From assembly GCF_002160915.1 (NCBI RefSeq), contig NZ_NFLM01000011.1, forward strand, positions 1 to 64,000: a stretch of 64,000 nt of DNA, given 5' to 3'. Below, one piece after another: positions 1 through 64,000 of this stretch. Source of the stretch: Faecalibacterium sp. An121. Its GTDB lineage: Bacteria; Bacillota; Clostridia; Oscillospirales; Ruminococcaceae. Each line of letters begins with the position of its first letter. The first letter of the stretch is position 1. Under the pieces are notes generated by a model. That model ran no database searches and was not told the origin of the DNA. It worked only from the letters and a program-made list of their open reading frames with translations. A program made the position numbers and the translations under genes.

Positions 1-11
1 CCTGGAACCCC

Positions 12-43
12 GAGCTGCCGCACTTGACACGGCAGCTCTTTTT
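12..43 (+). terminator. Rho-independent terminator
   Basis: A perfect 9-bp stem (GAGCTGCCG / CGGCAGCTC, arms 12-20 and 30-38) is followed by five T residues on the plus strand. It probably ends a plus-strand gene lying left of the window, and it marks the left limit of the accessory operon seen here. Confidence 0.75.
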
Positions 44-125
44 GTGTCTAAAAGGATTAGAAAGTGCTGCTCTTATACTGATGGGATCTGCTGAGACGGG
101 GGATTATGGGGCGGTTACGTTGAAT

Positions 126-3100
126 TTAGGCCCTCCTCCGAAAATACTCAATCAGAATCTCTTTGATGTAGTGGTATCTTCGGGCATAGGTATTTTCTAC
201 TCGTATCAGCTCAAAGCCGTGGTCCCGGCAAATTTTCTCTTTTTTGCGGTCCCGCTGCTGGACGATCGGGTCATCTTTATGTTCCTGGCCATCCAGTTCA
301 ATGGCCAGAATCGGGATGAGCTGCTGGCGGCCCTCCCGCTGATACACCACAAAATCAAACCTGCCGGTATAAAACAAATCGCAGTAACTGGGGTTATTCT
401 GAAACACATGGGAAATCGCCACTTCGCGCCGCACCGTGTACCGTTTTTCTGAGAGGAACACATTATCCAGCGCATGATTCAGCGTTTGCAGGAAGGCTTC
501 TTCCGTCTCGGTGCTGTAGGGCTTAATCCCCAGCGCCCGGGACGCTGCCGGCTTGGGGGACACCTCTGACACACCATTGCTCCGGACGTATTTCACCAGA
601 TCATACAGGTCATCGTCTGTTTCCGTCCCATGCAGACGCTCCAGCTCCTGGTTATTGGAAAGCAGGACCAGCTGGTCTTTCGCCCGAGAGGTGGCCACAT
701 TAATCAATTCCTTGTTATTCTTCAGCCATTGGTAAGTCTGCGGGCGGGTTTTGTCGGTCAGGGCCAGCGAAAAAATCACCACATCCTTTTCGTCGCCCTG
801 AAAGGAATGAACCGTCCCGCAGGTTCCGTTGCTGTAATGCTTCTCGGTCAGCATCTGCTGGATTAGTTCCCTCTGACGTGCAAAGGGCGTAATGATCCCA
901 ACAGATTTTTCCGGGTATTTGCTCAGATACCGATCGATCAAATCTACCTCCGCCGGGGCCGTGTTCTTTTCTGTGCTCGTGTCATGGGGCAGATTCACAT
1001 AGACCAGAGGTCTTTTGCTTTTCCCTTTGCTGGCCACCTGCAATTTTTGATTGTAGTATTTTTTATTGTTGAAGGCGATAATTTTCGGATCACAGCGATA
1101 GTGATACCGCAAAAGCACCTCATCACTGACCGAGTCGCAGGCCAAAAAGCAGGTATAGACGGAATTTCGGATATAATCGTGCTCCTCCCCCACATGGTAT
1201 CTCTTTCTCAACACCTCATTGTCCTTGGGGTCCAGCAGAATCACCGGCCGGAGCTGCTGTGGGTCCCCTACCAGCATCAACGAATTTCCCCGTACAATCG
1301 GAACCAGGGAGACTGCCGTGTTGCACTGGCTGGCTTCGTCCATAATCACCATATCGAAGGCTGGTTCGGGGTCGCCCAGACGCTGTGCCGAAATACAGGT
1401 CGTTGCCACAAAGGGGAAAATCCGCAAGAATTTTTTCAGGTTTTCTTCTTTGGACAGGTATCGATGAAAGGCCAGCACGTTGGCAGCCGGATCGGCCTCG
1501 CTGTAAATGATGGACTTTAACTCCTCATTTTTCGGCTCGCCCAAACGGCGAATGTACTTGGCCGAAGTGTAGTAGAGGTATTTTAAGAATTCCTGCTCAT
1601 TCTGGTCCAACAGTGCCAGAGCATCCTCTGTTGTCACGGTTCCCCGGCGCTTCAGTTCAGCTTCCACTTTCGGCAGCTGACCGGTCTGCAATTCAAACTG
1701 GAAATTCATGTGGTTGCGGGCTTCCAGCAACCTTTGAATGGTCTCCCGGCGTTCCTGCAAATCCAGGATCTCGTCGTATCGTTCCAGCAGTTCGGTCAGA
1801 CGCTTTGCCCGTTCCACCCGCTGTTCGTGGTTGCGATCCAGCGTCTTTTCATAGACGGTAATTCTCTGACAAGCTTCGTACATCTGGCGGATCTCTTTTA
1901 ACGCCCGCTCGACGCAGTCATTATTTCCCAAACGAACGATGGGAAACGGAATTTTTTGGCCTTTATACTCCAGGCTTTTCAGTTTTTTCACCACACCGTC
2001 GATGGGATGATTGTTGTAAGAGGCAAACAAAACGGTCCGCTCGTTAAAAAACGCCGTGGTCATGGTGTTTACGATGGTATTTGTCTTGCCGGTACCCGGC
2101 GGCCCCTGCACATAGGCAATAGGATACCGCATCGCATTGTTGATGGCGAGCATCTGATCCAGATTGACCTTGTTGTTGAGCAGCGCCAGAGGAAAGGATT
2201 TTCTTCTGCGGGGCCGCGCCACCATCTGACGAAAAAATGCCTGGATCGGGGGCGTCACTCCCTCCCCTTCCGGTGCATCAAACATCCGGGAAATTCCGCG
2301 GTACTCGTGTTCCAGGTCCACCAAAACTTCCCGCCCAATGGCCACAAGATAGGGCATATCATCCACACCCTGAATCCAGCTGCAGGTCTGGGTCATGCGA
2401 TCCTTGATCTCTTCTGCATTCTCTTCAAATTCATCCAGCAGCGCGTAGTCCTCGGCGTCCAGGAAAGCGTGTGCACTTACTTTCACCCCATCCACCGTGA
2501 ACTCCCGGCAGACCACAACCTTGTCCACCGGCCGCAATGTACGATTTTCAATATCCAGTCCTAAGGGCTGATAGGCCAGCACATACAATCCGCGGTCTGT
2601 ATGGACGCTGAGCAAATTCATCCCCAGCTGCCGGAGCTGGCGTTTTTTTCGATTTGATTGGGACTCAATGCGGTTCTGAAAATTCCGCACGATCTCCGCA
2701 AATTGCACTCCATTCAGGGCAAGCGTGCCATCTTGAAACCGGTCCTGATCCAGCTGAGAAATCAGGAAGTATTCTGTCTTATAGGGTGTACTGTCCAGTT
2801 TGTGGCAATCTGTCAGATATTCCAAAACCCGAAGATTTGCCGTATTACCAAAAAGGACTTCATATTTGCGAGGGTTTTCCATGACATCCTGAACCAGGGC
2901 CTCGTTGATCTCGCACCAGGATCCTTCGATCACCTCGGCAGAAATGATCCGTTCCACCCGGATATAAAGTTCCTGCACCGTCAGTCTGCCCAGATGCAGC
3001 CCGTCCACCTGCATCTGTCCATTCTGGGGAGAAAGAGTTTTGACCGCAATCCAGTATTTTGTGATTTGCTCGCTTTGATTCTTATAAACGATGCTCAGCC

Positions 3101-3155
3101 ATTTGCCTTTGTGGATTGCCTCAAAAAGCGCCTTTCCTATGCTGTTCATATTCAT
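126..3155 (-). CDS. SF1 helicase with WYL-like N-terminus and C-terminal nuclease-like domain
   Basis: A 1009-residue superfamily 1 DNA/RNA helicase. Residues about 8-80 have the strand pattern and spacing of a WYL domain, a ligand-sensing fold common in defence regulators. Residues about 175-225 look like a second, divergent copy. The motor starts with Walker A GPPGTGKT (351-358). An inserted helical, probably coiled-coil segment follows (about 430-520), then Walker B/motif II DEASQ (606-610) and motif III GDPQQL (630-635). The last 80 residues carry a D...E-L-D-G-x-x-H pattern (D934, E953, D955) typical of DUF2726-like restriction-endonuclease-fold modules. It is the last gene of the minus-strand operon, 108 bp after the SF2 helicase. 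The helicase call is firm. The WYL and nuclease calls rest on motif reading. A role in anti-phage defence is inference from the neighbourhood. Confidence 0.8.
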   Translation of the reverse strand: MNMNSIGKALFEAIHKGKWLSIVYKNQSEQITKYWIAVKTLSPQNGQMQVDGLHLGRLTVQELYIRVERIISAEVIEGSWCEINEALVQDVMENPRKYEVLFGNTANLRVLEYLTDCHKLDSTPYKTEYFLISQLDQDRFQDGTLALNGVQFAEIVRNFQNRIESQSNRKKRQLRQLGMNLLSVHTDRGLYVLAYQPLGLDIENRTLRPVDKVVVCREFTVDGVKVSAHAFLDAEDYALLDEFEENAEEIKDRMTQTCSWIQGVDDMPYLVAIGREVLVDLEHEYRGISRMFDAPEGEGVTPPIQAFFRQMVARPRRRKSFPLALLNNKVNLDQMLAINNAMRYPIAYVQGPPGTGKTNTIVNTMTTAFFNERTVLFASYNNHPIDGVVKKLKSLEYKGQKIPFPIVRLGNNDCVERALKEIRQMYEACQRITVYEKTLDRNHEQRVERAKRLTELLERYDEILDLQERRETIQRLLEARNHMNFQFELQTGQLPKVEAELKRRGTVTTEDALALLDQNEQEFLKYLYYTSAKYIRRLGEPKNEELKSIIYSEADPAANVLAFHRYLSKEENLKKFLRIFPFVATTCISAQRLGDPEPAFDMVIMDEASQCNTAVSLVPIVRGNSLMLVGDPQQLRPVILLDPKDNEVLRKRYHVGEEHDYIRNSVYTCFLACDSVSDEVLLRYHYRCDPKIIAFNNKKYYNQKLQVASKGKSKRPLVYVNLPHDTSTEKNTAPAEVDLIDRYLSKYPEKSVGIITPFARQRELIQQMLTEKHYSNGTCGTVHSFQGDEKDVVIFSLALTDKTRPQTYQWLKNNKELINVATSRAKDQLVLLSNNQELERLHGTETDDDLYDLVKYVRSNGVSEVSPKPAASRALGIKPYSTETEEAFLQTLNHALDNVFLSEKRYTVRREVAISHVFQNNPSYCDLFYTGRFDFVVYQREGRQQLIPILAIELDGQEHKDDPIVQQRDRKKEKICRDHGFELIRVENTYARRYHYIKEILIEYFRRRA

Positions 3156-3263
3156 CTATCCTTGCGTATAGGGTTTTCTTTATTGTCACAAAGTAATCCC
3201 ATAAAATCCGAGTGTTATCTTTGCCCTATGCAAGTTTCTTGCAGGCAACGGGCGAACCGTTTT

Positions 3264-5528
3264 TCATTTCAACCGCTCAAAGTAACTCTCCAGCTTTTCA
3301 TCACAGATCCGCTGGATCTCCCGTTTTTCTTCCTGGGTCAGCTTCTTCCAGACCGATTCATCCACCTGGACCACGCCCAGGGTCTTGGTATGGTGCAGCA
3401 TCTGCATATCCTCGAACCGCTTGAAGGGGTTGGACAGGATGTTCCGCTGGGCCTGGGCGTCGGTATAGTCGCCTCTTGCATAGATGCTGTTGGCTTTTTC
3501 CACCACCAGACCAGCGGCCCTCCGGGCCTCATAGAATTTCCGGAAATAGTCAACGATATCGCTGAGCTTCATTCGGCCTTTGTTGTCTGCAAGAGAAAGA
3601 ATTGCTTTCAGCAGCACCGGCTTATAGGAGTAGCTCATATCCATCTGACGAACCATCTCCATGAACAGATCCTTGCGGTTGGAGTCATCAATGAGCGTCC
3701 AGCCATATTGCTCAGCGTACTTCTTGAGGGTCTCTTCTTTGAAGTACTTGAAGGTCCGGTGCTCGCTCATGGGGACAACCAAATCCGGCACCAGCAGGCC
3801 TTCCCGCACATATCGCTCGATGGTTTCAGTCTGCACATCCACCCGGCGCACAAACTCCATCTGGGAGATCATGCCGGCAGCCTCTTCCTGCCAGTTGAAA
3901 AGATCAACCAGCTCATAATCCAGTGCATCCACAGGCCAGTCAATGATCGCGTCGGGGCGTTCGCCGCGCTCATACAGGCCTTGCTCTGCCATTTTCTGCT
4001 TCTTGCTTCCCAATACCAGCGCACCCGGTCTGTACTCCTTCAGACGGAACAGCCGGTGCATCGAATAAGGCATATTATACTGGCTGGCGTTGTCCACAAA
4101 GTCAAACACCAGCAGACTTTCCTTGCCGGGCGACAGCCGCATACCGCGGCCCAGCTGCTGGGTGTAGAGCACCTTGGACATAGTGGGCCGGGCCATGAAG
4201 AGCACCTCGGTGGCCGGGCAGTCCCAGCCCTCGTTAAGTAGATCACAGGCACACAGGACCTTTGTTTGTCCCTTTTCAAAGCGGGCCAGAATTTCCCGCC
4301 GGTCGGCCGCTTTGATTTCACCAGATACTGCTTCGGCAGCCACGCCGGCGTCATGAAGCCGCCCTGCAATTTCCTTTGCATGCCGGACAGATGCGCAGAA
4401 AATCACAGTGCGCTTATCCTTCACATATTGCAGCCATGTGTCCACAATCAGCTGATTCCGTTCCGGCACATAAATTTTGCTCTCCAGGTCCCGGATGTTG
4501 TACTGGATGCTGTTGAAGCGCACCTTGGTCAAATCGATATTGGTATGGATTCGGATGCAGCGCACAGGCACCAGTTCACCGATCTCCACGGCTGTCTGGA
4601 TGTCCAGTTTGTGGGCGGTATGTTTGAAGATGTCCAGAATATTCTTGTCATCGGCCCGCTCCGGCGTGGCGGTCAGACCCAGGGTGAATTCTGGTGTAAA
4701 ATAGGCCAGGACCTTCTGGTATGTATCAGCAGAGGCGTGGTGGGCCTCATCCACAATGATGTAGCCGAAGTCGTCTGGCTTGAACTGCTCCAGATTCAAA
4801 GCCACACTCTGAATGCTGCCGCAGACGACGAAAGCGTCCTTTTCCTTTGCACTCTCCACATAGCGGCCCACTGTGGCCTGGGGCCACAGTTCCCGGAATG
4901 TTCTGGCTGCCTGATCCACCAGCTCCACAGTATGGGCCAGGAACAGCGTTCGCTTGCCAAAGCGCTTGGCATCCATGACAGCGGTCACCGTTTTGCCAGT
5001 GCCGGTGGCATGGTAAAGCAGGGCAATGGTCTCAAAACGGCTGCGCATCTCCTCCAGTGCAGCCAGTGCCTGCTTCTGGTGCTCCTTCAGTTCCAGACGG
5101 GAGCCATCCAGAGACTTGCCCCGCTGGGTAGGAAGATAGTCCTCAATCTCCTTGAAGCTGGGATGCTGGCCCAGAAAGACCCGCAACTCATCCTTGACCG
5201 TTTCCGGCTGCTGCTGCATCTGCCGCACCGCCCAGCGGTACACATCCCAGCCCAGGTAGATCATGCTGTTCTGTTTGAGCAGATCATCATAAAACTTGTT
5301 CCGAGAAACCAGCTTGGGGTTATGGGAGGCTTCATCGTCAATCTCAATGGCCACTTTCCGCCCGCCGTTCTCGATCATAAAATCGGCAAACCGGCTGTTC
5401 TGATAAATATCAAAGAAAGGGTACTGGGAGTAGAGATAACCTGCCTTTTCAGCACCAAAGGTGTCAGAAAACAATTCAATAAACAAGTCCTCGGCACTGC
5501 TGCCAGAGATTGAACGATAAGTAGGCAT
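3264..5528 (-). CDS. SF2 DEAH-type helicase with N-terminal nuclease-like domain
   Basis: A 754-residue superfamily 2 helicase. The first 100 residues contain FADF (D49), IEID (E62, D64) and H69 with a following K78, the layout of a Vsr/DUF2726-like restriction-endonuclease fold. The motor has Walker A ATGTGKT (174-180), DEAH (260-263), TATP (286-289) and motif VI QQLGRGMR (457-464). About 200 C-terminal residues have no domain I can name. It starts 9 bp after the stop of the small PD-(D/E)XK-like gene, so the two are almost certainly co-transcribed. The related nuclease-like block in the downstream SF1 helicase suggests that both helicases act on DNA in one pathway. That is inference. A generic repair helicase is the alternative. 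Confidence 0.8.
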   Translation of the reverse strand: MPTYRSISGSSAEDLFIELFSDTFGAEKAGYLYSQYPFFDIYQNSRFADFMIENGGRKVAIEIDDEASHNPKLVSRNKFYDDLLKQNSMIYLGWDVYRWAVRQMQQQPETVKDELRVFLGQHPSFKEIEDYLPTQRGKSLDGSRLELKEHQKQALAALEEMRSRFETIALLYHATGTGKTVTAVMDAKRFGKRTLFLAHTVELVDQAARTFRELWPQATVGRYVESAKEKDAFVVCGSIQSVALNLEQFKPDDFGYIIVDEAHHASADTYQKVLAYFTPEFTLGLTATPERADDKNILDIFKHTAHKLDIQTAVEIGELVPVRCIRIHTNIDLTKVRFNSIQYNIRDLESKIYVPERNQLIVDTWLQYVKDKRTVIFCASVRHAKEIAGRLHDAGVAAEAVSGEIKAADRREILARFEKGQTKVLCACDLLNEGWDCPATEVLFMARPTMSKVLYTQQLGRGMRLSPGKESLLVFDFVDNASQYNMPYSMHRLFRLKEYRPGALVLGSKKQKMAEQGLYERGERPDAIIDWPVDALDYELVDLFNWQEEAAGMISQMEFVRRVDVQTETIERYVREGLLVPDLVVPMSEHRTFKYFKEETLKKYAEQYGWTLIDDSNRKDLFMEMVRQMDMSYSYKPVLLKAILSLADNKGRMKLSDIVDYFRKFYEARRAAGLVVEKANSIYARGDYTDAQAQRNILSNPFKRFEDMQMLHHTKTLGVVQVDESVWKKLTQEEKREIQRICDEKLESYFERLK

Positions 5529-5537
5529 AGAGGCACC

Positions 5538-5996
5538 TCACATGATCCGTTCCAGCCGGTCCGCTTCCGGGACCTGGACCTGCAGACTTCGCAATTTTGC
5601 CAAAGAAATGGGCCGCTGGCCGTTCTTCTGCATTTTCCCGCAATGCTCCCAGGCAAGTTTGCCCGGCCCATTGTATACCTCGGAAAAGGTGCCATCCGGA
5701 TGGATCTGCAGCACCAACAGCCATTCCGGTTTGCTCGAGAGTGCGACCCGGTCAATTTGGGTCGCTTTGATTTGAACCAGCCGGCCATCCGGCGCTTTGG
5801 CATCGTGGGTTTCTGCCGACGCCTCAAACAGCGCCAAGCCATAGCAGCAGGCCGCCAGCGCCTCGCCAATGCTCCCGATCATATGTCCATCGGGCGTATA
5901 GTGTCTCCCGGGAAACAGTTCTTCCAGTTCATGCGAAACACGATAAAGGGTTTTTATTTTTTCCGCTACCATTTCCTGTATCGTTGCTGCGCTCAT
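5538..5996 (-). CDS. Small PD-(D/E)XK-like protein (DUF6998-like)
   Basis: A protein of about 152 residues. The order G-x-x-G-E (GSIGE), then an Asp-rich turn, then DGRLVQIKATQ fits the E...D...(Q)xK active-site pattern of restriction-endonuclease-fold proteins, and the overall layout resembles DUF6998 family members. I chose the ATG at 5996 over a GTG at 6002 because it overlaps the MazG stop as ATGA and has an AAGGA Shine-Dalgarno at proper spacing. Flanking genes lie within 9 bp or overlap, so it is an integral part of the operon. Its substrate is unknown. A non-catalytic structural role is possible, because only the K/E/D pattern supports catalysis. Confidence 0.6.
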   Translation of the reverse strand: MSAATIQEMVAEKIKTLYRVSHELEELFPGRHYTPDGHMIGSIGEALAACCYGLALFEASAETHDAKAPDGRLVQIKATQIDRVALSSKPEWLLVLQIHPDGTFSEVYNGPGKLAWEHCGKMQKNGQRPISLAKLRSLQVQVPEADRLERIM

Positions 5997-6310
5997 TCCC
6001 ACACTTCCTTCAGCAGAATCTTTTTTGCAAATCCGCCGCGTTCGGCTGCCTTGTCCGCCCGCACTTGCTCCAGCTCATCCAATGTCCAGCCGCGAGCCCG
6101 CACAACCGCCTGCATGACCTCCAAAAGATCGGCTAATTCCTCCAGGGATTTGCTCTCCTGGTATTCCGCCAGCTCTTCGTTCAGCTTTTGGTCCAGAAGC
6201 CGGATGTACGCCTCATCGGACAGCGTTTCACAGACACAGATCTTCCCGTCCGCCTCGATGATCTCCGGGATACGGTCGCGGACCAACTTATGATAGGTTT
6301 TCACCAACAT
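5993..6310 (-). CDS. MazG-like nucleoside triphosphate pyrophosphohydrolase
   Basis: A 105-residue all-alpha NTP pyrophosphohydrolase. The N-terminus YHKLVRDRIPEII is the hallmark of the phosphoribosyl-ATP pyrophosphohydrolase-like/MazG clan. The helices carry the metal-binding pattern E-E-L-A-E-Y (residues about 45-50) and E-E-L-A-D-L-L-E-V (about 57-65). Such enzymes hydrolyse (d)NTPs to NMP and PPi and appear both in house-cleaning and in nucleotide-depleting defence. An AGGAGG-type ribosome site lies 8 nt before the ATG. The gene overlaps the upstream NUDIX gene by 23 nt and the downstream gene by 4 nt, which points to coupled translation. Confidence 0.85.
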   Translation of the reverse strand: MLVKTYHKLVRDRIPEIIEADGKICVCETLSDEAYIRLLDQKLNEELAEYQESKSLEELADLLEVMQAVVRARGWTLDELEQVRADKAAERGGFAKKILLKEVWE

Positions 6311-6683
6311 CTTTTAGCCTCCTCAAAATCTCCTCGTCCGCCGGACAGAAGGCATACTGGTCGATCTCATTTACCGTGATCCAGCGGATATCGTTGTGCT
6401 CCAGCTTCTGGGGAGTTCCCTCCCGGATGGTCGCATGGAACAGGGTCAGATCCACCGTCATGTCCGGGTATTCGTGGACCACGTCCATAAACACTTTGCC
6501 AACATCCAGGGTAATGGCCAGCTCCTCCTGACACTCCCGGATGAGCGCCTGCTCTTTGGTCTTCCCCGGCTCCACCTTTCCGCCCACAAACTCCCAGAGC
6601 AGCCCTCTGGCCTTATGGGCCGGGCGTTGGCAGATCATAAATTTCTCCTTGTCCCAGATTAAGGCTGCGACGACTTCAGTCAT
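6288..6683 (-). CDS. NUDIX hydrolase (MutT/8-oxo-dGTPase type)
   Basis: A 131-residue NUDIX hydrolase. The NUDIX box runs from GGKVEPGKT through ALIRECQEELAI and matches GX5EX7REUXEEXGU except at its last position. It is preceded by the WEFVGGK element usual in (deoxy)nucleotide diphosphatases of the MutT/CTP pyrophosphohydrolase type. I chose the ATG at 6683 because GAGG lies a proper distance upstream. A longer reading frame to 6737 would overlap the preceding gene without a ribosome site. With the MazG-like enzyme it makes two nucleotide-cleaving activities side by side in a helicase/nuclease operon. Confidence 0.85.
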   Translation of the reverse strand: MTEVVAALIWDKEKFMICQRPAHKARGLLWEFVGGKVEPGKTKEQALIRECQEELAITLDVGKVFMDVVHEYPDMTVDLTLFHATIREGTPQKLEHNDIRWITVNEIDQYAFCPADEEILRRLKDVGENLS

Positions 6684-6708
6684 ATAATTTCCTCGATCAT
6701 CTTCTCGA

Positions 6709-7269
6709 TCATCTTTGAATGAACGCAATGACAGCATCTAAATTGTCTAAGATAAATTGCTGCGCCGATCTATTATAAACCACAACTGTATAAGGTCCTC
6801 TTAGGCTCTGCCTCTCCTCCGTGGAAATACCAATATCAATTCCCTGATCCGTTGGTCTCCGGACTGTTTTTCCATCATCTTTCACAACCAATTTCAAAAA
6901 TCCAGTTTCCATAAGCCAATCCGCGATCTGCTTATAAGTCAGTTTTTTCATCTCCTCCGGCTGAATCAACGCGTTAATTCTACGTTCAATTTCACTGATT
7001 GGAATAGGCAGCTCCGAATATTCAAATTTTTCTCGACTTTCGTAATCCAGCTGGAACGGAACCTTGGAAGATTTATTTTTTGACTGAGAAATCCCTTTAT
7101 TTTCTACAACTTGCCTCAAGAGGTCTGACACGTAAAAAAGACAGCGAGATATCTTCACATTATTTATGATATCAGAATCTGGCACCTCTTGATTTGTCAA
7201 TGGATTGATTCCGTTGGCAAGTTTTTCTATGTAACTCTTTGCATAGGCAATCTTCTCCAGCTCGGTCAT
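6709..7269 (-). CDS. Conserved protein of unknown function in the helicase operon
   Basis: A 186-residue protein I cannot assign to a named family with certainty. It begins MTELEKIAYAKSYIEKLANG and has a helical N-terminus, a basic low-complexity linker near residue 65, a central helix-turn-helix-like stretch (KLTYKQIADWLMETGFLK, about 108-125) and a C-terminal segment ending in YNRSAQQFILDNLDAV. A good ribosome site (AAAGGAG) precedes the ATG. It sits between the remnant of a DUF3427 helicase and the NUDIX gene, with 25 bp to the latter. I recall similar proteins near DUF3427 helicases, which would make it part of the ancestral module, but that is memory rather than a search. Confidence 0.7.
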   Translation of the reverse strand: MTELEKIAYAKSYIEKLANGINPLTNQEVPDSDIINNVKISRCLFYVSDLLRQVVENKGISQSKNKSSKVPFQLDYESREKFEYSELPIPISEIERRINALIQPEEMKKLTYKQIADWLMETGFLKLVVKDDGKTVRRPTDQGIDIGISTEERQSLRGPYTVVVYNRSAQQFILDNLDAVIAFIQR

Positions 7270-7281
7270 CGCGATTCTCCT

Positions 7282-7467
7282 TTATCCTACAACCAGCTTG
7301 TTTGTCTTTTTCAAAAACTTCGCAGGGATTGGCCGATCCAGTTTCCAGGTAATATTCATAGGCCGGCTCCCCTCATGTTTTACATAGTTTGCAGTCCCCA
7401 GGAAGGTATACGCCTCCGCTCCACCGCTGATCCGATCCGTTTTGAACTCTTGGACAACCACCGTATA
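7282..7467 (-). pseudogene. 3' remnant of a DUF3427-type DEAD/DEAH helicase
   Basis: A 61-codon open stretch on the minus strand ends in TAA at 7282. It reads VQEFKTDRISGGAEAYTFLG, then GTANYVKHEGSRPM and WKLDRPIPAKFLKKTNKLVVG. This is the conserved C-terminal end of helicases with a DUF3427 domain. It has no start codon, and an in-frame stop lies just upstream (7468-7470). The rest of the gene (usually about 900 or more residues) is absent and the AT-rich YobI-type gene begins upstream. The simplest reading is that acquisition of that gene replaced most of the helicase. Confidence 0.7.
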
Positions 7468-7536
7468 TTAAATCATTTGTAATTACCCCTTCTTTAGTTA
7501 CTACAAGTGCGCTCTCTTCACTTCCAAATAAGCATA

Positions 7537-10500
7537 TTATGAGATACTATTTTTCTTTTCTAATTTCTTTCTAATCACTTTGTAATACCGGCTATTGCCT
7601 TGAGCTTCTTCATAATTAGCAATTAAGCCCTTCTCTTTAAATGCCATTAGAAGACGCTTATTTTCATCACTAATGTCAAATCTAGGTCTACTGTGTTCAT
7701 CAAATATCTTATTAAAATTAGTCAAATTAAGCACATTAAGTATTTCTTTAATTTGGTCAATACAAAGCATTGGAATCATCGCGGAAAAAAGATAAATTTT
7801 CATCGATTCATCTAGTTTACTAGAATGAAGAAGACTATTCTTTAATTTTTCCGACACATTGGCGTAATTTTTTATAATGACTTCCATATTACTTAATGCA
7901 TAATCAAATATTTTTGTCCGAATCGAGTCCTCCCACTGCTCATACGTTGAAAATAGAGATACCAAATCAGAATTCTCAAAATTATTATCAAGAATATATA
8001 GGCAAATTTTGGGAGAATAATTTTTCCCAATCACCGAGATTGCACAACTCGAAAATTTAAGTAGTTCAATTTTCAGATTTTCTTCAATATCCCATGTAAG
8101 TATCTCCAACAGCTCCTCCTGTGAAAACAAATCATTAGACATTATGCTTACATACTCTACTATGTTTTTACATATAAAATATAGTTTTAGGTCAGAATAA
8201 TATTGTCGTAAAAAAATTAAGTTTTTAGCAGTCATTTTTATAATATCTGCATCAATTAAAATCGTCACTTTTTCAAGTGGAATATTTAAAATTTCAAAGT
8301 CATCATAATAAAAGCCCAAAGCCACCAATACTTGTTTATACTTTGAATTGACGATATCTCCACATCTCACCACGCCCTCAAAAAGTTTTTCTTTGCAAGA
8401 TTCCTCATCTTTAAATCCTGAAAAATCAAACTGGATATCACATCTATTAATATATGAAATAACGCCTTGAGACAATTCAAGTATATTGAACTCATCGATA
8501 ATATTACGTTCCGAATATTTTACTATATCGGCCTCTAGAAGATCTTCCCATAAAGTATGATCCGTAACATCACTTATAAAAGTAATAGTTGTCTGCAATG
8601 CTGAAATATACGCACATTTATGTTCAACCATAAGTTCCGGATTATTCAGTACTGAAATAACAGTTTTCTCATCGTCAAAAATAATCCCCCCACACATCTG
8701 CAGTATAACAACAAAATATTCATTAATGTTATGATTTACATATTGAGTTATGGCAGAATCCGGATATGAAAGTAAGCAAGTATAATTCTTATGTGCAATA
8801 TCATCATTACTTATATTCAAGATGTTGCCCTGAATAAGTTTTAGATTTTCGGCACTGATCTCATACAAAGATTCTTGATAAACCGCGTGAAACAGATCCT
8901 TATTTAGGATTTCATAATCAAAGTTCTCAAAACATACTCCAAGTAACTTAAACCCATGAATCAGCTTATTAATGTCTGGTTCATCTATTGCAAGATAATC
9001 AGATCTTCTGGAAATATAGTCGCAAAGGCAATTATCTTTATTAACCAATTTTATTGTATTTTCATCAGAATAATAAAGCGAAGCAATTGAATACTGACGA
9101 ATCTGTTTTTTTGTAAGAGCCTGTTTATCAAGAGCCGTGCAAAACAATTCAGGCCACTTCAAATTAAGACATTTAACATATTCATTTCGATCAGATGCAA
9201 CATCAAAGTATTGCCCTACAAATTTATAATTATTTGTAGCCTTAAGTTGGTTAATAAATTTTTCCAGATAATCAGCATGAGTTTTAGTGTTCAACAAATA
9301 TGTGAGCAAAGAAAAATTCAAGATTTCTTCCTGGTCAAAATCCACTAATCTAAGCCGCAATACAACCATTTGAGGATTTTTTAATTTATAGGAATATTCT
9401 TTTGCCTTTTTGTCTGTTATACTCCTCAGAAAAATCTTATCAATACGGCTCAAACTATTCTCGTAAAAATAGGTCATATAGTCAGCATAGGTCTCATCAA
9501 TATAGCCATTTCGGATAAGATATTTAAGGAGATCAAAGTATTCGCTGCTTTTTATCTCGTTAAAATCTGTTACTTTTCCAATTTCATTTATGCTTGTAAC
9601 ACTAAATATAGAGTCAACATTTTCTCTTTTAATAATATCTTTCAATTGTTTGTTTTTCAAAAAAAGAAGTTCTTGATCGAGCGCAGATTTTTCATCTTCC
9701 ATCTGAGAGATAGTATTATTCAGTCTTTGTTCAAGGGCTTTCTTGCGATTTGTATATTCAGTTTGGTCTTCACTCGATAGCTTTTTCCTGCTATTCCAGT
9801 AATCAGATGTCTTTTTTGTGTCGAAGTATACATCTAGCTCGTGAATCGTTTTAAAATGCTCGTTTTTTGCCATCTCGATTTCATGGCTTTTTTCAGCAAT
9901 TTTTTCTTTAAGTCTTTTTATCTCCTTTTCTATAAATAAATCCTTACTATCAAAAATCGTATATACAAAGCCCTTATTAAGCTGCAAATCAGAAAAATCA
10001 CGTGGGAACAAATTTTTATATGCAATAATGGCAAGCATCTTATTGCAATCGAGTTCTGTAATATTCAGTCTATTAAAATAAATTACAAACTCGTTGTAGA
10101 TATTTTTTAACAGACGCATATCATCAATATAAAGAGATAAACCTTGCAAAAAGCCCTCGTCAAACTTTTGAAATAATCCGCTCTTTTTAAAATGAGAAAC
10201 AAACTGGTCATAGGAGTTGGAACCATCTATAACCGGCACAACAGGAATGATATAATCAAAAAATTTTGTTCTGTCTTTAGACACAAAAATATCATCACGC
10301 AACAAATAAAAAAAGCGCAGAATCTTTTTGTTCTCTTTTTGAAGTTGAATGTTCGCAAGTGTATTCACTTCACGAAGATGCTCAAAAATTCCATTTACAT
10401 TAAATCGATCCATATCTTCGAATACGATGGCATCAGCATCCGCATTTTCGAAGAGATATAATACTTCATTGAGATATTTATCAAAATATGAATCATCGCT

Positions 10501-11148
10501 TTCTTCCATTATTTCAATCTCATTGCCTTGTAAATTAAGCTTACGAAAAACATTTTTATTCTTTTGAATCAATCTATATATAAAAAATCCAAATAATACA
10601 ATTAAGATACTCCCATCAACCATTAAAGTTAATGGATCTGTAGATAACTCTATGATTATCTTCAACCAATTCGCGTGTATCCTCCAATCTGCTAGTAACG
10701 TCGATACGTATGCTTTCCATATATTAAAGTACACAAAATGCATCGTTGCAATTAAAAAGACAACGACTGCTAATGTTTTTACCGCAATGCATCTGCCGCT
10801 AATTCTTTTTTTCACTTTGAAATTTGTTAACGGAATTTTGTTTGAAGGGATCTGATGTATTAACTGATTTAAAATTTTTCCCTCTAATATTGATTGCTTC
10901 ACCTCTATTTCATCTTTTTCATTTGGTGATTGGAAATGTGCAAGTGAAATATGAAGAAACCGCAATTTTTCATGTTTTTTCTTGTATGATGCTAAAACAC
11001 TACTTTTTCCGGCACTATATGCGCCTGAAATAGCCACATTTTTTATATCGCTATTTTCAAACACATAATTTAAAGCATCCTCATAAACATCCAAATCCAT
11101 ATTATCGATTGGTGTTAGCCGCTCAAATTTATACTTGCGTTCTGGCAT
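7537..11148 (-). CDS. YobI-type P-loop NTPase (KAP-like), membrane associated
   Basis: A protein of about 1203 residues. The N-terminus reads ALNYVFENSDIKNVAISG and then GAYSAGKSS, a Walker A in the setting of the YobI-ATPase family. A Walker B-like VFEDMDRF occurs near residue 240. Two hydrophobic segments (about 122-145 and 180-198) look like a membrane hairpin inserted in the ATPase domain, as in KAP-type NTPases. A long coiled coil follows (about 405-520), then a large helical, Leu/Ile/Asn/Lys-rich C-terminal half without recognisable domains. I chose the ATG at 11148 because AAGGAAGG lies just upstream; an ATG at 11178 is weaker. The coding sequence is far more AT-rich than any neighbour, a clear sign of recent transfer. 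No obvious terminator follows. Its function in bacteria is not established, and a defence role is inference. Confidence 0.75.
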   Translation of the reverse strand: MPERKYKFERLTPIDNMDLDVYEDALNYVFENSDIKNVAISGAYSAGKSSVLASYKKKHEKLRFLHISLAHFQSPNEKDEIEVKQSILEGKILNQLIHQIPSNKIPLTNFKVKKRISGRCIAVKTLAVVVFLIATMHFVYFNIWKAYVSTLLADWRIHANWLKIIIELSTDPLTLMVDGSILIVLFGFFIYRLIQKNKNVFRKLNLQGNEIEIMEESDDSYFDKYLNEVLYLFENADADAIVFEDMDRFNVNGIFEHLREVNTLANIQLQKENKKILRFFYLLRDDIFVSKDRTKFFDYIIPVVPVIDGSNSYDQFVSHFKKSGLFQKFDEGFLQGLSLYIDDMRLLKNIYNEFVIYFNRLNITELDCNKMLAIIAYKNLFPRDFSDLQLNKGFVYTIFDSKDLFIEKEIKRLKEKIAEKSHEIEMAKNEHFKTIHELDVYFDTKKTSDYWNSRKKLSSEDQTEYTNRKKALEQRLNNTISQMEDEKSALDQELLFLKNKQLKDIIKRENVDSIFSVTSINEIGKVTDFNEIKSSEYFDLLKYLIRNGYIDETYADYMTYFYENSLSRIDKIFLRSITDKKAKEYSYKLKNPQMVVLRLRLVDFDQEEILNFSLLTYLLNTKTHADYLEKFINQLKATNNYKFVGQYFDVASDRNEYVKCLNLKWPELFCTALDKQALTKKQIRQYSIASLYYSDENTIKLVNKDNCLCDYISRRSDYLAIDEPDINKLIHGFKLLGVCFENFDYEILNKDLFHAVYQESLYEISAENLKLIQGNILNISNDDIAHKNYTCLLSYPDSAITQYVNHNINEYFVVILQMCGGIIFDDEKTVISVLNNPELMVEHKCAYISALQTTITFISDVTDHTLWEDLLEADIVKYSERNIIDEFNILELSQGVISYINRCDIQFDFSGFKDEESCKEKLFEGVVRCGDIVNSKYKQVLVALGFYYDDFEILNIPLEKVTILIDADIIKMTAKNLIFLRQYYSDLKLYFICKNIVEYVSIMSNDLFSQEELLEILTWDIEENLKIELLKFSSCAISVIGKNYSPKICLYILDNNFENSDLVSLFSTYEQWEDSIRTKIFDYALSNMEVIIKNYANVSEKLKNSLLHSSKLDESMKIYLFSAMIPMLCIDQIKEILNVLNLTNFNKIFDEHSRPRFDISDENKRLLMAFKEKGLIANYEEAQGNSRYYKVIRKKLEKKNSIS

Positions 11149-11199
11149 ACTGCTTCCTTCCTTTTCTCTTTTATTCATAACATGGAAAATTTCCGGTAA

Positions 11200-11704
11200 T
11201 TATTGCTGAAACTTATACTTCCAATGTCCAATTACACGTGATTTTATGATTTTCTTTTCTGACGCCAATCGATCAAGAATTTTATTCGCTATTGCAGCTG
11301 ATACTCCACACATCTCCCGTACATCTGCATTCATAATATATTCGTTAGTTTTTAGGTACTTTTGAATCTTACACCAACGAAGAGTACTTTCGCCCCTTTT
11401 AGATCGCTACATCGGCAATATTCTCGGGTGGCGTTAATACACGCTTACCGTTTAGCACAACCGTAACCTGCTCTAAAGAAAGCGTGATCTGCCCGATTGC
11501 CAAAGGACCATGGATCTTTTTGATACGGTTACTGCGCTGCAATACTGGATTGATTGAAAGAAAAGGCGTTGCTGATAGTTTTCTGACTAACTTCAAAATT
11601 CCCGCCACATAACCAATCATTTCATTAGCAACTTCAAAAGGAGGCTTTTTATTTTTCATATAATACATCGTTATATCAACAATTTCCTTTATTATATCAT
11701 GCAT
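11200..11704 (-). pseudogene. Fic-family gene that lost its catalytic core
   Basis: Two reading frames make one broken gene. From ATG 11704 a 101-codon frame reads FEVANEMIGYVAGIL and NRIKKIHGPLAIGQITLS, followed by LEQVTVVLNGKRV. These are the N-terminal helices of Fic proteins up to and including the inhibitory helix. It stops at 11399. In the +1 frame, open from 11406 to a stop at 11200, comes the winged-helix C-terminus of the same family (TNEYIMNADVREMCGVSAA, then GHWKYKF). The whole FIC core with its HPFxxGNGR motif is missing between them. The inhibitory motif, normally S-x-A-I-E-G-N, is also degenerate here (P-L-A-I-G-Q-I). An internal deletion plus frameshift explains this. Family calls rest on motif memory. 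Confidence 0.65.
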
Positions 11705-11798
11705 CGCTCATTTCATCAATCAAAACAATCTCGCATTTAAGCGATGTTTTTCTCTTTATGCAATTAACTTTGCGAATTCACCTATAGCAAGGCAGCTC

Positions 11799-11827
11799 TT
11801 GTACATCTTTCCAAAACAGAATATAAT
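11799..11827 (+). promoter_or_regulatory. Sigma-A-type promoter of the type I R-M operon
   Basis: TTGTAC (11799-11804), exactly 17 nt, then a perfect TATAAT (11822-11827). It lies about 90 bp before hsdM, and no other gene intervenes. The roughly 80-nt leader carries AGGAGG at 11906-11911. Confidence 0.75.
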
Positions 11828-11919
11828 TATTTCATAGAAATTCGGGAGGCATTTGTACGGGAAAACTCGAAGCAAGTACTTTTCACTATCTCATACCCAC
11901 AAATCAGGAGGAAATGACT

Positions 11920-13491
11920 GTGGCAGACATGAAGAAAGAGCAGGAGCGGGATGAGCTGCACCGCGCTATCTGGGCCATCGCCGACGAATTGCGAGGTGCT
12001 GTGGATGGCTGGGATTTTAAGAATTATGTGCTGGGCACAATGTTCTATCGCTATATTTCGGAAAACATCTGTAATTACATTAACAGCGGTGAGCACGAAG
12101 CAGGCAATACCGACTTTGATTATGCCAAAATGCCGGACGAGGAAGCAGAGGTAGCCCGTGAGGATTTGGTTCAGGAAAAGGGATTCTTTATCCTGCCTAG
12201 CGAACTGTTCTGCAATGTTTGTGCCAAAGCCTCGGCGGATGAAAATTTGAATGAAACTTTGGAATCTGTCTTTCGTCATATTGAGGAGTCGGCCAAGGGC
12301 AGCGAGTCCGAAGGCAATTTTGAAGGCCTGTTTGATGATTTCGATGTGAACAGCAACAAGCTGGGGGCTACCGTGGCCAAGCGCAACGAAAAGCTGGTGA
12401 AGCTTCTCCATGGTGTGGCCGACATGAATCTAGGCAACGTGAAAGACCACGACATCGATGCTTTTGGTGACGCCTACGAATATCTCATGACTATGTATGC
12501 CAGCAACGCCGGCAAGTCCGGCGGTGAATTCTTCACTCCGGCGGATGTGTCTGAGTTGCTGACCCGCCTTGGCACCGTTGGCAAAACCGAGGTCAACAAA
12601 GTGTACGACCCTGCCTGTGGCTCTGGCTCTCTGCTGCTGAAAGCAGTGAAGGTGCTGGGCCATGACGCTGTCCGCAACGGGTTCTATGGCCAGGAGATCA
12701 ACATCACCACCTACAACCTGTGCCGCATCAATATGTTCCTTCACGACATCGATTTTGACAAGTTCAACATTGCCTGTGAAGATACTCTGACTGCACCCAA
12801 ACACTGGGATGACGAACCCTTTGAACTGATTGTTTCCAATCCCCCCTACTCCATCAAGTGGGCTGGCGAGGATAATCCTCTGCTTATCAATGATCCTCGC
12901 TTTGCTCCTGCCGGTGTGCTGGCCCCCAAGAGTAAAGCCGACCTTGCCTTCATCATGCACAGCCTTTCCTGGCTGGCTGCAAATGGCACCGCCGCCATCG
13001 TCTGTTTCCCTGGCGTTCTGTACCGGGGTGGAGCTGAGAAGAAGATTCGTCAATATCTTATCGACAACAACTTCATCGACTGCGTAATCCAGTTGCCCAG
13101 CAATCTGTTTTACGGCACTTCGATTGCTACCTGCATCATGGTGCTGAAAAAGAACAAGACGGACAATAAGACTCTGTTCATCGATGCTTCCAAAGAGTGC
13201 GTCAAGGTAACCACCAACAATAAACTGACGCCGGAAAACATTCATCGTGTTGTGGACACTTTCGCAAACCGCACCGAAACGGCCCACTTTTCCCATCTGG
13301 CCAGCTATGAGGAAATTAAGAATCAGGAGTATAACCTCTCCGTCTCCACTTATGTAGAGGCCGAAGACACTCGGGAGAAAATTGATATTGCGCAACTTAA
13401 CGCTGAGATTGCCCAAATTGTGGCCCGGGAGCAAAAGCTGCGGGAAGCCATTGATCTAATTGTAAAGGAGATTGAAGGGAGTCATAAATGA
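11920..13491 (+). CDS. hsdM: Type I restriction-modification system, DNA methyltransferase subunit
   Basis: A protein of about 523 residues that methylates adenine in the type I recognition site together with HsdS. The helical N-terminal domain (GAVDGWDFKNYVLGTMF) is typical of HsdM. Motif I DPACGSGSLL lies near residue 230 and the N6-adenine motif IV NPPYS near residue 307. GEFFTPADVSELL precedes motif I. AGGAGG at 11906-11911 is 8 nt from a GTG at 11920, giving MADMKKEQ, but only 2 nt from an ATG at 11914, so I prefer the GTG start. The 3' end overlaps the next gene by 4 nt (ATGA). The gene looks intact. Confidence 0.93.
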   Translation: MADMKKEQERDELHRAIWAIADELRGAVDGWDFKNYVLGTMFYRYISENICNYINSGEHEAGNTDFDYAKMPDEEAEVAREDLVQEKGFFILPSELFCNVCAKASADENLNETLESVFRHIEESAKGSESEGNFEGLFDDFDVNSNKLGATVAKRNEKLVKLLHGVADMNLGNVKDHDIDAFGDAYEYLMTMYASNAGKSGGEFFTPADVSELLTRLGTVGKTEVNKVYDPACGSGSLLLKAVKVLGHDAVRNGFYGQEINITTYNLCRINMFLHDIDFDKFNIACEDTLTAPKHWDDEPFELIVSNPPYSIKWAGEDNPLLINDPRFAPAGVLAPKSKADLAFIMHSLSWLAANGTAAIVCFPGVLYRGGAEKKIRQYLIDNNFIDCVIQLPSNLFYGTSIATCIMVLKKNKTDNKTLFIDASKECVKVTTNNKLTPENIHRVVDTFANRTETAHFSHLASYEEIKNQEYNLSVSTYVEAEDTREKIDIAQLNAEIAQIVAREQKLREAIDLIVKEIEGSHK

Positions 13492-14279
13492 GACTTTCAG
13501 AGGTACTTTCAAAAACTCCTACCAGTAGATTTGAACAGGTTCAAGGTTTTTTGAACAATTCAAAATTGAAGTGCGGGAAACAGAAGAAAATTTCAGTTGG
13601 ACCCGTCTGGTTGACATACTACTGCGAAAACTGTCAATCCGATATTACATTTATTTCAGGCGATGAGCTCTATTGTATCGGAATTCACGAGCGACTCATT
13701 AGTATAGATTGCGTACTGAAATGTCCTCGATGTGGAGCCCCTGTCCCAGTTTGGTTTTTGGTTGAAAGCAGAGAAGAAATCCACGGTGTTGCTCCTGAAG
13801 TGCGAATTTTAAAGAAGTCTGAAAAGTTATCTGATATGGTATCTTTGAGCCGTGGTCCTTATGAGGGCTTTTCTGATTTGCTTGAAAAGGCAAACAGAGC
13901 CTACCACGATCAGTTGGGTGCAGGTTCCATTGTTTATTTGCGGAAAATTTTTGAGATAGCTACAGTCCAGGCAGCAAATGCTGTTGGAATTGAATATAAA
14001 AAATATGAAGGTGGAAATCCCAAAAATTTTTCTGATCTTTTGCAGAGAGTAGATGCACAGTGTGAAATCATTCCTAAAGAATTCTCAGCAAACGGACATA
14101 AACTTTTTCAGGAACTAAGCACAGTTGTACATGGCGATTTTGATGAAGAGTTGGGGCTGAAAAAATTTGATGCCTTATATCGGCTGACAGTTGGAATCCT
14201 TGAAAACATTCGAAACAAGAAAGAATTTTCGGAAGCCGTCAAGTCTTTGGGGTGGGATAACAAAGGTGGTGCAGAATGA
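13488..14279 (+). CDS. Zinc-ribbon protein with DUF4145-like C-terminus inside the hsd operon
   Basis: A 263-residue protein. The N-terminal half holds two CxxC pairs (CENC near residue 47 and CPRC near residue 80), a probable zinc ribbon. The C-terminal half (about 125-235) reads AYHDQLGAGSIVYLRKIFE and later ELSTVVHGDFDE, the helical pattern of DUF4145-like domains that often accompany restriction and defence proteins. It overlaps hsdM and hsdS by 4 nt each (ATGA), so its synthesis is tied to both. Base composition is more AT-rich than that of hsdM and hsdR. It may be an accessory or regulator of the R-M complex; nothing in the sequence shows a reaction. The DUF4145 assignment is moderate. 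Confidence 0.65.
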   Translation: MRLSEVLSKTPTSRFEQVQGFLNNSKLKCGKQKKISVGPVWLTYYCENCQSDITFISGDELYCIGIHERLISIDCVLKCPRCGAPVPVWFLVESREEIHGVAPEVRILKKSEKLSDMVSLSRGPYEGFSDLLEKANRAYHDQLGAGSIVYLRKIFEIATVQAANAVGIEYKKYEGGNPKNFSDLLQRVDAQCEIIPKEFSANGHKLFQELSTVVHGDFDEELGLKKFDALYRLTVGILENIRNKKEFSEAVKSLGWDNKGGAE

Positions 14280-15454
14280 GTCGATTAGAACAGTTAATAC
14301 AACAGCTTTGCCCGGATGGGGTGGAATATAAAAAATTAAATGAAGTCGTTGAGATCAGGAGAGGAGTACGAGTTGTAAGAAGTCAACTATCTAGTATTGG
14401 AGAATACCCTGTCTACCAAAACAGCTTGACGCCGTTAGGATATTACGAAAAATATAATGTAAATGCGGATACTACTTTTGTAATTGTTGCAGGTGCAGCC
14501 GGTGAAATTGGATATTCGACAGTTGATTTTTGGGCGGCAGATGATTGCTTTTACTTTGAAGGTGGAAAAACAATCTGCAGTAAGTTTATTTACTATGTTC
14601 TAACTAAAAATAAGCATTTACTACTTTCAAAAGTGAGAAAGGCAAGTGTCCCGCGTTTATCACGAGTGGCGATAGAACAAATCATTGTTCCATTTCCTCC
14701 CCTGGAAATCCAGCGTGAAATTGTCCGCATTCTGGATCATTTCACAGAGCTGACCACAGAGTTGACCGAAGAACTGACCGCTAGAAAAAAACAGTATGAG
14801 TATTATCGGGATGCGCTGCTGACTTTTACAGATACTACTCCTCTAGCTATATTGGGGGAGGTTGCAGTTGTAACAAAGCTTGCTGGATTTGAGTTCACAA
14901 AATATGTAAAATATTCAGACTCCGGAAATACAATCGCTTTACGTGGTTTAAATGTAAAAAACGGAAGATTGGATTTAACAGATGTAAAATATATTGATGC
15001 CAGTGATTTTTCAAAATTAACCAGAAGTAAACTCCATGTTGGAGATATGCTTTTCACCTATGTGGGTACGATTGGGCAAGTGGCTCTCATAGATGCAGAA
15101 GATAAATACTATTTAGCTCCTAATGTTGCACTGATTCGATCAGTAGATAAGAGGCTAAATCCACAGTATATGCGATACTATTTCCAAAGTAATAATTTTT
15201 GGAAAACGCAAATAAATAAACTTTTGCAATCATCATCTATGCAGAATATTCCTATGGAAAAAATACGAAAATTTGTAATCCCCCTTCCTTCACCTGAAGA
15301 GCAGAATCATATTGTTTCCATCCTCGACAAGTTTGATGCCCTCTGCAATGACCAAACCAGCGGTCTGCCCGCTGAGATTGCAGCACGACAAAAGCAGTAT
15401 GAATACTACCGGGACAAACTGCTGACTTTCCCGGAACGGAAAAAAGAGGGGTGA
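14276..15454 (+). CDS. hsdS: Type I restriction-modification system, specificity subunit
   Basis: A 392-residue specificity subunit with two target-recognition domains (about 15-150 and 195-350). Each is followed by a helical spacer with the conserved repeat: EIVRILDHF...ARKKQYEYYRDALLTF after the first and HIVSILDKF...ARQKQYEYYRDKLLTF after the second. The TRDs are AT-rich relative to the spacers, as expected for swapped domains. It overlaps the preceding gene by 4 nt. I see no second hsdS copy or inverted hsdS segment nearby, so recombinational switching is not indicated in this window. Confidence 0.93.
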   Translation: MSRLEQLIQQLCPDGVEYKKLNEVVEIRRGVRVVRSQLSSIGEYPVYQNSLTPLGYYEKYNVNADTTFVIVAGAAGEIGYSTVDFWAADDCFYFEGGKTICSKFIYYVLTKNKHLLLSKVRKASVPRLSRVAIEQIIVPFPPLEIQREIVRILDHFTELTTELTEELTARKKQYEYYRDALLTFTDTTPLAILGEVAVVTKLAGFEFTKYVKYSDSGNTIALRGLNVKNGRLDLTDVKYIDASDFSKLTRSKLHVGDMLFTYVGTIGQVALIDAEDKYYLAPNVALIRSVDKRLNPQYMRYYFQSNNFWKTQINKLLQSSSMQNIPMEKIRKFVIPLPSPEEQNHIVSILDKFDALCNDQTSGLPAEIAARQKQYEYYRDKLLTFPERKKEG

Positions 15455-15458
15455 TCTT

Positions 15459-18400
15459 GTGTCTTTTTTCAATATCGTGGCATCCACAACTGAAAACACC
15501 GTTGTCACCTCTTACGAACCGGCGAAGAATCGCTCAGACAGTTACCAGAGTGAGGCGGCACTGGAGCGGGAGTTTATCCAACTGCTCACTCAGCAGGGCT
15601 ATGAGTATCTGCAAATTCATCAGGAATCCGACCTCATCGCCAACCTGCGCCGTCAGTTGGAAGCGCTGAATAGTTACCAGTTCAGCGACAGCGAATGGGA
15701 TCAGTTCTTTCACAATGCCATTGCCAACCCGAACGAGCATATTGTGGAAAAGACCCGGAAGATTCAGGAAGATTTCGTGCAAGTGCTCCGCCGGGACGAC
15801 GGCACCTCCAAGAATATTTCCCTCATTGACAAGAAAAACATCCACAACAATCGCCTCCAGGTCATCAATCAGTATGAAGTAAGCCAGGGCCAAGGAGCCC
15901 GGCACGATAATCGCTATGATGTGACGATATTGGTCAACGGCCTGCCGTTGGTACATATCGAGCTCAAGCGCCGGGGTATGGCCATCCGTGAGGCGTTCAA
16001 CCAGATCAACCGGTACCAGAGAGATTCTTTCTGGGCGGGATGTGGTCTGTTCGAGTATGTGCAGATTTTTGTTATTTCCAACGGCACCAACACCAAATAC
16101 TACTCCAACAGCACCCGATTCAATGCCATTCGGGAAGCATCTGGTAAAACCAGAAAACAAAAAACCAGCAACAGTTTTGAATTCACTTCCTTCTGGGCAG
16201 ACGCCAATAATAAAGTGATCCCTGATCTCATTGATTTCACACGCACCTTCTTTGCCAAGCATACTATTCTAAACGTTCTGACCCGGTACTGCATCTTCAC
16301 TTCGGAAAATATGCTGATGGTCATGCGGCCTTACCAGATCACCGCTACCGAGCGAATTCTGAACCGCATTGAGATTGCCAACAACTATAAAAAGTACGGC
16401 ACCATTGAAGGCGGCGGCTACATCTGGCACACCACCGGCAGCGGCAAAACACTGACCTCCTTTAAAACAGCGCGGCTGGCGTCCCAGCTTCCTTACATTG
16501 ACAAGGTGCTCTTTGTGGTAGACCGGAAAGACCTAGACTACCAGACCATGAAAGAGTACGATCGCTTTGAAAAAGGCGCAGCCAACAGCAACACCTCCAC
16601 CGCTGTCCTGAAAAAGCAGCTGGAGGATGACAACGCTCATATTATCATTACCACCATCCAGAAGCTGTCCACCTTCATCAAAAAGGAAAAATCCCATCCG
16701 GTCTATGAGAAGCATGTGGTCATCATCTTCGATGAGTGCCACCGCAGTCAGTTCGGCGATATGCATACCGCTATCGTCAAGAACTTCAAGAAGTATCACC
16801 TGTTTGGTTTTACCGGCACGCCTATCTTTGCGGCCAATGCCCGGACAGCCAGCGGAGCACAATTCTTTACTACTGCCCAGACTTTCGGCGATCAGCTCCA
16901 CACCTATACCATTGTGGACGCTATCAATGATAAGAATGTTCTCCCTTTCCGAGTGGACTATATTAAGACCATGGACGCCGAACCGGATATTGATGACAAG
17001 AGTGTCTGGGATATCGACCGCGAGAAGGCCTACATGGCACCGCAGCGGATCGAATTGGTAACCCGGTATATTCTGGAACATTTCGATCAGAAAACCTATC
17101 GGGGAGACAAAACTTACCTGTTCAACACCCTAACCAATATTGCAGAGGTGGCCTCTGGTAAAAACGGTGCAGTGGATGAGATCAAGCAGAAGCAGCGGAT
17201 CAGTGGATTCAATTCTATTTTTGCCGTTGCCTCGGTGTCTATGGCCAAGCTCTACTATCAGGAGTTCCAAAAGCAGATGGCTGCCGATCCTTCCAAAAAG
17301 CTGCGGGTCGCTCTGATTTACAGCTATGGCGCCAATGAGGAAGAGGCGGACGGAATTCTGGGTGAGGAGAATAGTGAGGACACCAGTGCCCTGGATCAAA
17401 GCAGCCGGGACTTCCTGGATGCTGCCATCCGGGACTATAATGAAATGTTCCACACCAATTATTCCACTGACGGCGACAGGTTCCAGAACTACTATAAGGA
17501 TGTTTCCCTGCGGATGAAGAACAAGGAACTAGATTTGTTGATCGTGGTGAATATGTTCCTCACCGGCTTTGATGCTACCACCCTGAACACTCTCTGGGTA
17601 GACAAAAACTTGAAAATGCATGGCCTCATTCAAGCCTTCAGCCGTACCAATCGTATTTTGAACTCCATCAAGACGTTTGGAAACATTGTCTGCTTCCGAA
17701 ACCTGCAAAAACGGGTGGACGCTGCGATTGCGCTGTTCGGCGATAGAGAGGCCGGCGGTATTGTCTTGTTGCATAAGTTCGCTGATTATTACTACGGCTA
17801 TACTACGGAAGACGGAAAGAATCAGCAGGGCTATGTAGATATGATCGATGAACTGACAAAGAAGTTCCCGCTGTCTGATCCTAGGATTGAAGGCGAACAC
17901 AACCAGAAAAACTTCATCGCTCTCTTTGGTGCCATCCTTCGGATGCGGAACTTGCTGCTTTCCTTCGATGACTTTAAAGGCAAGGAATTGATTTCGGAAC
18001 GGGACCTCCAAGATTACCTGGGGCGCTATCAGGACCTGCGAGACGAGTGGGTGAACCGTGCGAAGGGTGAAAAAGAGGATATTACTGACGACATCGTCTT
18101 TGAGATCGAATTGATTCGCCAAATTGAAATCAATATTGATTACATCCTGATGCTGGTCAAGAAGTACCACGATTCCCACGGTGATGACAAGGAAATTCTG
18201 ATTACGATCCAGAAGGCTGTGGATGCCAGCCCTGAACTGCGCAGCAAGAAGCAACTCATTGAAACCTTCATTGCCGGGATTAATGACGTGGATGATGTTC
18301 TGACTGAATGGCATAGTTTTGTTGCAGAAGAACGAGAAAAAGAACTGGCCCAGATCATTCAAGACGAAAAGCTTAAGGAGCCGGAGACCAGAAAATTTTT

Positions 18401-18584
18401 GGAAAACGCATTCCGCGACGGCGAGGTTAAGACTACCGGCACAGACATCGACAAGTTGATGCCACCAGTATCCCGCTTTGGCAAAGGTGGTGCCAGAGCT
18501 AAAAAGAAACAGACGGTGATTGAGAAACTGAAGGAATTCTTTGATCGATTCTTCGGAATTGGCGAGACAACTTTCGAAAAATAA
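15459..18584 (+). CDS. hsdR: Type I restriction-modification system, restriction/translocase subunit
   Basis: A 1041-residue DNA translocase-nuclease. The N-terminal nuclease domain shows NRYDVTIL...HIELKRRG (E168, K170), the PD-(D/E)XK motif of HsdR. The motor has Walker A TGSGKT near residue 325-331, DECH at about 425-428 and TGTP near 450. Its C-terminal helical part binds the methyltransferase core in this family. The GTG start at 15459 has AGAGGGG about 8 nt upstream and lies 4 bp after hsdS. Length and motifs are complete, so the R-M system should be functional. Confidence 0.93.
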   Translation: MSFFNIVASTTENTVVTSYEPAKNRSDSYQSEAALEREFIQLLTQQGYEYLQIHQESDLIANLRRQLEALNSYQFSDSEWDQFFHNAIANPNEHIVEKTRKIQEDFVQVLRRDDGTSKNISLIDKKNIHNNRLQVINQYEVSQGQGARHDNRYDVTILVNGLPLVHIELKRRGMAIREAFNQINRYQRDSFWAGCGLFEYVQIFVISNGTNTKYYSNSTRFNAIREASGKTRKQKTSNSFEFTSFWADANNKVIPDLIDFTRTFFAKHTILNVLTRYCIFTSENMLMVMRPYQITATERILNRIEIANNYKKYGTIEGGGYIWHTTGSGKTLTSFKTARLASQLPYIDKVLFVVDRKDLDYQTMKEYDRFEKGAANSNTSTAVLKKQLEDDNAHIIITTIQKLSTFIKKEKSHPVYEKHVVIIFDECHRSQFGDMHTAIVKNFKKYHLFGFTGTPIFAANARTASGAQFFTTAQTFGDQLHTYTIVDAINDKNVLPFRVDYIKTMDAEPDIDDKSVWDIDREKAYMAPQRIELVTRYILEHFDQKTYRGDKTYLFNTLTNIAEVASGKNGAVDEIKQKQRISGFNSIFAVASVSMAKLYYQEFQKQMAADPSKKLRVALIYSYGANEEEADGILGEENSEDTSALDQSSRDFLDAAIRDYNEMFHTNYSTDGDRFQNYYKDVSLRMKNKELDLLIVVNMFLTGFDATTLNTLWVDKNLKMHGLIQAFSRTNRILNSIKTFGNIVCFRNLQKRVDAAIALFGDREAGGIVLLHKFADYYYGYTTEDGKNQQGYVDMIDELTKKFPLSDPRIEGEHNQKNFIALFGAILRMRNLLLSFDDFKGKELISERDLQDYLGRYQDLRDEWVNRAKGEKEDITDDIVFEIELIRQIEINIDYILMLVKKYHDSHGDDKEILITIQKAVDASPELRSKKQLIETFIAGINDVDDVLTEWHSFVAEEREKELAQIIQDEKLKEPETRKFLENAFRDGEVKTTGTDIDKLMPPVSRFGKGGARAKKKQTVIEKLKEFFDRFFGIGETTFEK

Positions 18585-18620
18585 GCCGAAGCAATCATCT
18601 GAAAATGGTGTGAATCAATT

Positions 18621-19484
18621 ATGAGTTTTGTATATGCAGTAAAATTTCCCATTGAATGTGATGGTCAAACGCGCAAATGCACCCATATATATAGCGATAC
18701 AAAAATTTCGCTTTATGGTGCCATCAAATCAAACTGGGGTGACAAGACACGCCGCGCTGTAGAACGATATGGTTTGATTAAAAGTATCATTATAAGTCCA
18801 AAATGTTGTATTTCCTTTGCAGGAAACAATATTGCTCTTGCACATCAGTTGCTTGAAACTTTGTATGAGTTGAAGAAATTCAGTGAGGAAGAACTTCTTC
18901 ATCACGCCTTCAAAATTCATGCCGAGCATCCTTCTGATGATGTGGAATTTATCATCTGTCTGGCCAACGAGGATGGAGAAACCGAAATTATCTGCATCAA
19001 AGAACATAAAATTGAAAGAAACTGTTTGATTGCCTGGATTGGTTCATATGATGCTTTTAAAACTTTAAGAAAATATCAATATGAGAATCCGACTTTATCA
19101 GATGACTACCTTCGTGCATTTACACACACAATTCACCATTGTGGCGACGAAACCGTTGGGGGTTTTGCCATTTATGTACTATTTAATGGATTAAAAAAAG
19201 GTTTTGAGTATGCAGAAAGATTTGAAACTGTAACAGGACGTGCACAAAAAGTTCTTCCCGGAATGCAAATGGAATTGGTTGGAAGTGCCTCCGAAGGCGC
19301 TTACACCACATACTATCGTTCATCAAATGAGGATGTCATTATTGAGTTCGAGCAAGCACGCGTAATACTATTGTACACCAGGAAATATAGGTTACAGGAT
19401 GAGGACACTTCAAATCCTCACACAAAACACTTTTTACTGCCAATCGTAGTAGACTCTGATTCCGGAAAGGTACGTCCAATCTAG
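18621..19484 (+). CDS. Predicted proteasome-fold (Ntn-hydrolase-like) protein after hsdR
   Basis: A 287-residue protein that I do not recognise by name. Its strand order resembles proteasome-type Ntn-hydrolases. HIYSDTKIS (about 22-30) sits where those enzymes have their SDSRAT-like strand. SIIISPKCCISFAGN (about 55-69) matches the following beta-hairpin. EFIICLANEDGETEIICIK and a later WIGSYDAF match the GYD...GSG sheet. In such enzymes the first residue after processing is the nucleophile; here Met removal would expose Ser2. It begins 36 bp after hsdR in the same direction and ends at a strong hairpin, so it likely shares the hsd transcript. The fold is inference; activity is unproven. Confidence 0.5.
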   Translation: MSFVYAVKFPIECDGQTRKCTHIYSDTKISLYGAIKSNWGDKTRRAVERYGLIKSIIISPKCCISFAGNNIALAHQLLETLYELKKFSEEELLHHAFKIHAEHPSDDVEFIICLANEDGETEIICIKEHKIERNCLIAWIGSYDAFKTLRKYQYENPTLSDDYLRAFTHTIHHCGDETVGGFAIYVLFNGLKKGFEYAERFETVTGRAQKVLPGMQMELVGSASEGAYTTYYRSSNEDVIIEFEQARVILLYTRKYRLQDEDTSNPHTKHFLLPIVVDSDSGKVRPI

Positions 19485-19529
19485 CACAGAGCCATTTTGC
19501 ATTTGATACATATTCTAAGAACATTATTT

Positions 19530-19561
19530 AGAGAGGTAGCAGTTTACCCTGCTACCTCTCT
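19530..19561 (+). terminator. Hairpin terminator of the hsd operon
   Basis: A perfect 13-bp stem (AGAGAGGTAGCAG, 19530-19542, pairing with 19549-19561) with a 6-nt loop, followed by a T-rich run. It lies about 45 bp after the last plus-strand gene, between that gene and the convergent relaxase gene. Confidence 0.75.
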
Positions 19562-19647
19562 ATTTCTATCAAGCTTTGATCTAACTTCTAGACACACAAT
19601 AAAGGTGCTTCAAAGTAAAAATACCATACGTTTTTGTTAGATGGCCG

Positions 19648-21219
19648 TCATCGCTCTACATCTTGTTCCTGCTGATGCCGTTCATCTGTTTTTGCGGATT
19701 CCTTTTGAGAATCTTTAATCTGCTTAAGAACAGAGAACTTCTTTTCTGGTGGATTTCCTATTTCTACCTTTTCCGGCCCCAGAACCTGACTGACCCAATA
19801 GTGGATTTCGTTCAGCGGTTTCAGCTCCGCCTGCACTTGTTCTAGCTGCCGGGCAAAGTCTGCGTGATCCGATTGCAGCTTGCCGTGCTCCGCCTCCAGG
19901 GCATCCAGATTCACATTCAGATCAACGTGCTGCTTTTTCAAATAGCGGTAGGCTTTGTTGTAGGCTTTCAGCTCCTCTTGGTGGCTCTCGGCAAAGGCGG
20001 CCTGTCTCTTTTTCCAGCCGATCTTCAGGTACTTATCATGGACGGGCTTCTGTTCCCGGCAGACTGCAACGGCATTCTGAATCCCGGCAATGTCCTTCAT
20101 CCGCTTCTCGGCCTTTCTCATACCGGTATGGGCCTGGCTAGCTTTCTGCTTCACGCCGGACAGGACGGTGTTCAACTGCTCTAGGGTCGAGATCTTATGC
20201 TGTTGGAGATAAACAACAGCCCTTGCTACATCCTTCAAATCCTTCAGGTCGCCCTTCTGCTGCCCGAACCAGGACCAGTCACTTCGTTCTGCTTTCCGTT
20301 GGTTCAGGTAATCATTGAGGAGTACCCCAAGGTCTGTAGATGCTGCCTCCTCTTTCAGCAGTTCTTTCTCTGCCTGGATAAGCTCCCCCACCCAATCTAA
20401 CAGGCTCCGAATGGTTTTGCGAATGGCGGACAACATCTGGTTGGCCGCCTTGATATCCCGGTTGAGATTGCCGATGTTGGTCTGGATGCCCCGCCGCTCC
20501 ATTTGAACCACCGCTGGCCCCATGTGAACGGTGGGGATCACATCCAAGCCCTGCCGCTCATAGGAGCGCAGGTCAAGCCGTTCCGATCTGCCTGCTGCTT
20601 CCAGGTAACGGTTGACGGTATCGGCCCAGCCTTGCCGCCAAATCTCCGCATACTTCTGGTCATTCCAGTCCACAGTATCTTCCTTGTGGCTTTTCCAGTT
20701 GCCAGAGGGCAAGCGAATTCGTTCGCCGTTTTCATCCAGGTCATAAACCTTCCGGCTCTTGGGGAGCCACTTGCCGGTTTCGTCCATGGCTCGAAGGGTT
20801 AGCATCACATGACAGTGAACATTGTGTCCGGGCGGGGCCGGATCATGGATGGCGAAGTCAGCGATCATCCCCTTGGAAACAAACTGTTTCTCGCAGTAGT
20901 CCCGTACCATCTGTGGGTACTGCTCCGGTGGGACTTCTTTGGGCAGGGCCAGCACAAAGCGCCGGGCCAGCTGGGCGTTCCACTGTTTCTCAACCGCTTC
21001 CACCGAGTTCCAGAGGGTTTCCCGGTTAGCGTATTCCGGCGGAGCGTGAGATGGCAGCATGATTTCCGTGTACAGGATGCCGCGCTTGCCGGAGTAGTTT
21101 TTAGTTTTTTGGTCATACTCAGAAAACAACTTCTCGCCGCTCTGGTAGGCGGCACCGGCAACGGCAGACTGTCCCTTGCTGCGCTGGGTGATGGTGATTT
21201 GAAAATGCGGACATGGAAT
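19648..21219 (-). CDS. mobL: MobA/MobL-family relaxase
   Basis: A HUH relaxase of about 523 residues that nicks oriT and leads DNA transfer. The family N-terminus CPHFQITITQRSKGQSAV, then GAAYQSG (probable catalytic Tyr25), is present in frame only if translation begins at an ATT codon (21217-21219). A near-perfect Shine-Dalgarno (GGAGGTGAT) lies at normal distance before that ATT. The first conventional alternative, a TTG at 21129, would delete the first 30 residues including Tyr25. The metal-binding motif HNVHCHVM is near residue 130. The C-terminal half is a long coiled coil. The start is either a genuine AUU, which would keep expression low, or a mutated ATG. Confidence 0.85.
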   Translation of the reverse strand: MPCPHFQITITQRSKGQSAVAGAAYQSGEKLFSEYDQKTKNYSGKRGILYTEIMLPSHAPPEYANRETLWNSVEAVEKQWNAQLARRFVLALPKEVPPEQYPQMVRDYCEKQFVSKGMIADFAIHDPAPPGHNVHCHVMLTLRAMDETGKWLPKSRKVYDLDENGERIRLPSGNWKSHKEDTVDWNDQKYAEIWRQGWADTVNRYLEAAGRSERLDLRSYERQGLDVIPTVHMGPAVVQMERRGIQTNIGNLNRDIKAANQMLSAIRKTIRSLLDWVGELIQAEKELLKEEAASTDLGVLLNDYLNQRKAERSDWSWFGQQKGDLKDLKDVARAVVYLQQHKISTLEQLNTVLSGVKQKASQAHTGMRKAEKRMKDIAGIQNAVAVCREQKPVHDKYLKIGWKKRQAAFAESHQEELKAYNKAYRYLKKQHVDLNVNLDALEAEHGKLQSDHADFARQLEQVQAELKPLNEIHYWVSQVLGPEKVEIGNPPEKKFSVLKQIKDSQKESAKTDERHQQEQDVER

Positions 21220-21235
21220 AAGACATCACCTCCCA

Positions 21236-21267
21236 AACAAAAAGACCGTTCTTTTGATGAACGGTCT
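21236..21267 (-). terminator. Attenuator-like hairpin before the relaxase
   Basis: A perfect 9-bp inverted repeat (AGACCGTTC 21243-21251 / GAACGGTCT 21259-21267) is followed, reading the minus strand, by TTTTTGTTT and then directly by the relaxase ribosome site. It has the form of an intrinsic terminator placed inside the leader. Confidence 0.6.
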
Positions 21268-21444
21268 AGAATCATATTCGGTTGTACTCTCTGCCTTAGG
21301 ATGGAGCGGGGTGTGCTTCGGCCCTGGGCGAGAGCTGCAAAAGGATAGCTGCGGAGCAGCGCAAGGAAAATGCAGTTTTCCTTGGGATGAAATCGGGATG
21401 GCGAACGGAACGCCAGCCCGGTTTCATCAAGCCGTCTGCAAGAC

Positions 21445-21475
21445 CGCAATTGCACCGGAACGGTGTATAATTGCG
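21445..21475. other. Candidate oriT inverted repeat
   Basis: CGCAATTGCACCG (21445-21457) and CGGTGTATAATTGCG (21461-21475) form an imperfect inverted repeat separated by 3 nt, in the gap between the relaxase and the DUF3847 gene. This is where MobA/MobL elements normally carry oriT, and the sequence style resembles known oriT hairpins. A nearby stem AAGGAAAA/TTTTCCTT (21360-21380) adds structure. The nic site cannot be fixed by eye. Confidence 0.5.
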
Positions 21476-21480
21476 CCCTA

Positions 21481-21786
21481 TTACAATAGGGTTGGATCTC
21501 CTCGGGCTTCCTGCAAATCGTGAATCATCTTTGCCAGGGCCAGCGCAACCTCCTGTTGACGAAATGAAAGCTTTAGCAGCTCCATCACCTGGTCGTCAGT
21601 CAGCTCTCCGGGGCAGATCAGAAAACTTTCCAGCATCCCGCCGCGCGTACAGAGACGATGGGTGCGGGCCTTGCGGGTCAGCTCCGGTATCCGGCGCTCC
21701 AGCATTTTCTCCTGGTGCTGGTAGTAACGGAGCTTCTGTTCGGCTTTTTTCTTTTGGTCTTTCATGCGATCCAGTTTTTTACTCAT
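21481..21786 (-). CDS. DUF3847 small protein of mobilizable elements
   Basis: A 101-residue basic, coiled-coil protein beginning MSKKLDRMKDQKKKAEQK. It continues with RKARTHRLCTRGGMLES, the conserved core of DUF3847 proteins encoded beside MobA/MobL relaxases. The ATG at 21786 has GGTGGAGG upstream. It probably acts as a transfer accessory at the adjacent oriT, by analogy with neighbours in such elements; no direct function is known to me. Its stop codon lies 5 bp from the oriT-like repeat. Confidence 0.75.
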   Translation of the reverse strand: MSKKLDRMKDQKKKAEQKLRYYQHQEKMLERRIPELTRKARTHRLCTRGGMLESFLICPGELTDDQVMELLKLSFRQQEVALALAKMIHDLQEARGDPTLL

Positions 21787-21843
21787 AATCCTCCACCTCG
21801 TATAATAAGATTTGCAGGTAATTTTTAAGTGTATCCGATTCAT

Positions 21844-21990
21844 TCACTCCATATAATCAGCAGGCTTAGAGATGCCCGTGATACAATAGCTGTAGGACGG
21901 CAGGGACAAGTTCTCCACCACCTCGTTGGACTGAAAAGTCACTTCAAAAGGAGTTAGTTCCCCTGAGCCGGAAGTTAGCTGCAAACTCAT
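21844..21990 (-). pseudogene. C-terminal fragment of an unidentified gene at the IS110 left edge
   Basis: A minus-strand frame of 48 codons (from an ATG without a ribosome site, or as an open fragment) reads ELTPFEVTFQSNEVVENLSL and ends SYCITGISKPADYME. It looks like the C-terminus of a small mobile-element protein rather than a complete gene. The frame runs into the presumed IS110 left end, so it is probably a gene cut by the insertion. I cannot name the family. Confidence 0.35.
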
Positions 21991-22149
21991 TGGCTGTTTG
22001 CTGGATGCAAGGCTGCCCTTTTAGCAGTAAGGGATATCGCATTAGCCTTCTCCGGAATGATTCTGATACGCGAGGTTGCAGATGCTCCGGTTATCATGGG
22101 TATCTCAAAGCCTGCTGGCCTTAAATCTCCATACAGGGAGGTGAAAATT
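21970..22149 (+). ncRNA. Possible IS110 bridge RNA region (left end)
   Basis: The stretch between the presumed left end and the transposase start is non-coding and contains several short pairing segments (for example GCTGCCCTT near 22010 with a following TAAGGG). In IS110-group elements this position encodes the bridge RNA that pairs with target and donor DNA. The assignment rests on position only. Loops matching the flanks could not be resolved by eye. Confidence 0.4.
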
Positions 22150-23376
22150 GTGAATCCATTATTTGTTGGCATTGATGTGAGCAGCAGAAGCAATGTAGTC
22201 TATCTGATGAATCCTGACGGCAGCAAGTATTCCAGTTTTTCCGTACAGAATAACTTAGGTGGTGCCAAGCTATTGTCAGAGAAAATCGTGTCAGCACTCA
22301 GCTCCATGCAGCTCAGTGATGTGGTGATTGGTCTGGAGGCCACCTCCATTTACGGGGACAGCCTGGTTTATGCCCTCCGGGAGGATGGCAGTCTTGGCCG
22401 GTTCCAGCGGAAGATTCATATTCTTAATCCGAAGCAGGTTAAAAAATTCAAGGAGGCCTATCCAGATCTACCTAAAAACGACTGGGTGGACGCCTTTGTA
22501 ATTGCCGACCATCTCCGTTTTGGCAGGATCGCCAAGGAGGTCTATCTAGATGATTATCGTTACCATGCACTTAAAACCCTTACCAGAGCCAGATTTGACG
22601 TGATTCAAAACCTGAGCCGAGAGAAGCAGCGGTTTGCAAACTATTTATTCTTAAAATGTTCCGGTATGGCTCAAGACAAGGATATCCCAAATACCAGTGC
22701 CACCACCATTGCACTCATGGAACACTTTGAAAGCGTGGATGAACTGGCAAATACAGATTTGAACGAACTGACTGCTTTTATTTCCGAAACAGGACATGGA
22801 AGATTTGCTGACCCAGCAGCTACTGCCAAGGCAGTTCGTGCTGCGGCCAGCGGCTCTTACCGGTTGCCTAAAACGGTGAACGACACCGTAAACCAGGCTA
22901 TGGCGATATCTATTGCCTCCATGCGGGCTTTGGAAAAACAGGTCAAAATTTTGGATAAGGCTATTGATCAGCAGTTTGAGATCATCCCAAATACCTTGAC
23001 ATCTATCCCCGGCATTGGCAGGGTCTACTCTGCTGGTATCATTGCTGAGCTTGGTGATATACACCGCTTTGATTCTCAAGCTTCTGTCGCCAAGTTTGCT
23101 GGCCTTGTCTGGCATAAGAACCAGTCCGGTGACTTTGAGGCCGAGCATTCTCGGATGATTAAATCTGGCAACCGTTATCTTCGCTACTACCTGCTGGAAG
23201 CCGCCAACTCTGTGAGAAGATGCGACTCAGAGTTCCGACGTTATTACGACCTTAAATTTAAAGAGGTCAACAAGTACCAGCATAAACGCGCACTCGCTTT
23301 CACTGCCAGAAAACTTGTTCGGTTGATCTTTCGACTGCTGAAGGACAATCGCTTGTATATCCCGCCAGAGGGCTGA
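22150..23376 (+). CDS. IS110-family DEDD transposase/recombinase
   Basis: A 408-residue recombinase. The N-terminal RuvC-like DEDD domain shows GIDVSS (first Asp), GLEATSIYGD (Glu) and NDWVDAFVIADHL (two Asp). The C-terminal Tnp_20 domain shows IPGIGRVYSAGIIAELGDI and KSGNRYLRYYL, with the conserved serine of IS110 enzymes. I chose the GTG at 22150 because AGGGAGGTGA precedes it and the family starts with this MNPLFVGIDVSS-like sequence; upstream codons are the non-coding left end. No frameshift is visible, so it may be active. Confidence 0.9.
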   Translation: MNPLFVGIDVSSRSNVVYLMNPDGSKYSSFSVQNNLGGAKLLSEKIVSALSSMQLSDVVIGLEATSIYGDSLVYALREDGSLGRFQRKIHILNPKQVKKFKEAYPDLPKNDWVDAFVIADHLRFGRIAKEVYLDDYRYHALKTLTRARFDVIQNLSREKQRFANYLFLKCSGMAQDKDIPNTSATTIALMEHFESVDELANTDLNELTAFISETGHGRFADPAATAKAVRAAASGSYRLPKTVNDTVNQAMAISIASMRALEKQVKILDKAIDQQFEIIPNTLTSIPGIGRVYSAGIIAELGDIHRFDSQASVAKFAGLVWHKNQSGDFEAEHSRMIKSGNRYLRYYLLEAANSVRRCDSEFRRYYDLKFKEVNKYQHKRALAFTARKLVRLIFRLLKDNRLYIPPEG

Positions 23377-23518
23377 GCGTATCGCTCGCCGCTTTGCTGC
23401 GCAGGCCCTGTTTTAAAATTTTTCAGGGGCAGGGCTTAGGTTTGTGTCGCCTTTTTGCAACCTACATCGTGCTTCCTGCTCTATTTTTCTCATTTTTTCT
23501 TGCATTATCTGCTTGACT

Positions 23519-24088
23519 TCACACCATTGGACTCCTGTGAAAAATCAGACTCCGGGCATCTGCCCAGAGTCGTGAAATTGGTTTATTCCGGCCTCCCCCG
23601 CCCGGAAAGGAAAGGATCAGTCTCGTTCTACTCTGTATGGTTCTATCATTCTTATTAGGGTGTAGATTCTACACTTCTGGAAGTGTAAAACCTACACCGC
23701 CGGAAGTGAACTTCTGACACTTCCAGAATCGTCATCCCAGGGCATCCATAAACTTCTTCACATAGATCAGGCTGGGCCGGCCCTGGCCCTGCCGCCTGCG
23801 TTCGATAAGGTCTGCCTTCTCCTCCAGCTCCCGCAGCAGGCCCACTGCCTTCTTGTTGCTGCACTTCAGATGCTCCATAATGCTCTCCACCGTGAAAATG
23901 ATATACACCCTCCCTTCTTCATCCTTCCACCCGTTCTTCACCGAGAGGCTCATCCAGTCCAGCAGCAAACCGTAGAGGACTTTGGCGTCAGTGGAAATGC
24001 CGCGAAAGGTAGAGTCTGTGAACAGCGCTTTGGGGATGCGGTAGAAGGCGAACTGCTCCGCCTGGGGGCCGTAGAAGTAGTTGGGCAT
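23519..24088 (-). pseudogene. repA: Frameshifted replication initiator gene (RepA N-terminal type)
   Basis: From ATG 24088 (AAAGGAGG upstream) about 118 codons encode a complete RepA_N domain: EQFAFYRIPKALFTD, STDAKVLYGLLLDWMSLS and MEHLKCSNKKAVGLLRELEE. The frame then stops at 23732. The typical linker continues in another frame (MTILEVSEVHFRRCRFYTSR, then SVESTP). After one more base shift it continues as PNKNDRTIQSRTRLILSFPG and stops at 23519. The C-terminal domain is missing. Two frameshifts plus truncation make a non-functional initiator likely, although the short first frame could still be translated. Confidence 0.7.
23671..23726. repeat. GGAAGTG/CACTTCC repeats within repA
   Basis: ACACTTCTGGAAGTGT (23671-23686, a 7-bp-arm palindrome), CGGAAGTG (23701-23708) and GACACTTCCAG (23716-23726) repeat one motif in both orientations. 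Repeats inside the rep linker are common in RepA_N replicons and may be the initiator binding sites. Confidence 0.5.
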
Positions 24089-24120
24089 AGGGCCTCCTTT
24101 CTGCATTTGGGCAAAATAAA

Positions 24121-24161
24121 AAAGCGTTTGTGGTATCTTTGCAGAAACACACAAACGCTTT
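24121..24161 (-). terminator. Terminator upstream of repA
   Basis: A 12-bp stem (AAAGCGTTTGTG / CACAAACGCTTT) with a T-run in minus-strand orientation (TTTTTTATTTT), about 30 bp before the repA start. It acts as a terminator or attenuator. Confidence 0.65.
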
Positions 24162-24170
24162 GACGAAAAA

Positions 24171-24196
24171 ACGGAGGCAGCTTTCACTGCCTCCGT
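24171..24196 (-). terminator. Terminator, probably ending the ppdK transcript
   Basis: A 10-bp stem (ACGGAGGCAG / CTGCCTCCGT) with a 6-nt loop, followed in minus-strand direction by TTTTTTC. It is the first terminator after ppdK and forms a tandem pair with the hairpin at 24121. Confidence 0.7.
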
Positions 24197-24210
24197 CTTC
24201 TGAGATTGAT

Positions 24211-24340
24211 TTAATTCAAATCTAGGTTAACCGTGACGGCCATATCCTTCCAAACGCTCTTCCGGAACGCGAAATCTGCTTTTCTGCACCAGGCAGAGGC
24301 GTCATCCAGCGTCAAAGAATAGTCGTAGGAGAGATATTTC
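24211..24340 (-). pseudogene. Open fragment between ppdK and the mobile element
   Basis: A minus-strand frame that overlaps the ppdK 3' end continues as AKKYLSYDYSLTLDDASAW and ends SVWKDMAVTVNLDLN. It has no start of its own. Composition and sequence look protein-like, possibly the C-terminus of a mobile-element gene truncated at its junction with ppdK. This is weakly supported. Confidence 0.3.
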
Positions 24341-27007
24341 TTAGCCCCTCGGGTTCTTGATGGCAGCCTGAGCGGCGGCCAGACGGGCGATGGGCACACG
24401 GTAGGGCGAGCAGCTCACGTAGTCCAGGCCGATGTTGTGGCAGAACTCGATGGAGGAAGGATCGCCGCCGTGCTCACCGCAGATGCCCAGGCCGATGTCG
24501 GGGCGGGTGGCGCGGCCGTCGGTAGCGGCCATCTTGACCAGCTTGCCAACGCCCACCTGATCCAGGTGCTGGAACGGATCGCTCTCGTAGATCTTGTGAT
24601 CGTAGTAAGCGCCCAGGAACTTGGCAGCGTCGTCACGGCTGAAGCCGAAGGTCATCTGGGTCAGGTCGTTGGTGCCGAAGCTGAAGAACTCGGCTTCCTT
24701 GGCGATCTCACCGGCAGTCAGAGCGGCGCGGGGGATCTCGATCATGGTGCCGACCTGGTACTTCATGTCCACGCCAGCCTCAGCGATCAGCTCGTCAGCG
24801 GTCTTGACCACGACGTCCTTGACGAACTTCAGCTCCTTGACCTCGCCCACCAGGGGGATCATGATGTGCGGAGTGATCATCTTGCCGGTCTCAGCGCTGA
24901 CCTTCAGGGCAGCCTTGATGACGGCACGGGTCTGCATGACAGCGATCTCGGGGTAGGTGACAGCCAGACGGCAACCGCGGTGGCCCATCATGGGGTTGAA
25001 CTCATGCAGGCTCTCCACCACGTTCTTCAGCTCCTCGAAGCTCATGCCCATATCCTTGGCCAGCTCGGCGATGTCCTCTTCCTTGCTGGGCAGGAACTCG
25101 TGCAGAGGAGGATCCAGGTAACGGATGGTCATGGGACGCTCGCCCATGATGCGGTACATGGCCTCAAAGTCGCTCTGCTGATAGGGCTCGACCTTGGCCA
25201 GGGCAGCCTCGCGCTCCTCAACGGTGCGGGCGCAGATCATCTCGCGGACAGCCTTGATGCGGTCCTCCGCGAAGAACATATGCTCGGTACGGCACAGGCC
25301 GATGCCCTCAGCGCCCATGTCCACAGCCTGCTGTGCGTCGCGGGGGTTGTCAGCGTTGGTCATGACCAGCATCTGGCGGGCAGCGTCAGCCCAGCCCATG
25401 AAGCGGTTGAAGTTCTTGTTGCCGGTAGCAGCCACGGTGGGGATCTGCTCGGCGTAGATGTTGCCGGTGGAGCCGTCGATGGAGATCCAGTCGCCGCTGA
25501 CGAACTTGTGGCCGTTCAGCTCGAAGGTCTTGGCCTCCTCGTCGATCTTGACGTCGTTGTCGTTGCCGCAGCCGGAAACGCAGCAGGTGCCCATGCCGCG
25601 GGCCACAACGGCAGCGTGGCTGGTCATGCCGCCGCGGACGGTCAGGATGCCCTGAGAGACCTGCATGCCCACGATATCCTCGGGGGAAGTCTCCAGACGG
25701 ACCAGGACGACCTTCTTCATCTTGCCGGACTTGACCATCTCCTCGGCCTCCTCGGCGGAGAAGACGATCTGGCCGCAGGCGGAACCGGGAGAAGCAGCCA
25801 GGCCCTTGCCCACGACCTCAGCGGCCTTCAGGGCAGCGGCATCGAACTGGGGATGCAGCAGGGTGTCCAGCTGCTTGGGCTCCACGCGCAGCACGGCCTC
25901 GCGCTCGGTGATCATGCCCTCGTCCACCAGGTCGCAGGCGATCTGCAGAGCAGCCTGTGCGGTGCGCTTGCCGTTGCGGGTCTGCAGCATATACAGGTGG
26001 CCGTCCTCGATGGTGAACTCCATGTCCTGCATATCGCGGAAGTACTTCTCCAGACGGTTGGCGATGTTGACGAACTCCTCGTACACCTCGGGCATCTGCT
26101 CCTGCAGATGGCTGATGGGGAAGGGAGTGCGCACGCCGGCCACGACGTCCTCGCCCTGGGCGTTGATCAGGTACTCGCCCATCAGCTTCTTGGCGCCGGT
26201 GGCGGGGTCACGGGTGAAGGCCACGCCGGTGCCCGAGCGGTCGCCCGAGTTGCCGAAGGCCATCTGCTGCACGTTGACAGCGGTGCCCCACTCGTAGGGG
26301 ATCTCGTTCATCTTGCGGTAAACGTTGGCACGGGGGTTATCCCAGCTGCGGAACACAGCCTTGACCGCCTCGATCAGCTGCTCGTTGGGATCCTGGGGGA
26401 AGGGACGGCCCTCGTTGTCCTCATAGATCTTCTTGAAGACGCCCACCAGCTCCTTCAGGTCGTCGGCAGTCAGGTCGGCGTCGGACTTGTAGCCCTTGGC
26501 CTCCTTCATCTTGTCGATCTCCACCTCGAACAGGCTCTTGGGGACCATCATGACCACGTCCGCGAACATCTGGACGAAACGGCGGTAGCAGTCGTAGGCA
26601 AAGCGGGGGTTGTTGGTCTTCTTGGCCAGGCCCTCCACGGCCTCATCGTTCAGGCCCAGGTTCAGGATGGTGTCCATCATGCCGGGCATGGACTGACGTG
26701 CGCCCGAACGGACCGACACCAGCAGGGGGTTGGAGTTGTCGCCGAAGGTCTTGCCGGTGATCTTCTCCAGGCCCTTGACGTGCTCGAAGATGTCAGCGGT
26801 GATCTCGTCGTTGATCTGACGGCCGTCGGCATAGTACTGGGTGCAGGCCTCGGTGGTGATGGTGAAGCCCTGGGGCACCGGCATGCCGGCTGCGGTCATC
26901 TCAGCCAGACCGGAGCCCTTGCCGCCCAGGATGTTCTTCATCGTGGTCTTGTCGCCGCCGAAGGCTTCATTTCCCTCGCTGAAGTAGTAGATATACTTTT
27001 TGCTCAT
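24341..27007 (-). CDS. ppdK: Pyruvate, phosphate dikinase
   Basis: An 888-residue enzyme interconverting PEP + AMP + PPi and pyruvate + ATP + Pi, central to PPi-linked glycolysis in anaerobes. The N-terminal ATP-grasp domain starts GNEAFGGDKTTMKNILGGKG. The swivelling phosphohistidine loop GGMTSHAAVVARGMG is near residue 460. The C-terminal PEP/pyruvate barrel shows GHRGCRLAVTYPE and CGEHGGDPSSI. The ATG at 27007 has GGGAGGT 9 nt upstream. The 3' end abuts the mobile element, but the C-terminus (IARLAAAQAAIKNPRG) is complete. Confidence 0.97.
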   Translation of the reverse strand: MSKKYIYYFSEGNEAFGGDKTTMKNILGGKGSGLAEMTAAGMPVPQGFTITTEACTQYYADGRQINDEITADIFEHVKGLEKITGKTFGDNSNPLLVSVRSGARQSMPGMMDTILNLGLNDEAVEGLAKKTNNPRFAYDCYRRFVQMFADVVMMVPKSLFEVEIDKMKEAKGYKSDADLTADDLKELVGVFKKIYEDNEGRPFPQDPNEQLIEAVKAVFRSWDNPRANVYRKMNEIPYEWGTAVNVQQMAFGNSGDRSGTGVAFTRDPATGAKKLMGEYLINAQGEDVVAGVRTPFPISHLQEQMPEVYEEFVNIANRLEKYFRDMQDMEFTIEDGHLYMLQTRNGKRTAQAALQIACDLVDEGMITEREAVLRVEPKQLDTLLHPQFDAAALKAAEVVGKGLAASPGSACGQIVFSAEEAEEMVKSGKMKKVVLVRLETSPEDIVGMQVSQGILTVRGGMTSHAAVVARGMGTCCVSGCGNDNDVKIDEEAKTFELNGHKFVSGDWISIDGSTGNIYAEQIPTVAATGNKNFNRFMGWADAARQMLVMTNADNPRDAQQAVDMGAEGIGLCRTEHMFFAEDRIKAVREMICARTVEEREAALAKVEPYQQSDFEAMYRIMGERPMTIRYLDPPLHEFLPSKEEDIAELAKDMGMSFEELKNVVESLHEFNPMMGHRGCRLAVTYPEIAVMQTRAVIKAALKVSAETGKMITPHIMIPLVGEVKELKFVKDVVVKTADELIAEAGVDMKYQVGTMIEIPRAALTAGEIAKEAEFFSFGTNDLTQMTFGFSRDDAAKFLGAYYDHKIYESDPFQHLDQVGVGKLVKMAATDGRATRPDIGLGICGEHGGDPSSIEFCHNIGLDYVSCSPYRVPIARLAAAQAAIKNPRG

Positions 27008-27105
27008 GGATTCATTTACCTCCCGTTTTGATTCGGCCCGGGCCCTTACAGCCCGGGGCATACCCATTGTTCGTTTTTTGTGTAACGTTCACTGCATGCG
27101 AAAAT

Positions 27106-27114
27106 ATTATACCA
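27106..27114 (-). promoter_or_regulatory. Extended -10 promoter of ppdK
   Basis: In minus-strand direction TGG-TATAAT is a consensus extended -10 element. The -35 region is poor. It lies 92 bp before the ppdK start. Confidence 0.6.
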
Positions 27115-27188
27115 GACTAAGCGCACAAAATCCAGCTGTTCGGGGCTAAAATCTGCCGATTTTGTATCAATAAATTTGTGCATTTCCC

Positions 27189-27217
27189 TTGAAAAAATGC
27201 AGCTTTTACGTTAATAT
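27189..27217 (+). promoter_or_regulatory. Promoter of the glmU-like/pth/mfd cluster
   Basis: TTGAAA (27189-27194), 17 nt, TAATAT (27212-27217). It diverges from the ppdK promoter about 75 bp away. Confidence 0.5.
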
Positions 27218-27263
27218 AAACTGGGATAGGTTCGGATGTTCCTTTCCGGGGCCGTCCCATCCT

Positions 27264-27298
27264 CCTCCGGCGGCCGGTCATGGCCGGCCGGGCGGAGG
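27264..27298 (+). other. GC-rich leader hairpin
   Basis: CCTCCG/CGGAGG closes an inner CGGCCGG/CCGGCCG stem in the 5' leader of the glmU-like gene. With the two promoters, this hairpin is all I see in the 334-bp gap between ppdK and that gene. No riboswitch class is recognisable. Confidence 0.5.
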
Positions 27299-27341
27299 GT
27301 GCAGGGTCCCTTTTCCGCTCATTGTAAGGAGGCCTTTTGAT

Positions 27342-28115
27342 ATGAAAGACAACACCCAGGCGCTGTGCGCCGCACGCGCCGCGCTGGAAGCCGCCGAGCA
27401 GGCCCGCATGGAGATCCTGCTGCGGCATATCGCCAACGGGGTCCTGATCGACAGCACCACCGTGGTCATCGAGGACACCGTCCAGATCGCGCCGGGGGCC
27501 CGCATCCTGCCCGGCACCATCCTGCGGGGGTCCACCGTCATCGGCCCCGGCTGCGTCATCGGCCCCAACAGCCTGATCGAGGACAGCCAGGTCGGCGAGG
27601 GCACCACCGTCAACGCCAGCCAGGTCTACTCCTCCTGCATCGGGCCCCACAACGCCATCGGGCCCTTCACCCATGTGCGGGCGGGCACCGCCACCGATTA
27701 CGGCGTCCACCTGGGCGCCTATGTGGAGACCAAGAACTCCCACTTTGCCCGGGGCAACACCGTCAGCCATCTGACCTACATCGGGGACAGCGACGTGGGC
27801 AAATACTGCAACTTCGGCTGCGGCACCGTCACCTGCAACTACGACGGCCAGTCCAAATACCGCACCACCATCGGGGACTACTGCTTCATCGGCTGCAACA
27901 CCAACCTCGTCGCCCCCGTCTCGGTGGGGGACGGCGCCTACACCGCCGCCGGCAGCACCGTCACCCAGGATGTGCCCGCGGGGGCCCTGGCCATCGAGCG
28001 GGGCCGCCAGGCCAACGTTGAGGGCTGGGCCGTGCCCAAAATGGAGGCCTATATCCAGAAGAAACAGCGGCTGGAAGCCCAGCAGCTGGCCGACAAACAG
28101 GCCCGGCAGGACTGA
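27342..28115 (+). CDS. Standalone GlmU-type left-handed beta-helix acetyltransferase
   Basis: A 257-residue protein equal to the C-terminal domain of GlmU. Hexapeptide repeats begin near residue 45 (TVQIAPGARILPGTI). The acetyltransferase signature residues are present in order: THVRAG (Arg), ETKNS (Lys), SHLTYIGD (His, Tyr), CNYDGQSK (Asn, Lys) and AAGSTVT. The N-terminal uridylyltransferase domain is absent; only a short helical leader (about 35 residues) precedes the helix. Predicted reaction: acetyl-CoA + glucosamine-1-P to GlcNAc-1-P. The locus before pth and mfd is where Firmicutes usually carry full-length glmU (gcaD), so this looks like a split or shortened version. AAGGAGG precedes the ATG. 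Confidence 0.85.
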   Translation: MKDNTQALCAARAALEAAEQARMEILLRHIANGVLIDSTTVVIEDTVQIAPGARILPGTILRGSTVIGPGCVIGPNSLIEDSQVGEGTTVNASQVYSSCIGPHNAIGPFTHVRAGTATDYGVHLGAYVETKNSHFARGNTVSHLTYIGDSDVGKYCNFGCGTVTCNYDGQSKYRTTIGDYCFIGCNTNLVAPVSVGDGAYTAAGSTVTQDVPAGALAIERGRQANVEGWAVPKMEAYIQKKQRLEAQQLADKQARQD

Positions 28116-28219
28116 ACGCCCATCCACCGCATGGCAAAGGGGGATCTGCGGCTGCGCGGCGCGCAGCCCGGTTCCCTTTTTGTCTGCCCAAACGAACGAC
28201 ACACGAACGGAAACGCTTT

Positions 28220-28798
28220 ATGACAACAAACGACATCTGGCTGATCGCCGGCCTGGGCAATCCCGAGGCCAAATACGAGGGCACCCGCCACAACGCCGGG
28301 TTCGCCGCTCTGGACTACCTGGCCGGCAAGTGGGAGATCCCGGTCACCAAGGCCAAGTTCCAGGGGCTGTGGGGCCAGGGGGAAGTGGGAGGCCACAAGG
28401 TCTGCCTGCTCAAGCCCCTCACCTATATGAATCTGTCGGGGGACTCCATCGCCCCCCTGGCATCCTTTTTCAAGATCCCGGCCGGTCACGTCATCGTCCT
28501 GTGCGACGACATCACCCAGGCCCCCGGCAAGCTGCGCATCCGGCCCTCCGGCTCGGCCGGGGGGCACAATGGCCTCAAGAGCATCATCGCCCGGCTGGGC
28601 ACCGAGGACTTTCCCCGCATCCGCATCGGCGTGGGGGAAAAGCCCCGCCCCGACTACGACCTGGCCGACTGGGTGCTGGGCCGCTTTTCGGAGGAGGAGG
28701 CCAAGGCTGTGGCCGGCCGCCGCCCCGACATCGAGGCAGCCGCCCGCCTCATCATGGACGGCAAGCTGGGGGAGGCGCAAAACCGCTACAACCGCTGA
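28220..28798 (+). CDS. pth: Peptidyl-tRNA hydrolase
   Basis: A 192-residue enzyme releasing peptides from stalled peptidyl-tRNA. The conserved GLGNPEAKYEGTRHNAGF holds the catalytic His. LCDDITQAPGKLRIRPSGS holds the Asp of the active site, and GGHNGLKSI completes the substrate groove. It lies 104 bp after the GlmU-like gene and 28 bp before mfd, in the classic Firmicutes order pth-mfd. Confidence 0.97.
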   Translation: MTTNDIWLIAGLGNPEAKYEGTRHNAGFAALDYLAGKWEIPVTKAKFQGLWGQGEVGGHKVCLLKPLTYMNLSGDSIAPLASFFKIPAGHVIVLCDDITQAPGKLRIRPSGSAGGHNGLKSIIARLGTEDFPRIRIGVGEKPRPDYDLADWVLGRFSEEEAKAVAGRRPDIEAAARLIMDGKLGEAQNRYNR

Positions 28799-28826
28799 CC
28801 GCCCGCAGACTGTGAGGTGAACGTAT

Positions 28827-31800
28827 ATGTACGAGGCCCTGCTGAAACAGACCCCTGAATACCAAAAGATCGCCGCCGCCCTGGCCTCTCCGGGCCCGGC
28901 CGCCCTGTTCGGCCTGCCCCCCGCCGGGCGCGCCCTGGTCTATGGGCTGCTGGCCCGGGACCTGGGCCGCCCCTTGTGCATCGTGACCCCCGGCGAGGCC
29001 GAGGCCACCCACTTTGCCGACGACCTGAAGGCGCTGGGCGTGGCGGCAGACGTCTTTCCCCCGCGGGACTTCATGCTCCGCCCGGTGGAGGGCGCCGGCC
29101 GGGAATACGAATACCGCCGGCTGTCGGTGCTGGGCGCCCTGGCAGGGGGGCGGCTGGCCGCCGTCTGCGTCCCGGTGGAGGCCCTGCTGCAATACACCGT
29201 CCCCCGGGCCGAGTTCATGGCCAACACCCTCACCCTCAAACCGGGGATGCAGTTTTCCCGGGAAGGGCTGGTGCAGCGTCTGTTCGCCGCGGGCTATGTC
29301 CGCCGCTCCCAGGTGGAGGGCCCGGGCCAGTTCAGCGTCCGGGGCGACATCGTGGACATCTTCCCTCCGGATATGCAGTCCCCGGCCCGGCTGGAGTTCT
29401 GGGACGATGAGATCGATTCCATCTCCTCCTTTGATCTGATGAGCCAGCGCCGGGACGCCTCGCTGCAAAAGATCTACCTCTCCCCTGCCCGGGAGGTGCT
29501 GTTCGGCAGCACCGCCGAGACCGCCGGCGCCCTGCGCCAGGCCATCCGGAAGGCCCGGGGCAAGCACCGCGCCGCCCTGGAAAAGGCCATGGCCCACGAC
29601 CTGGACCAGCTGGACGCCGGGCTGATGCCCGAGGCCATGGACAAATACTACGGCCTGCGGTATCCCATCCCCGCCACCCTGCTGGACCACATAGACGCTC
29701 CCCTGCTCCTGCTGGACGAGGTGGGCGGCATCCGGGACGCCCAGAAGGCCGCCCAGTACCGCCGCAGCGAGGAGCTGACCGGCCTGCTGGAAGAAGGGGT
29801 GATCTGCCCCGGCCTGGACGTGCTGTACCAGACCATGGACGACCTGGTCATCGCCGCGGGCCGGCTGCCCACCCTCCTGTGCGAAAACTTCCTGCGGGGG
29901 ATGAACGAGTTCCAGCTCAAGGACCTCATCAACGCCGAGGCCCACGCCTCCCCCGGCTGGAACGGGGAGCTGCGCAGCCTGCTGGAGGACCTGGACCCCC
30001 TGGTCCAGCAGGGGTATGCGGTCACCCTCTACTGCGGCACCCCCAAAGGCGCCGCCGCCCTCACCCGGGACCTGGCCGACAAGGGCTATTCCGTCAGCAT
30101 GAGCCGGGACATCCGCCCGGCCCCGGGGCTGGTGCAGGTGCAGCCCGGCCACCTGAACGCCGGATGCACCCTGCCCTTCGCCCGGTGCGCCGTCCTCACC
30201 AGCCGCCGCCATGGCCTGGACGAGGGCGAGGCCCAGGCCCGCAAGCGCAAAAAGAACAAGGACGCCCTCTCCAGCCTGGCCGACGTCAAGCCGGGGGACT
30301 ATGTGGTGCACCAGAGCCACGGCATCGGTATGTATGCCGGCATCCAGCGGCTGGAGGTGCAGGGCACCACCAAGGATTACCTCAAGGTCCAGTATTCCGG
30401 CTCGGACGTGCTGTATGTGCCGGTGACCCAGCTGGACCTGCTCAGCCGCTACACGCCCCCCGGGGATGAGGACAAGGTCAAGCTGGCCAAGCTGGGCGGC
30501 GGCGAGTGGCAGCGCACCCGGGCCCGGGTCAAGAAGGCCACCGAGGAGATGGCCCAGGAGCTGATCCAGCTCTATGCCCGGCGCAAGCAGGCCAAGGGTT
30601 TCGCCTTCCCCGCCGACGGCGAATGGCAGCAGGACTTCGAGGCCCGCTTCGAGTACGACGAGACCGAGGACCAGCTGGCCGCCACCGCCGAGATCAAGAA
30701 CGACATGGAGCACCCCTGGCCCATGGACCGGCTGCTGTGCGGCGACGTGGGCGTAGGCAAGACCGAGGTGGCCCTGCGGGCCGCTTTCAAGTGCATCATG
30801 GGGGGCAAACAGTGCGCCCTGCTGGCCCCCACCACCCTGCTGGCCTGGCAGCACTACAACACCATCCTGTCCCGGATGGAGGCGTTCCCGGTCCGGGTGG
30901 AGCTGCTCAGCCGGTTCCGCACCGCCAAGCAGCAGAAAGAGGCCCTGCGGGGCCTGCAGGCCGGGAGCGTGGATATCATCGTGGGCACCCACCGGCTGCT
31001 GTCCAAGGACGTGCGGTTCCACGACCTGGGCCTGGTCATCATCGACGAGGAACAGCGCTTCGGGGTGCGCCACAAGGAAAAATTGAAGGAGACCTTCATC
31101 GGGGTGGATATGCTGACCCTGTCCGCCACCCCCATCCCCCGCACCCTCAGCATGGCCATGAGCGGCATCCGGGATATGTCCACCATCGAGGAGCCGCCCT
31201 TTGAACGGCAGCCGGTGGAGACCTTCGTGCTGGAGTACAATCCGGTGATCCTGGCCGAGGCCATCCGCAAGGAGCTGGCCCGGGGCGGGCAGGTGTACTA
31301 CCTGCACAACCGGGTGGACAACATCGAGGCCACCGCCGCCCGGGTGCAGCAGATGGCGCCCCGGGCCCGGGTGGGCATCGCCCACGGCAAAATGACCGAG
31401 GATGAGCTGAACCCCGTCTGGCAGAAACTGCTCAACGGGGAACTGGACGTGCTGGTGTGCACCACCCTCATCGAGACCGGCATCGACGTGCGCAACTGCA
31501 ACACCCTGATCATCGAGGACGCCGACCGGATGGGCCTGGCCCAGCTGTACCAGCTGCGGGGCCGGGTGGGGCGCAGCGGCCGGAAGGCTTACGCCTATTT
31601 CACCTTCCGCCGGGACAAGACCCTCTCCGATGTGGCCCAAAAGCGGCTGAGCGCCATCCGGGAGTTCACCGCCTTCGGTTCGGGCTTCCGCATCGCCATG
31701 CGGGACCTGCAGATCCGGGGCGCGGGCAACCTGCTGGGCCACAGCCAGCACGGCCACATGGAGGCGGTGGGCTATGACCTCTATATGAAGATGCTCAACC

Positions 31801-32312
31801 AGGCCATCGCCGCCGCCCGGGGCGAACCCGTGCAGCGGGACAAGAGCGAATGTCTGGTGGACCTGCGGGTGGACGCCTATATCCCCGAGCGGTACATCCC
31901 CGACGGCCCCGGCCGGATCGAGGCTTACCGCCGCATCGCCGCCATCCAGAGCCCTGCCGACGCCGCCGACGTGCTGGATGAACTGATCGACCGCTACGGC
32001 GACCCGCCCGCTTCGGTCAGCGACCTGGTCAACGTCTCCCTGGTGCGGGTGCTGGCCGCCTCGGTGGGGGTATACGAGGTCACCCAGAAAAAGGATCTGC
32101 TGACCCTCTCGCTGGAGACGCTGGAGCTGCCCATGATCCGCGGGCTGCTCACCGCCTTCGGAGGCCGGGTCACCGCCGGCGCCGGGGCCAAGCCCTACCT
32201 GTCGGTCACGCTGCGGGGGGAGGAAAAGCCGCTGGAACTGCTGCAGCAGCTGCTCCAGGCCATGGCCTCCATCCGGGACAAAAAGCCCGCTGCCCCGCCC
32301 CCAACGTCTTGA
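28827..32312 (+). CDS. mfd: Transcription-repair coupling factor
   Basis: An 1161-residue ATP-dependent translocase that removes stalled RNA polymerase and recruits UvrA. The UvrB-like N-terminus (about 1-330) is followed by the RNA polymerase interaction domain (about 480-560, beginning PGDYVVHQSHGIGMYAGI). The RecG-like motor has Walker A GDVGVGKT near residue 639, DEEQRFG near 739 and the translocation motif region RIEDADRMGLAQLYQLRGRVGR-like near 900. A C-terminal TRCF domain follows. Length is normal for the family. Confidence 0.97.
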   Translation: MYEALLKQTPEYQKIAAALASPGPAALFGLPPAGRALVYGLLARDLGRPLCIVTPGEAEATHFADDLKALGVAADVFPPRDFMLRPVEGAGREYEYRRLSVLGALAGGRLAAVCVPVEALLQYTVPRAEFMANTLTLKPGMQFSREGLVQRLFAAGYVRRSQVEGPGQFSVRGDIVDIFPPDMQSPARLEFWDDEIDSISSFDLMSQRRDASLQKIYLSPAREVLFGSTAETAGALRQAIRKARGKHRAALEKAMAHDLDQLDAGLMPEAMDKYYGLRYPIPATLLDHIDAPLLLLDEVGGIRDAQKAAQYRRSEELTGLLEEGVICPGLDVLYQTMDDLVIAAGRLPTLLCENFLRGMNEFQLKDLINAEAHASPGWNGELRSLLEDLDPLVQQGYAVTLYCGTPKGAAALTRDLADKGYSVSMSRDIRPAPGLVQVQPGHLNAGCTLPFARCAVLTSRRHGLDEGEAQARKRKKNKDALSSLADVKPGDYVVHQSHGIGMYAGIQRLEVQGTTKDYLKVQYSGSDVLYVPVTQLDLLSRYTPPGDEDKVKLAKLGGGEWQRTRARVKKATEEMAQELIQLYARRKQAKGFAFPADGEWQQDFEARFEYDETEDQLAATAEIKNDMEHPWPMDRLLCGDVGVGKTEVALRAAFKCIMGGKQCALLAPTTLLAWQHYNTILSRMEAFPVRVELLSRFRTAKQQKEALRGLQAGSVDIIVGTHRLLSKDVRFHDLGLVIIDEEQRFGVRHKEKLKETFIGVDMLTLSATPIPRTLSMAMSGIRDMSTIEEPPFERQPVETFVLEYNPVILAEAIRKELARGGQVYYLHNRVDNIEATAARVQQMAPRARVGIAHGKMTEDELNPVWQKLLNGELDVLVCTTLIETGIDVRNCNTLIIEDADRMGLAQLYQLRGRVGRSGRKAYAYFTFRRDKTLSDVAQKRLSAIREFTAFGSGFRIAMRDLQIRGAGNLLGHSQHGHMEAVGYDLYMKMLNQAIAAARGEPVQRDKSECLVDLRVDAYIPERYIPDGPGRIEAYRRIAAIQSPADAADVLDELIDRYGDPPASVSDLVNVSLVRVLAASVGVYEVTQKKDLLTLSLETLELPMIRGLLTAFGGRVTAGAGAKPYLSVTLRGEEKPLELLQQLLQAMASIRDKKPAAPPPTS

Positions 32313-32379
32313 CGCCGCACCGCCTCCGGTTTATACTGGATGCATTCTCCCGCTCAAATACAATCAAAGGAGCTATCAC

Positions 32380-33456
32380 ATGAAACGGAAACTTCTTGCG
32401 CTGGCCAGTGCGCTGGCGCTCTGCTTCTCCCTGGCAGGCTGCACCATCTCCACCCCCGACACGGTGGGGACCATCGGCGGCCAGGAGATCTCTTCGGGCC
32501 TGTACCTGCTGGCCCAGTTCGACGCATACCAGCAGGCCGCCCAGCTGGCCGGCGAGGACCAGGACCCCTCCAACGTCGGGTCCTTCCTGGGCCAGACCAT
32601 CACCACCGAGGACGGGGAGAGCGTCACCGTCCGTGACTTTGTGGCGGACGCCACCCTGGAGGACCTGCGCCGCTATGTGGCGGTGGAGGACCGCTTTGCC
32701 CAGCTGGGAGGCGAACTGGACCCCGACGCCGCAGCCCAGGCCGACAGCTATGCCGACCAGCTGCTGGAGAACTACGGCGACCTCTACGCCGCCAACGGCA
32801 TCGGGGAGCAGACCCTCCGCAGCTATGAGCAGAACCTGTTCAAGCAGGCCGCCCTGGTGGACCTGATCTACGGCGCAGAGGGCGAGACCCCTCTCACCGA
32901 CGAGCAGCTGACCGACCACCTGGAAAACGAGATGCTCTACATCCGCTACACCACCGTCCCGCTGTACAATCTGTCCACCTTCGCTTTTGCGGACGAGGAA
33001 CAGACCGCCCAGATGCTGGACCTGGCCGGCCAGGCCATCGCGGACAGCACCCCCGCTACCTTTGACGACGCCGTGATCGCCGCCCTGCCCGACATCTACG
33101 CCGTGCTGGGCACCGAGATCACCGCCGAGGAAGCCGCCGACCAGATGAACAACAGCTTCATCAGCCTGAGCGAGATGCAGGGCTCCTTCTCGGAGGAGGA
33201 CACCCAGACCCTCATGCAGCTGGGATTCGGCCAGACCGCCGCGGTGGAGTACGGGGGCACCTCCCTGCTCATCGCCATGCGCCAGGACCCCCTGGAGACC
33301 CTGACGCTGGACACGGTGCGCTCCACCGTCCTGTCCGATCTGGGCACCACCCTTGTGACCCAGGACATCGCCCAGGCCGGCGAGGCCCTGGAAGTCAGCC
33401 TGGACAGCAGCGCCACAGCAAAGCTCCCCGCCCGCAAGATCAAAACCAGCGTCTGA
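32380..33456 (+). CDS. SurA/PrsA-N-terminal-like lipoprotein
   Basis: A 358-residue secreted lipoprotein. The signal peptide has a lipobox ending LAGC (Cys near residue 21). It continues with VGTIGGQEISSGLYLLAQFD, the SurA/PrsA N-terminal chaperone pattern, and an acidic, helical body. I see no parvulin PPIase domain. The position directly after mfd matches the prsA-like gene often found there in clostridia. It probably acts as an extracytoplasmic folding chaperone, which is inference. A terminator follows the stop by 8 bp. Confidence 0.75.
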   Translation: MKRKLLALASALALCFSLAGCTISTPDTVGTIGGQEISSGLYLLAQFDAYQQAAQLAGEDQDPSNVGSFLGQTITTEDGESVTVRDFVADATLEDLRRYVAVEDRFAQLGGELDPDAAAQADSYADQLLENYGDLYAANGIGEQTLRSYEQNLFKQAALVDLIYGAEGETPLTDEQLTDHLENEMLYIRYTTVPLYNLSTFAFADEEQTAQMLDLAGQAIADSTPATFDDAVIAALPDIYAVLGTEITAEEAADQMNNSFISLSEMQGSFSEEDTQTLMQLGFGQTAAVEYGGTSLLIAMRQDPLETLTLDTVRSTVLSDLGTTLVTQDIAQAGEALEVSLDSSATAKLPARKIKTSV

Positions 33457-33463
33457 CCACTTT

Positions 33464-33490
33464 AGGCAGGGTGCACGCCCTGCCTCTTTT
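33464..33490 (+). terminator. Terminator of the pth-mfd operon
   Basis: Stem AGGCAGGG/CCCTGCCT with a 6-nt loop, followed by CTTTT. Confidence 0.8.
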
Positions 33491-33611
33491 ATTCCCCTGA
33501 CGTATGTTTGACGATGCAGGATAAGCATTCGACTTTTGGCCCCTGCGGGGGTACAATAAAGCCGGCAGAGTTCCTTTTATGTCAGACCATCGAATGGAGG
33601 CAATGAAACAT

Positions 33612-34355
33612 ATGGCAGTCAAACAGACGGCAGGGCGGGACCAGCTCGGGGATTTCGCCCCCAAATTTGCCCAGCTGAACGACGATGTGCTGTTCGGCGA
33701 AGTGTGGAGCCGGGAGGACAAACTCTCCCTGCGGGACCGCTCCCTCATCACGGTGGTGGCCCTGATGGCGCAGGGCCTTACCGATACCTCGTTCCGGCAT
33801 CACCTGGAAAACGCCAAAAAGAACGGCATCACCCGGGACCAGATCGCCGAGATCCTCACCCACGCGGCCTTCTACGCAGGCTGGCCCAAGGCCTGGGCCG
33901 CCTTCCGGATGGCCAAAGAGGTCTGGGCCGGCGCAGCGCCCGCCCAGGAGCCCCACGGCGGCCTCTTCGGGCTGGGCCAGCCCAACGACGCCTACGCGCA
34001 GTATTTCGTGGGCCACAGCTACCTCAAGCCCATCACCGGCGAAAACGGCGTGTTCGCCGCCAATGTGACCTTTGAACCGGGCTGCCGCAACAACTGGCAC
34101 ATCCACCACGCCGATCCGGGCGGCGGGCAGATCCTGCTGTGCACCGACGGCCGCGGCTGGTATCAGGAGTGGGGCAAGCCCGCCCAGCCCCTGCAGCCCG
34201 GCGATGCAGTGTCCATCCCCGCGGGGGTCAAGCACTGGCACGGCGCCGCCAAAGACAGCTGGTTCTCCCATGTGGCCATCGAGGTGCCCGGCCAGAACTG
34301 CCACAACGAGTGGTGCGAGCCGGTCTCCGCGGAGGATTACGCCCTCCTGCCCTGA
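33612..34355 (+). CDS. Carboxymuconolactone decarboxylase-cupin fusion protein
   Basis: A protein of about 247 residues with two domains. The N-terminal alpha-helical CMD domain (about 15-105) shows SLRDRSLITVVALMAQG and EILTHAAFYAGWPKAWAA; it lacks the AhpD CxxC. The C-terminal cupin (about 140-230) shows NNWHIHHADPGGGQ, a metal-binding HxH pattern, then PGDAVSIPAGVKHWHGA. Such fusions are usually annotated as oxidoreductase- or detoxification-related without a proven reaction. I chose ATG 33612 for its spacing to GGAGG; upstream ATGs at 33603, 33594 and 33579 are alternatives. It is monocistronic, between two terminators. Confidence 0.8.
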   Translation: MAVKQTAGRDQLGDFAPKFAQLNDDVLFGEVWSREDKLSLRDRSLITVVALMAQGLTDTSFRHHLENAKKNGITRDQIAEILTHAAFYAGWPKAWAAFRMAKEVWAGAAPAQEPHGGLFGLGQPNDAYAQYFVGHSYLKPITGENGVFAANVTFEPGCRNNWHIHHADPGGGQILLCTDGRGWYQEWGKPAQPLQPGDAVSIPAGVKHWHGAAKDSWFSHVAIEVPGQNCHNEWCEPVSAEDYALLP

Positions 34356-34423
34356 CCTGTCCGCCCCCGAAAGACGTTCCGCAATGTAAAAAGTTCGTAA
34401 AACTTAGGTAAAACAATCAAGCA

Positions 34424-34460
34424 AAGCAGCGGTTTCACACGTGTTACCGCCGCTTTTTTT
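34424..34460 (+). terminator. Terminator after the CMD-cupin gene
   Basis: A stem of about 10 bp (AAGCAGCGGT / ACCGCCGCTT, one mismatch) with a 12-nt loop, followed by seven T. Confidence 0.75.
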
Positions 34461-34484
34461 GTTTCTTTCTGTCACTTCACACCC

Positions 34485-34499
34485 ATGATGCGACATCAT
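34485..34499. promoter_or_regulatory. Palindrome next to the pit promoter
   Basis: ATGATG-CGA-CATCAT, a perfect 6-bp-arm palindrome ending 3 bp before the -35 box of the phosphate transporter promoter. It may be an operator. Confidence 0.4.
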
Positions 34500-34501
34500 T
34501 C

Positions 34502-34530
34502 TTGCAAATCAAATATAAATCAAGTAAAAT
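34502..34530 (+). promoter_or_regulatory. Promoter of the phosphate transporter operon
   Basis: TTGCAA (34502-34507), 17 nt, TAAAAT (34525-34530). The transcript would have a leader of about 165 nt before the coding start, containing a GCATGG/CCATGC hairpin and GC-rich pairings. With the terminator and palindrome this accounts for the 344-bp gap. No riboswitch class was recognised. Confidence 0.6.
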
Positions 34531-34699
34531 AGATGTAAGATTTTTGTGCATGGACCCATGCAAAAGATCTCAGCTCTTGGATGTTTTGCGGCTTCGGCCC
34601 GACAGGGGCGCTTCGTTTTCTGTCCCGGGGCCTTTTCCGGGCCGCACTGCGGCCTGCATCGCCCCGCTGGACCTGCCGAAAGGAGTCTGTATCAATTTT

Positions 34700-35752
34700 A
34701 TGGATCTGTCATTTACCTCGTTCTGGGGTCAGCTGGTCGGCAACCCGATCCTGATCATCACGGTGGCGTTCACGCTGGGTGTCATCTTCGTCAACGGCTG
34801 GACGGATGCCCCCAACGCCATCGCCACCTGTGTGACCACCCGCTGCCTCGGTGTGCGGCAGGCCATCTGGATGAGCGCCCTGTTCAACTTCCTGGGCGTT
34901 TTTGTCATGACCCAGATCAACAGCTCGGTGGCCTCCACCATCAGCAACATGGTGGATTTCGGCGCCGACACTTCCAGCGCCCTCATCGCCCTGTGCGCAG
35001 CGCTGCTTTCCATCGTGGTATACAGCGTGGGCGCCTCCATCTTTGGCATCCCCACCAGCGAGAGCCACAGCCTGATCGCCGGCCTGTCCGGCGCGGCCAT
35101 CGCCATCCAGGGGGGCGTGGGCGGCATCAACTTCAACGAGTGGGTCAAGGTGCTGTACGGTCTGGCCCTCAGCCTACTGCTGGGTTTTGCCTCCGGCTGG
35201 CTCATCTGCAAGCTGGTCACCATCCTGTGCCGCAACATCGAGCTGCGCGCCGCCAACCGGTTTTTCCGGGTGGCCCAGATCGCCGGCGCCGCAGGCATGA
35301 GCTTCATGCACGGCGCGCAGGACGGCCAGAAGTTCATCGGCGTGCTGTTTTTGGGCCTGGCCTTCTCCCACGGCCAGAACTCGGTGGCCGGCATGGAGAT
35401 CCCCGTCTGGCTGATGCTGCTGTGCAGCGTGGTGATGGCCCTGGGCACCAGCGTGGGCGGTGAAAAGATCATCAAATCGGTGGGCATGGACATGGTCAAG
35501 CTGGAGCGTTACCAGGGCTTCTGTGCCGACCTGGCCGGCGCCGCCTGCCTGCTGTTCTCCAGCCTGTTCGGTATCCCCGTTTCCACCACCCACACCAAGA
35601 CCAGCGCCATCATGGGCGTGGGCGCCGTCAAGCGGCTGTCCGCCATCAACTACGGCGTCGTCAAGGATATGATGCTGACCTGGATCTTCACCTTCCCCGG
35701 CTGCGGCCTGATCAGCTTTGTTATGGCCAAGATCTTTATGCAGATCTGGTAA
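34700..35752 (+). CDS. pit: Inorganic phosphate transporter, PiT family
   Basis: A membrane protein of about 350 residues with roughly ten hydrophobic segments. It has the two inverted PiT signature repeats: GWTDAPNAIATCVTTR near residue 30 and, in the second half, GIPVSTTHTKTSAIMGVG. IFGIPTSESHSLIAGLSG and MSFMHGAQDGQKFIG are further family motifs. It imports phosphate, usually with protons or as a metal-phosphate complex. Frame continuity extends upstream, but homology starts at the ATG at 34700, where AAAGGAG lies about 14 nt away. The DUF47 gene follows after 40 bp as the usual partner. Confidence 0.93.
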   Translation: MDLSFTSFWGQLVGNPILIITVAFTLGVIFVNGWTDAPNAIATCVTTRCLGVRQAIWMSALFNFLGVFVMTQINSSVASTISNMVDFGADTSSALIALCAALLSIVVYSVGASIFGIPTSESHSLIAGLSGAAIAIQGGVGGINFNEWVKVLYGLALSLLLGFASGWLICKLVTILCRNIELRAANRFFRVAQIAGAAGMSFMHGAQDGQKFIGVLFLGLAFSHGQNSVAGMEIPVWLMLLCSVVMALGTSVGGEKIIKSVGMDMVKLERYQGFCADLAGAACLLFSSLFGIPVSTTHTKTSAIMGVGAVKRLSAINYGVVKDMMLTWIFTFPGCGLISFVMAKIFMQIW

Positions 35753-35792
35753 GCCCCCTCTGCCTGTTATAAGAAAAAGGAGAAATACGGAT

Positions 35793-36416
35793 ATGTCGAA
35801 AAAGCAGGATGCCATTTATTTTGACAATTTCATCGCGTGCGCTCAGTACGCCAGCCAGGCCGCCCAGCTGCTGAAAGAGATCTTCCACAGCTTTGACCCC
35901 TCTCATATGTCCCAGTGGGCAGACCAGCTGCACGAGATCGAGCACGCGGCCGACAAGAAGCGCCACGCCATGACCGACAAGCTGGCCAAGGCCTTCATCA
36001 CCCCCATCGAGCGGGAGGACATCGCCGATCTGAGCGGCAGCATCGACACCCTGGTGGACAAGCTGGAGGAGGTATGCATCCGGCTGTACATCCACAACAT
36101 CCAGTCCATCCGCACCGGCGCCATGAATATGCTGGATGTGGTGATCCGCAGCTGCGAGGAAGTGTGCCACCTGATGGAGGAGTTCGCCGACTTCAGGCAC
36201 TCCAAAAAGCTGAAGGATTACATCATCAAGATCAACTCCCTGGAAGAGGAGAGCGACCGGCTGTTCATCGCCAATATGCGCGAGCTGCACGTCACCCAGC
36301 TGGACATCCACGAGGTGCTGGCCTGGGAGGAGATCTACACCTACCTGGAAAAGTGCGCCGACGCCTGCGAGGAGATCGCCGACCAGGTGGAGAACATCGT
36401 GATGAAGAACTCCTGA
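35793..36416 (+). CDS. DUF47/PhoU-like phosphate transport regulator
   Basis: A 207-residue all-helical protein of the DUF47 family (PhoU fold). Paired E-x-x-A-D-K-K (HEIEHAADKKRHAM, about 48-62) and E-E-S-D-R (LEEESDRLF, about 150) motifs probably bind metal. It commonly regulates the co-transcribed PiT transporter. AAAAAGGAG precedes the ATG by 10 nt. It is the last gene of the operon, ending at a bidirectional terminator. Confidence 0.9.
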   Translation: MSKKQDAIYFDNFIACAQYASQAAQLLKEIFHSFDPSHMSQWADQLHEIEHAADKKRHAMTDKLAKAFITPIEREDIADLSGSIDTLVDKLEEVCIRLYIHNIQSIRTGAMNMLDVVIRSCEEVCHLMEEFADFRHSKKLKDYIIKINSLEEESDRLFIANMRELHVTQLDIHEVLAWEEIYTYLEKCADACEEIADQVENIVMKNS

Positions 36417-36445
36417 ATGGACAGAAAACAAGACCCATACAAAAA

Positions 36446-36467
36446 GGACAGCCCCGCAGGGCTGTCC
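36446..36467. terminator. Bidirectional terminator between convergent operons
   Basis: A perfect 9-bp stem GGACAGCCC/GGGCTGTCC with a CGCA loop and T-rich runs on both sides. It serves the phosphate operon from the left and the hydrogenase operon from the right. Confidence 0.8.
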
Positions 36468-36496
36468 CTTTCTTTTTATTCGCGATCGTATTTTGT

Positions 36497-38266
36497 TCAC
36501 CGGCCGGCAGGGCTGTCCGGCATTTGCCAGGCAAAGTGGTCGGTGTGCAGCCAGGCTTCGGCCTCATGGCTGAGGGGCTGGTCCAGCTCGTCCCGGTAGA
36601 GGGCCAGCACGTCGGCGTTCTCATGGCTGAAACGCACCGCGCTCGAACGGTCCAACCCGTACAGCACCTGGCCGCGCTCGTGGGCCCGCTCGATGTCGTC
36701 GCAGTGGATGGGCTGGCCGCCGCCCCCTGCACAGCCGCCGGGGCAGGCCATGATCTCCACGAACTGGACCTTCACCTCCCCTTTCAGGATGGCCTCGCAC
36801 AGGGCCCTGGCATTGCCCAGGCCGCTGGCCACAGCCACCCGGACGGTGGTGTCCGCGATCTCGAACTCGGCTTCCCGCCAGGCCCGGCTGTCGCCCCGGC
36901 GGGCCTCCCGCACGCTGCGGAACGAATCGGGCCGGGGATTGTGGCCGGTCACGCGGTAGTAGGCGGTGCGCAACGCGGCTTCCATCACGCCGCCGGTGGC
37001 GCCGAATATGACGCCCGCGCCGCTGTAATCTCCCAGCAGCCGGTCGAAGGGGGTCTCCAGCACCGAGGCCACCTGCACGTGCTCGGCCCGCAGCAGGCGC
37101 ACCACCTCACGGGTGGTCAGCACATAGTCCACATCGGGCAGCCCGCTGGGGCTCTTCATGGTGGGCAGGGCGCTCTCGGCCTTTTTGGCCACGCAGGGCA
37201 TCACCGATACGCAGCAGATCCGCTCGGGGGGCGTCTTGATCTGCCTGGCGAACCAGTGTTTGACCACCGCGCCGAACATCTGCTGGGGACTCTTGGCGGT
37301 GGACAGCTGCCCCACCAGCCGGGGGAACTGGCTCTTGACGAACCGCACCCAGCCCGGGCAGCAGCTGGTGAACATGGGGTACTGCTCCAGCTCCCCTTTG
37401 CCCAGCCGCTCCAGGAACTCGGCGCTCTCCTCCATGATGGTCAGGTCGGCGGAATAGCTGGTATCGAACACATAGTCAAAGCCCACCTGCCGCAATGCCC
37501 CGGCCAGCCGGTTGACGGTGGCCTGCTCCGGCTCCAGCCCAAAGGCCTCGCCCCAGGCGGTCCGGACGGCCGGCGCGATCTGCACCACCGTCACCGTGTT
37601 GGGGTCCTCGATGGCGCGCAGCACCGCCTGTACATCGTCCCGCTCCCGCAGGGCCCCCACCGGACAGTGGGTGATGCACTGGCCGCACAGCGAACAGTCC
37701 GCCTCGCGGATGGTGCGGTTGTCCGATACGTTCACGCGGGTGTGGCTGCCGGTGGCCACCAGATCCCAGACGTTCAAACTCTGCACCTTGTCGCAGATCT
37801 GGATGCAGCGCATACACTCGATGCACTTGGTGGCGTCCCGGATGAGCGGGAAGGTGCGGTCCCACCGGCGCAGCTTTTCGCTGGGCAAGGTCTCCTGGAA
37901 GGGGTTCTCACTCAGGCCCAGGTCGTTGGCCAGGGTCTGCAATTCACAGTTGCCGCTGCGCACGCAGAGGGCGCATTTGGCATCGTGCCGGCTGAGGATC
38001 AGCTGCAGGTTGGTCCGGCGGGCCCGGCGCACCCGGGCGTTGGTGGTCCGCACCACCATCCCCTCCGATACCACGTTGTTGCAGGCGGGGATCAGCTTTT
38101 CCTCTCCCGCCACCTCCACGCAGCACAGACGGCAGGCGCCGATCTCGTTGATCCCTTTCAGGTAGCACAGGTGCGGGATGTGCACCCCCGCCGACAGCGC
38201 CGCGTCCAGGATGGTGGTCCCCTCGGGCACGCAGACGGTCTTGTTGTCGATCTTCAGCGTTACCAT
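36497..38266 (-). CDS. [FeFe]-hydrogenase, group A
   Basis: A 589-residue iron hydrogenase producing or consuming H2. An N-terminal [2Fe-2S] domain (Cys34, 45, 48, 62) is followed by the His-ligated cluster motif H94-x3-C98-x2-C101-x5-C107. Two [4Fe-4S] sites come next (CIECMRCIQICDK and CSLCGQCITHCP). The H-cluster domain shows all three signatures: TSCCPGW (300-306), MPCVAKK (356-362) and EIMACPGGCAGGGGQ near 510. It overlaps the upstream flavoprotein gene by 7 nt, which suggests an NAD(P)H-linked complex. A C-terminal tail of about 50 residues follows the hydrogenase domain. Confidence 0.95.
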   Translation of the reverse strand: MVTLKIDNKTVCVPEGTTILDAALSAGVHIPHLCYLKGINEIGACRLCCVEVAGEEKLIPACNNVVSEGMVVRTTNARVRRARRTNLQLILSRHDAKCALCVRSGNCELQTLANDLGLSENPFQETLPSEKLRRWDRTFPLIRDATKCIECMRCIQICDKVQSLNVWDLVATGSHTRVNVSDNRTIREADCSLCGQCITHCPVGALRERDDVQAVLRAIEDPNTVTVVQIAPAVRTAWGEAFGLEPEQATVNRLAGALRQVGFDYVFDTSYSADLTIMEESAEFLERLGKGELEQYPMFTSCCPGWVRFVKSQFPRLVGQLSTAKSPQQMFGAVVKHWFARQIKTPPERICCVSVMPCVAKKAESALPTMKSPSGLPDVDYVLTTREVVRLLRAEHVQVASVLETPFDRLLGDYSGAGVIFGATGGVMEAALRTAYYRVTGHNPRPDSFRSVREARRGDSRAWREAEFEIADTTVRVAVASGLGNARALCEAILKGEVKVQFVEIMACPGGCAGGGGQPIHCDDIERAHERGQVLYGLDRSSAVRFSHENADVLALYRDELDQPLSHEAEAWLHTDHFAWQMPDSPAGR

Positions 38267-40098
38267 TTGATGTTTCTCCCTCCCTTAAAGACGCCGTAGC
38301 CAAAGTGGTCGCACCGCAGGCAGCGGCCGCACTCCTGCTGGCATTCCTCCTCGGTCATCCCCTGGGTGACCAGCTCGAAATCCCCGGCGATCCGGGCGAT
38401 GTGGCGGCTGCTCAGGTTGACCCGCCCGCAGGCCGGGCTGTTGGTCAGATGGGGCGCGGGCACGTCCACATCCACCGTGATGGTGTGATGGAAGCCCAGG
38501 AAGCTGTCGATGTTGTCTGCCGCCACCTTGCCGGCCGCCACGGCGCGGATGACGGTGGCCGGCCCGGACACCGCGTCGCCCCCGGCAAAGACATTGCCGC
38601 TGCCCGGCACAAAGGACGAGCTCTCGGCGTGGATGGCGCCCCAGCGGGTGCCGATGCCGCCCGCCTCAAAGGGCTTGGTATGGATGGCCTGACCGATGGC
38701 CACGATCACATAGTCGCAGGGGATGCGCACCGGCGGGGTGTTGGCTTTCTTGGGGCCGGGGCGCCCGTCCGAGCCCACCCGCCCGATGATCTGGGGCTGG
38801 GCCCACAGCGCCGCCACCCGGCCGTTCTCGTCCGCCTCGATCCGGGCCGGGGCGTGCAGGGGCAGGATCTCGCCGCCCTCGGCCTTGGCCTCGTCGATCT
38901 CCTCCGGCAGAGCGGTCATATCCTCCACCCGGCGGCGGTACACGCAGGTGACATGGGCGGCGCCCAGCCGCAGGCTGGTGCGGGTGGCATCCATGGCGAC
39001 GTTTCCGCCCCCGATGACCACCACCCGCTTGCCCGCCAGGTCGGGGATGTTCCCTTCGCCGCACTCCCGCAGCATCCGCACAGCGCTGACCACGCCGCGG
39101 CTGTCCTCCCCTTCGATGCCCAGCTTTTTGTCGTCATGGGCGCCGATCGAGATATACACCGCGTCATACTGTGCCTTCAGCTGCTCCAGGGACAGGTCCG
39201 GGCCGCCCACCTCGGTGTCCAGCACCACTTCCACCCCGGCGTCCAGGATGTACTGGATGTCCTTGTCCAGCACCTTGGGGGGCAGGCGGTAGTCGGGGAT
39301 GCCGTACCGCAGCATCCCGCCCAGTTTGTGGCGCTGCTCATACACCACGGCCCGGTGGCCCATCAGGGTCAGGAAGTAGGCCGCGGTCAGGCCGCCGGGG
39401 CCGCCGCCCACGACGGCCACCTTTTTGCCGGTGGGCTCTGCGCAGGGGGGCGGGGCGATGGGCCCTGCGTGGTCCACCGCGTACCGCTTGATGCCGCAGA
39501 TGTTGACGGCGTCATCCACCATATGGCGGCGGCAGCGGGCCTCGCAGGGATGCTCGCAGACATAGCCGCACACCGCCGGGAAGGGGTTGTCCTTGCGGAT
39601 GAGGCGGACGGCATCCTCATACCGGCCGGCCTTGACCAGGGCGATGTAGCCGGGCACGTCCACATGGGCCGGGCAGACCACCGTACAGGGGATCGAATGC
39701 TGCAGCCCGCAGATGCAGCGGCCCCGCAGCAGATGCTCCTCATAATCGTCCCGGAAGCCGCGCACTCCCTGCAGCACCATCCGGGCCGCCTCATAACCGA
39801 TGGCGCAATCCGCCGTGTCCAGGATGACCTGGGCGGTGCTCTCGATGCAGTCGATCAGCTCGGGGCCTCCCTCGCCGTCCAGCACGTTCTCCAGCATCTG
39901 GGTCAGCTGGCCCAGGCCCACCCGGCAGGGCACGCATTTGCCGCAGGTCTGGGCATGGCACAGCCGCAGAAAGTTCAGAGCCATATCCACCGGGCACAGC
40001 CCCAGAGGGCTGGAAGCGATCCGGCGTTCCATATCCCGGTAAAGCCCCTCCAGCACCCGCTGGGACTGGCGGGGCGTCTCGATCACCAGTCGTTTCAA
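38260..40098 (-). CDS. NuoF-like/GltD-like FAD oxidoreductase partner of the hydrogenase
   Basis: A 612-residue flavoprotein. The N-terminal part has the NuoF C-terminal cluster motif CGKCVPCR near residue 52-59. A GltD-type Fe-S domain follows (CICGLQHSIPCTVVCPAHVD, CGYVCEHPCEARCRR). A two-dinucleotide-binding FAD/NAD(P) domain completes it, with VAVVGGGPGGLTAAYF and VVVIGGGNVAMDATRT. I chose a TTG start at 40098 because AGGAGG lies 9 nt upstream and homology begins at KRLVIETPRQSQRVL; no ATG fits. It probably passes electrons between NAD(P)H and the hydrogenase. Electron bifurcation is possible but not shown. Confidence 0.85.
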   Translation of the reverse strand: MKRLVIETPRQSQRVLEGLYRDMERRIASSPLGLCPVDMALNFLRLCHAQTCGKCVPCRVGLGQLTQMLENVLDGEGGPELIDCIESTAQVILDTADCAIGYEAARMVLQGVRGFRDDYEEHLLRGRCICGLQHSIPCTVVCPAHVDVPGYIALVKAGRYEDAVRLIRKDNPFPAVCGYVCEHPCEARCRRHMVDDAVNICGIKRYAVDHAGPIAPPPCAEPTGKKVAVVGGGPGGLTAAYFLTLMGHRAVVYEQRHKLGGMLRYGIPDYRLPPKVLDKDIQYILDAGVEVVLDTEVGGPDLSLEQLKAQYDAVYISIGAHDDKKLGIEGEDSRGVVSAVRMLRECGEGNIPDLAGKRVVVIGGGNVAMDATRTSLRLGAAHVTCVYRRRVEDMTALPEEIDEAKAEGGEILPLHAPARIEADENGRVAALWAQPQIIGRVGSDGRPGPKKANTPPVRIPCDYVIVAIGQAIHTKPFEAGGIGTRWGAIHAESSSFVPGSGNVFAGGDAVSGPATVIRAVAAGKVAADNIDSFLGFHHTITVDVDVPAPHLTNSPACGRVNLSSRHIARIAGDFELVTQGMTEEECQQECGRCLRCDHFGYGVFKGGRNIKW

Positions 40099-40201
40099 AG
40101 GTCCTTTCCTCCTATCCGTCCTATCGTTCGGCTTTTTCACAGTTTTTTCAAAACTTGTTCCTATCCTGTCTCGGATATCATGCAAGTTGACAACTGCCCC
40201 T

Positions 40202-40230
40202 ATTGTACCTGAAAAGTTTGCCAAAGGCAA
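40202..40230 (-). promoter_or_regulatory. Promoter of the hydrogenase operon
   Basis: In minus-strand direction TTGCCT (40225-40230), 17 nt, TACAAT (40202-40207), about 100 bp before the TTG start. Confidence 0.55.
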
Positions 40231-40237
40231 GTTTTTG

Positions 40238-40275
40238 CAAAAAAAGCGGGGCTGCCCGGCAAAAGGCAGCCCCGC
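40238..40275 (-). terminator. Terminator of the isocitrate dehydrogenase operon
   Basis: A perfect 11-bp stem GCGGGGCTGCC/GGCAGCCCCGC with an 8-nt loop and a T-run of seven in minus-strand direction. Confidence 0.85.
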
Positions 40276-40321
40276 CCGCACAGGCCGGGTATATTCCGGA
40301 TCCAAAAACGGACCGCTCTGC

Positions 40322-41536
40322 TTATGCGCCCAGCTTGGCTTCCAGGCGCTGGCGGATGGCCTTGATAAAGCTGTCGCTGTCCACCGGGGTGGGGGTGATG
40401 CCCTCGGCCAGAGCGCACAGGTCCTTGGTCATGACGCCCTCGTTCAGGGTCTGGAGGCTGGCTTCCTCCAGCGCCTGGCCAAAGGCCACCAGGTCGGACA
40501 GACCGTCCAGCTCGCCCCGCTTCTTCAACGCGCCGGTCCAGGCAAAAATGGTGGCCATGGGGTTGGTGGAGGTCTTTTCCCCCTTCAGCCAGCGGTAGTA
40601 GTGGCGGGTGACGGTGCCGTGGGCGGCCTCGTACTCATATTTGCCGTCGGGGCTGACCAGGACGCTGGTCATCATGGCCAGGGAGCCGAAGGCCGTGGAG
40701 ACCATATCGCTCATCACATCGCCGTCGTAGTTCTTGCAGGCCCAGATGAAGCCGCCCTCGCTGCGGATGACCCGGGCCACGATGTCATCGATCAGGCTGT
40801 AAAAATAGGTGATGCCGGCAGCCTCGAACTTGTCCTTGTATTCGGCGTCGTAGATCTCCTGGAAGATGTCCTTGAAGGTGTGGTCGTATTTCTTCGAGAT
40901 GGTGTCCTTGGCGCCGAACCACAGATCCTGCCCGGCATCCAGGGCATAGGCAAAGCAGCTGCGGGCAAAGCTGGCGATGGAATCGTCCTTGTTGTAGCTG
41001 CCCTGCAGCACGCCGGGGCACTCGAAGTCGTAGATCACCGCTTCCTGCTTAGCGCCGTCCTCGCCGGTGAACCGCAGCTCGGCCCGGCCGGGACCCGGCA
41101 CGCGGAATTCGGTGCACTTGTACACGTCGCCGTAGGCGTGACGCGCGATGGTGATGGGCTTTTTCCAGGTGCGCACCACCGGCTTGATGCAGTCGATCAT
41201 GATGGGCGCCCGGAAGACGGTGCCGTCCAGCACGGCGCGGATGGTGCCGTTGGGGCTTTTCCACATCTCGTGCAGCTTGTACTCGTCCATCCGCTGGGCG
41301 TTGGGGGTGATGGTGGCGCACTTGACCGACACGCCGTATTTCTTGTTGGCCAGCGCCGCGTCCATCGTCACCTGGTCCCCGGTGGCGTCCCGGTTGGGCA
41401 GGCCCAGATCGTAATACTCGGTCTTGAGGTCCACAAAGGGCAAAATCAGCTCATCCTTGATGCTGCGCCAAAGGATGCGGGTCATCTCGTCGCCGTCCAT
41501 CTCCACCAGGGGGGTGGTCATTTTGATCTTTTCCAT
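40322..41536 (-). CDS. icd: NADP-dependent isocitrate dehydrogenase
   Basis: A 404-residue oxidative decarboxylase of the homodimeric (eukaryote-like) NADP-IDH type. The N-terminus TPLVEMDGDEMTRILW is diagnostic. CATITPNAQRMDEYKL is the substrate region and SEGGFIWACKNYDGDVMSDM carries metal-binding Asp residues. GTVTRHYYRW is the NADP-binding segment. It is the last gene of the CDF/aminotransferase/icd run and supplies 2-oxoglutarate for amino acid synthesis. It ends just before a strong terminator. Confidence 0.96.
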   Translation of the reverse strand: MEKIKMTTPLVEMDGDEMTRILWRSIKDELILPFVDLKTEYYDLGLPNRDATGDQVTMDAALANKKYGVSVKCATITPNAQRMDEYKLHEMWKSPNGTIRAVLDGTVFRAPIMIDCIKPVVRTWKKPITIARHAYGDVYKCTEFRVPGPGRAELRFTGEDGAKQEAVIYDFECPGVLQGSYNKDDSIASFARSCFAYALDAGQDLWFGAKDTISKKYDHTFKDIFQEIYDAEYKDKFEAAGITYFYSLIDDIVARVIRSEGGFIWACKNYDGDVMSDMVSTAFGSLAMMTSVLVSPDGKYEYEAAHGTVTRHYYRWLKGEKTSTNPMATIFAWTGALKKRGELDGLSDLVAFGQALEEASLQTLNEGVMTKDLCALAEGITPTPVDSDSFIKAIRQRLEAKLGA

Positions 41537-41587
41537 GGTTCATTCCCTTCCTCTCGGTAATCTATCACGCCGTTTTAAACGGAACGT

Positions 41588-42772
41588 TTACTGATATGCA
41601 GCCGCCAGGCGCTCCAGGGCGGGCAGGCTGCGGCGCACCTTTTCGGTCTCGATGCAGTAGGCCAGCCGGACATAGCCCTGCACCCCAAAGGTATCGCTGG
41701 GCACCAGCAGCAGGTCGAATTCCCTGGCCTTGCGGCAGAAGGCGTTGGCGTCCGCCTCCAGCGCCCTGGGGAAGATATAGAAGGTGCCGCCGGGGCGCTC
41801 CACCGCAAAGCCCAGGTTTTTCAGGGCATCGTAGAGGATGTCCATGTTGGTCTGGTACACCGACAGGTCGCTGGTCACCTCCAGGCAGCGGGCCGCCGCC
41901 TTCTGGATGATGCTGGGCGGGCAGTTGTGCCCGGTGAACCGGGAGATCTGCACCATCATATCCACCAGCACATCCGCCCCTTCGCAGCCGGGCGCCACCG
42001 CCACATAGCCCAGACGCTCCCCGGGCAGGCTCAGGCTCTTGGAAAAGGAGAAGCAGGTCAGGGTATGGGGGTAGAAGGACGCCGGATAGGGCACCGTCTT
42101 GCCGTCAAAGACGATATCCCGGTAGGGCTCGTCGCTGACCAGGTAGATGACATGGCCGTAGGCCTGGCTCTTTTGGGTGAGGATCTGTGCCATCTGCACA
42201 AGGGTCTGGGCCGAATAGACCACGCCGGTGGGGTTGTTGGGGGTGTTGATCAGGACGGCGGTCACCCGGGGGGTCAGCATGGCCTCGAAGGCTTCGAGGT
42301 TGGGCTGGAACACCGGGGGCTGGGCAGGCACCACCTTGAGGGCCGCGCCGGTGCCTGCCACATAAGGCCCGTACTCGGGGAAGTAGGGCGCGAAGGTGAG
42401 CACCTCATCCCCGGGCGCCGTGACGGCCCGCAAGGCGTGGGCAATGGCCCCTGCCGCCCCTGTGGTGGGGAAGATGTGCTTCTGCTCATAGGGCAGGCCA
42501 AAATGGGCCTTCAGGTGGGCGGCAGCGGCCGTGCGGAACCCCGGGTCACCCTGGTTGGGGCAGTAGCCGTGGAGGCTCACCGGGTCCTCGTGGGCCAGCA
42601 GATCCTGCATGGCCGCCGTAAACGCCGGCGGACAGGGCACGCTGGGATTGCCCAGCGAGTAATCAAAGACGTTTTCATAGCCGATCTGGGCGGCCCGCTG
42701 GCGGCCGTAGGCGGCCGTTTCCCGGATGACGCTCTTGTTCGCCAGCATCCGGCGGTAAGTCTCATTGAGCAT
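41588..42772 (-). CDS. Class I/II pyridoxal-phosphate aminotransferase
   Basis: A 394-residue fold-type I aminotransferase. NTPNNPTGVVYS binds the cofactor ring and phosphate, SDEPYRDIVFDG holds the Asp-x-x-Tyr pair, and FSFSKSLSLPGERLGY holds the Schiff-base lysine. The substrate cannot be read from sequence; aspartate/aromatic-type enzymes look like this. Its start directly abuts the stop of the CDF gene, so the two are translationally linked. Confidence 0.9.
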   Translation of the reverse strand: MLNETYRRMLANKSVIRETAAYGRQRAAQIGYENVFDYSLGNPSVPCPPAFTAAMQDLLAHEDPVSLHGYCPNQGDPGFRTAAAAHLKAHFGLPYEQKHIFPTTGAAGAIAHALRAVTAPGDEVLTFAPYFPEYGPYVAGTGAALKVVPAQPPVFQPNLEAFEAMLTPRVTAVLINTPNNPTGVVYSAQTLVQMAQILTQKSQAYGHVIYLVSDEPYRDIVFDGKTVPYPASFYPHTLTCFSFSKSLSLPGERLGYVAVAPGCEGADVLVDMMVQISRFTGHNCPPSIIQKAAARCLEVTSDLSVYQTNMDILYDALKNLGFAVERPGGTFYIFPRALEADANAFCRKAREFDLLLVPSDTFGVQGYVRLAYCIETEKVRRSLPALERLAAAYQ

Positions 42773-43972
42773 TTACGCTTCCCTCTTTTTGGCGGGCGGG
42801 GCAGCCACATAGCTCTGCTCCACCTTGATCTTGCAGATGTAGGCCGGGTCCTGGCCGGCCACAAAATCCCCCAGCTTCTGCCGGACCGCTTTTTCGTCCC
42901 CGGTATACCCCGCCGGGAACACCAGGTCAAACAGCACATTGGTGTGGGTAGGCCCCGGCACCAGCCGCAGGTCGTGGATGGACAGGGCCGGATCGATGGC
43001 CTTGGCCTCCTGGTTCAGCCGGGCCCGCAGCACCCCCACCCGGGCATCCGAGGTGACGATGGGGTCGTAGTGGATGGTCAGCAGGATGTGCATTTCCTCC
43101 CGCACATCCCGCTCGATGTTGTCGATCAGGTCGTGGGCCTCCAGGGGGTCCACTTCGGTGGGGAACTCCACGTGCAGCGAGGCGAACTGCCGCCCCGGCC
43201 CATAGTCGTGGACCATCAGGTCGTGCACGCCCAGCACCCGGGGGTAGGATAGCACCTTCTTCTCCAGCTCCTCCACCAGCTCCGGAGAGGGGGTCTCCCC
43301 CAGCAGGGGGCTCAGGGTGTCTCGCACCAGGCCCCAGCCCGACCACAGGATGAAGGCGGCCACGCCCACGCCCATGACGCCGTCGATGACGTCCAGGCCG
43401 GTGGCATTGCACAGCACCGCCGACAGCAGCACCACGCTGGTGGAGATCACATCGTTGCGGCTGTCGGCCGCCGTGGCGATCAGGGTCTCGGACTCGATGG
43501 CGAGGCCCACCCGCCGGTTGAAAAAGCTCATCCAGATCTTGACCAGGATGGAGGCGCACAGGACCGCCACCGTCAGCAGACTGAAGCCCACCGGCTCGGG
43601 GTGCAGCACTTTGGCGGCCGAATCTTTCAGCAGGGTCAGGCCGATGGCCATGATCATGGTGCTGACGGCCAGGCCCGCCAGGTACTCATAGCGGGCGTGA
43701 CCGTAAGGGTGCTCGGCGTCGGGGCCCTTGGCCGCCAGCTTGAAGCCGATCAGGCTGACCACGCTGGAGGACGCGTCGGACAGGTTGTTGACGGCGTCGG
43801 CGGTGATGGCGATGGAGCCGAACAGGGTGCCCACCGTCAGCTTGCCCGCAAACAGCAGCACGTTGCACACCACCCCCACAAGGCCCGCCAGACGGCCATA
43901 GCGTTGGCGGACGGCGGGGTCCTGCTTGTTCTGATAATCCTTGACAAAGGTGCGTATCAGCAGCTGTGTCAA
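42773..43972 (-). CDS. Cation diffusion facilitator family transporter
   Basis: A 399-residue CDF exporter of divalent cations. Six hydrophobic segments fill residues about 30-215, with the metal-site pattern DAVNNLSDASSS near 58-69 and HPYGHARYEY near 88. A second Asp pair lies in the SRNDVISTS segment. The cytoplasmic C-terminal domain is long (about 180 residues) and ends with a region unlike minimal CDF proteins. The start is TTG at 43972 with AAGGGAG upstream. It is the first gene of the operon. Confidence 0.9.
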   Translation of the reverse strand: MTQLLIRTFVKDYQNKQDPAVRQRYGRLAGLVGVVCNVLLFAGKLTVGTLFGSIAITADAVNNLSDASSSVVSLIGFKLAAKGPDAEHPYGHARYEYLAGLAVSTMIMAIGLTLLKDSAAKVLHPEPVGFSLLTVAVLCASILVKIWMSFFNRRVGLAIESETLIATAADSRNDVISTSVVLLSAVLCNATGLDVIDGVMGVGVAAFILWSGWGLVRDTLSPLLGETPSPELVEELEKKVLSYPRVLGVHDLMVHDYGPGRQFASLHVEFPTEVDPLEAHDLIDNIERDVREEMHILLTIHYDPIVTSDARVGVLRARLNQEAKAIDPALSIHDLRLVPGPTHTNVLFDLVFPAGYTGDEKAVRQKLGDFVAGQDPAYICKIKVEQSYVAAPPAKKREA

Positions 43973-44056
43973 TGAAACGATCTCCCTTCCGTATAGGCAT
44001 CATATAAATATACCTTTTGTTGACAGTCTTGGCCTTTTTCCGCGACTGTGGATTTA

Positions 44057-44085
44057 AGTATAACATGTTGCTTTACTGTTGAAAA
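44057..44085 (-). promoter_or_regulatory. Possible promoter of the CDF operon
   Basis: In minus-strand direction TTTTCA (44080-44085), 17 nt, TATACT (44057-44062), about 85 bp before the TTG start. The -35 is weak. Confidence 0.4.
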
Positions 44086-44175
44086 GTGCTTTGGCCAAAT
44101 TTTTGCCCTCCCGCAAGGAAAAACTCCCCTTTCGGGCGCAGCCATACCTTCCCCCGCCCCGCCAGCCGGGATATG

Positions 44176-44202
44176 CAAAAACGCCCAGCCTTGCGGCCGG
44201 GC
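44176..44202 (-). terminator. Terminator after the 6-phospho-beta-glucosidase gene
   Basis: Minus-strand stem GCCCGGCC/GGCTGGGC with a GCAA tetraloop, followed by GTTTTTG. Confidence 0.75.
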
Positions 44203-44253
44203 GCCCGGATTCGATTCCTATTTAGATATTATGTCAAAATGTATCCGTTTTGT

Positions 44254-45696
<1,443 letters not shown>

Positions 45697-45715
45697 TTAC
45701 CTCCTTATCCTATCT

Positions 45716-45753
45716 CAAAAAACGCCCCCAAAGGCAAAAGCCCTTTGGGGGCG
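45716..45753 (-). terminator. Terminator between ptsI and the GH1 gene
   Basis: A perfect 12-bp stem CGCCCCCAAAGG/CCTTTGGGGGCG, followed by six T in minus-strand direction. Confidence 0.85.
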
Positions 45754-45826
45754 GCTGGCCGGGTGGATCGGGGTCCGCCGCCGGCGGGGCAGCGGACCTC
45801 CAAAGACACGCCGTATTCTCTTTTAC

Positions 45827-47566
45827 TTAAGCCTTCGGCTCAGCCTTGGCTTTGGATTTGGCCTTGGGCGCGGCTTCCGCCTTGGGATCCTCTGCCTGGG
45901 GTTCGGCCTCGCCGGCCTCCTCGTCCACCACCGCGGCGGCGGGCTTGGACAGGTCGATGCTGCGGATCTTCTTGCGCACCGGCAGGATGCTCTTGGGGTT
46001 GACCGACAGCTCGTCCACGCCCATCCGCAGGAAGGTCTCGGTGAGGGACGTATCCGCGCCCAGCTCGCCGCAGATGCCCACCCAGATGCCATGGCGGTGG
46101 CCCGCGTCGATGGTCATCTTGATCTCACGCAGCACGGCGGGGTGATGGGGGTTGGCAAAGGGCTCCAGCTTGGCGTTCTGGCGGTCCAGCGCGCAGGTGT
46201 ACTGGGTCAGGTCGTTGGTCCCGATCGAGAAGAAATCGCACTCCTCGGCCAGGTCATCCGCCACCAGCACGGCGGCCGGGGTCTCGATCATGGTGCCCAC
46301 TTCGATGTCCCCCATCTTCTTGCCTTCGGCAGCCAGCTCCACCTTGCACTCGTCCAGGATGTTCTTGGCGTCGTGGAGTTCGCGCAGGCTGGTGATCATG
46401 GGGAACATGATGCCCAGGTTGCCGTAGGCCGAAGCCCGCAGCAGCGCCCGCAGCTGGGTCTTGAAGAAGTCCTTGCGGGTCAGGCAGATGCGGATGGCAC
46501 GGTAGCCCAAAGCCGGGTTCTCCTCGTGGTCCAGCTTCATGTAGTCCACCGTCTTGTCCGCGCCGATGTCGCAGGTGCGGATGATGACCTTCTTGGGGGC
46601 CAGGGTCTCCACCACCTGCTTGTATGCCTCGAACTGGTATTCCTCCGTGGGATAGTCCTTGCTGTTCAGATAGACGAACTCGGAGCGGAACAGGCCCACG
46701 CCGCCGGCGTCATTCTGCTGCACAGCGCCCACGTCCCCAATGCCGCCGATGTTGGCATAGACGTTGATGGTGGTGCCGTCCAGGGTGGTGTTGGTCTTGC
46801 CCTTCAGCTCCTGCAGCAGGGCCAGTTTCTTTTTGTCCTCCTGCTGGCGCTTCTGCAGGCTCTTGAGCAGGTCGGCGGTGGGGTCCACATAGACGCAGGC
46901 GTTGTAGCCGTCGATGACCGCCATCTTGCCGTCCCAGCTGTCGTCGATCTCCTTGCACTGGATCAGGGCGGGGATGTTCATGCTGCGGGCCAGGATGGCT
47001 GTGTGGCTGTTGGTGCTGCCCTCCCGGGTGATAAAGCCCAGAAGCAGGCTCTTGTCCAGCCGCACCGTCTCGGAGGGGGCCAGGTCCTCGGCCACCAGGA
47101 TGGAGGGTTCCGTGCCCTGCATGCTGTCCACATCGGTGCCCTGCAGGATGTCCAGCATGGCCTGGGCAATGTCCATCACATCGGCGCTGCGGGCCTGCAG
47201 ATAGGGGTCGTCCATGGCGGCAAAGACGGCCGCCTGGTTGGTGCCGGCCGTTTTGACTGCATACTCTGCGCACATCTTCTGCTTGGTGATGATCTCTTTG
47301 ATGGCGTCCACAAAGTCGTCATCCTCCAGCATCATGGCGTGGATGTTGAACACCTCCGCGATGTCCTCGCCTGCCTCCTCCAGGGCCTTCTCATACAGGG
47401 CGGTCTGCTGGGCGATCGCCTTCTGCTGGGCGTCCTCAAAGCGCAGCAGCTCCGCGCCGGTGTCGGTGACAGGGGTGGTGGAGATGGTGGTATCTTTTTT
47501 CTTGTAGATCTTGATCTTGCCGATGGCAATGCCGTTCAATACGCTTTTACCAGTGCCTACCTGCAT
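45827..47566 (-). CDS. ptsI: PTS enzyme I (phosphoenolpyruvate-protein phosphotransferase)
   Basis: A 579-residue enzyme passing phosphate from PEP to HPr. The phosphorylated His lies in REGSTNSHTAILARSM near residue 188. The PEP-binding barrel shows GLFRSEFVYL, GYRAIRICL, SIGTNDLTQYT and HHPAVLREI. The last 35 or so residues are an Ala/Glu/Pro/Lys-rich tail (ending KSKAKAEPKA) that enzyme I normally lacks. It lies downstream of ptsH, with an attenuator-like hairpin between them. Confidence 0.95.
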   Translation of the reverse strand: MQVGTGKSVLNGIAIGKIKIYKKKDTTISTTPVTDTGAELLRFEDAQQKAIAQQTALYEKALEEAGEDIAEVFNIHAMMLEDDDFVDAIKEIITKQKMCAEYAVKTAGTNQAAVFAAMDDPYLQARSADVMDIAQAMLDILQGTDVDSMQGTEPSILVAEDLAPSETVRLDKSLLLGFITREGSTNSHTAILARSMNIPALIQCKEIDDSWDGKMAVIDGYNACVYVDPTADLLKSLQKRQQEDKKKLALLQELKGKTNTTLDGTTINVYANIGGIGDVGAVQQNDAGGVGLFRSEFVYLNSKDYPTEEYQFEAYKQVVETLAPKKVIIRTCDIGADKTVDYMKLDHEENPALGYRAIRICLTRKDFFKTQLRALLRASAYGNLGIMFPMITSLRELHDAKNILDECKVELAAEGKKMGDIEVGTMIETPAAVLVADDLAEECDFFSIGTNDLTQYTCALDRQNAKLEPFANPHHPAVLREIKMTIDAGHRHGIWVGICGELGADTSLTETFLRMGVDELSVNPKSILPVRKKIRSIDLSKPAAAVVDEEAGEAEPQAEDPKAEAAPKAKSKAKAEPKA

Positions 47567-47623
47567 TACATTCTCATCCTTTCTTTACAGTGCGGCCCCC
47601 TCCATGGGCCCGCCCTGCCTTTA

Positions 47624-47653
47624 AAAAAGCCCCCGCAGAGAACCGCGAGGGCT
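47624..47653 (-). terminator. Hairpin with T-run between ptsH and ptsI
   Basis: Minus-strand AGCCCTCGCGG and CTGCGGGGGCT pair imperfectly around a short loop and are followed by TTTTTT. It looks like a partial terminator that would give more HPr than enzyme I. Confidence 0.6.
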
Positions 47654-47667
47654 AAAAATGTGTAGAT

Positions 47668-47925
47668 TTAGAGGTTCTCGGTCATGAACTTCTCGATATC
47701 GGCCACAGTGGCGTCCTCATCGTCGCCCTCAACCTTGACGGTGACGGTATCGCCCTGCTTGACGCCCATGCCCATCAGCGCCATCAGCTTGCGCATATCA
47801 CAGCTCTTGCCGTCCTTCTCCAGGGTGGCGGTGCTGGCGTGGCTCTTGACCACCTTGACCAGCAGGCCGGCAGGGCGTGCGTGGATGCCGCAGGCATCCT
47901 TAATAGTATACTGGAATTCCTTCAT
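47668..47925 (-). CDS. ptsH: PTS phosphocarrier protein HPr
   Basis: An 85-residue HPr. GIHARPAG places the catalytic His at position 15. Aligning residue for residue with the Bacillus protein, regulatory Ser46 (in L-K-S-I-M) is replaced by Lys46 (M-R-K-L-M). The protein could serve transport but could not be phosphorylated by HPr kinase at that site. AAGGAG precedes the ATG by about 10 nt. Confidence 0.95.
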   Translation of the reverse strand: MKEFQYTIKDACGIHARPAGLLVKVVKSHASTATLEKDGKSCDMRKLMALMGMGVKQGDTVTVKVEGDDEDATVADIEKFMTENL

Positions 47926-47954
47926 AGATCATTTCTCCTTATAACGTAAACTCA

Positions 47955-47972
47955 GGGCGGGGCGCCCCGCCC
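47955..47972. other. GC palindrome in the ptsH leader
   Basis: GGGCGGGGCGCCCCGCCC is a perfect 18-bp palindrome between the ptsH promoter and its start. A second short inverted repeat (GTGCAT/ATGCAC) lies about 15 bp upstream. Possible regulatory structure. Confidence 0.4.
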
Positions 47973-48016
47973 CCCAAACCATGTGCATACAGGCATGCAC
48001 GACTGTGGATATATTT

Positions 48017-48045
48017 ATTATAAACCCTGCACCTGATTTTTTCAC
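48017..48045 (-). promoter_or_regulatory. Promoter of ptsH
   Basis: In minus-strand direction GTGAAA (48040-48045), 17 nt, TATAAT (48017-48022), about 95 bp before ptsH. Confidence 0.55.
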
Positions 48046-48130
48046 CCTTTCAATTTGCCAATTTTTTACTTTGTTTTTTGTGGTTTTTTCACAGAACTTT
48101 CCGCGTCCCGGCCGGCGCCTTCCCAAAACA

Positions 48131-48186
48131 GCCGCAAGGCCCCGCCCATCTGGCCCCTTTTGGGGGGATGGGCGGGGCCTTGCGGC
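48131..48186 (-). terminator. Long hairpin after the DUF4830 gene
   Basis: A 20-bp perfect stem (48131-48150 with 48167-48186, GCCGCAAGG.../...CCTTGCGGC) directly after the stop, followed by TTTT within a short T-rich stretch. Confidence 0.7.
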
Positions 48187-48189
48187 CCT

Positions 48190-48822
48190 TCATTCCACCG
48201 GATACCCGTTGGCATCCAGAGGCAGGTCGATGTAAGGCGCCGTGCTCTCCTGCGCCTCCTGGAGCTGGGCCGCCGCTTCTGCCGGGACGCTGGCCGCCGC
48301 CTCCTGGGAAGCCGCCGCTGCGGCCGCCTCCTGCTGGGCGTCGGCCATGGCGGCCTGCGCGTCGCCCAGACCGGTCACCATGCCCGAAGGCTTGGCGAGC
48401 AGGTAGGCGCCCACCGGCTTTTTCTTGTACACCAGCAGCACCCCATAGTAGCTCTCCTGCCCGTTGGAGGCAGACGGGATCAGCGCCTGCCACTTTTCCA
48501 CCGTCTTGCCCTTATAGCGGGACAGATCCAATCCGCTCTGGGCCACCACCTCGTTGAATGCCGAAAAGCTGTCGTCCCATTTGCGGGGTATCTTGACCTT
48601 GTCGGCCGTGATGGACGCCCCGTCCACCTCCAGCCCATACCCGGTAAACCAGGTCTGGATGTCCTGGGCCGACTCGATCCTGCCCCCGGGGCTGGCTGCC
48701 GTCTCGACGGTGCGGGTGCTGATATACCGCCCCAGCAGGGCGCTGCACACCACCACCGCGCAGCACATGGCTCCCACGCCGATCTGGCGCAGCCGCGCCC
48801 GGTTGAGTGTCAATACAAACAT
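48190..48822 (-). CDS. DUF4830 membrane-anchored protein
   Basis: A 210-residue protein. The N-terminus carries a single transmembrane helix (about 12-30, GVGAMCCAVVVCSALLG). The body (about 45-150) matches the DUF4830 pattern: WFTGYGLEVDG, VKIPRKWDDSFSAFNEVV and GLDLSRYKGKTVEKW. An Ala/Gln/Glu-rich linker and a short C-terminus follow. The ATG at 48822 has GGAGG 8 nt upstream. The function of DUF4830 is unknown. Confidence 0.8.
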   Translation of the reverse strand: MFVLTLNRARLRQIGVGAMCCAVVVCSALLGRYISTRTVETAASPGGRIESAQDIQTWFTGYGLEVDGASITADKVKIPRKWDDSFSAFNEVVAQSGLDLSRYKGKTVEKWQALIPSASNGQESYYGVLLVYKKKPVGAYLLAKPSGMVTGLGDAQAAMADAQQEAAAAAASQEAAASVPAEAAAQLQEAQESTAPYIDLPLDANGYPVE

Positions 48823-48897
48823 AGGTTCCGCCTCCCCCACACTGTGCTCGTTCACTGGGTACAGCTTATGCCCCGGAACGCCGGGCTATGCATGGCA

Positions 48898-48933
48898 AAA
48901 CAAAACCCCCGTGCTCGTAAAGGGCACAGGGGG
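48898..48933 (-). terminator. Terminator of the amino acid ABC operon
   Basis: Minus-strand stem CCCCCTGTGC/GCACGGGGG, followed by TTTTGTTTTG. Confidence 0.75.
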
Positions 48934-48946
48934 CGGCAGGGGCAGC

Positions 48947-49795
48947 TCAGGCCTCCGAGGAGATGTCGCTGCCGAAATATTTTTCCGAGATCTCTGCCAG
49001 GGTGCCGTCGGCCCGCAGGGTGTCGATGGCCTCGTTGACGGCGGCCAGCAGGCTGGCGCTCTCGGGCGCCTTGCGCACCGGGATGCAGACATGGGAGGCG
49101 TCATCGGTCTGGGCGACGATCTTGAAGGCCGCGTCGGGATGGACGTTCAGATAGTCGTAGAACGAGACGTCGGCGTTGAGGGTGGCGTCCACACGGCCTG
49201 CCAGCAGCATCTGGATGGTCTCATCCAGGGTGTCCACCCCCAGCACTTCGGCCCCATAGCTCTCGGCCAGGGTCATGTAGGTGCTGGCGATGGAGTTGGC
49301 GGTGGTCTTGCCCGCCAGGTCCTCAAAGCTGGTGATATCGGTGTTGTCCGACCGCACCGCCAGCGCGGTATGGATGTAGGCGTACGGCTGTGAGAAGTCG
49401 TAGCTCTTGGCCCGTTCCTCGGTCACCTCCACGCCGTTGCAGACGATGTCATAGCGGCCGGCGTCCAGGCCCGCAAACAGGCCGTCCCATTCGCCCTCCA
49501 CATATTCGGGCTCCACCCCCAGCTGCTGGGCGATGGCGCGGGACACTTCCACATCGTAGCCCACCAGGGTATCGGTATCGTCGTGGTAGCACCAGGGAGA
49601 CCAGGCGCCCTCCAGCGCCACGATCAGGGTGCCGCGCTGGCGGATCTCCTCCAGCCGGTCGGCCGGCGCGCTGGAAGCGGTCCCGGCGCCGCTGCCTGCG
49701 GCAGCGCTGCTGCCGGAAGACGAGCAGCCGCTCAGCTCCAGCACACCTGCGGCGGCCAGTACCGCCATCATCGAAATAAAGTTCCTTCTTTTCAT
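48947..49795 (-). CDS. Polar amino acid ABC transporter, substrate-binding lipoprotein
   Basis: A 282-residue solute-binding protein. The lipobox ends LSGC (Cys near residue 24) and is followed by a Ser/Ala-rich tether. The SBP family 3 signature GYDVEVSRAIAQQLG and later DIVCNGVEVTEERAKSYDFS identify a polar amino acid binder. The exact ligand (cystine, glutamine, arginine and so on) cannot be read from sequence. It is the last gene of the permease-ATPase-SBP operon. Confidence 0.9.
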   Translation of the reverse strand: MKRRNFISMMAVLAAAGVLELSGCSSSGSSAAAGSGAGTASSAPADRLEEIRQRGTLIVALEGAWSPWCYHDDTDTLVGYDVEVSRAIAQQLGVEPEYVEGEWDGLFAGLDAGRYDIVCNGVEVTEERAKSYDFSQPYAYIHTALAVRSDNTDITSFEDLAGKTTANSIASTYMTLAESYGAEVLGVDTLDETIQMLLAGRVDATLNADVSFYDYLNVHPDAAFKIVAQTDDASHVCIPVRKAPESASLLAAVNEAIDTLRADGTLAEISEKYFGSDISSEA

Positions 49796-49817
49796 AGATC
49801 GATCCTCATTTGTAGCA

Positions 49818-50561
49818 TTATCGGTTGGCGATCCGGCTCAGGAAAGCGCGGGTGCGCTCCTGCCGGGGCGCGGCAAAGAACTGGGCCGAGGGGGCGCTCT
49901 CCACGATGCGGCCATCCTCCATGAAGATGACATGGCTGGACACATCCCGGGCAAAGCCCATCTCATGGGTGACCACCAGCATGGTCATCCCCTCGGCGGC
50001 CAGCTGCCGCATGACGTCCAGCACCTCGCCGGTCAGCTCGGGGTCCAGCGCGGAGGTGGGCTCGTCGAAATAGATGATCTCGGGGCTGGTGGCCAGGGCC
50101 CGGGCAATGGCCACCCGCTGCTGCTGTCCCCCCGACAGCTGGTGGGGATACTGGCTGCACCGGTCGGCCATCCCCACCTTTTGCAGCATCTGCACCGCGA
50201 TCTCCTCCGCCTGTGCCTTGTGCATCCGGCGGGCTACCACCAGCCCCTCGGTGACATTTTGCAGCACCGTCTTGTTGCGGAACAGGTTGTAGCTTTGGAA
50301 CACAAAGGCGGTCTTGCGGCGCAGGCGGGCGGTGTCTGCGCGGGAGATGCGGGCCAGGTCGAACGGTTCCCCGTCAAAGGTCAGGCTGCCGCTGTCCGCC
50401 TTCTCCAGGAAGTTGATGCAGCGCAGCAGGGTGGTCTTGCCCGAACCCGAAGGCCCCAGGATGGCCACCACCGAGCCCTTGTCCACCGACAGGCTGACCC
50501 CCTTGAGCACCTCCCGCTCCCCGAAGGATTTATGGATGTCGCTTACTTCCAGCATGGGCAT
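49818..50561 (-). CDS. Polar amino acid ABC transporter, ATP-binding protein
   Basis: A 247-residue ABC ATPase. Walker [13 protein letters not shown], signature [15 protein letters not shown], Walker [15 protein letters not shown] and switch His in VVTHEMGFA are all present. GGAGG lies 8 nt before the ATG at 50561. Genes on both sides are within 25 bp. Confidence 0.95.
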
Positions 50562-50575
50562 GGGTCAGGCCTCCT

Positions 50576-51259
50576 TTAGTTGAATCCGTGGGCGTTGAGG
50601 TATTTTTCGCCCTTCTTCTGCACCCAGGTCAGCACGGTGCAGAAGATCAGATAGATCACCGCCAGCTCACAGTACACCGGCAGGAACTGGTAGGTATAGG
50701 ACGCCACCCGCTGGGTGGCCATGAACATCTCCGCCACCGTGATATTGGCGGCCAGGGAGGTGTCCTTCACCATCCCGATGAGGGAGTTGGACAGGGGCGG
50801 GAAGGCGGTGCGCAGGGCCTGCGGCATGATGATGCGGCGCATCACCTGCCCCCAGGACATCCCCACGCAGTAGCCCGCCTCCAGCTGGCCGGACGGCACC
50901 GACTCCAGCGCGGCGCGGATGGTCTCGGCGCAGTAGGCCCCCTCGTTGATGGAAAAGGCGATCACCGCCGTGGGGAAGGCGTCCAGCACGATGCCCATAC
51001 TGGGCAGCCCGTAAAAGATGATGAACAGCTGCACCAGCAGCGGGGTGCCCCGCACCACCCAGATGTACACCCGGGCCAGCTGCCGCAGCACCGGCACACG
51101 GGCGTACTGCACCAGCGCCACCGCCGCCGCGATCACCATGGCAAAGGCAAAGGACAGCACCGTCAGCGGGATGGTGACGGCCAGGCCCGGCACCAGGATG
51201 CGGGGGAATGAGTCGATCAGCACCTGAACGGTGCGGTTTTGCAATAGCGTTTCCAACAT
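50576..51259 (-). CDS. Polar amino acid ABC transporter, permease
   Basis: A 227-residue membrane permease with about five hydrophobic segments. The HisM/GlnP-type domain VRGTPLLVQLFIIFYGLP and the EAA loop LEAGYCVGMSWGQVMRRIIM are clear. The ATG at 51259 has only an AAAAGG-like ribosome site. It is the first gene of its operon. Confidence 0.93.
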   Translation of the reverse strand: MLETLLQNRTVQVLIDSFPRILVPGLAVTIPLTVLSFAFAMVIAAAVALVQYARVPVLRQLARVYIWVVRGTPLLVQLFIIFYGLPSMGIVLDAFPTAVIAFSINEGAYCAETIRAALESVPSGQLEAGYCVGMSWGQVMRRIIMPQALRTAFPPLSNSLIGMVKDTSLAANITVAEMFMATQRVASYTYQFLPVYCELAVIYLIFCTVLTWVQKKGEKYLNAHGFN

Positions 51260-51335
51260 AGACAAAAACAACCTTTTCTTTCGGGATGCATCTCCACAGG
51301 CCGGCCTGCGGCCCATGGCCCAAACCGGCTTTCCT

Positions 51336-51364
51336 ACTATAACACCGGCCGGGCCGGAAGGCAA
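51336..51364 (-). promoter_or_regulatory. Promoter of the amino acid ABC operon
   Basis: In minus-strand direction TTGCCT (51359-51364), 17 nt, TATAGT (51336-51341), about 77 bp before the permease start. Confidence 0.5.
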
Positions 51365-51421
51365 ATACCTATCCCGTATATCCTACCATACTTCTAGGGC
51401 ATGGGGTATATCTGCGCAGCC

Positions 51422-52573
51422 TCAGCCCAGGCAGTTGGAGCAGGGGGTATATCCGGCCTGCACCGCCTGCTCATAGCTGGAGAACAGCACCTGGTTGGCG
51501 GGGTCGGGGAGGTTCGAGCAGCTGGGCAGATGGAATTTTTTGGAGTTGACGTTGCCGATATAGGCCTGGATGGTCTGGGGGCTGCTGCTCTGCTGGCCGC
51601 TGCCATCGGCGGTGGTGGGGTTCTGCTGCTCGGGCGGCACATACCGCTCGCTGGAGACGGTGTAGTTGGCGCCGTCGCTGGAGATGGTGATGGTGCCCGA
51701 CAGGTCGGTGCGCCACACGTCCACCCCGGCGTCGCGCAGGCGGCTGAGGGCCGCCTCGCTGGGGTGGCCGTAGCTGTTGCCGGTCCCCACCGAGATGACC
51801 CCCACCTCGGGCAGCACCGCATTGAGGAAGACGTACCCGGTGGAGGTCTCGCTGCCGTGGTGGCCTACCTGCAGCACGTCCACATCCACCGGCGCCCCCG
51901 AGGCCACCAGATCGTCCTCGGCGTCCTGCTCCATGTCGCCGGTCAGCAGGAAGCTGGTCTGGCCGTAGTCGATCCGCACCACCAGGGAGGTATCGTTGGT
52001 GTCGTCATACTGGGCCACCGGCCCGATGATCTGCACGGTGGCGCTGCCCAGCTGCCAGCTGGTGCCCACGGAGGGCACCTCCACCGCCAGGCCCTGCTGC
52101 TGGGCGTACTTGACGAAGTCCGAAAAGCACTGTGTATCGGCCTGGGCCACCGGGGCGTAGACGTGCCCCGCCGGGAATTTGGCCAGCACCGCCGCCAGGC
52201 CCCCCACATGGTCCTCGTGGGCGTGGCTGCAAATGACGTATTCCAGCCGGCTGACCCCCTTGCTCTGCAGATAGGACACCACCAGGCTGCCGTCCTCCAC
52301 ATTGCCGCCGTCGTACAGCATACTCTGGCCGTCGCAGGTGATCAGGACGCTCAGGGCCTGTCCCACGTCGATGAAGTTGACCGAAAAGGCCCCTTCCGCC
52401 GCGGGCTGGACCGGCTGCGCCGTACTGGAGGACGGGGCGGCCGCAGCGTCCTGCAGGGCCGCCAGCGCGTCCTCGCAGCCCGCCAGGCCGAGGGCCAGGG
52501 AAACCGCCAGAGCCAGAGACGCCAGGCGGCGCAGCAGCCCGGCCGGGAGGGAGTGTCGATTCTGTTCCATCAT
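51422..52573 (-). CDS. ComEC-like metallo-beta-lactamase-fold lipoprotein
   Basis: A 383-residue secreted protein. The lipobox ends GLAGC (Cys near residue 33). The MBL domain has SHAHEDHVGGL (HxHxDH metal site), LLTGDMEQDAED and VGHHGSETSTG, as in the soluble ComEC/Rec2 nuclease domain. The last 60 residues (YIGNVNSKKFHLPSCSNLP ... CSNC) form a small Cys-rich module often found at the end of secreted nucleases. A DNA-degrading role outside the membrane is likely but not shown. It overlaps the ygiQ stop by 4 nt. Confidence 0.88.
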   Translation of the reverse strand: MMEQNRHSLPAGLLRRLASLALAVSLALGLAGCEDALAALQDAAAAPSSSTAQPVQPAAEGAFSVNFIDVGQALSVLITCDGQSMLYDGGNVEDGSLVVSYLQSKGVSRLEYVICSHAHEDHVGGLAAVLAKFPAGHVYAPVAQADTQCFSDFVKYAQQQGLAVEVPSVGTSWQLGSATVQIIGPVAQYDDTNDTSLVVRIDYGQTSFLLTGDMEQDAEDDLVASGAPVDVDVLQVGHHGSETSTGYVFLNAVLPEVGVISVGTGNSYGHPSEAALSRLRDAGVDVWRTDLSGTITISSDGANYTVSSERYVPPEQQNPTTADGSGQQSSSPQTIQAYIGNVNSKKFHLPSCSNLPDPANQVLFSSYEQAVQAGYTPCSNCLG

Positions 52574-54612
52574 TTTTTACCCTTGCGGGGACCTGCCCCG
52601 CTCTCCTTCTTTGCATGATCTTTTTTGGGGGCGGTGCGGGGCGCAAAGCGGGCGCCCGGGGCGGGCTGCCGCTGTGCCCCCGCGTTCGTCCTGCCCTGCC
52701 TGCCCCTGGGCGGGTGGACGGTGTAGCTGCCGTCGGGGTGGATGGTCACATCCCGGGCCTGGGCCTTTCGGGCGCTGCGCTGCACCGCCCGCCGGCCTGC
52801 GGCAGGCACCAGCAGGGGGATCAGGTCCTCCCGGTGGGTCAGCTTGAGGGCCTTGACCACCTTTTCGGCGTTCCGCGGCTCGTAGTATTGCAGCAGGGCC
52901 CGCTGCAGCGCCTTGCCCTCTGCGGTCTTTTCCACAAACACCGGCTTGAGGGTGTAGGGGTCCAGCCCGGTGTAGAACATACAGGTGCTGACGGTGCCGG
53001 GGGTGGGATAGAAGTCCTGCACCTGCTCGGGACGCATATGGTTTTTGTACAGGTACTCGGCCAGATAGACCGCATCCTTCAGGGTGCTGCCCGGATGGCT
53101 GGACATCAGGTAGGGCACCAGGTACTGCTTTTTGCCCGCCCGGCGGCTGAGCTCATAGAACTTGTCCTTGAACCGGTCGAACACCTCGATGGGAGGCTTG
53201 CCCATATAGGCCAGAGTATTGGGGGCGCAGTGTTCGGGGGCCACCTTGAGCTGACCCGACACATGGTATTCCACCAGCTCCTTGAAAAAGGTATCGTCGG
53301 GGTCGGCCATCAGATAGTCGAACCGGATGCCGCTGCGGACGAACACCTTCTTGACCCCCGGCAAAGCCCGCACCCGCCGCAGGATGTCCAGATAGTCCTT
53401 GTGGTCCACGATCAGGTGGGAACAGGGCTGGGGGGCCAGGCAGTGCTTGCCCCCGGTGCACATCCCCTTGGTCATCTGCTGCCCGCAGGAGGGGAAGCGG
53501 AAGTTGGCGGTGGGGCCTCCCACATCGTGGATGTAGCCCTTGAAGTCGGGCTCGTGGGTCATCCGCTCGGCCTCGGCCACGATGCTGTCGGCGCTGCGGC
53601 TGGTCACCCGCCGGCCCTGGTGCAGCTGGATGGCGCAGAAGTTGCATCCGCCAAAGCAGCCCCGGTTCTGGATGATGGAGAACTGCACCTCCCGGATGGC
53701 AGGCACCCCGCCCATGGACTCGTACACCGGGTGGTAGCGCCGGGTGTAGGGCAGGGCGTAGACCTTGTCCAGCTCCCAGCGCACCAGGGGCTTGGCGGGG
53801 ATGTTCTGCACCAGATACCGCTCGCTCTGTTTCTGTACGATGATCTGCCCGCTCACCACGTCCTGGTTGTCCATCTGGATGCGGCAGGCCCGGGCATAGG
53901 CCACCTTGTCGGCGGCCACTTTTTTAAAGCCGGCGCACTCCACATAGCGGGGCGGCAGGTGCTCAAAGTCGGTCATGTAGCAGGTGCCGGCCACATCGGT
54001 GATGGTGGAGATATCCTCCCCTGCCGCCAGCCGCCGGGCGATCTCGACGGTCTGGTGTTCCCCCATCCCGAAGCTGATCAGGTCGGCGCCCGCGTCCTCC
54101 GCGATGCTGGGCAGCACGGTGTCCAGCCAGTAGTCGTAGTGGGCGAACCGCCGCAGAGACGCCTCCAGACCGCCCAGGATGACCGGCAGGTCGGGGTATG
54201 CCTCCTTGGCCAGCCGGGTATAGACGGTGGCGCTGCGGTCGGGCCGCGCCCCCGCCCTGCCGCCGGGGGAGTATTCATCCTCGGCCCGGGGGATCTTGGC
54301 CACCGAATAGTGGCTGACCATGCTGTCCACGTTGCCGCCGCCGATGAAAAAGCCGTATTTGGGTTTGCCGAACCGCTTGAAATCCTCGCAGTCGGTGTAG
54401 CGGGGCTGGGCCAGCACGCCCACCCGGTAGCCCTCTGCTTCCAGCAGCCGGCTGATGATGGCGGTGCCAAAGCTGGGGTGGTCCACATAGGCGTCCCCGC
54501 CCACCACTACAAAGTCCAGCTGGTCCCAGCCGCGCTCGTCCATGTCCGCCCGGCAGATGGGCAGGAATTCGGTATAGGCCGGATACCCGGCCGTCGTGGT
54601 CGTATTGCTCAT
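52570..54612 (-). CDS. ygiQ: YgiQ-family radical SAM protein
   Basis: A protein of about 680 residues. The N-terminal vitamin-B12-binding-like region precedes a radical SAM core with CFGGCNFC (C-x3-C-x2-C) near residue 316. DUF3362-type C-terminal sequence follows, including PTPGTVSTCMFYTG. The extreme C-terminus is a basic, disordered tail. The reaction is unknown for the family. ATG 54612 is chosen for AAGGAG upstream. It lies between ftsK and the MBL gene in one operon. Confidence 0.93.
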   Translation of the reverse strand: MSNTTTTAGYPAYTEFLPICRADMDERGWDQLDFVVVGGDAYVDHPSFGTAIISRLLEAEGYRVGVLAQPRYTDCEDFKRFGKPKYGFFIGGGNVDSMVSHYSVAKIPRAEDEYSPGGRAGARPDRSATVYTRLAKEAYPDLPVILGGLEASLRRFAHYDYWLDTVLPSIAEDAGADLISFGMGEHQTVEIARRLAAGEDISTITDVAGTCYMTDFEHLPPRYVECAGFKKVAADKVAYARACRIQMDNQDVVSGQIIVQKQSERYLVQNIPAKPLVRWELDKVYALPYTRRYHPVYESMGGVPAIREVQFSIIQNRGCFGGCNFCAIQLHQGRRVTSRSADSIVAEAERMTHEPDFKGYIHDVGGPTANFRFPSCGQQMTKGMCTGGKHCLAPQPCSHLIVDHKDYLDILRRVRALPGVKKVFVRSGIRFDYLMADPDDTFFKELVEYHVSGQLKVAPEHCAPNTLAYMGKPPIEVFDRFKDKFYELSRRAGKKQYLVPYLMSSHPGSTLKDAVYLAEYLYKNHMRPEQVQDFYPTPGTVSTCMFYTGLDPYTLKPVFVEKTAEGKALQRALLQYYEPRNAEKVVKALKLTHREDLIPLLVPAAGRRAVQRSARKAQARDVTIHPDGSYTVHPPRGRQGRTNAGAQRQPAPGARFAPRTAPKKDHAKKESGAGPRKGKK

Positions 54613-54641
54613 AGGTGCTCCTTGTTCGGGGTGTGTATGGG

Positions 54642-57473
54642 TCACGGTTCGTCGGGGCTGTTCAGGTTCATCTCAAGCCACTGCTGGCGGCTGATCAGCA
54701 CCGCCCGGGGCTTGGCCCCCTCGTAGGGGCCGATGACCCCTTTCTGTTCCATCTCGTCCATGATGCGGGCGGCCCGGGCATAGCCCAGTTTGCACCGCCG
54801 CTGCAGCAGGCTGGTGGAGGCCTGGCCCGCATCGATGACCACCTCCACCGCAGCCTTGAACATGGGATCGTCGGCCTCGCCGCCGTCGTCATCCCTGTCC
54901 TTGGCGCCCTTGTCCTGGATGGTGTGCTCCTCCATGGCCCGGATCATGGCCTCGTCGTACTGGACGGTGCCCGACGCCTTGATGAAGGTCAGCACCCGGC
55001 TGATCTCCTCGTCGGTGACGTAGGTGCCCTGGATGCGGATGGGCTTGGGCGCGCCCACCGGCATGAACAGCATATCGCCCATGCCCAGCAGCTTCTCTGC
55101 CCCGGCGCCGTCCAGGATGGTGCGGCTGTCCACCTGGCTGGACACCGCGAAGGCGATGCGGCTGGGGATGTTGGCCTTGATCAGGCCGGTGATGACGTCC
55201 ACGCTGGGGCGCTGGGTGGCCACGATCAGATGCATCCCTGCGGCGCGGGCTTTCTGGGCGATGCGGCAGATCGAGTCTTCCACATCCTTGCCCACCACCA
55301 TCATCAGGTCGGCCAGCTCATCGATGACGATGGCGATGTAGGGCAGCTTTTCCAGCATGGGGTCGGAGGCCGCCAGCTTGTTGAAGGTCTTGATATCGCG
55401 GACGTTGTTGTCGGCGAACAGGCGGTAGCGCCGCTCCATCTCCGCCACCGCCGAGCTGAGGGCGCCGGCCGCCTTTTTGGGCTCGGTGATCACCGGCATC
55501 AGCAGGTGGGGGATGCCGTTGTATTCGGCCAGTTCCACCACCTTGGGGTCGATGAGGATCAGCTTGACATCCTCCGGCCCCGAGCGGAACACCAGGCTCA
55601 TGATGATGCTGTTGACGCACACCGACTTGCCGCTGCCGGTGCTGCCCGCGATCAGCAGGTGGGGCATCTTGCACAGGTCGGCCACCTGGGCCACGCCGGC
55701 AATGTCCTTGCCCAGGGCGATGGTGAGGGGGCTGGTCATATGGCGGAAGCTCTGGCTCTCAAAGATGCTGCGGATGCTCACCGAAGCGCGCCTGCGGTTG
55801 GGCACCTCGATGCCCACGGCAGGCTTGCCGGGGATGGGCGCCTCCATCCGGATGTCCGCCACCGCCAGGTTGAGGGCCAGGTCGTCGGCCAGGGATGTGA
55901 TGCGGCTGATCTTGACGCCGGCCATGGGCTGCACCTCATAGCGGGTGACCGCCGGGCCCCGGGAGATATCCAGCACCCGGGTCTTGACCCCGAAGCTCTC
56001 GAGGGTATCCACCAGCTTTTGGGCGTTGGCCTTCAGCTCGGTCTGGGCCCCCTCGTCGGTCTCCTCGGCGGGCTTGTCAAACAGCTCGATGGGCGGGTAC
56101 TCATAGGCGGCGGGGACCTCGGCCTCCTCGGGGGCGGGGGCCGCCGCAGCGGCCGCCTGTTCCGCGTCGGCGGGCTTTTCCATGGCGGCGGCCACCAGGG
56201 TGGCGATATCGCCGCCTTCCCCGGCGTCCGCAGGCTCCTCGTCGATCCGGATCCAGCCGTCCTCCTCCGCCTCCTCCGGCGGGCAGGCGGCGGGGGGCGC
56301 AGCCTGCGTCCCCTGCCCTGCCGGCGCGGCCGGAGCCGGCGGCGGGGCCACCGGTGTCACAGCGGGCGCAGGGGGCGGCACAGGCCGCTGGGGCTGCGCC
56401 GGCGCCGCCGTGCCCTCGTCCTTGTCCTGGTCATACAGGGGCGCATGGTTTGCGGACCGGGGCTCGCTGCGCAGCGGATTGAGCCCAAAGGTGCCTCCCG
56501 GCCCGGTGATGATGGGTTCGATGGGTTCGCTTCCCCCGTCCGACACCGCTGCGGGGTCGGGTCCCAGGTCGATGTCGAAGGGGGCCCGGGGATGACTGAC
56601 CGCCGCCGAGTGCAGCGGGGTCTCGGGGCGCTGGGGCGGCTGGGTGCTGCCGTTTTCATCCGGCAGCCGGCCATGCCCAAAAATGTGGGACAGCCAGGCC
56701 GGCATCCCGATGTGGAAGCCCTGGCCTGCGTCCGGGTCCAGGGCCGGGTCGGGGCCGGGCAGGTCCCCGTCGTCCAGATAGCCGCTGTCCTCCTCATCCT
56801 CCATGGCCTCGGCCTCGGCTTCCGCCTGGGCGCGGGCGGCCAGACGGGCAGCCCGGCGCTCCTGGGCGGCGGCGCGGCCGTCGGCATACACTTCCAGCCC
56901 TTTTTCTTTGGCGCCTCCCGCCACGCCTGCCAGCCACTGCCAGACATCGGCGGGGGTCACGTCAAAGACATAACAGCTGGCACAGGCCGCCAGGGCCACC
57001 ACGATCAGGTTGGCCGCCGGGCGTCCGCACAGCAGCAGCAGCGTGCCGCCCAGCAGTCCGCCCATCGAGCCGCCCCCAAACCAGGCGTTGACCCCGTTGT
57101 CGTAGCAGGCCACCCCCATCTGGGCCACCGTCATCCCCTGGGCCGGGATGTCCGAAAAGACCACCGCCGCCCCGCTGAGGAACACCAGTCCCAGCGCCAG
57201 CTTGCCCACGCTGCCCAGCACGGGCCTGTCCTGCGCGGTGAGCACCGCCATATAGCACACGGCGGGGCCCAGCACAAAACTGCCCGCGCCAAAGATCCCG
57301 AACAAGAGATCGTGCACGGTGTGCCAGGCTGCCTGCCCGTCCACAAACGCCAGCAGCAGCAGCAATATCCCTGCAAACAGGGTAGCGCTGCTGGCCAGCA
57401 GCCGGCGGCGCACCTGCTGTTTGGCCCGGGCGCTCTTGCCCCGGGCACCGGATTTTCGTTTCCTTTTTGCCAT
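54642..57473 (-). CDS. ftsK: FtsK/SpoIIIE-type DNA translocase
   Basis: A protein of about 943 residues that pumps chromosomal DNA through the division septum. Four hydrophobic segments occupy residues about 25-165. A long acidic, Pro/Ala-rich linker follows (about 200-450). The motor has Walker A AGSTGSGKSVCVNS near residue 611 and Walker B LILIDPKVVELA. The C-terminal winged-helix gamma domain (RRCKLGYARAARIMDEME) reads polar DNA sequences. The linker is much longer than in Bacillus SpoIIIE. It is the first gene of the ftsK-ygiQ-MBL operon. Confidence 0.95.
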   Translation of the reverse strand: MAKRKRKSGARGKSARAKQQVRRRLLASSATLFAGILLLLLAFVDGQAAWHTVHDLLFGIFGAGSFVLGPAVCYMAVLTAQDRPVLGSVGKLALGLVFLSGAAVVFSDIPAQGMTVAQMGVACYDNGVNAWFGGGSMGGLLGGTLLLLCGRPAANLIVVALAACASCYVFDVTPADVWQWLAGVAGGAKEKGLEVYADGRAAAQERRAARLAARAQAEAEAEAMEDEEDSGYLDDGDLPGPDPALDPDAGQGFHIGMPAWLSHIFGHGRLPDENGSTQPPQRPETPLHSAAVSHPRAPFDIDLGPDPAAVSDGGSEPIEPIITGPGGTFGLNPLRSEPRSANHAPLYDQDKDEGTAAPAQPQRPVPPPAPAVTPVAPPPAPAAPAGQGTQAAPPAACPPEEAEEDGWIRIDEEPADAGEGGDIATLVAAAMEKPADAEQAAAAAAPAPEEAEVPAAYEYPPIELFDKPAEETDEGAQTELKANAQKLVDTLESFGVKTRVLDISRGPAVTRYEVQPMAGVKISRITSLADDLALNLAVADIRMEAPIPGKPAVGIEVPNRRRASVSIRSIFESQSFRHMTSPLTIALGKDIAGVAQVADLCKMPHLLIAGSTGSGKSVCVNSIIMSLVFRSGPEDVKLILIDPKVVELAEYNGIPHLLMPVITEPKKAAGALSSAVAEMERRYRLFADNNVRDIKTFNKLAASDPMLEKLPYIAIVIDELADLMMVVGKDVEDSICRIAQKARAAGMHLIVATQRPSVDVITGLIKANIPSRIAFAVSSQVDSRTILDGAGAEKLLGMGDMLFMPVGAPKPIRIQGTYVTDEEISRVLTFIKASGTVQYDEAMIRAMEEHTIQDKGAKDRDDDGGEADDPMFKAAVEVVIDAGQASTSLLQRRCKLGYARAARIMDEMEQKGVIGPYEGAKPRAVLISRQQWLEMNLNSPDEP

Positions 57474-57626
57474 TCTCTCCCAGTACCTCTTTTGCAAAAA
57501 ATCTCAATTTCCATCTATATAAAAGCCAAAAACGCCGGGCCATCCGCCGCAGCCTCCCGTTTGGTCCGAACTGCGGCCCGGATGCACAGCCGGGCGGGAC
57601 TTTTTGACGGTCCGATCGATTCTTTT

Positions 57627-57655
57627 ATTGTATCACGGGCCGGGCAAAATGGCAA
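57627..57655 (-). promoter_or_regulatory. Promoter of the ftsK operon
   Basis: In minus-strand direction TTGCCA (57650-57655), 17 nt, TACAAT (57627-57632), about 155 bp before the ftsK start. Confidence 0.55.
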
Positions 57656-57683
57656 ACAGGAGGCGGGGCGTTTTTTGCGCAGC

Positions 57684-57723
57684 GAAAGGGCCCGCCGCCT
57701 GTACCAGACAGACGGCAGGCCCT
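57684..57723 (-). terminator. Hairpin after the Ser-rich lipoprotein gene
   Basis: Imperfect AGGGCCTGCCG ... CGGCGGGCCCT stem with a short T stretch on the minus strand, about 25 bp after the stop. Confidence 0.45.
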
Positions 57724-57749
57724 CTTACAGTCCCCGCGCCCTCGGCCGC

Positions 57750-58019
57750 TCAGCCCGCCTGGGAACCGCTGCCCACTTCCGGCACAGAGTCCGGGACCGA
57801 AGATGCCGGCACAGAAGACGCAGGCTCCGACGGCGCAGGCAGGGAGGATGCGGGCTCAGAGGAGGCAGGCTCGGAGGACGCAGGCTCCGAGGAGGCGGGC
57901 TGGGACGAGGATGTACCGGAAGACCCCGGGCCGGAAGAACTGGGGCACCAGGGGAACTCACAGGCTGCCAGGCCCAGAGCCAGAGCTGCACTGAGGAAAA
58001 GGGCTGTCGCACGTTTCAT
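57750..58019 (-). CDS. Short repeat-rich lipoprotein
   Basis: An 89-residue protein. Residues 1-20 form a signal peptide with lipobox LAAC. The mature part is almost only Ser, Pro, Ala and Glu, with PASSE-type pentapeptides in tandem (about residues 40-75) encoded by near-identical 15-bp DNA units. A GAAAGGAG ribosome site precedes the ATG at 58019. It could be a surface spacer or a decaying anchor of a larger lipoprotein. No enzymatic domain is present. Confidence 0.65.
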   Translation of the reverse strand: MKRATALFLSAALALGLAACEFPWCPSSSGPGSSGTSSSQPASSEPASSEPASSEPASSLPAPSEPASSVPASSVPDSVPEVGSGSQAG

Positions 58020-58106
58020 AACCAAAAGCTCCTTTCAGGGTTTTACCCATACTATGACGGCCCCGGCGATCGTGGGACTGCCGGCGGGAACGGATTTTGT
58101 ATTTGC

Positions 58107-58151
58107 ACTTGACAAAGTCAAGTTGTGCGTGTATACTTGACCGAGTCAAGT
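58107..58151 (+). promoter_or_regulatory. marR promoter with two identical operators
   Basis: TTGACA (58109-58114), 17 nt, TATACT (58132-58137). Two perfect 7-bp-arm palindromes ACTTGAC-N3-GTCAAGT cover 58107-58123 (over the -35) and 58135-58151 (over the end of the -10), 28 bp centre to centre. This is a textbook layout for autorepression by the MarR protein encoded 19 bp downstream. Confidence 0.85.
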
Positions 58152-58170
58152 CCAGGAGAGGAGCTTTTCC

Positions 58171-58602
58171 ATGCATCAGACTCTTGCACTCTGCGCCGCC
58201 ATGCTGCACCGGGATTTCACCGCCTATACCAGCGGGAAGCTGGAAAAACTGGGGCTGCATTTCGGCCTGCTGTATTTTCTGCTCTATGTAGGCAAGCACC
58301 CGGGCGCCACTCCCGCAGAGCTGACCAGGGCCCTGCACCTGGACTGGGGACACTCGCAGCGGAGCATCACAAAGCTGGTGGAAAGCGGCTTCCTCACCAA
58401 AGAGAAGGAGGGCCGCAGCCACCGGCTGCACCTGACCGAAAAGGGCCAGGAAGCCTTCGCCGTCAGCCACCAGGTATTTTTTGACTGGGACCGGCAGCGG
58501 ATGGCCGCCCTGACCGCCCAGGAGCAGCAGACCCTGCTGGAGCTGCTCCAAAAGGTCCTGCCGCAGCCCGCTGCGCAGCCCCCCTGTGCCCCGCGGGACT
58601 GA
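58171..58602 (+). CDS. MarR-family transcriptional regulator
   Basis: A 143-residue winged-helix repressor. The recognition region reads TPAELTRALHLDWGHSQRSI and the wing LTKEKEGRSHRLHLTEKG. The N- and C-terminal helices form the dimer interface. A GGAGAGGAG site precedes the ATG. It most likely binds the two ACTTGAC-N3-GTCAAGT palindromes in its own promoter and also controls the membrane protein gene behind it. The inducer is unknown. Confidence 0.92.
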   Translation: MHQTLALCAAMLHRDFTAYTSGKLEKLGLHFGLLYFLLYVGKHPGATPAELTRALHLDWGHSQRSITKLVESGFLTKEKEGRSHRLHLTEKGQEAFAVSHQVFFDWDRQRMAALTAQEQQTLLELLQKVLPQPAAQPPCAPRD

Positions 58603-58645
58603 CCCCGCACCCCCATTCCCTATCGATCATCGGAGGATTCGTCTT

Positions 58646-58972
58646 ATGAAAAAAGCAACAAAGATCTGGCTGTGGTTCGCACTGGTGCTCTGCGTGTGCA
58701 CCACCGCTCTCAATCTGTCCGAAGGCCGCTGGCTGTCCGTGGCCATCGCCGTAGTGTCCATCGCAGGACTGTGCGCGCTGCTGTTCGCCCAGCGCAAGGC
58801 CGGGTATCTGGTCATGTGCGTCTGCGCCGTGGGCTCGTTCCTGGTGGGCGCCGCCCAGAACATCCAGCTGCTGGGCGCTCCCACCGCTATCCTGATGTCC
58901 CTGATCGGCGCGGCCCTGGTGCCCGGCATCACCGGGCTGTTCCTCAAGAGCCAGTGGCAGCAGCTGCGCTGA
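58646..58972 (+). CDS. Small four-helix membrane protein, MarR operon
   Basis: A 108-residue protein with four hydrophobic segments (about 8-22, 28-44, 50-68, 75-98) and short loops. A CGGAGGA site precedes ATG 58646. It follows marR by 43 bp within the same transcription unit. I do not recognise the family. Small multidrug-resistance-like or general membrane proteins have this size, but no diagnostic Glu of SMR pumps is in the first helix. Confidence 0.65.
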   Translation: MKKATKIWLWFALVLCVCTTALNLSEGRWLSVAIAVVSIAGLCALLFAQRKAGYLVMCVCAVGSFLVGAAQNIQLLGAPTAILMSLIGAALVPGITGLFLKSQWQQLR

Positions 58973-58990
58973 ACGCCGCCTCCTTTTGGT

Positions 58991-59030
58991 CCCTGCACTT
59001 TTCCTGTGGGAAAGCGCAGGGTTTTTGTTT
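58991..59030 (+). terminator. Terminator of the marR operon
   Basis: CCCTGC ... GCAGGG with an inner TTTCC/GGAAA pairing, followed by TTTTTGTTTT. Confidence 0.7.
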
Positions 59031-59075
59031 TGCCGCCGCTTTGGCGGCCTGTCTGCCAAGCCTTTGCGGCGCAGC

Positions 59076-59105
59076 AAAAAGCCCAGGGCCTTGCGGCTCT
59101 GGGCT
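59076..59105 (-). terminator. Terminator after tRNA-Leu
   Basis: Minus-strand AGCCCAG-A-GCC/GGC-C-CTGGGCT with a GCAA loop and TTTTT. It also has TTTT on the plus side. Confidence 0.75.
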
Positions 59106-59110
59106 TTTGG

Positions 59111-59194
59111 TGCCGGTGGTGGGGGTCGAACCCACACGTGTGATTAGCACAAGGGATTTTGAGTCCCCCTCGTCTGCCATTCCGACACACCGGC
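59111..59194 (-). tRNA. tRNA-Leu (CAA)
   Basis: An 84-nt minus-strand tRNA. Acceptor GCCGGTG/CACCGGC with A discriminator; anticodon arm GGGGA-CTCAAAA-TCCCT giving anticodon CAA; long variable arm (class II) GTG-CTAAT-CAC; T arm GTGGG-TTCGACC-CCCAC. CCA is encoded immediately after (59108-59110). Confidence 0.95.
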
Positions 59195-59208
59195 TTATCG
59201 TCTACGTT

Positions 59209-59237
59209 ATTATAGCGTATTTGACCGCCAAAATCAA
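59209..59237 (-). promoter_or_regulatory. Promoter of tRNA-Leu
   Basis: In minus-strand direction TTGATT (59232-59237), 17 nt, TATAAT (59209-59214), 15 bp before the mature 5' end. Confidence 0.7.
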
Positions 59238-59583
59238 GCGGAAAGTTTGTGCTTTTCTCTATTTTATTTGCAGCGGGGCTTCCAAAGCGGACAGCGGCAG
59301 GATATCCGGCTTATTTGTGGGACGTCCCGGGCGGACGGCGGCTTTTGCAAAGGCCGGTGGTTTCTACCCGGACGCCCCCTTTTGGGCCGCATGGCATGGG
59401 CGGGAAGGGCCTTTTTGTTTCTGTCCCGGCAAGGCGGCAGGGCGCGGCGGCGGGCCGTCTTTCATTTCCCCGCTCCGGGCGCAGCGGTCCCGACAGAGCT
59501 GCCGGAGCGGTCTGCACGCCCGGGCCCCTGCCATTTATCCGGTCATTTCTGGCGGGGACAGGGCATCTTTTTTCAAAAAAGAC
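59238..59583. other. Gene-free GC-rich stretch
   Basis: About 345 bp between the tRNA promoter and the promoter of the DUF6465 gene. Short reading frames exist, but none has a ribosome site or recognisable sequence. I see no structured RNA or repeat in it. Confidence 0.5.
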
Positions 59584-59612
59584 TTTACAAATGAACCGCA
59601 ACTTTATATTAT
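59584..59612 (+). promoter_or_regulatory. Promoter of the DUF6465 gene
   Basis: TTTACA (59584-59589), 17 nt, TATTAT (59607-59612), about 85 bp before the start. Confidence 0.6.
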
Positions 59613-59694
59613 ATAGATAGCTGGTTTTTATGCGATGCGGCGCCGCGGCGCTGCACCGGTTGCACCATACATCATGAAAGAAAGGTGGATGGAT

Positions 59695-60018
59695 ATGTCC
59701 GCAAAGAACGCTGCTGCATCCGTCGATGCGTCCCTGCCCGAAGCCCCGGCGCAGGATGCCCCGGCTTCCGAGCCCCGGCACAAGGCCAAAAAATCCTCCA
59801 AGCCCACTGCCCGGCGGGGCCGCCCGCCTCTTTCACCTGAGATCTACATCGAGGCCGGCGGCCGCCAGTACAATGTCACCGACATTGTCGAGCGCGCCAA
59901 GGCCGACTACCGGCTGACCCATAAGGTGGGCGTCCAGTCTTGCAGGATCTACATCAAGCCTGAAGACGGCGCAGCCTACTATGTGGTCAACAAGGTGGAG
60001 GGCAAATTGGACCTGTGA
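59695..60018 (+). CDS. DUF6465 family protein
   Basis: A protein of about 107 residues. The N-terminal half is disordered and basic, with an AT-hook-like RRGRPP (about 42-47). The C-terminal half matches the DUF6465 pattern: IYIEAGGRQYNVTDIVERA, then CRIYIKPEDGAAYYVVNKV. AAAGGTGG precedes ATG 59695; an ATG two codons earlier is possible. The function is unknown. The AT hook suggests nucleic acid contact, by inference. Confidence 0.75.
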   Translation: MSAKNAAASVDASLPEAPAQDAPASEPRHKAKKSSKPTARRGRPPLSPEIYIEAGGRQYNVTDIVERAKADYRLTHKVGVQSCRIYIKPEDGAAYYVVNKVEGKLDL

Positions 60019-60051
60019 GCCTTCCGGCCACCCATCTGCCCTGCACCGCAC

Positions 60052-60080
60052 GCCTTCCTTCGGGAAGGCTTTTTCTTTTT
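60052..60080 (+). terminator. Terminator after the DUF6465 gene
   Basis: GCCTTCC-TTCG-GGAAGGC with a UUCG tetraloop, followed by TTTTTCTTTTT. Confidence 0.85.
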
Positions 60081-60095
60081 CCGTCCCCCGCACAG

Positions 60096-60128
60096 CAAAA
60101 AGCCCCGGCGCTTTGCGGCGCCGGGGCT
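60096..60128 (-). terminator. Terminator after rubrerythrin
   Basis: A perfect 11-bp stem AGCCCCGGCGC/GCGCCGGGGCT (60101-60111 with 60118-60128), followed by TTTTT in minus-strand direction. Confidence 0.85.
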
Positions 60129-60153
60129 CGTTTGCCCTTTGGTGGATGCTGGA

Positions 60154-60693
60154 TCAGTAATTCTTGACCTTCAGCTCAAAGTAGCTCTGGGGATGTGCGC
60201 AGACGGGGCACTTCAGGGGAGCGGACTTGCCGATATAGGTGTAGCCGCAGTTGGAGCACTGCCAGACCTGCTGCTCCTCACGGGCAAAGACCTTGCTGTT
60301 GGCCAGGTTCTCGGCCAGGGCCAGATAGCGCTCCTCGTGCTCCTTCTCGATGCCGGCCACCATGTTGAACAGGGCTGCGATCTGGTTGAAGCCCTCCTCC
60401 TTGGCCTCGGCGGCCATGCGGGGATACATATCGGTCCACTCGCCGTGCTCGCCCTCGGCTGCCATCTTCAGGCAGGTGGCGGTATCGGGGATCTCGCCGC
60501 CGCACAGCAGCTTGAACCAGATCTTGGCGTGCTCCTTCTCGTTGGCCGCGGTCTCCTCAAAGATCTTGGCCATCTGGACATAGCCTTCCTTCTTGGCCTG
60601 GCTTGCAAAGTAGGTGTACTTGTTGCGGGCCTGGCTCTCACCGGCAAAGGCTTCCATCAGGTTTTTTTCGGTCTTGCTGCCCTTGAGTTCCAT
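60154..60693 (-). CDS. rbr: Rubrerythrin
   Basis: A 179-residue peroxide-scavenging protein. The diiron ferritin-like domain shows the paired E-x-x-H ligands: FAGESQARNKY (Glu20 region), NEKEHAKIW and later IEKEHEERY, plus MAAEAKEEGF. The C-terminal rubredoxin domain has CSNCGYTYIG and CPVCAHPQSYF for one Fe(SCys)4. It protects an anaerobe against H2O2. AAAGGAG precedes the ATG and the promoter at 60787 is strong. Confidence 0.96.
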   Translation of the reverse strand: MELKGSKTEKNLMEAFAGESQARNKYTYFASQAKKEGYVQMAKIFEETAANEKEHAKIWFKLLCGGEIPDTATCLKMAAEGEHGEWTDMYPRMAAEAKEEGFNQIAALFNMVAGIEKEHEERYLALAENLANSKVFAREEQQVWQCSNCGYTYIGKSAPLKCPVCAHPQSYFELKVKNY

Positions 60694-60786
60694 AAATCAT
60701 TCTCTCCTTTGTATTGAAGATGTTGTGCGTCGCTCGGTTGCGGTTTGCTCATTCCGTATGCCCGCCGGCATACGGGCTGTATTTGT

Positions 60787-60815
60787 ATTATACTTCAATT
60801 CAGCGCTGATTTCAA
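60787..60815 (-). promoter_or_regulatory. Promoter of rubrerythrin
   Basis: In minus-strand direction TTGAAA (60810-60815), 17 nt, TATAAT (60787-60792), about 95 bp before the start. Confidence 0.75.
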
Positions 60816-60845
60816 GAGAGAACACCAAGTTTTTAAGAATTATTC

Positions 60846-63569
60846 TCAGTTATGCTGTTTCATGGCGGCGGCCACCATGCCCAGAGCGCTCCAGGCCGCC
60901 TGGTACATCAGCACCACCAGCAGCGACAGGGTGCCCACGCTGCCCGAATAGCTCAAAAGCAGGCCGATCAAAGCCGAGAAGCCGGTCGATACCATCTGGA
61001 TGGCCACCCCTGCACTCTCGGCCGCCTGGGCCCGCTGGGCCGCCCGCAAACCGCCGGTCAGGCTGGTAAAGCCTTTCAGATGGAGCATACAGCAGGGTGC
61101 ATTTCCCACAGCGCTGACCGCCGGGGCCAGGGCCTTGCACTGGGCCTCGTCCAGCACGGTCACCAGACCGTCGGGCAGGTGGTAGGCGGCGGCGATCTTT
61201 TCCGCTGTCAGGGAGGGGTCCTGGCAGGTGACCATCAGCCGGATGTTTTCCTTTTGCAGGATGGACAGGCACCGGGCCGCGTGCTTGCCGCCGATGTACC
61301 GCAGCACGAACATGGCGTACATATTGCCCGCCACCGCCAGATAGAGGATCTGCAGCTGGCCGTCCTGGGAATGCCGCGCCTCATAGCTGGCCTCGGGCAG
61401 GGCCACGCCCTCCTGTTCCATATAGGCCCGGGTGCCGATCAGGATGCGGTTGTTGTCGCACCAGGCCGAAAAGCCCAGCCCGGTGTGCCGTTCCAGATCC
61501 TTGACCGGCGGCAGGATATCGGTGCGGTCCGCGATGATGGTGCGGAACAGCCTGCTGAGGGTATTGCAGCCTTGGTTCAGCACGCTGGCGGTATAGAGGA
61601 TGGCCCGGTCGATCCGGCCGCCCTTGAAGATGCGGATATCCTCCAGCTGGGCGCTCTCCGGTGTGAACAGCTCCCCGGCGTCCACCTGGATGGTGTCGAT
61701 GCCGTTCAGCTCCTCGATGCCGGCCCACCCGGGGATGACCGCCCCCAGGGCCCCGGCCGTCCGCTCGGTGCGCAGGGCGGTCAGCCCCGCAATCAGGGTG
61801 GAGGACAGCGGCGCGCCCAGGCAGAGGATGGAGGCCAGTGCGGCCGCCGCCCCATTGAGGCCCTTGCCGGTGAGCAGCATCCATACCGCGCCCACCGCCG
61901 CGCAGCCCAGCAATACCCGGGCCAGGGTCTGTACCTTTTTCTCGCCGGCCCGGGGACCAAAGCTCTGCTCCAAAAAGCTGCCGTCCCCTTCCATCGGCCT
62001 GCTCAGCAGGATCCAGGGGTCTTTTTCCTCCAGGGTGGGGGCCAGGGTGCGGATCAGGTCCTTGTCCTGGGCCCGGTAGGCCCCCTCGTGGGCCACTCCG
62101 CTGGAGGCCACCTTATAGCCGTCCCGCACCGACACCGCCAGCAGCCGGCTGCCCAGGTTGTTCAGGAACAGGGCCAGGGCCGCCGCGCCGCTCATCAGGG
62201 TCAGGGTGGTGCTCTGGTATACGTCGGGGTTGAGCATGGCCACCGCCGCCTGCACCAGGGCTGCCGCGCCGGCCAGCGCGGGCATGGTGTCGTAGGACGG
62301 GGCTTTCACCAGCCCCAGCAGGCCGTCCCGCATCGCGTTGCGGGAGACCGCCAGCGCCCCGGCCAACAGCAGCAGCACCGCCCCCATAAAGGCGGCGGGA
62401 GCCACCGCCGGGTTCAGGCCCGCCATGGGGGGCAGTATCCCCTCATAGACCAGGCCGGCCCAGATCAGGGCCAGGGCCAGGATGCCGCTGAGGGCGCAGC
62501 GCAGGTTCAGGGCCGCCACCGTGTGCTCCAAAGCCCGGGCTGCCTCCTCGGGGGTCTGGGGCAGTTCCTCCGCCGGGGCGGGCTGCTCCGGGGCAGCCGC
62601 CGGGGCTTCGGCCGGTTCCTCCTCCTGGCGCTCGGGGGCGGCAGGGGCCGGCTGGGATCTGTTCTTTTTGCGCCGACCCTTGGTCATGTGCTCCGGAGCG
62701 GCCTTCTCTTTGGCGGGAGCCGCCGGGGTTTCGGGCTCCTGCCCGTCCTCCTCATGCAGCTCCAGGCTCATGGTATCATCCAAACCGGGAGGCGGCGTCT
62801 GACCTCGCGGGGCCTCATCCTCCCCCACCCCGAAGAAGTGGAAGCCGCCCACCTGCTGGGTCACTTCCTTGTCCTCCTCGGGGGCGGGACTGGGCGCCGG
62901 AGCCGGCCGGGCCGGCTGCACCGGCTGGGGTCCCATGACCTCCAGCATATCCCGCAGCTTGGCCAGCTCTTTGTCCTCCGCATCGGGGACACGCACCGTC
63001 TTTGGGTGCGGTCTGGTCCCGCTCTTGGGCGGCGTCACCTTCAGGACCGGCGGGGCAGACCGCTCCGCTCTGGGTCTCTCCTCCGCGTTGAACGTCATGG
63101 CGGCGGGCTTTGTGTCCGCCTTGGGCGCGGGCGCGGCAGGTTTGGTCTCCGCTTTGGGCGCGGGCGCAGCGGGCTTGGCCTCCGCTTTGGGCGCGGGCTC
63201 CTCAGGCGGCCCCTCCAGCTGCAAAGTCAGGTCCTCCAGCAGGGGCCGGGGGGTCAGGGCAGGCCCGCCGCCGCTCTCCTCCCGGACCGGGCCGGGGGCG
63301 CTGTCCAGCAGGATCTCCCCGGTGGGGGCGATGGGGGTCTCCGCCCAAAGGACTTCCTCCTGCTCGGGGGGGTCCTGGCTGCGGGCCTTCTCCTTTTTGG
63401 CAAAGAAGCGGGACAGCAGCCCGTGCTTGCGGTCCGGCTGCGCGGCGTGGGGGATCATCTCCTCCGGCACCTGGGCCACGCTGGTGGTGAAAAACGTCTT
63501 GAATTTTTCTTTTTGTTCCTGTTCAAGTTCCTCCCGGGTCAGTTCCCGGCGGTCGGAATCCTTAGGCAT
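60846..63569 (-). CDS. Degenerate P-type-ATPase-like membrane protein with disordered N-terminus
   Basis: A 907-residue protein. Residues 1-340 are Pro/Ala/Glu-rich and disordered, with three tandem copies of an 11-residue PAAPAPKAE-K unit (near 124-157). From about 355 on it has the layout of a P1B-type ATPase: two hydrophobic pairs, a small cytoplasmic loop, another membrane pair, a large cytoplasmic region and a terminal membrane pair. Key motifs are lost. The phosphorylation motif DKTGT reads D-A-G-E-L (about 630-634), the intramembrane CPC/SPC site reads CLGAPLS, and the hinge GDGxND reads AVGNAPC. It probably cannot form the aspartyl phosphate. I chose ATG 63569 with GGGAGG upstream; ATG 63584 is the alternative. 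The function is unknown. Confidence 0.7.
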   Translation of the reverse strand: MPKDSDRRELTREELEQEQKEKFKTFFTTSVAQVPEEMIPHAAQPDRKHGLLSRFFAKKEKARSQDPPEQEEVLWAETPIAPTGEILLDSAPGPVREESGGGPALTPRPLLEDLTLQLEGPPEEPAPKAEAKPAAPAPKAETKPAAPAPKADTKPAAMTFNAEERPRAERSAPPVLKVTPPKSGTRPHPKTVRVPDAEDKELAKLRDMLEVMGPQPVQPARPAPAPSPAPEEDKEVTQQVGGFHFFGVGEDEAPRGQTPPPGLDDTMSLELHEEDGQEPETPAAPAKEKAAPEHMTKGRRKKNRSQPAPAAPERQEEEPAEAPAAAPEQPAPAEELPQTPEEAARALEHTVAALNLRCALSGILALALIWAGLVYEGILPPMAGLNPAVAPAAFMGAVLLLLAGALAVSRNAMRDGLLGLVKAPSYDTMPALAGAAALVQAAVAMLNPDVYQSTTLTLMSGAAALALFLNNLGSRLLAVSVRDGYKVASSGVAHEGAYRAQDKDLIRTLAPTLEEKDPWILLSRPMEGDGSFLEQSFGPRAGEKKVQTLARVLLGCAAVGAVWMLLTGKGLNGAAAALASILCLGAPLSSTLIAGLTALRTERTAGALGAVIPGWAGIEELNGIDTIQVDAGELFTPESAQLEDIRIFKGGRIDRAILYTASVLNQGCNTLSRLFRTIIADRTDILPPVKDLERHTGLGFSAWCDNNRILIGTRAYMEQEGVALPEASYEARHSQDGQLQILYLAVAGNMYAMFVLRYIGGKHAARCLSILQKENIRLMVTCQDPSLTAEKIAAAYHLPDGLVTVLDEAQCKALAPAVSAVGNAPCCMLHLKGFTSLTGGLRAAQRAQAAESAGVAIQMVSTGFSALIGLLLSYSGSVGTLSLLVVLMYQAAWSALGMVAAAMKQHN

Positions 63570-63605
63570 CCTTGTCCCTCCCATCCGGGGCGGCGGGGGC
63601 CCCGG

Positions 63606-64000
63606 TCATTGCTTTCCGGCGGCGCGCTGGGACTGGATCTCATAGAGAATGATCCCCGCCGCCACCGAGACGTTGTAGCTGTCCACGCCGGTGCCGGGGG
63701 CGGCCATATCCAGCCGCAGCACCCCGTCGCACCGCTTTTTCACCAGCTGGGACACCCCTTTGCCCTCGCTGCCCAGCACCAGGGCGATGGGCCCGGTCAG
63801 GTCGTTCCGGCGCAGGGACACCCCGTCCATGTCGGCACAGTAGACAAAAATGCCCTGCTCCTTCAGCCGGCGGATGGTCTCGCTGATGTTCACCACACGG
63901 GCCACCGGCAGCCGCTCGGCGGCGCCGGCGCTGGCCTTGATGACGGTCGGCGTCACCGATACGCCTCCCCGCTTGGGGATGATGACCCCATGGGCCCCGC
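63606..64000 (-). CDS. RlmB/TrmH-family 2'-O-ribose RNA methyltransferase (5' end outside window)
   Basis: The C-terminal 131 residues of a SpoU/TrmH methyltransferase, running off the right edge. GAHGVIIPKRGG is the motif 1 region with the ribose-methylating residues downstream of it. VLGSEGKGVS is motif 2 and LDMAAPGTGVDSYNVSVAAGI is motif 3 of the SAM knot, with LDM in place of the usual IPM. Such enzymes methylate 23S rRNA G2251 (RlmB) or related sites. It lies 36 bp before the pseudo-ATPase gene and is probably co-transcribed with it. Confidence 0.88.
   Translation of the reverse strand, partial: GAHGVIIPKRGGVSVTPTVIKASAGAAERLPVARVVNISETIRRLKEQGIFVYCADMDGVSLRRNDLTGPIALVLGSEGKGVSQLVKKRCDGVLRLDMAAPGTGVDSYNVSVAAGIILYEIQSQRAAGKQ

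What the first reader, a model, noticed from the sequence alone, without database searches (positions are those of the whole stretch)
126..7269. Compact two-helicase/nuclease/nucleotide-hydrolase operon, possible new defence system
Six overlapping or tightly spaced minus-strand genes combine an unknown protein, NUDIX, MazG-like, a PD-(D/E)XK-like protein, an SF2 helicase with N-terminal nuclease-like motifs and a WYL-like SF1 helicase with C-terminal nuclease-like motifs. I know of no named defence system with exactly this set. Two nucleotide-cleaving enzymes together with two helicase-nucleases suggest sensing of foreign DNA coupled to nucleotide depletion. The flanking R-M system, fic relic and YobI-type gene make it a defence island.
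Basis: partly seen in the sequence, partly recalled or inferred. Interest (0 to 1): 0.85.

Follow-up and report, generated by a model that had tools for sequence, protein, structure and literature searches.

The report
Restriction helicase paired with nucleotide hydrolase
The six-gene cluster is real but is a patchwork; its conserved heart is an unnamed two-gene unit, a probable DNA-cutting helicase beside a small nucleotide-cleaning enzyme, with a slot between them where nuclease or DNA-binding genes are swapped, which may show how such cutters are kept from harming their own host.

Summary
The six minus-strand ORFs at 126-7269 are real, but they are not one conserved system: 0 of 80 related loci hold homologues of all six. 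The conserved unit is C-E. E (3264-5528) is a Vsr/MTES_1575-like nuclease fused to a SauUSI/RadD-type SF2 helicase; C (5993-6310) is a MazG/PRA-PH-like NTP pyrophosphohydrolase. C lies upstream of E within 2 kb, mostly within 60 nt, in 73 of 80 loci. In other orders of the class 6 of 8 loci have a C-like gene beside E and one a HIT gene. Further out, HIT sits beside E in 5 of 9. A cassette slot between C and E is filled in 26 of 73 loci with DUF6998 (as here), HTH, PD-(D/E)XK/Mrr or NUDIX genes, with direct evidence of exchange. Neighbours include Wadjet, Dnd and pAgo. SauUSI-like helicases have a NUDIX gene next to them in 15 of 36 loci. Best reading: a type IV-like restriction helicase with a dedicated dNTP-pool enzyme that keeps target bases out of host DNA. 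Defence and substrate are inferred. I found no name for the pair.

The parts
3264..5528 (-). E, core: N-terminal Vsr/MTES_1575-like nuclease (about residues 11-120), SF2 helicase (about 145-490), C-terminal region with a weak MerR-like HTH
   Evidence: Pfam; best solved relative SauUSI then RadD by profile and fold; D49, E62, D64 invariant in 60 of 60 aligned sequences, window included
5993..6310 (-). C, core: MazG/PRA-PH-like all-alpha NTP pyrophosphohydrolase
   Evidence: EExxE...ExxD invariant in 31 of 31 sequences; relative in L325 passes the Pfam PRA-PH cut-off and is 52% identical to C; Pfam MazG-like weak in 9 of 31; fold search inconclusive
5538..6002 (-). D, slot gene between C and E: DUF6998, probable PD-(D/E)XK nuclease (motif E47, D67, QxK 77-79, read by eye)
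   Evidence: Pfam DUF6998 178.6 bits; invariant residues in 8 of 8; exchange of slot genes
6288..6737 (-). B, NUDIX (PADLOC candidate PDC-S07); real start probably near 6683
6709..7269 (-). A, unknown; shares the LANGINPLT-type start with the small slot proteins; pairs with NUDIX in L315
126..3155 (-). F, SF1 helicase with C-terminal DUF2726; separate module
   Evidence: Pfam; relatives without E

Best explanation
The functional core is the two-gene unit C-E. E is a restriction factor: a translocating SF2 motor with a Vsr-like endonuclease at its N-terminus and a recognition region at its C-terminus, which cuts foreign DNA in the manner of the type IV enzyme SauUSI. C hydrolyses non-canonical dNTPs. 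It keeps the base that E attacks out of the host's own DNA, or clears modified nucleotides released when phage DNA is degraded; it is a metabolic guard rather than a killer. Genes in the slot between C and E (here D, a probable nuclease) are exchangeable modules that change cutting or recognition. A-B and F are neighbouring modules of the same island. Shown: C-E linkage, intact motifs, slot exchange, island context. Inferred: DNA cutting, defence, the guard role, and the identity of the modified nucleotide.
For: C upstream of E in 73 of 80 loci and a C-like gene beside E in 6 of 8 loci of other orders, one fused to a macro domain. Other partners are nucleotide hydrolases too: HIT in 1 of those 8 and in 5 of 9 more distant loci. 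SauUSI-like genes have NUDIX as immediate neighbour in 15 of 36 loci, and NUDIX was found in 0 of 113 genes two or three places away (p 1.7e-7). A C relative stands directly before a SauUSI-like gene in L311. SauUSI is E's best solved relative. Printed: MazG-like DCTPP1 prefers dCTP and 5-methyl-dCTP (PMC4491611, abstract); a NudG table row gives a higher value for 5-methyl-dCTP than for CTP (PMC5158307, passages); SauUSI cuts m5C and hm5C DNA (PMC3874153, passages). Defence neighbours in 24 of 80 loci, Wadjet in 10.
Against: No activity is shown. E lacks DUF3427, the proposed reader of SauUSI. C5-methyltransferase genes lie near C-E in 3 loci (L069, L075, L085), which speaks against a broad m5C target. 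NUDIX partners do not clearly resemble NudG: NudG model higher in 6 of 10, MutT in 4 of 10, none over cut-off. The same NudG row names 2-OH-dATP as its physiological substrate. HIT enzymes are not known to me as cleaners of modified dNTPs (recalled). E also resembles the repair helicase RadD. Four of 9 distant E loci show no hydrolase (by eye); 6 of 80 lack C; 21 of 36 SauUSI-like loci lack an adjacent NUDIX.
Confidence: 0.45

Rival explanations
1. Depletion effector: E senses foreign DNA and switches on C (and NUDIX), which destroys dNTPs and stops phage replication or the cell; the first reader's idea.
For: C has an invariant catalytic motif and is tied to E in defence islands.
Against: The partner hydrolase varies between MazG-, HIT- and NUDIX-type; MutT/NudG-type NUDIX and HIT proteins are not known depletion effectors (recalled). 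E has a nuclease of its own with an intact motif.
Confidence: 0.2
2. DNA repair and pool cleaning: E is a RadD-like repair helicase-nuclease and C, HIT or NUDIX remove damaged nucleotides; nothing to do with phage.
For: RadD is the second-best solved relative and the best NCBIfam model for E, far below cut-off; NUDIX partners match MutT/NudG models.
Against: Patchy presence, full-length in 5 of 295 genomes of the order, window included; swapped slot genes; Wadjet in 10 of 80 loci and other defence genes; island context.
Confidence: 0.2
3. The six genes form one obligate defence system.
For: Tight packing on one strand in the window; F beside SauUSI-like, C and E in L078; A upstream of C-E in L100 and L108.
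Against: 0 of 80 loci have all six; the closest relative L060 (E 98%) has Wadjet upstream and other genes downstream; A-B and F occur away from C-E.
Confidence: 0.07

Closest known systems
SauUSI-type type IV restriction enzyme (PLD-SF2-DUF3427)
   Same: Related SF2 motor (top solved relative), N-terminal nuclease, motor, C-terminal region; nucleotide hydrolase as neighbour (NUDIX in 15 of 36). MutT next to SauUSI homologues in Streptococcus is noted in a figure legend (PMC7641849, passage).
   Different: E has a Vsr/MTES_1575-like nuclease in place of PLD and no DUF3427 hit; its usual partner is MazG-like; it has the C-slot-E arrangement.
RadD / XPB-like repair helicases
   Same: SF2 core.
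   Different: RadD model scores 151.5 against a cut-off of 720 and covers residues 146-484 of E only; E carries a nuclease and a hydrolase partner.
ARMADA and Druantia III-like YprA helicases with Vsr nuclease
   Same: Helicase joined to a Vsr-type nuclease (PMC12458937, passages).
   Different: For ARMADA the paper puts the Vsr nuclease at the C-terminus of a YprA-family helicase; the words MazG, Nudix and SauUSI do not occur in its text.
DCTPP1 / NudG dNTP-pool enzymes
   Same: Superfamilies of C and B; known substrates include 5-methyl-dCTP.
   Different: Not linked there to restriction; substrates of C and B are untested.

Membership tests
SauUSI-type type IV restriction (E) | Related SF2 helicase/translocase core | tested here: met
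   7clg (SauUSI) is top by profile, E 1.2e-72 over residues 145-479, and by fold, E 5.8e-20
SauUSI-type type IV restriction (E) | N-terminal PLD nuclease | tested here: not met
   No PLD hit; MTES_1575-like instead, sub-threshold
SauUSI-type type IV restriction (E) | C-terminal DUF3427 reader | tested here: not met
   No DUF3427 hit in E; the DUF3427 search did not find one in the window's genome
SauUSI-type type IV restriction (E) | Cuts modified DNA | not testable with these tools
   Needs biochemistry
Vsr/MTES_1575 PD-(D/E)XK nuclease (E N-terminus) | Pfam cut-off reached | tested here: not met
   21.5 bits for the whole protein, 24.9 for the N-terminus, cut-off 38.2; full-length viral-contig relative L206 30.4
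Vsr/MTES_1575 PD-(D/E)XK nuclease (E N-terminus) | Conserved acidic motif | tested here: met
   D49, E62, D64 invariant in 60 of 60; the motif assignment is recalled
MazG/PRA-PH all-alpha NTP pyrophosphohydrolase (C) | EExxE...ExxD metal motif | tested here: met
   31 of 31; the motif itself is recalled
MazG/PRA-PH all-alpha NTP pyrophosphohydrolase (C) | Profile or fold match | tested here: inconclusive
   L325 relative passes PRA-PH, 26.4 against 21.3, 52% identical to C; C itself none; PF12643 weak in 9 of 31; Foldseek lists MazG structures only at E 1.7 and above
PDC-S07 candidate (B) | PADLOC model match | tested here: met
   147 bits, E 5.7e-44; a candidate label, not a tested function
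Mokosh (F) | Full-length match to MkoA or MkoC | tested here: not met
   Matches cover the helicase stretch only, e.g. 333-859 to 619-1099 of 1112
Named system in PADLOC 2023 (C-E pair) | Dedicated model covering E or C | tested here: not met
   E: best are mREase_IV models over the helicase stretch (residues 149-487); C: one hit at E 0.049. DefenseFinder models were not on hand

The most novel reading that the evidence does not exclude
Restriction helicases that attack modified DNA carry dedicated nucleotide-pool enzymes as immunity proteins: MazG-, HIT- and NUDIX-type hydrolases are interchangeable guards that keep target bases out of the host genome. C-E is an unnamed branch of this class with a plug-in slot in which nuclease or DNA-binding modules are swapped by recombination.
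Probability: 0.33. Interest if true: 0.8.

Novelty: new variant of a known kind. Interest (0 to 1): 0.6.

Why it matters
Enzymes that cut modified DNA face a self-harm problem: modified dNTPs made by chance or recycled from phage DNA could be built into the host's own genome. A standing pairing of such cutters with enzymes from families known to destroy modified dNTPs would be a simple answer that can be tested directly. The slot between the two genes would also be a natural experiment in swapping nuclease modules on one motor.

Tried and rejected
Six genes as one system: rejected, 0 of 80 loci. E as a phage gene: viral contigs gave no relative with the window protein; with the alignment, of 203 relatives the best 80 were kept and only L206 matches at high identity (55%) over nearly the whole length. 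F in annotated phages: 7 records, partial, 26-27% identity. F as Mokosh: helicase-stretch match only. Plasmids: 153 records match E, none over 80% of it. C against solved structures by profile: nothing meaningful; by fold inconclusive. E's first 130 residues against solved structures: nothing. NudG against MutT scoring of NUDIX partners as a substrate test: undecided, 6 to 4 of the 10 of 15 that I gave.

Literature: nine searches, (Nudix, MazG, helicase, anti-phage defence together: 0 papers; PDC-S07: 6; DUF6998: 0; 0). None of the listings or passages seen names C-E or proposes the guard role. The library lacks most subscription papers. Seen: abstract and outline of PMC4491611; passages only of PMC11514479, PMC7159879, PMC12904381, PMC7641849, PMC12839542, PMC12458937, PMC3874153, PMC5158307.

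Weak points of the counts: C was counted if tblastn found it within 2.5 kb upstream of E (largest gap 1895 nt, L076). Many of the 80 loci are short contigs. The 80 are the best of 284 relatives, so they are the nearest kin. The Wadjet bound (p 2e-10) assumes one Wadjet per genome and treats related loci as independent; there was no matched random control. The 24 of 80 defence count includes three loci with a Wadjet-like gene named by eye and not scanned. Slot classes were set by hand; L081 was counted apart in the tree although its slot holds a DUF6998 relative, so 16 changes could be 15; L082 and L136 were left out. The tree is a FastTree with many weak forks. NUDIX, HIT and MazG neighbours were found by motif, with Pfam on some; the NUDIX expression was loosened after that had missed clear cases. 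I read 36 of 41 DUF3427 places listed; one left out (G013:C28) has a NUDIX neighbour in L032, the other four were not looked at.
Full report
Observation. The window starts at the first base of its contig, so what follows F cannot be seen. GC is 0.31-0.55 up to 24 kb and 0.60-0.70 after. The low-GC part also holds a type I R-M system, a MobA/MobL relaxase, an IS110 transposase and a RepA_N gene. The cluster thus lies in what looks like an acquired island.

Domains. B is NUDIX, D is DUF6998, E is an SF2 helicase (ResIII, Helicase_C) with an N-terminal stretch resembling MTES_1575 below threshold, F is SF1 (AAA_11, AAA_12) with DUF2726 at its end, and A and C have no usable Pfam hit. PADLOC gives B as the candidate PDC-S07, E partial matches over the helicase to type IV and other enzymes, and F partial matches to Mokosh and others. 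E's best solved relative is SauUSI, then RadD, by profile and by fold (model pLDDT 73, pTM 0.36, so only the local helicase match counts). D49, E62 and D64 of the Vsr-like motif are invariant in 60 of 60 aligned sequences. C carries an invariant EExxE...ExxD motif in 31 of 31; its relative in L325 passes the Pfam PRA-PH cut-off and is 52% identical to C. MazG-like models are otherwise weak, and the fold search with a confident model (pLDDT 96.8) is inconclusive.

Which genes belong together. A scan of genome contigs with the E alignment confirmed 284 relatives, of which the best 80 were kept, nearly all full length. C lies upstream of E in 73 of 80; one locus had no room and six lack it. In the order sample full-length E occurs in 5 of 295 genomes, the window's own included, plus two fragments. 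In the class sample (391 genomes), of 8 loci outside the order 6 have a C-like gene next to E, one of them fused to a macro domain, and one has a HIT gene; the last begins at a contig end. In the phylum sample (398 genomes) 10 further loci were read. L059 matches only over the helicase and is left out; of the other nine, 5 have a HIT gene against E, two of them from one genus (Pfam on three). The remaining four show no hydrolase by eye, and two of those have E in two frames. By contrast, A-like genes occur in 4 of the 80 loci (one weak), F-like SF1 genes in 4 (one close, 57%), the B family in 19 anywhere in the held stretch, D-like genes in the slot in 8, and all six together in none.

The slot. 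Of the 73 loci with C, C and E are adjacent in 45, a gene lies between them in 26, and 2 are unclear. Occupants: DUF6998; small 'GIDPxTGE' proteins with a Myb-like or other HTH end (weak Pfam); a PD-(D/E)XK-like protein with weak Mrr_cat and DUF4365 matches; NUDIX; and a true Mrr (E 1e-28). Exchange is direct: L066 and L073 have flanks 98% and 100% identical, yet different slot genes, with C and E at 86% and 91%; L066 and L074 have a 98% identical slot region inside C and E that are 84% and 83% identical. On the E tree the slot state changed at least 16 times (FastTree, hand-set classes). A shares the LANGINPLT-type start with the small slot proteins (read from the sequences).

Modules elsewhere. 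L315 has A followed by NUDIX, away from that genome's C-E. L313 has a SauUSI-like gene followed by F. L078 has SauUSI-like, F, C and E in a row. L311 has a C relative directly before a SauUSI-like gene, with F about 5 kb away on the other strand. L312 has F without E, C or a SauUSI-like gene in 18 kb. L036 has C, E, A and a RecQ-type helicase in a row. The closest relative, L060 (E 98%), has Wadjet upstream of NUDIX-C-DUF6998-E and other genes downstream. I therefore read the six genes as three modules: A-B, C-slot-E, and F.

Defence context. Near C-E lie Wadjet (JetC in 10 of 80), Dnd (2), SIR2-pAgo (2), C5-methyltransferase (3), type I R-M genes and others: 24 of 80 loci, or 34 of 80 with SauUSI-like genes (PADLOC on one set of representatives). 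There was no matched random control.

Nucleotide hydrolases as partners of restriction helicases. DUF3427 genes occur in 39 of 299 genomes. In 36 of the 41 listed places read, a NUDIX gene is the immediate neighbour in 15, and none was found among 113 genes two or three places away (p 1.7e-7). MutT next to SauUSI homologues in Streptococcus is mentioned in a figure legend (PMC7641849, passage), so this adjacency is partly in print. The guard reading rests on printed facts about other members: MazG-like DCTPP1 prefers dCTP and 5-methyl-dCTP (PMC4491611, abstract), NudG's row lists 5-methyl-dCTP above CTP but names 2-OH-dATP as its physiological substrate (PMC5158307, passages), and SauUSI cuts m5C and hm5C DNA (PMC3874153, passages). 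Against a simple m5C target speak the C5-methyltransferase neighbours in three loci. The undecided NudG/MutT scores leave the substrate open.

Verdict. The real find is a conserved, unnamed C-E pair with a cassette slot, probably part of defence islands, whose mechanism I take to be restriction with a nucleotide-pool guard. My separate estimates: C-E is the conserved unit, 0.9; E is a DNA-cutting defence protein, 0.75; C is a guard rather than a depleter or a plain cleaner, about 0.5 given that.

Noticed in passing
window 6288-6737: B has K in place of the first Glu of the Nudix box (GGKVEPGK); 18 of the other 19 listed relatives have E there (L137 is in another frame), so this copy may be impaired.
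   Followed up: partly
window 7537-11178: YobI-type P-loop NTPase of 1213 aa; PADLOC Tmn match over the first part (231.7 bits). A 47% relative lies next to a piece of E in L037.
   Followed up: partly
window 19648-24187: MobA/MobL relaxase, DUF3847, IS110 transposase and RepA_N gene at the end of the low-GC part: possible carrier of the island.
   Followed up: no
L325 3765-4643: Macro domain fused to a C-like PRA-PH/MazG domain, directly upstream of E.
   Followed up: partly
L181: A SauUSI-like gene with NUDIX next to it and a KLVRD-type MazG gene at the second place.
   Followed up: no
L063-L070 and L315: In several Flavonifractor/Pseudoflavonifractor loci the same SGNH-like and rhodanese-like lipoprotein genes (f7, f12) follow the variable genes, as if one chromosomal site takes changing cargo; L315 has a similar lipoprotein after A-NUDIX.
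   Followed up: no
L111 12765-15974 and L133: SIR2-fused protein matching PADLOC pAgo at 1369 bits in L111, near Dnd and C-E; a relative lies near the C-less E of L133.
   Followed up: no
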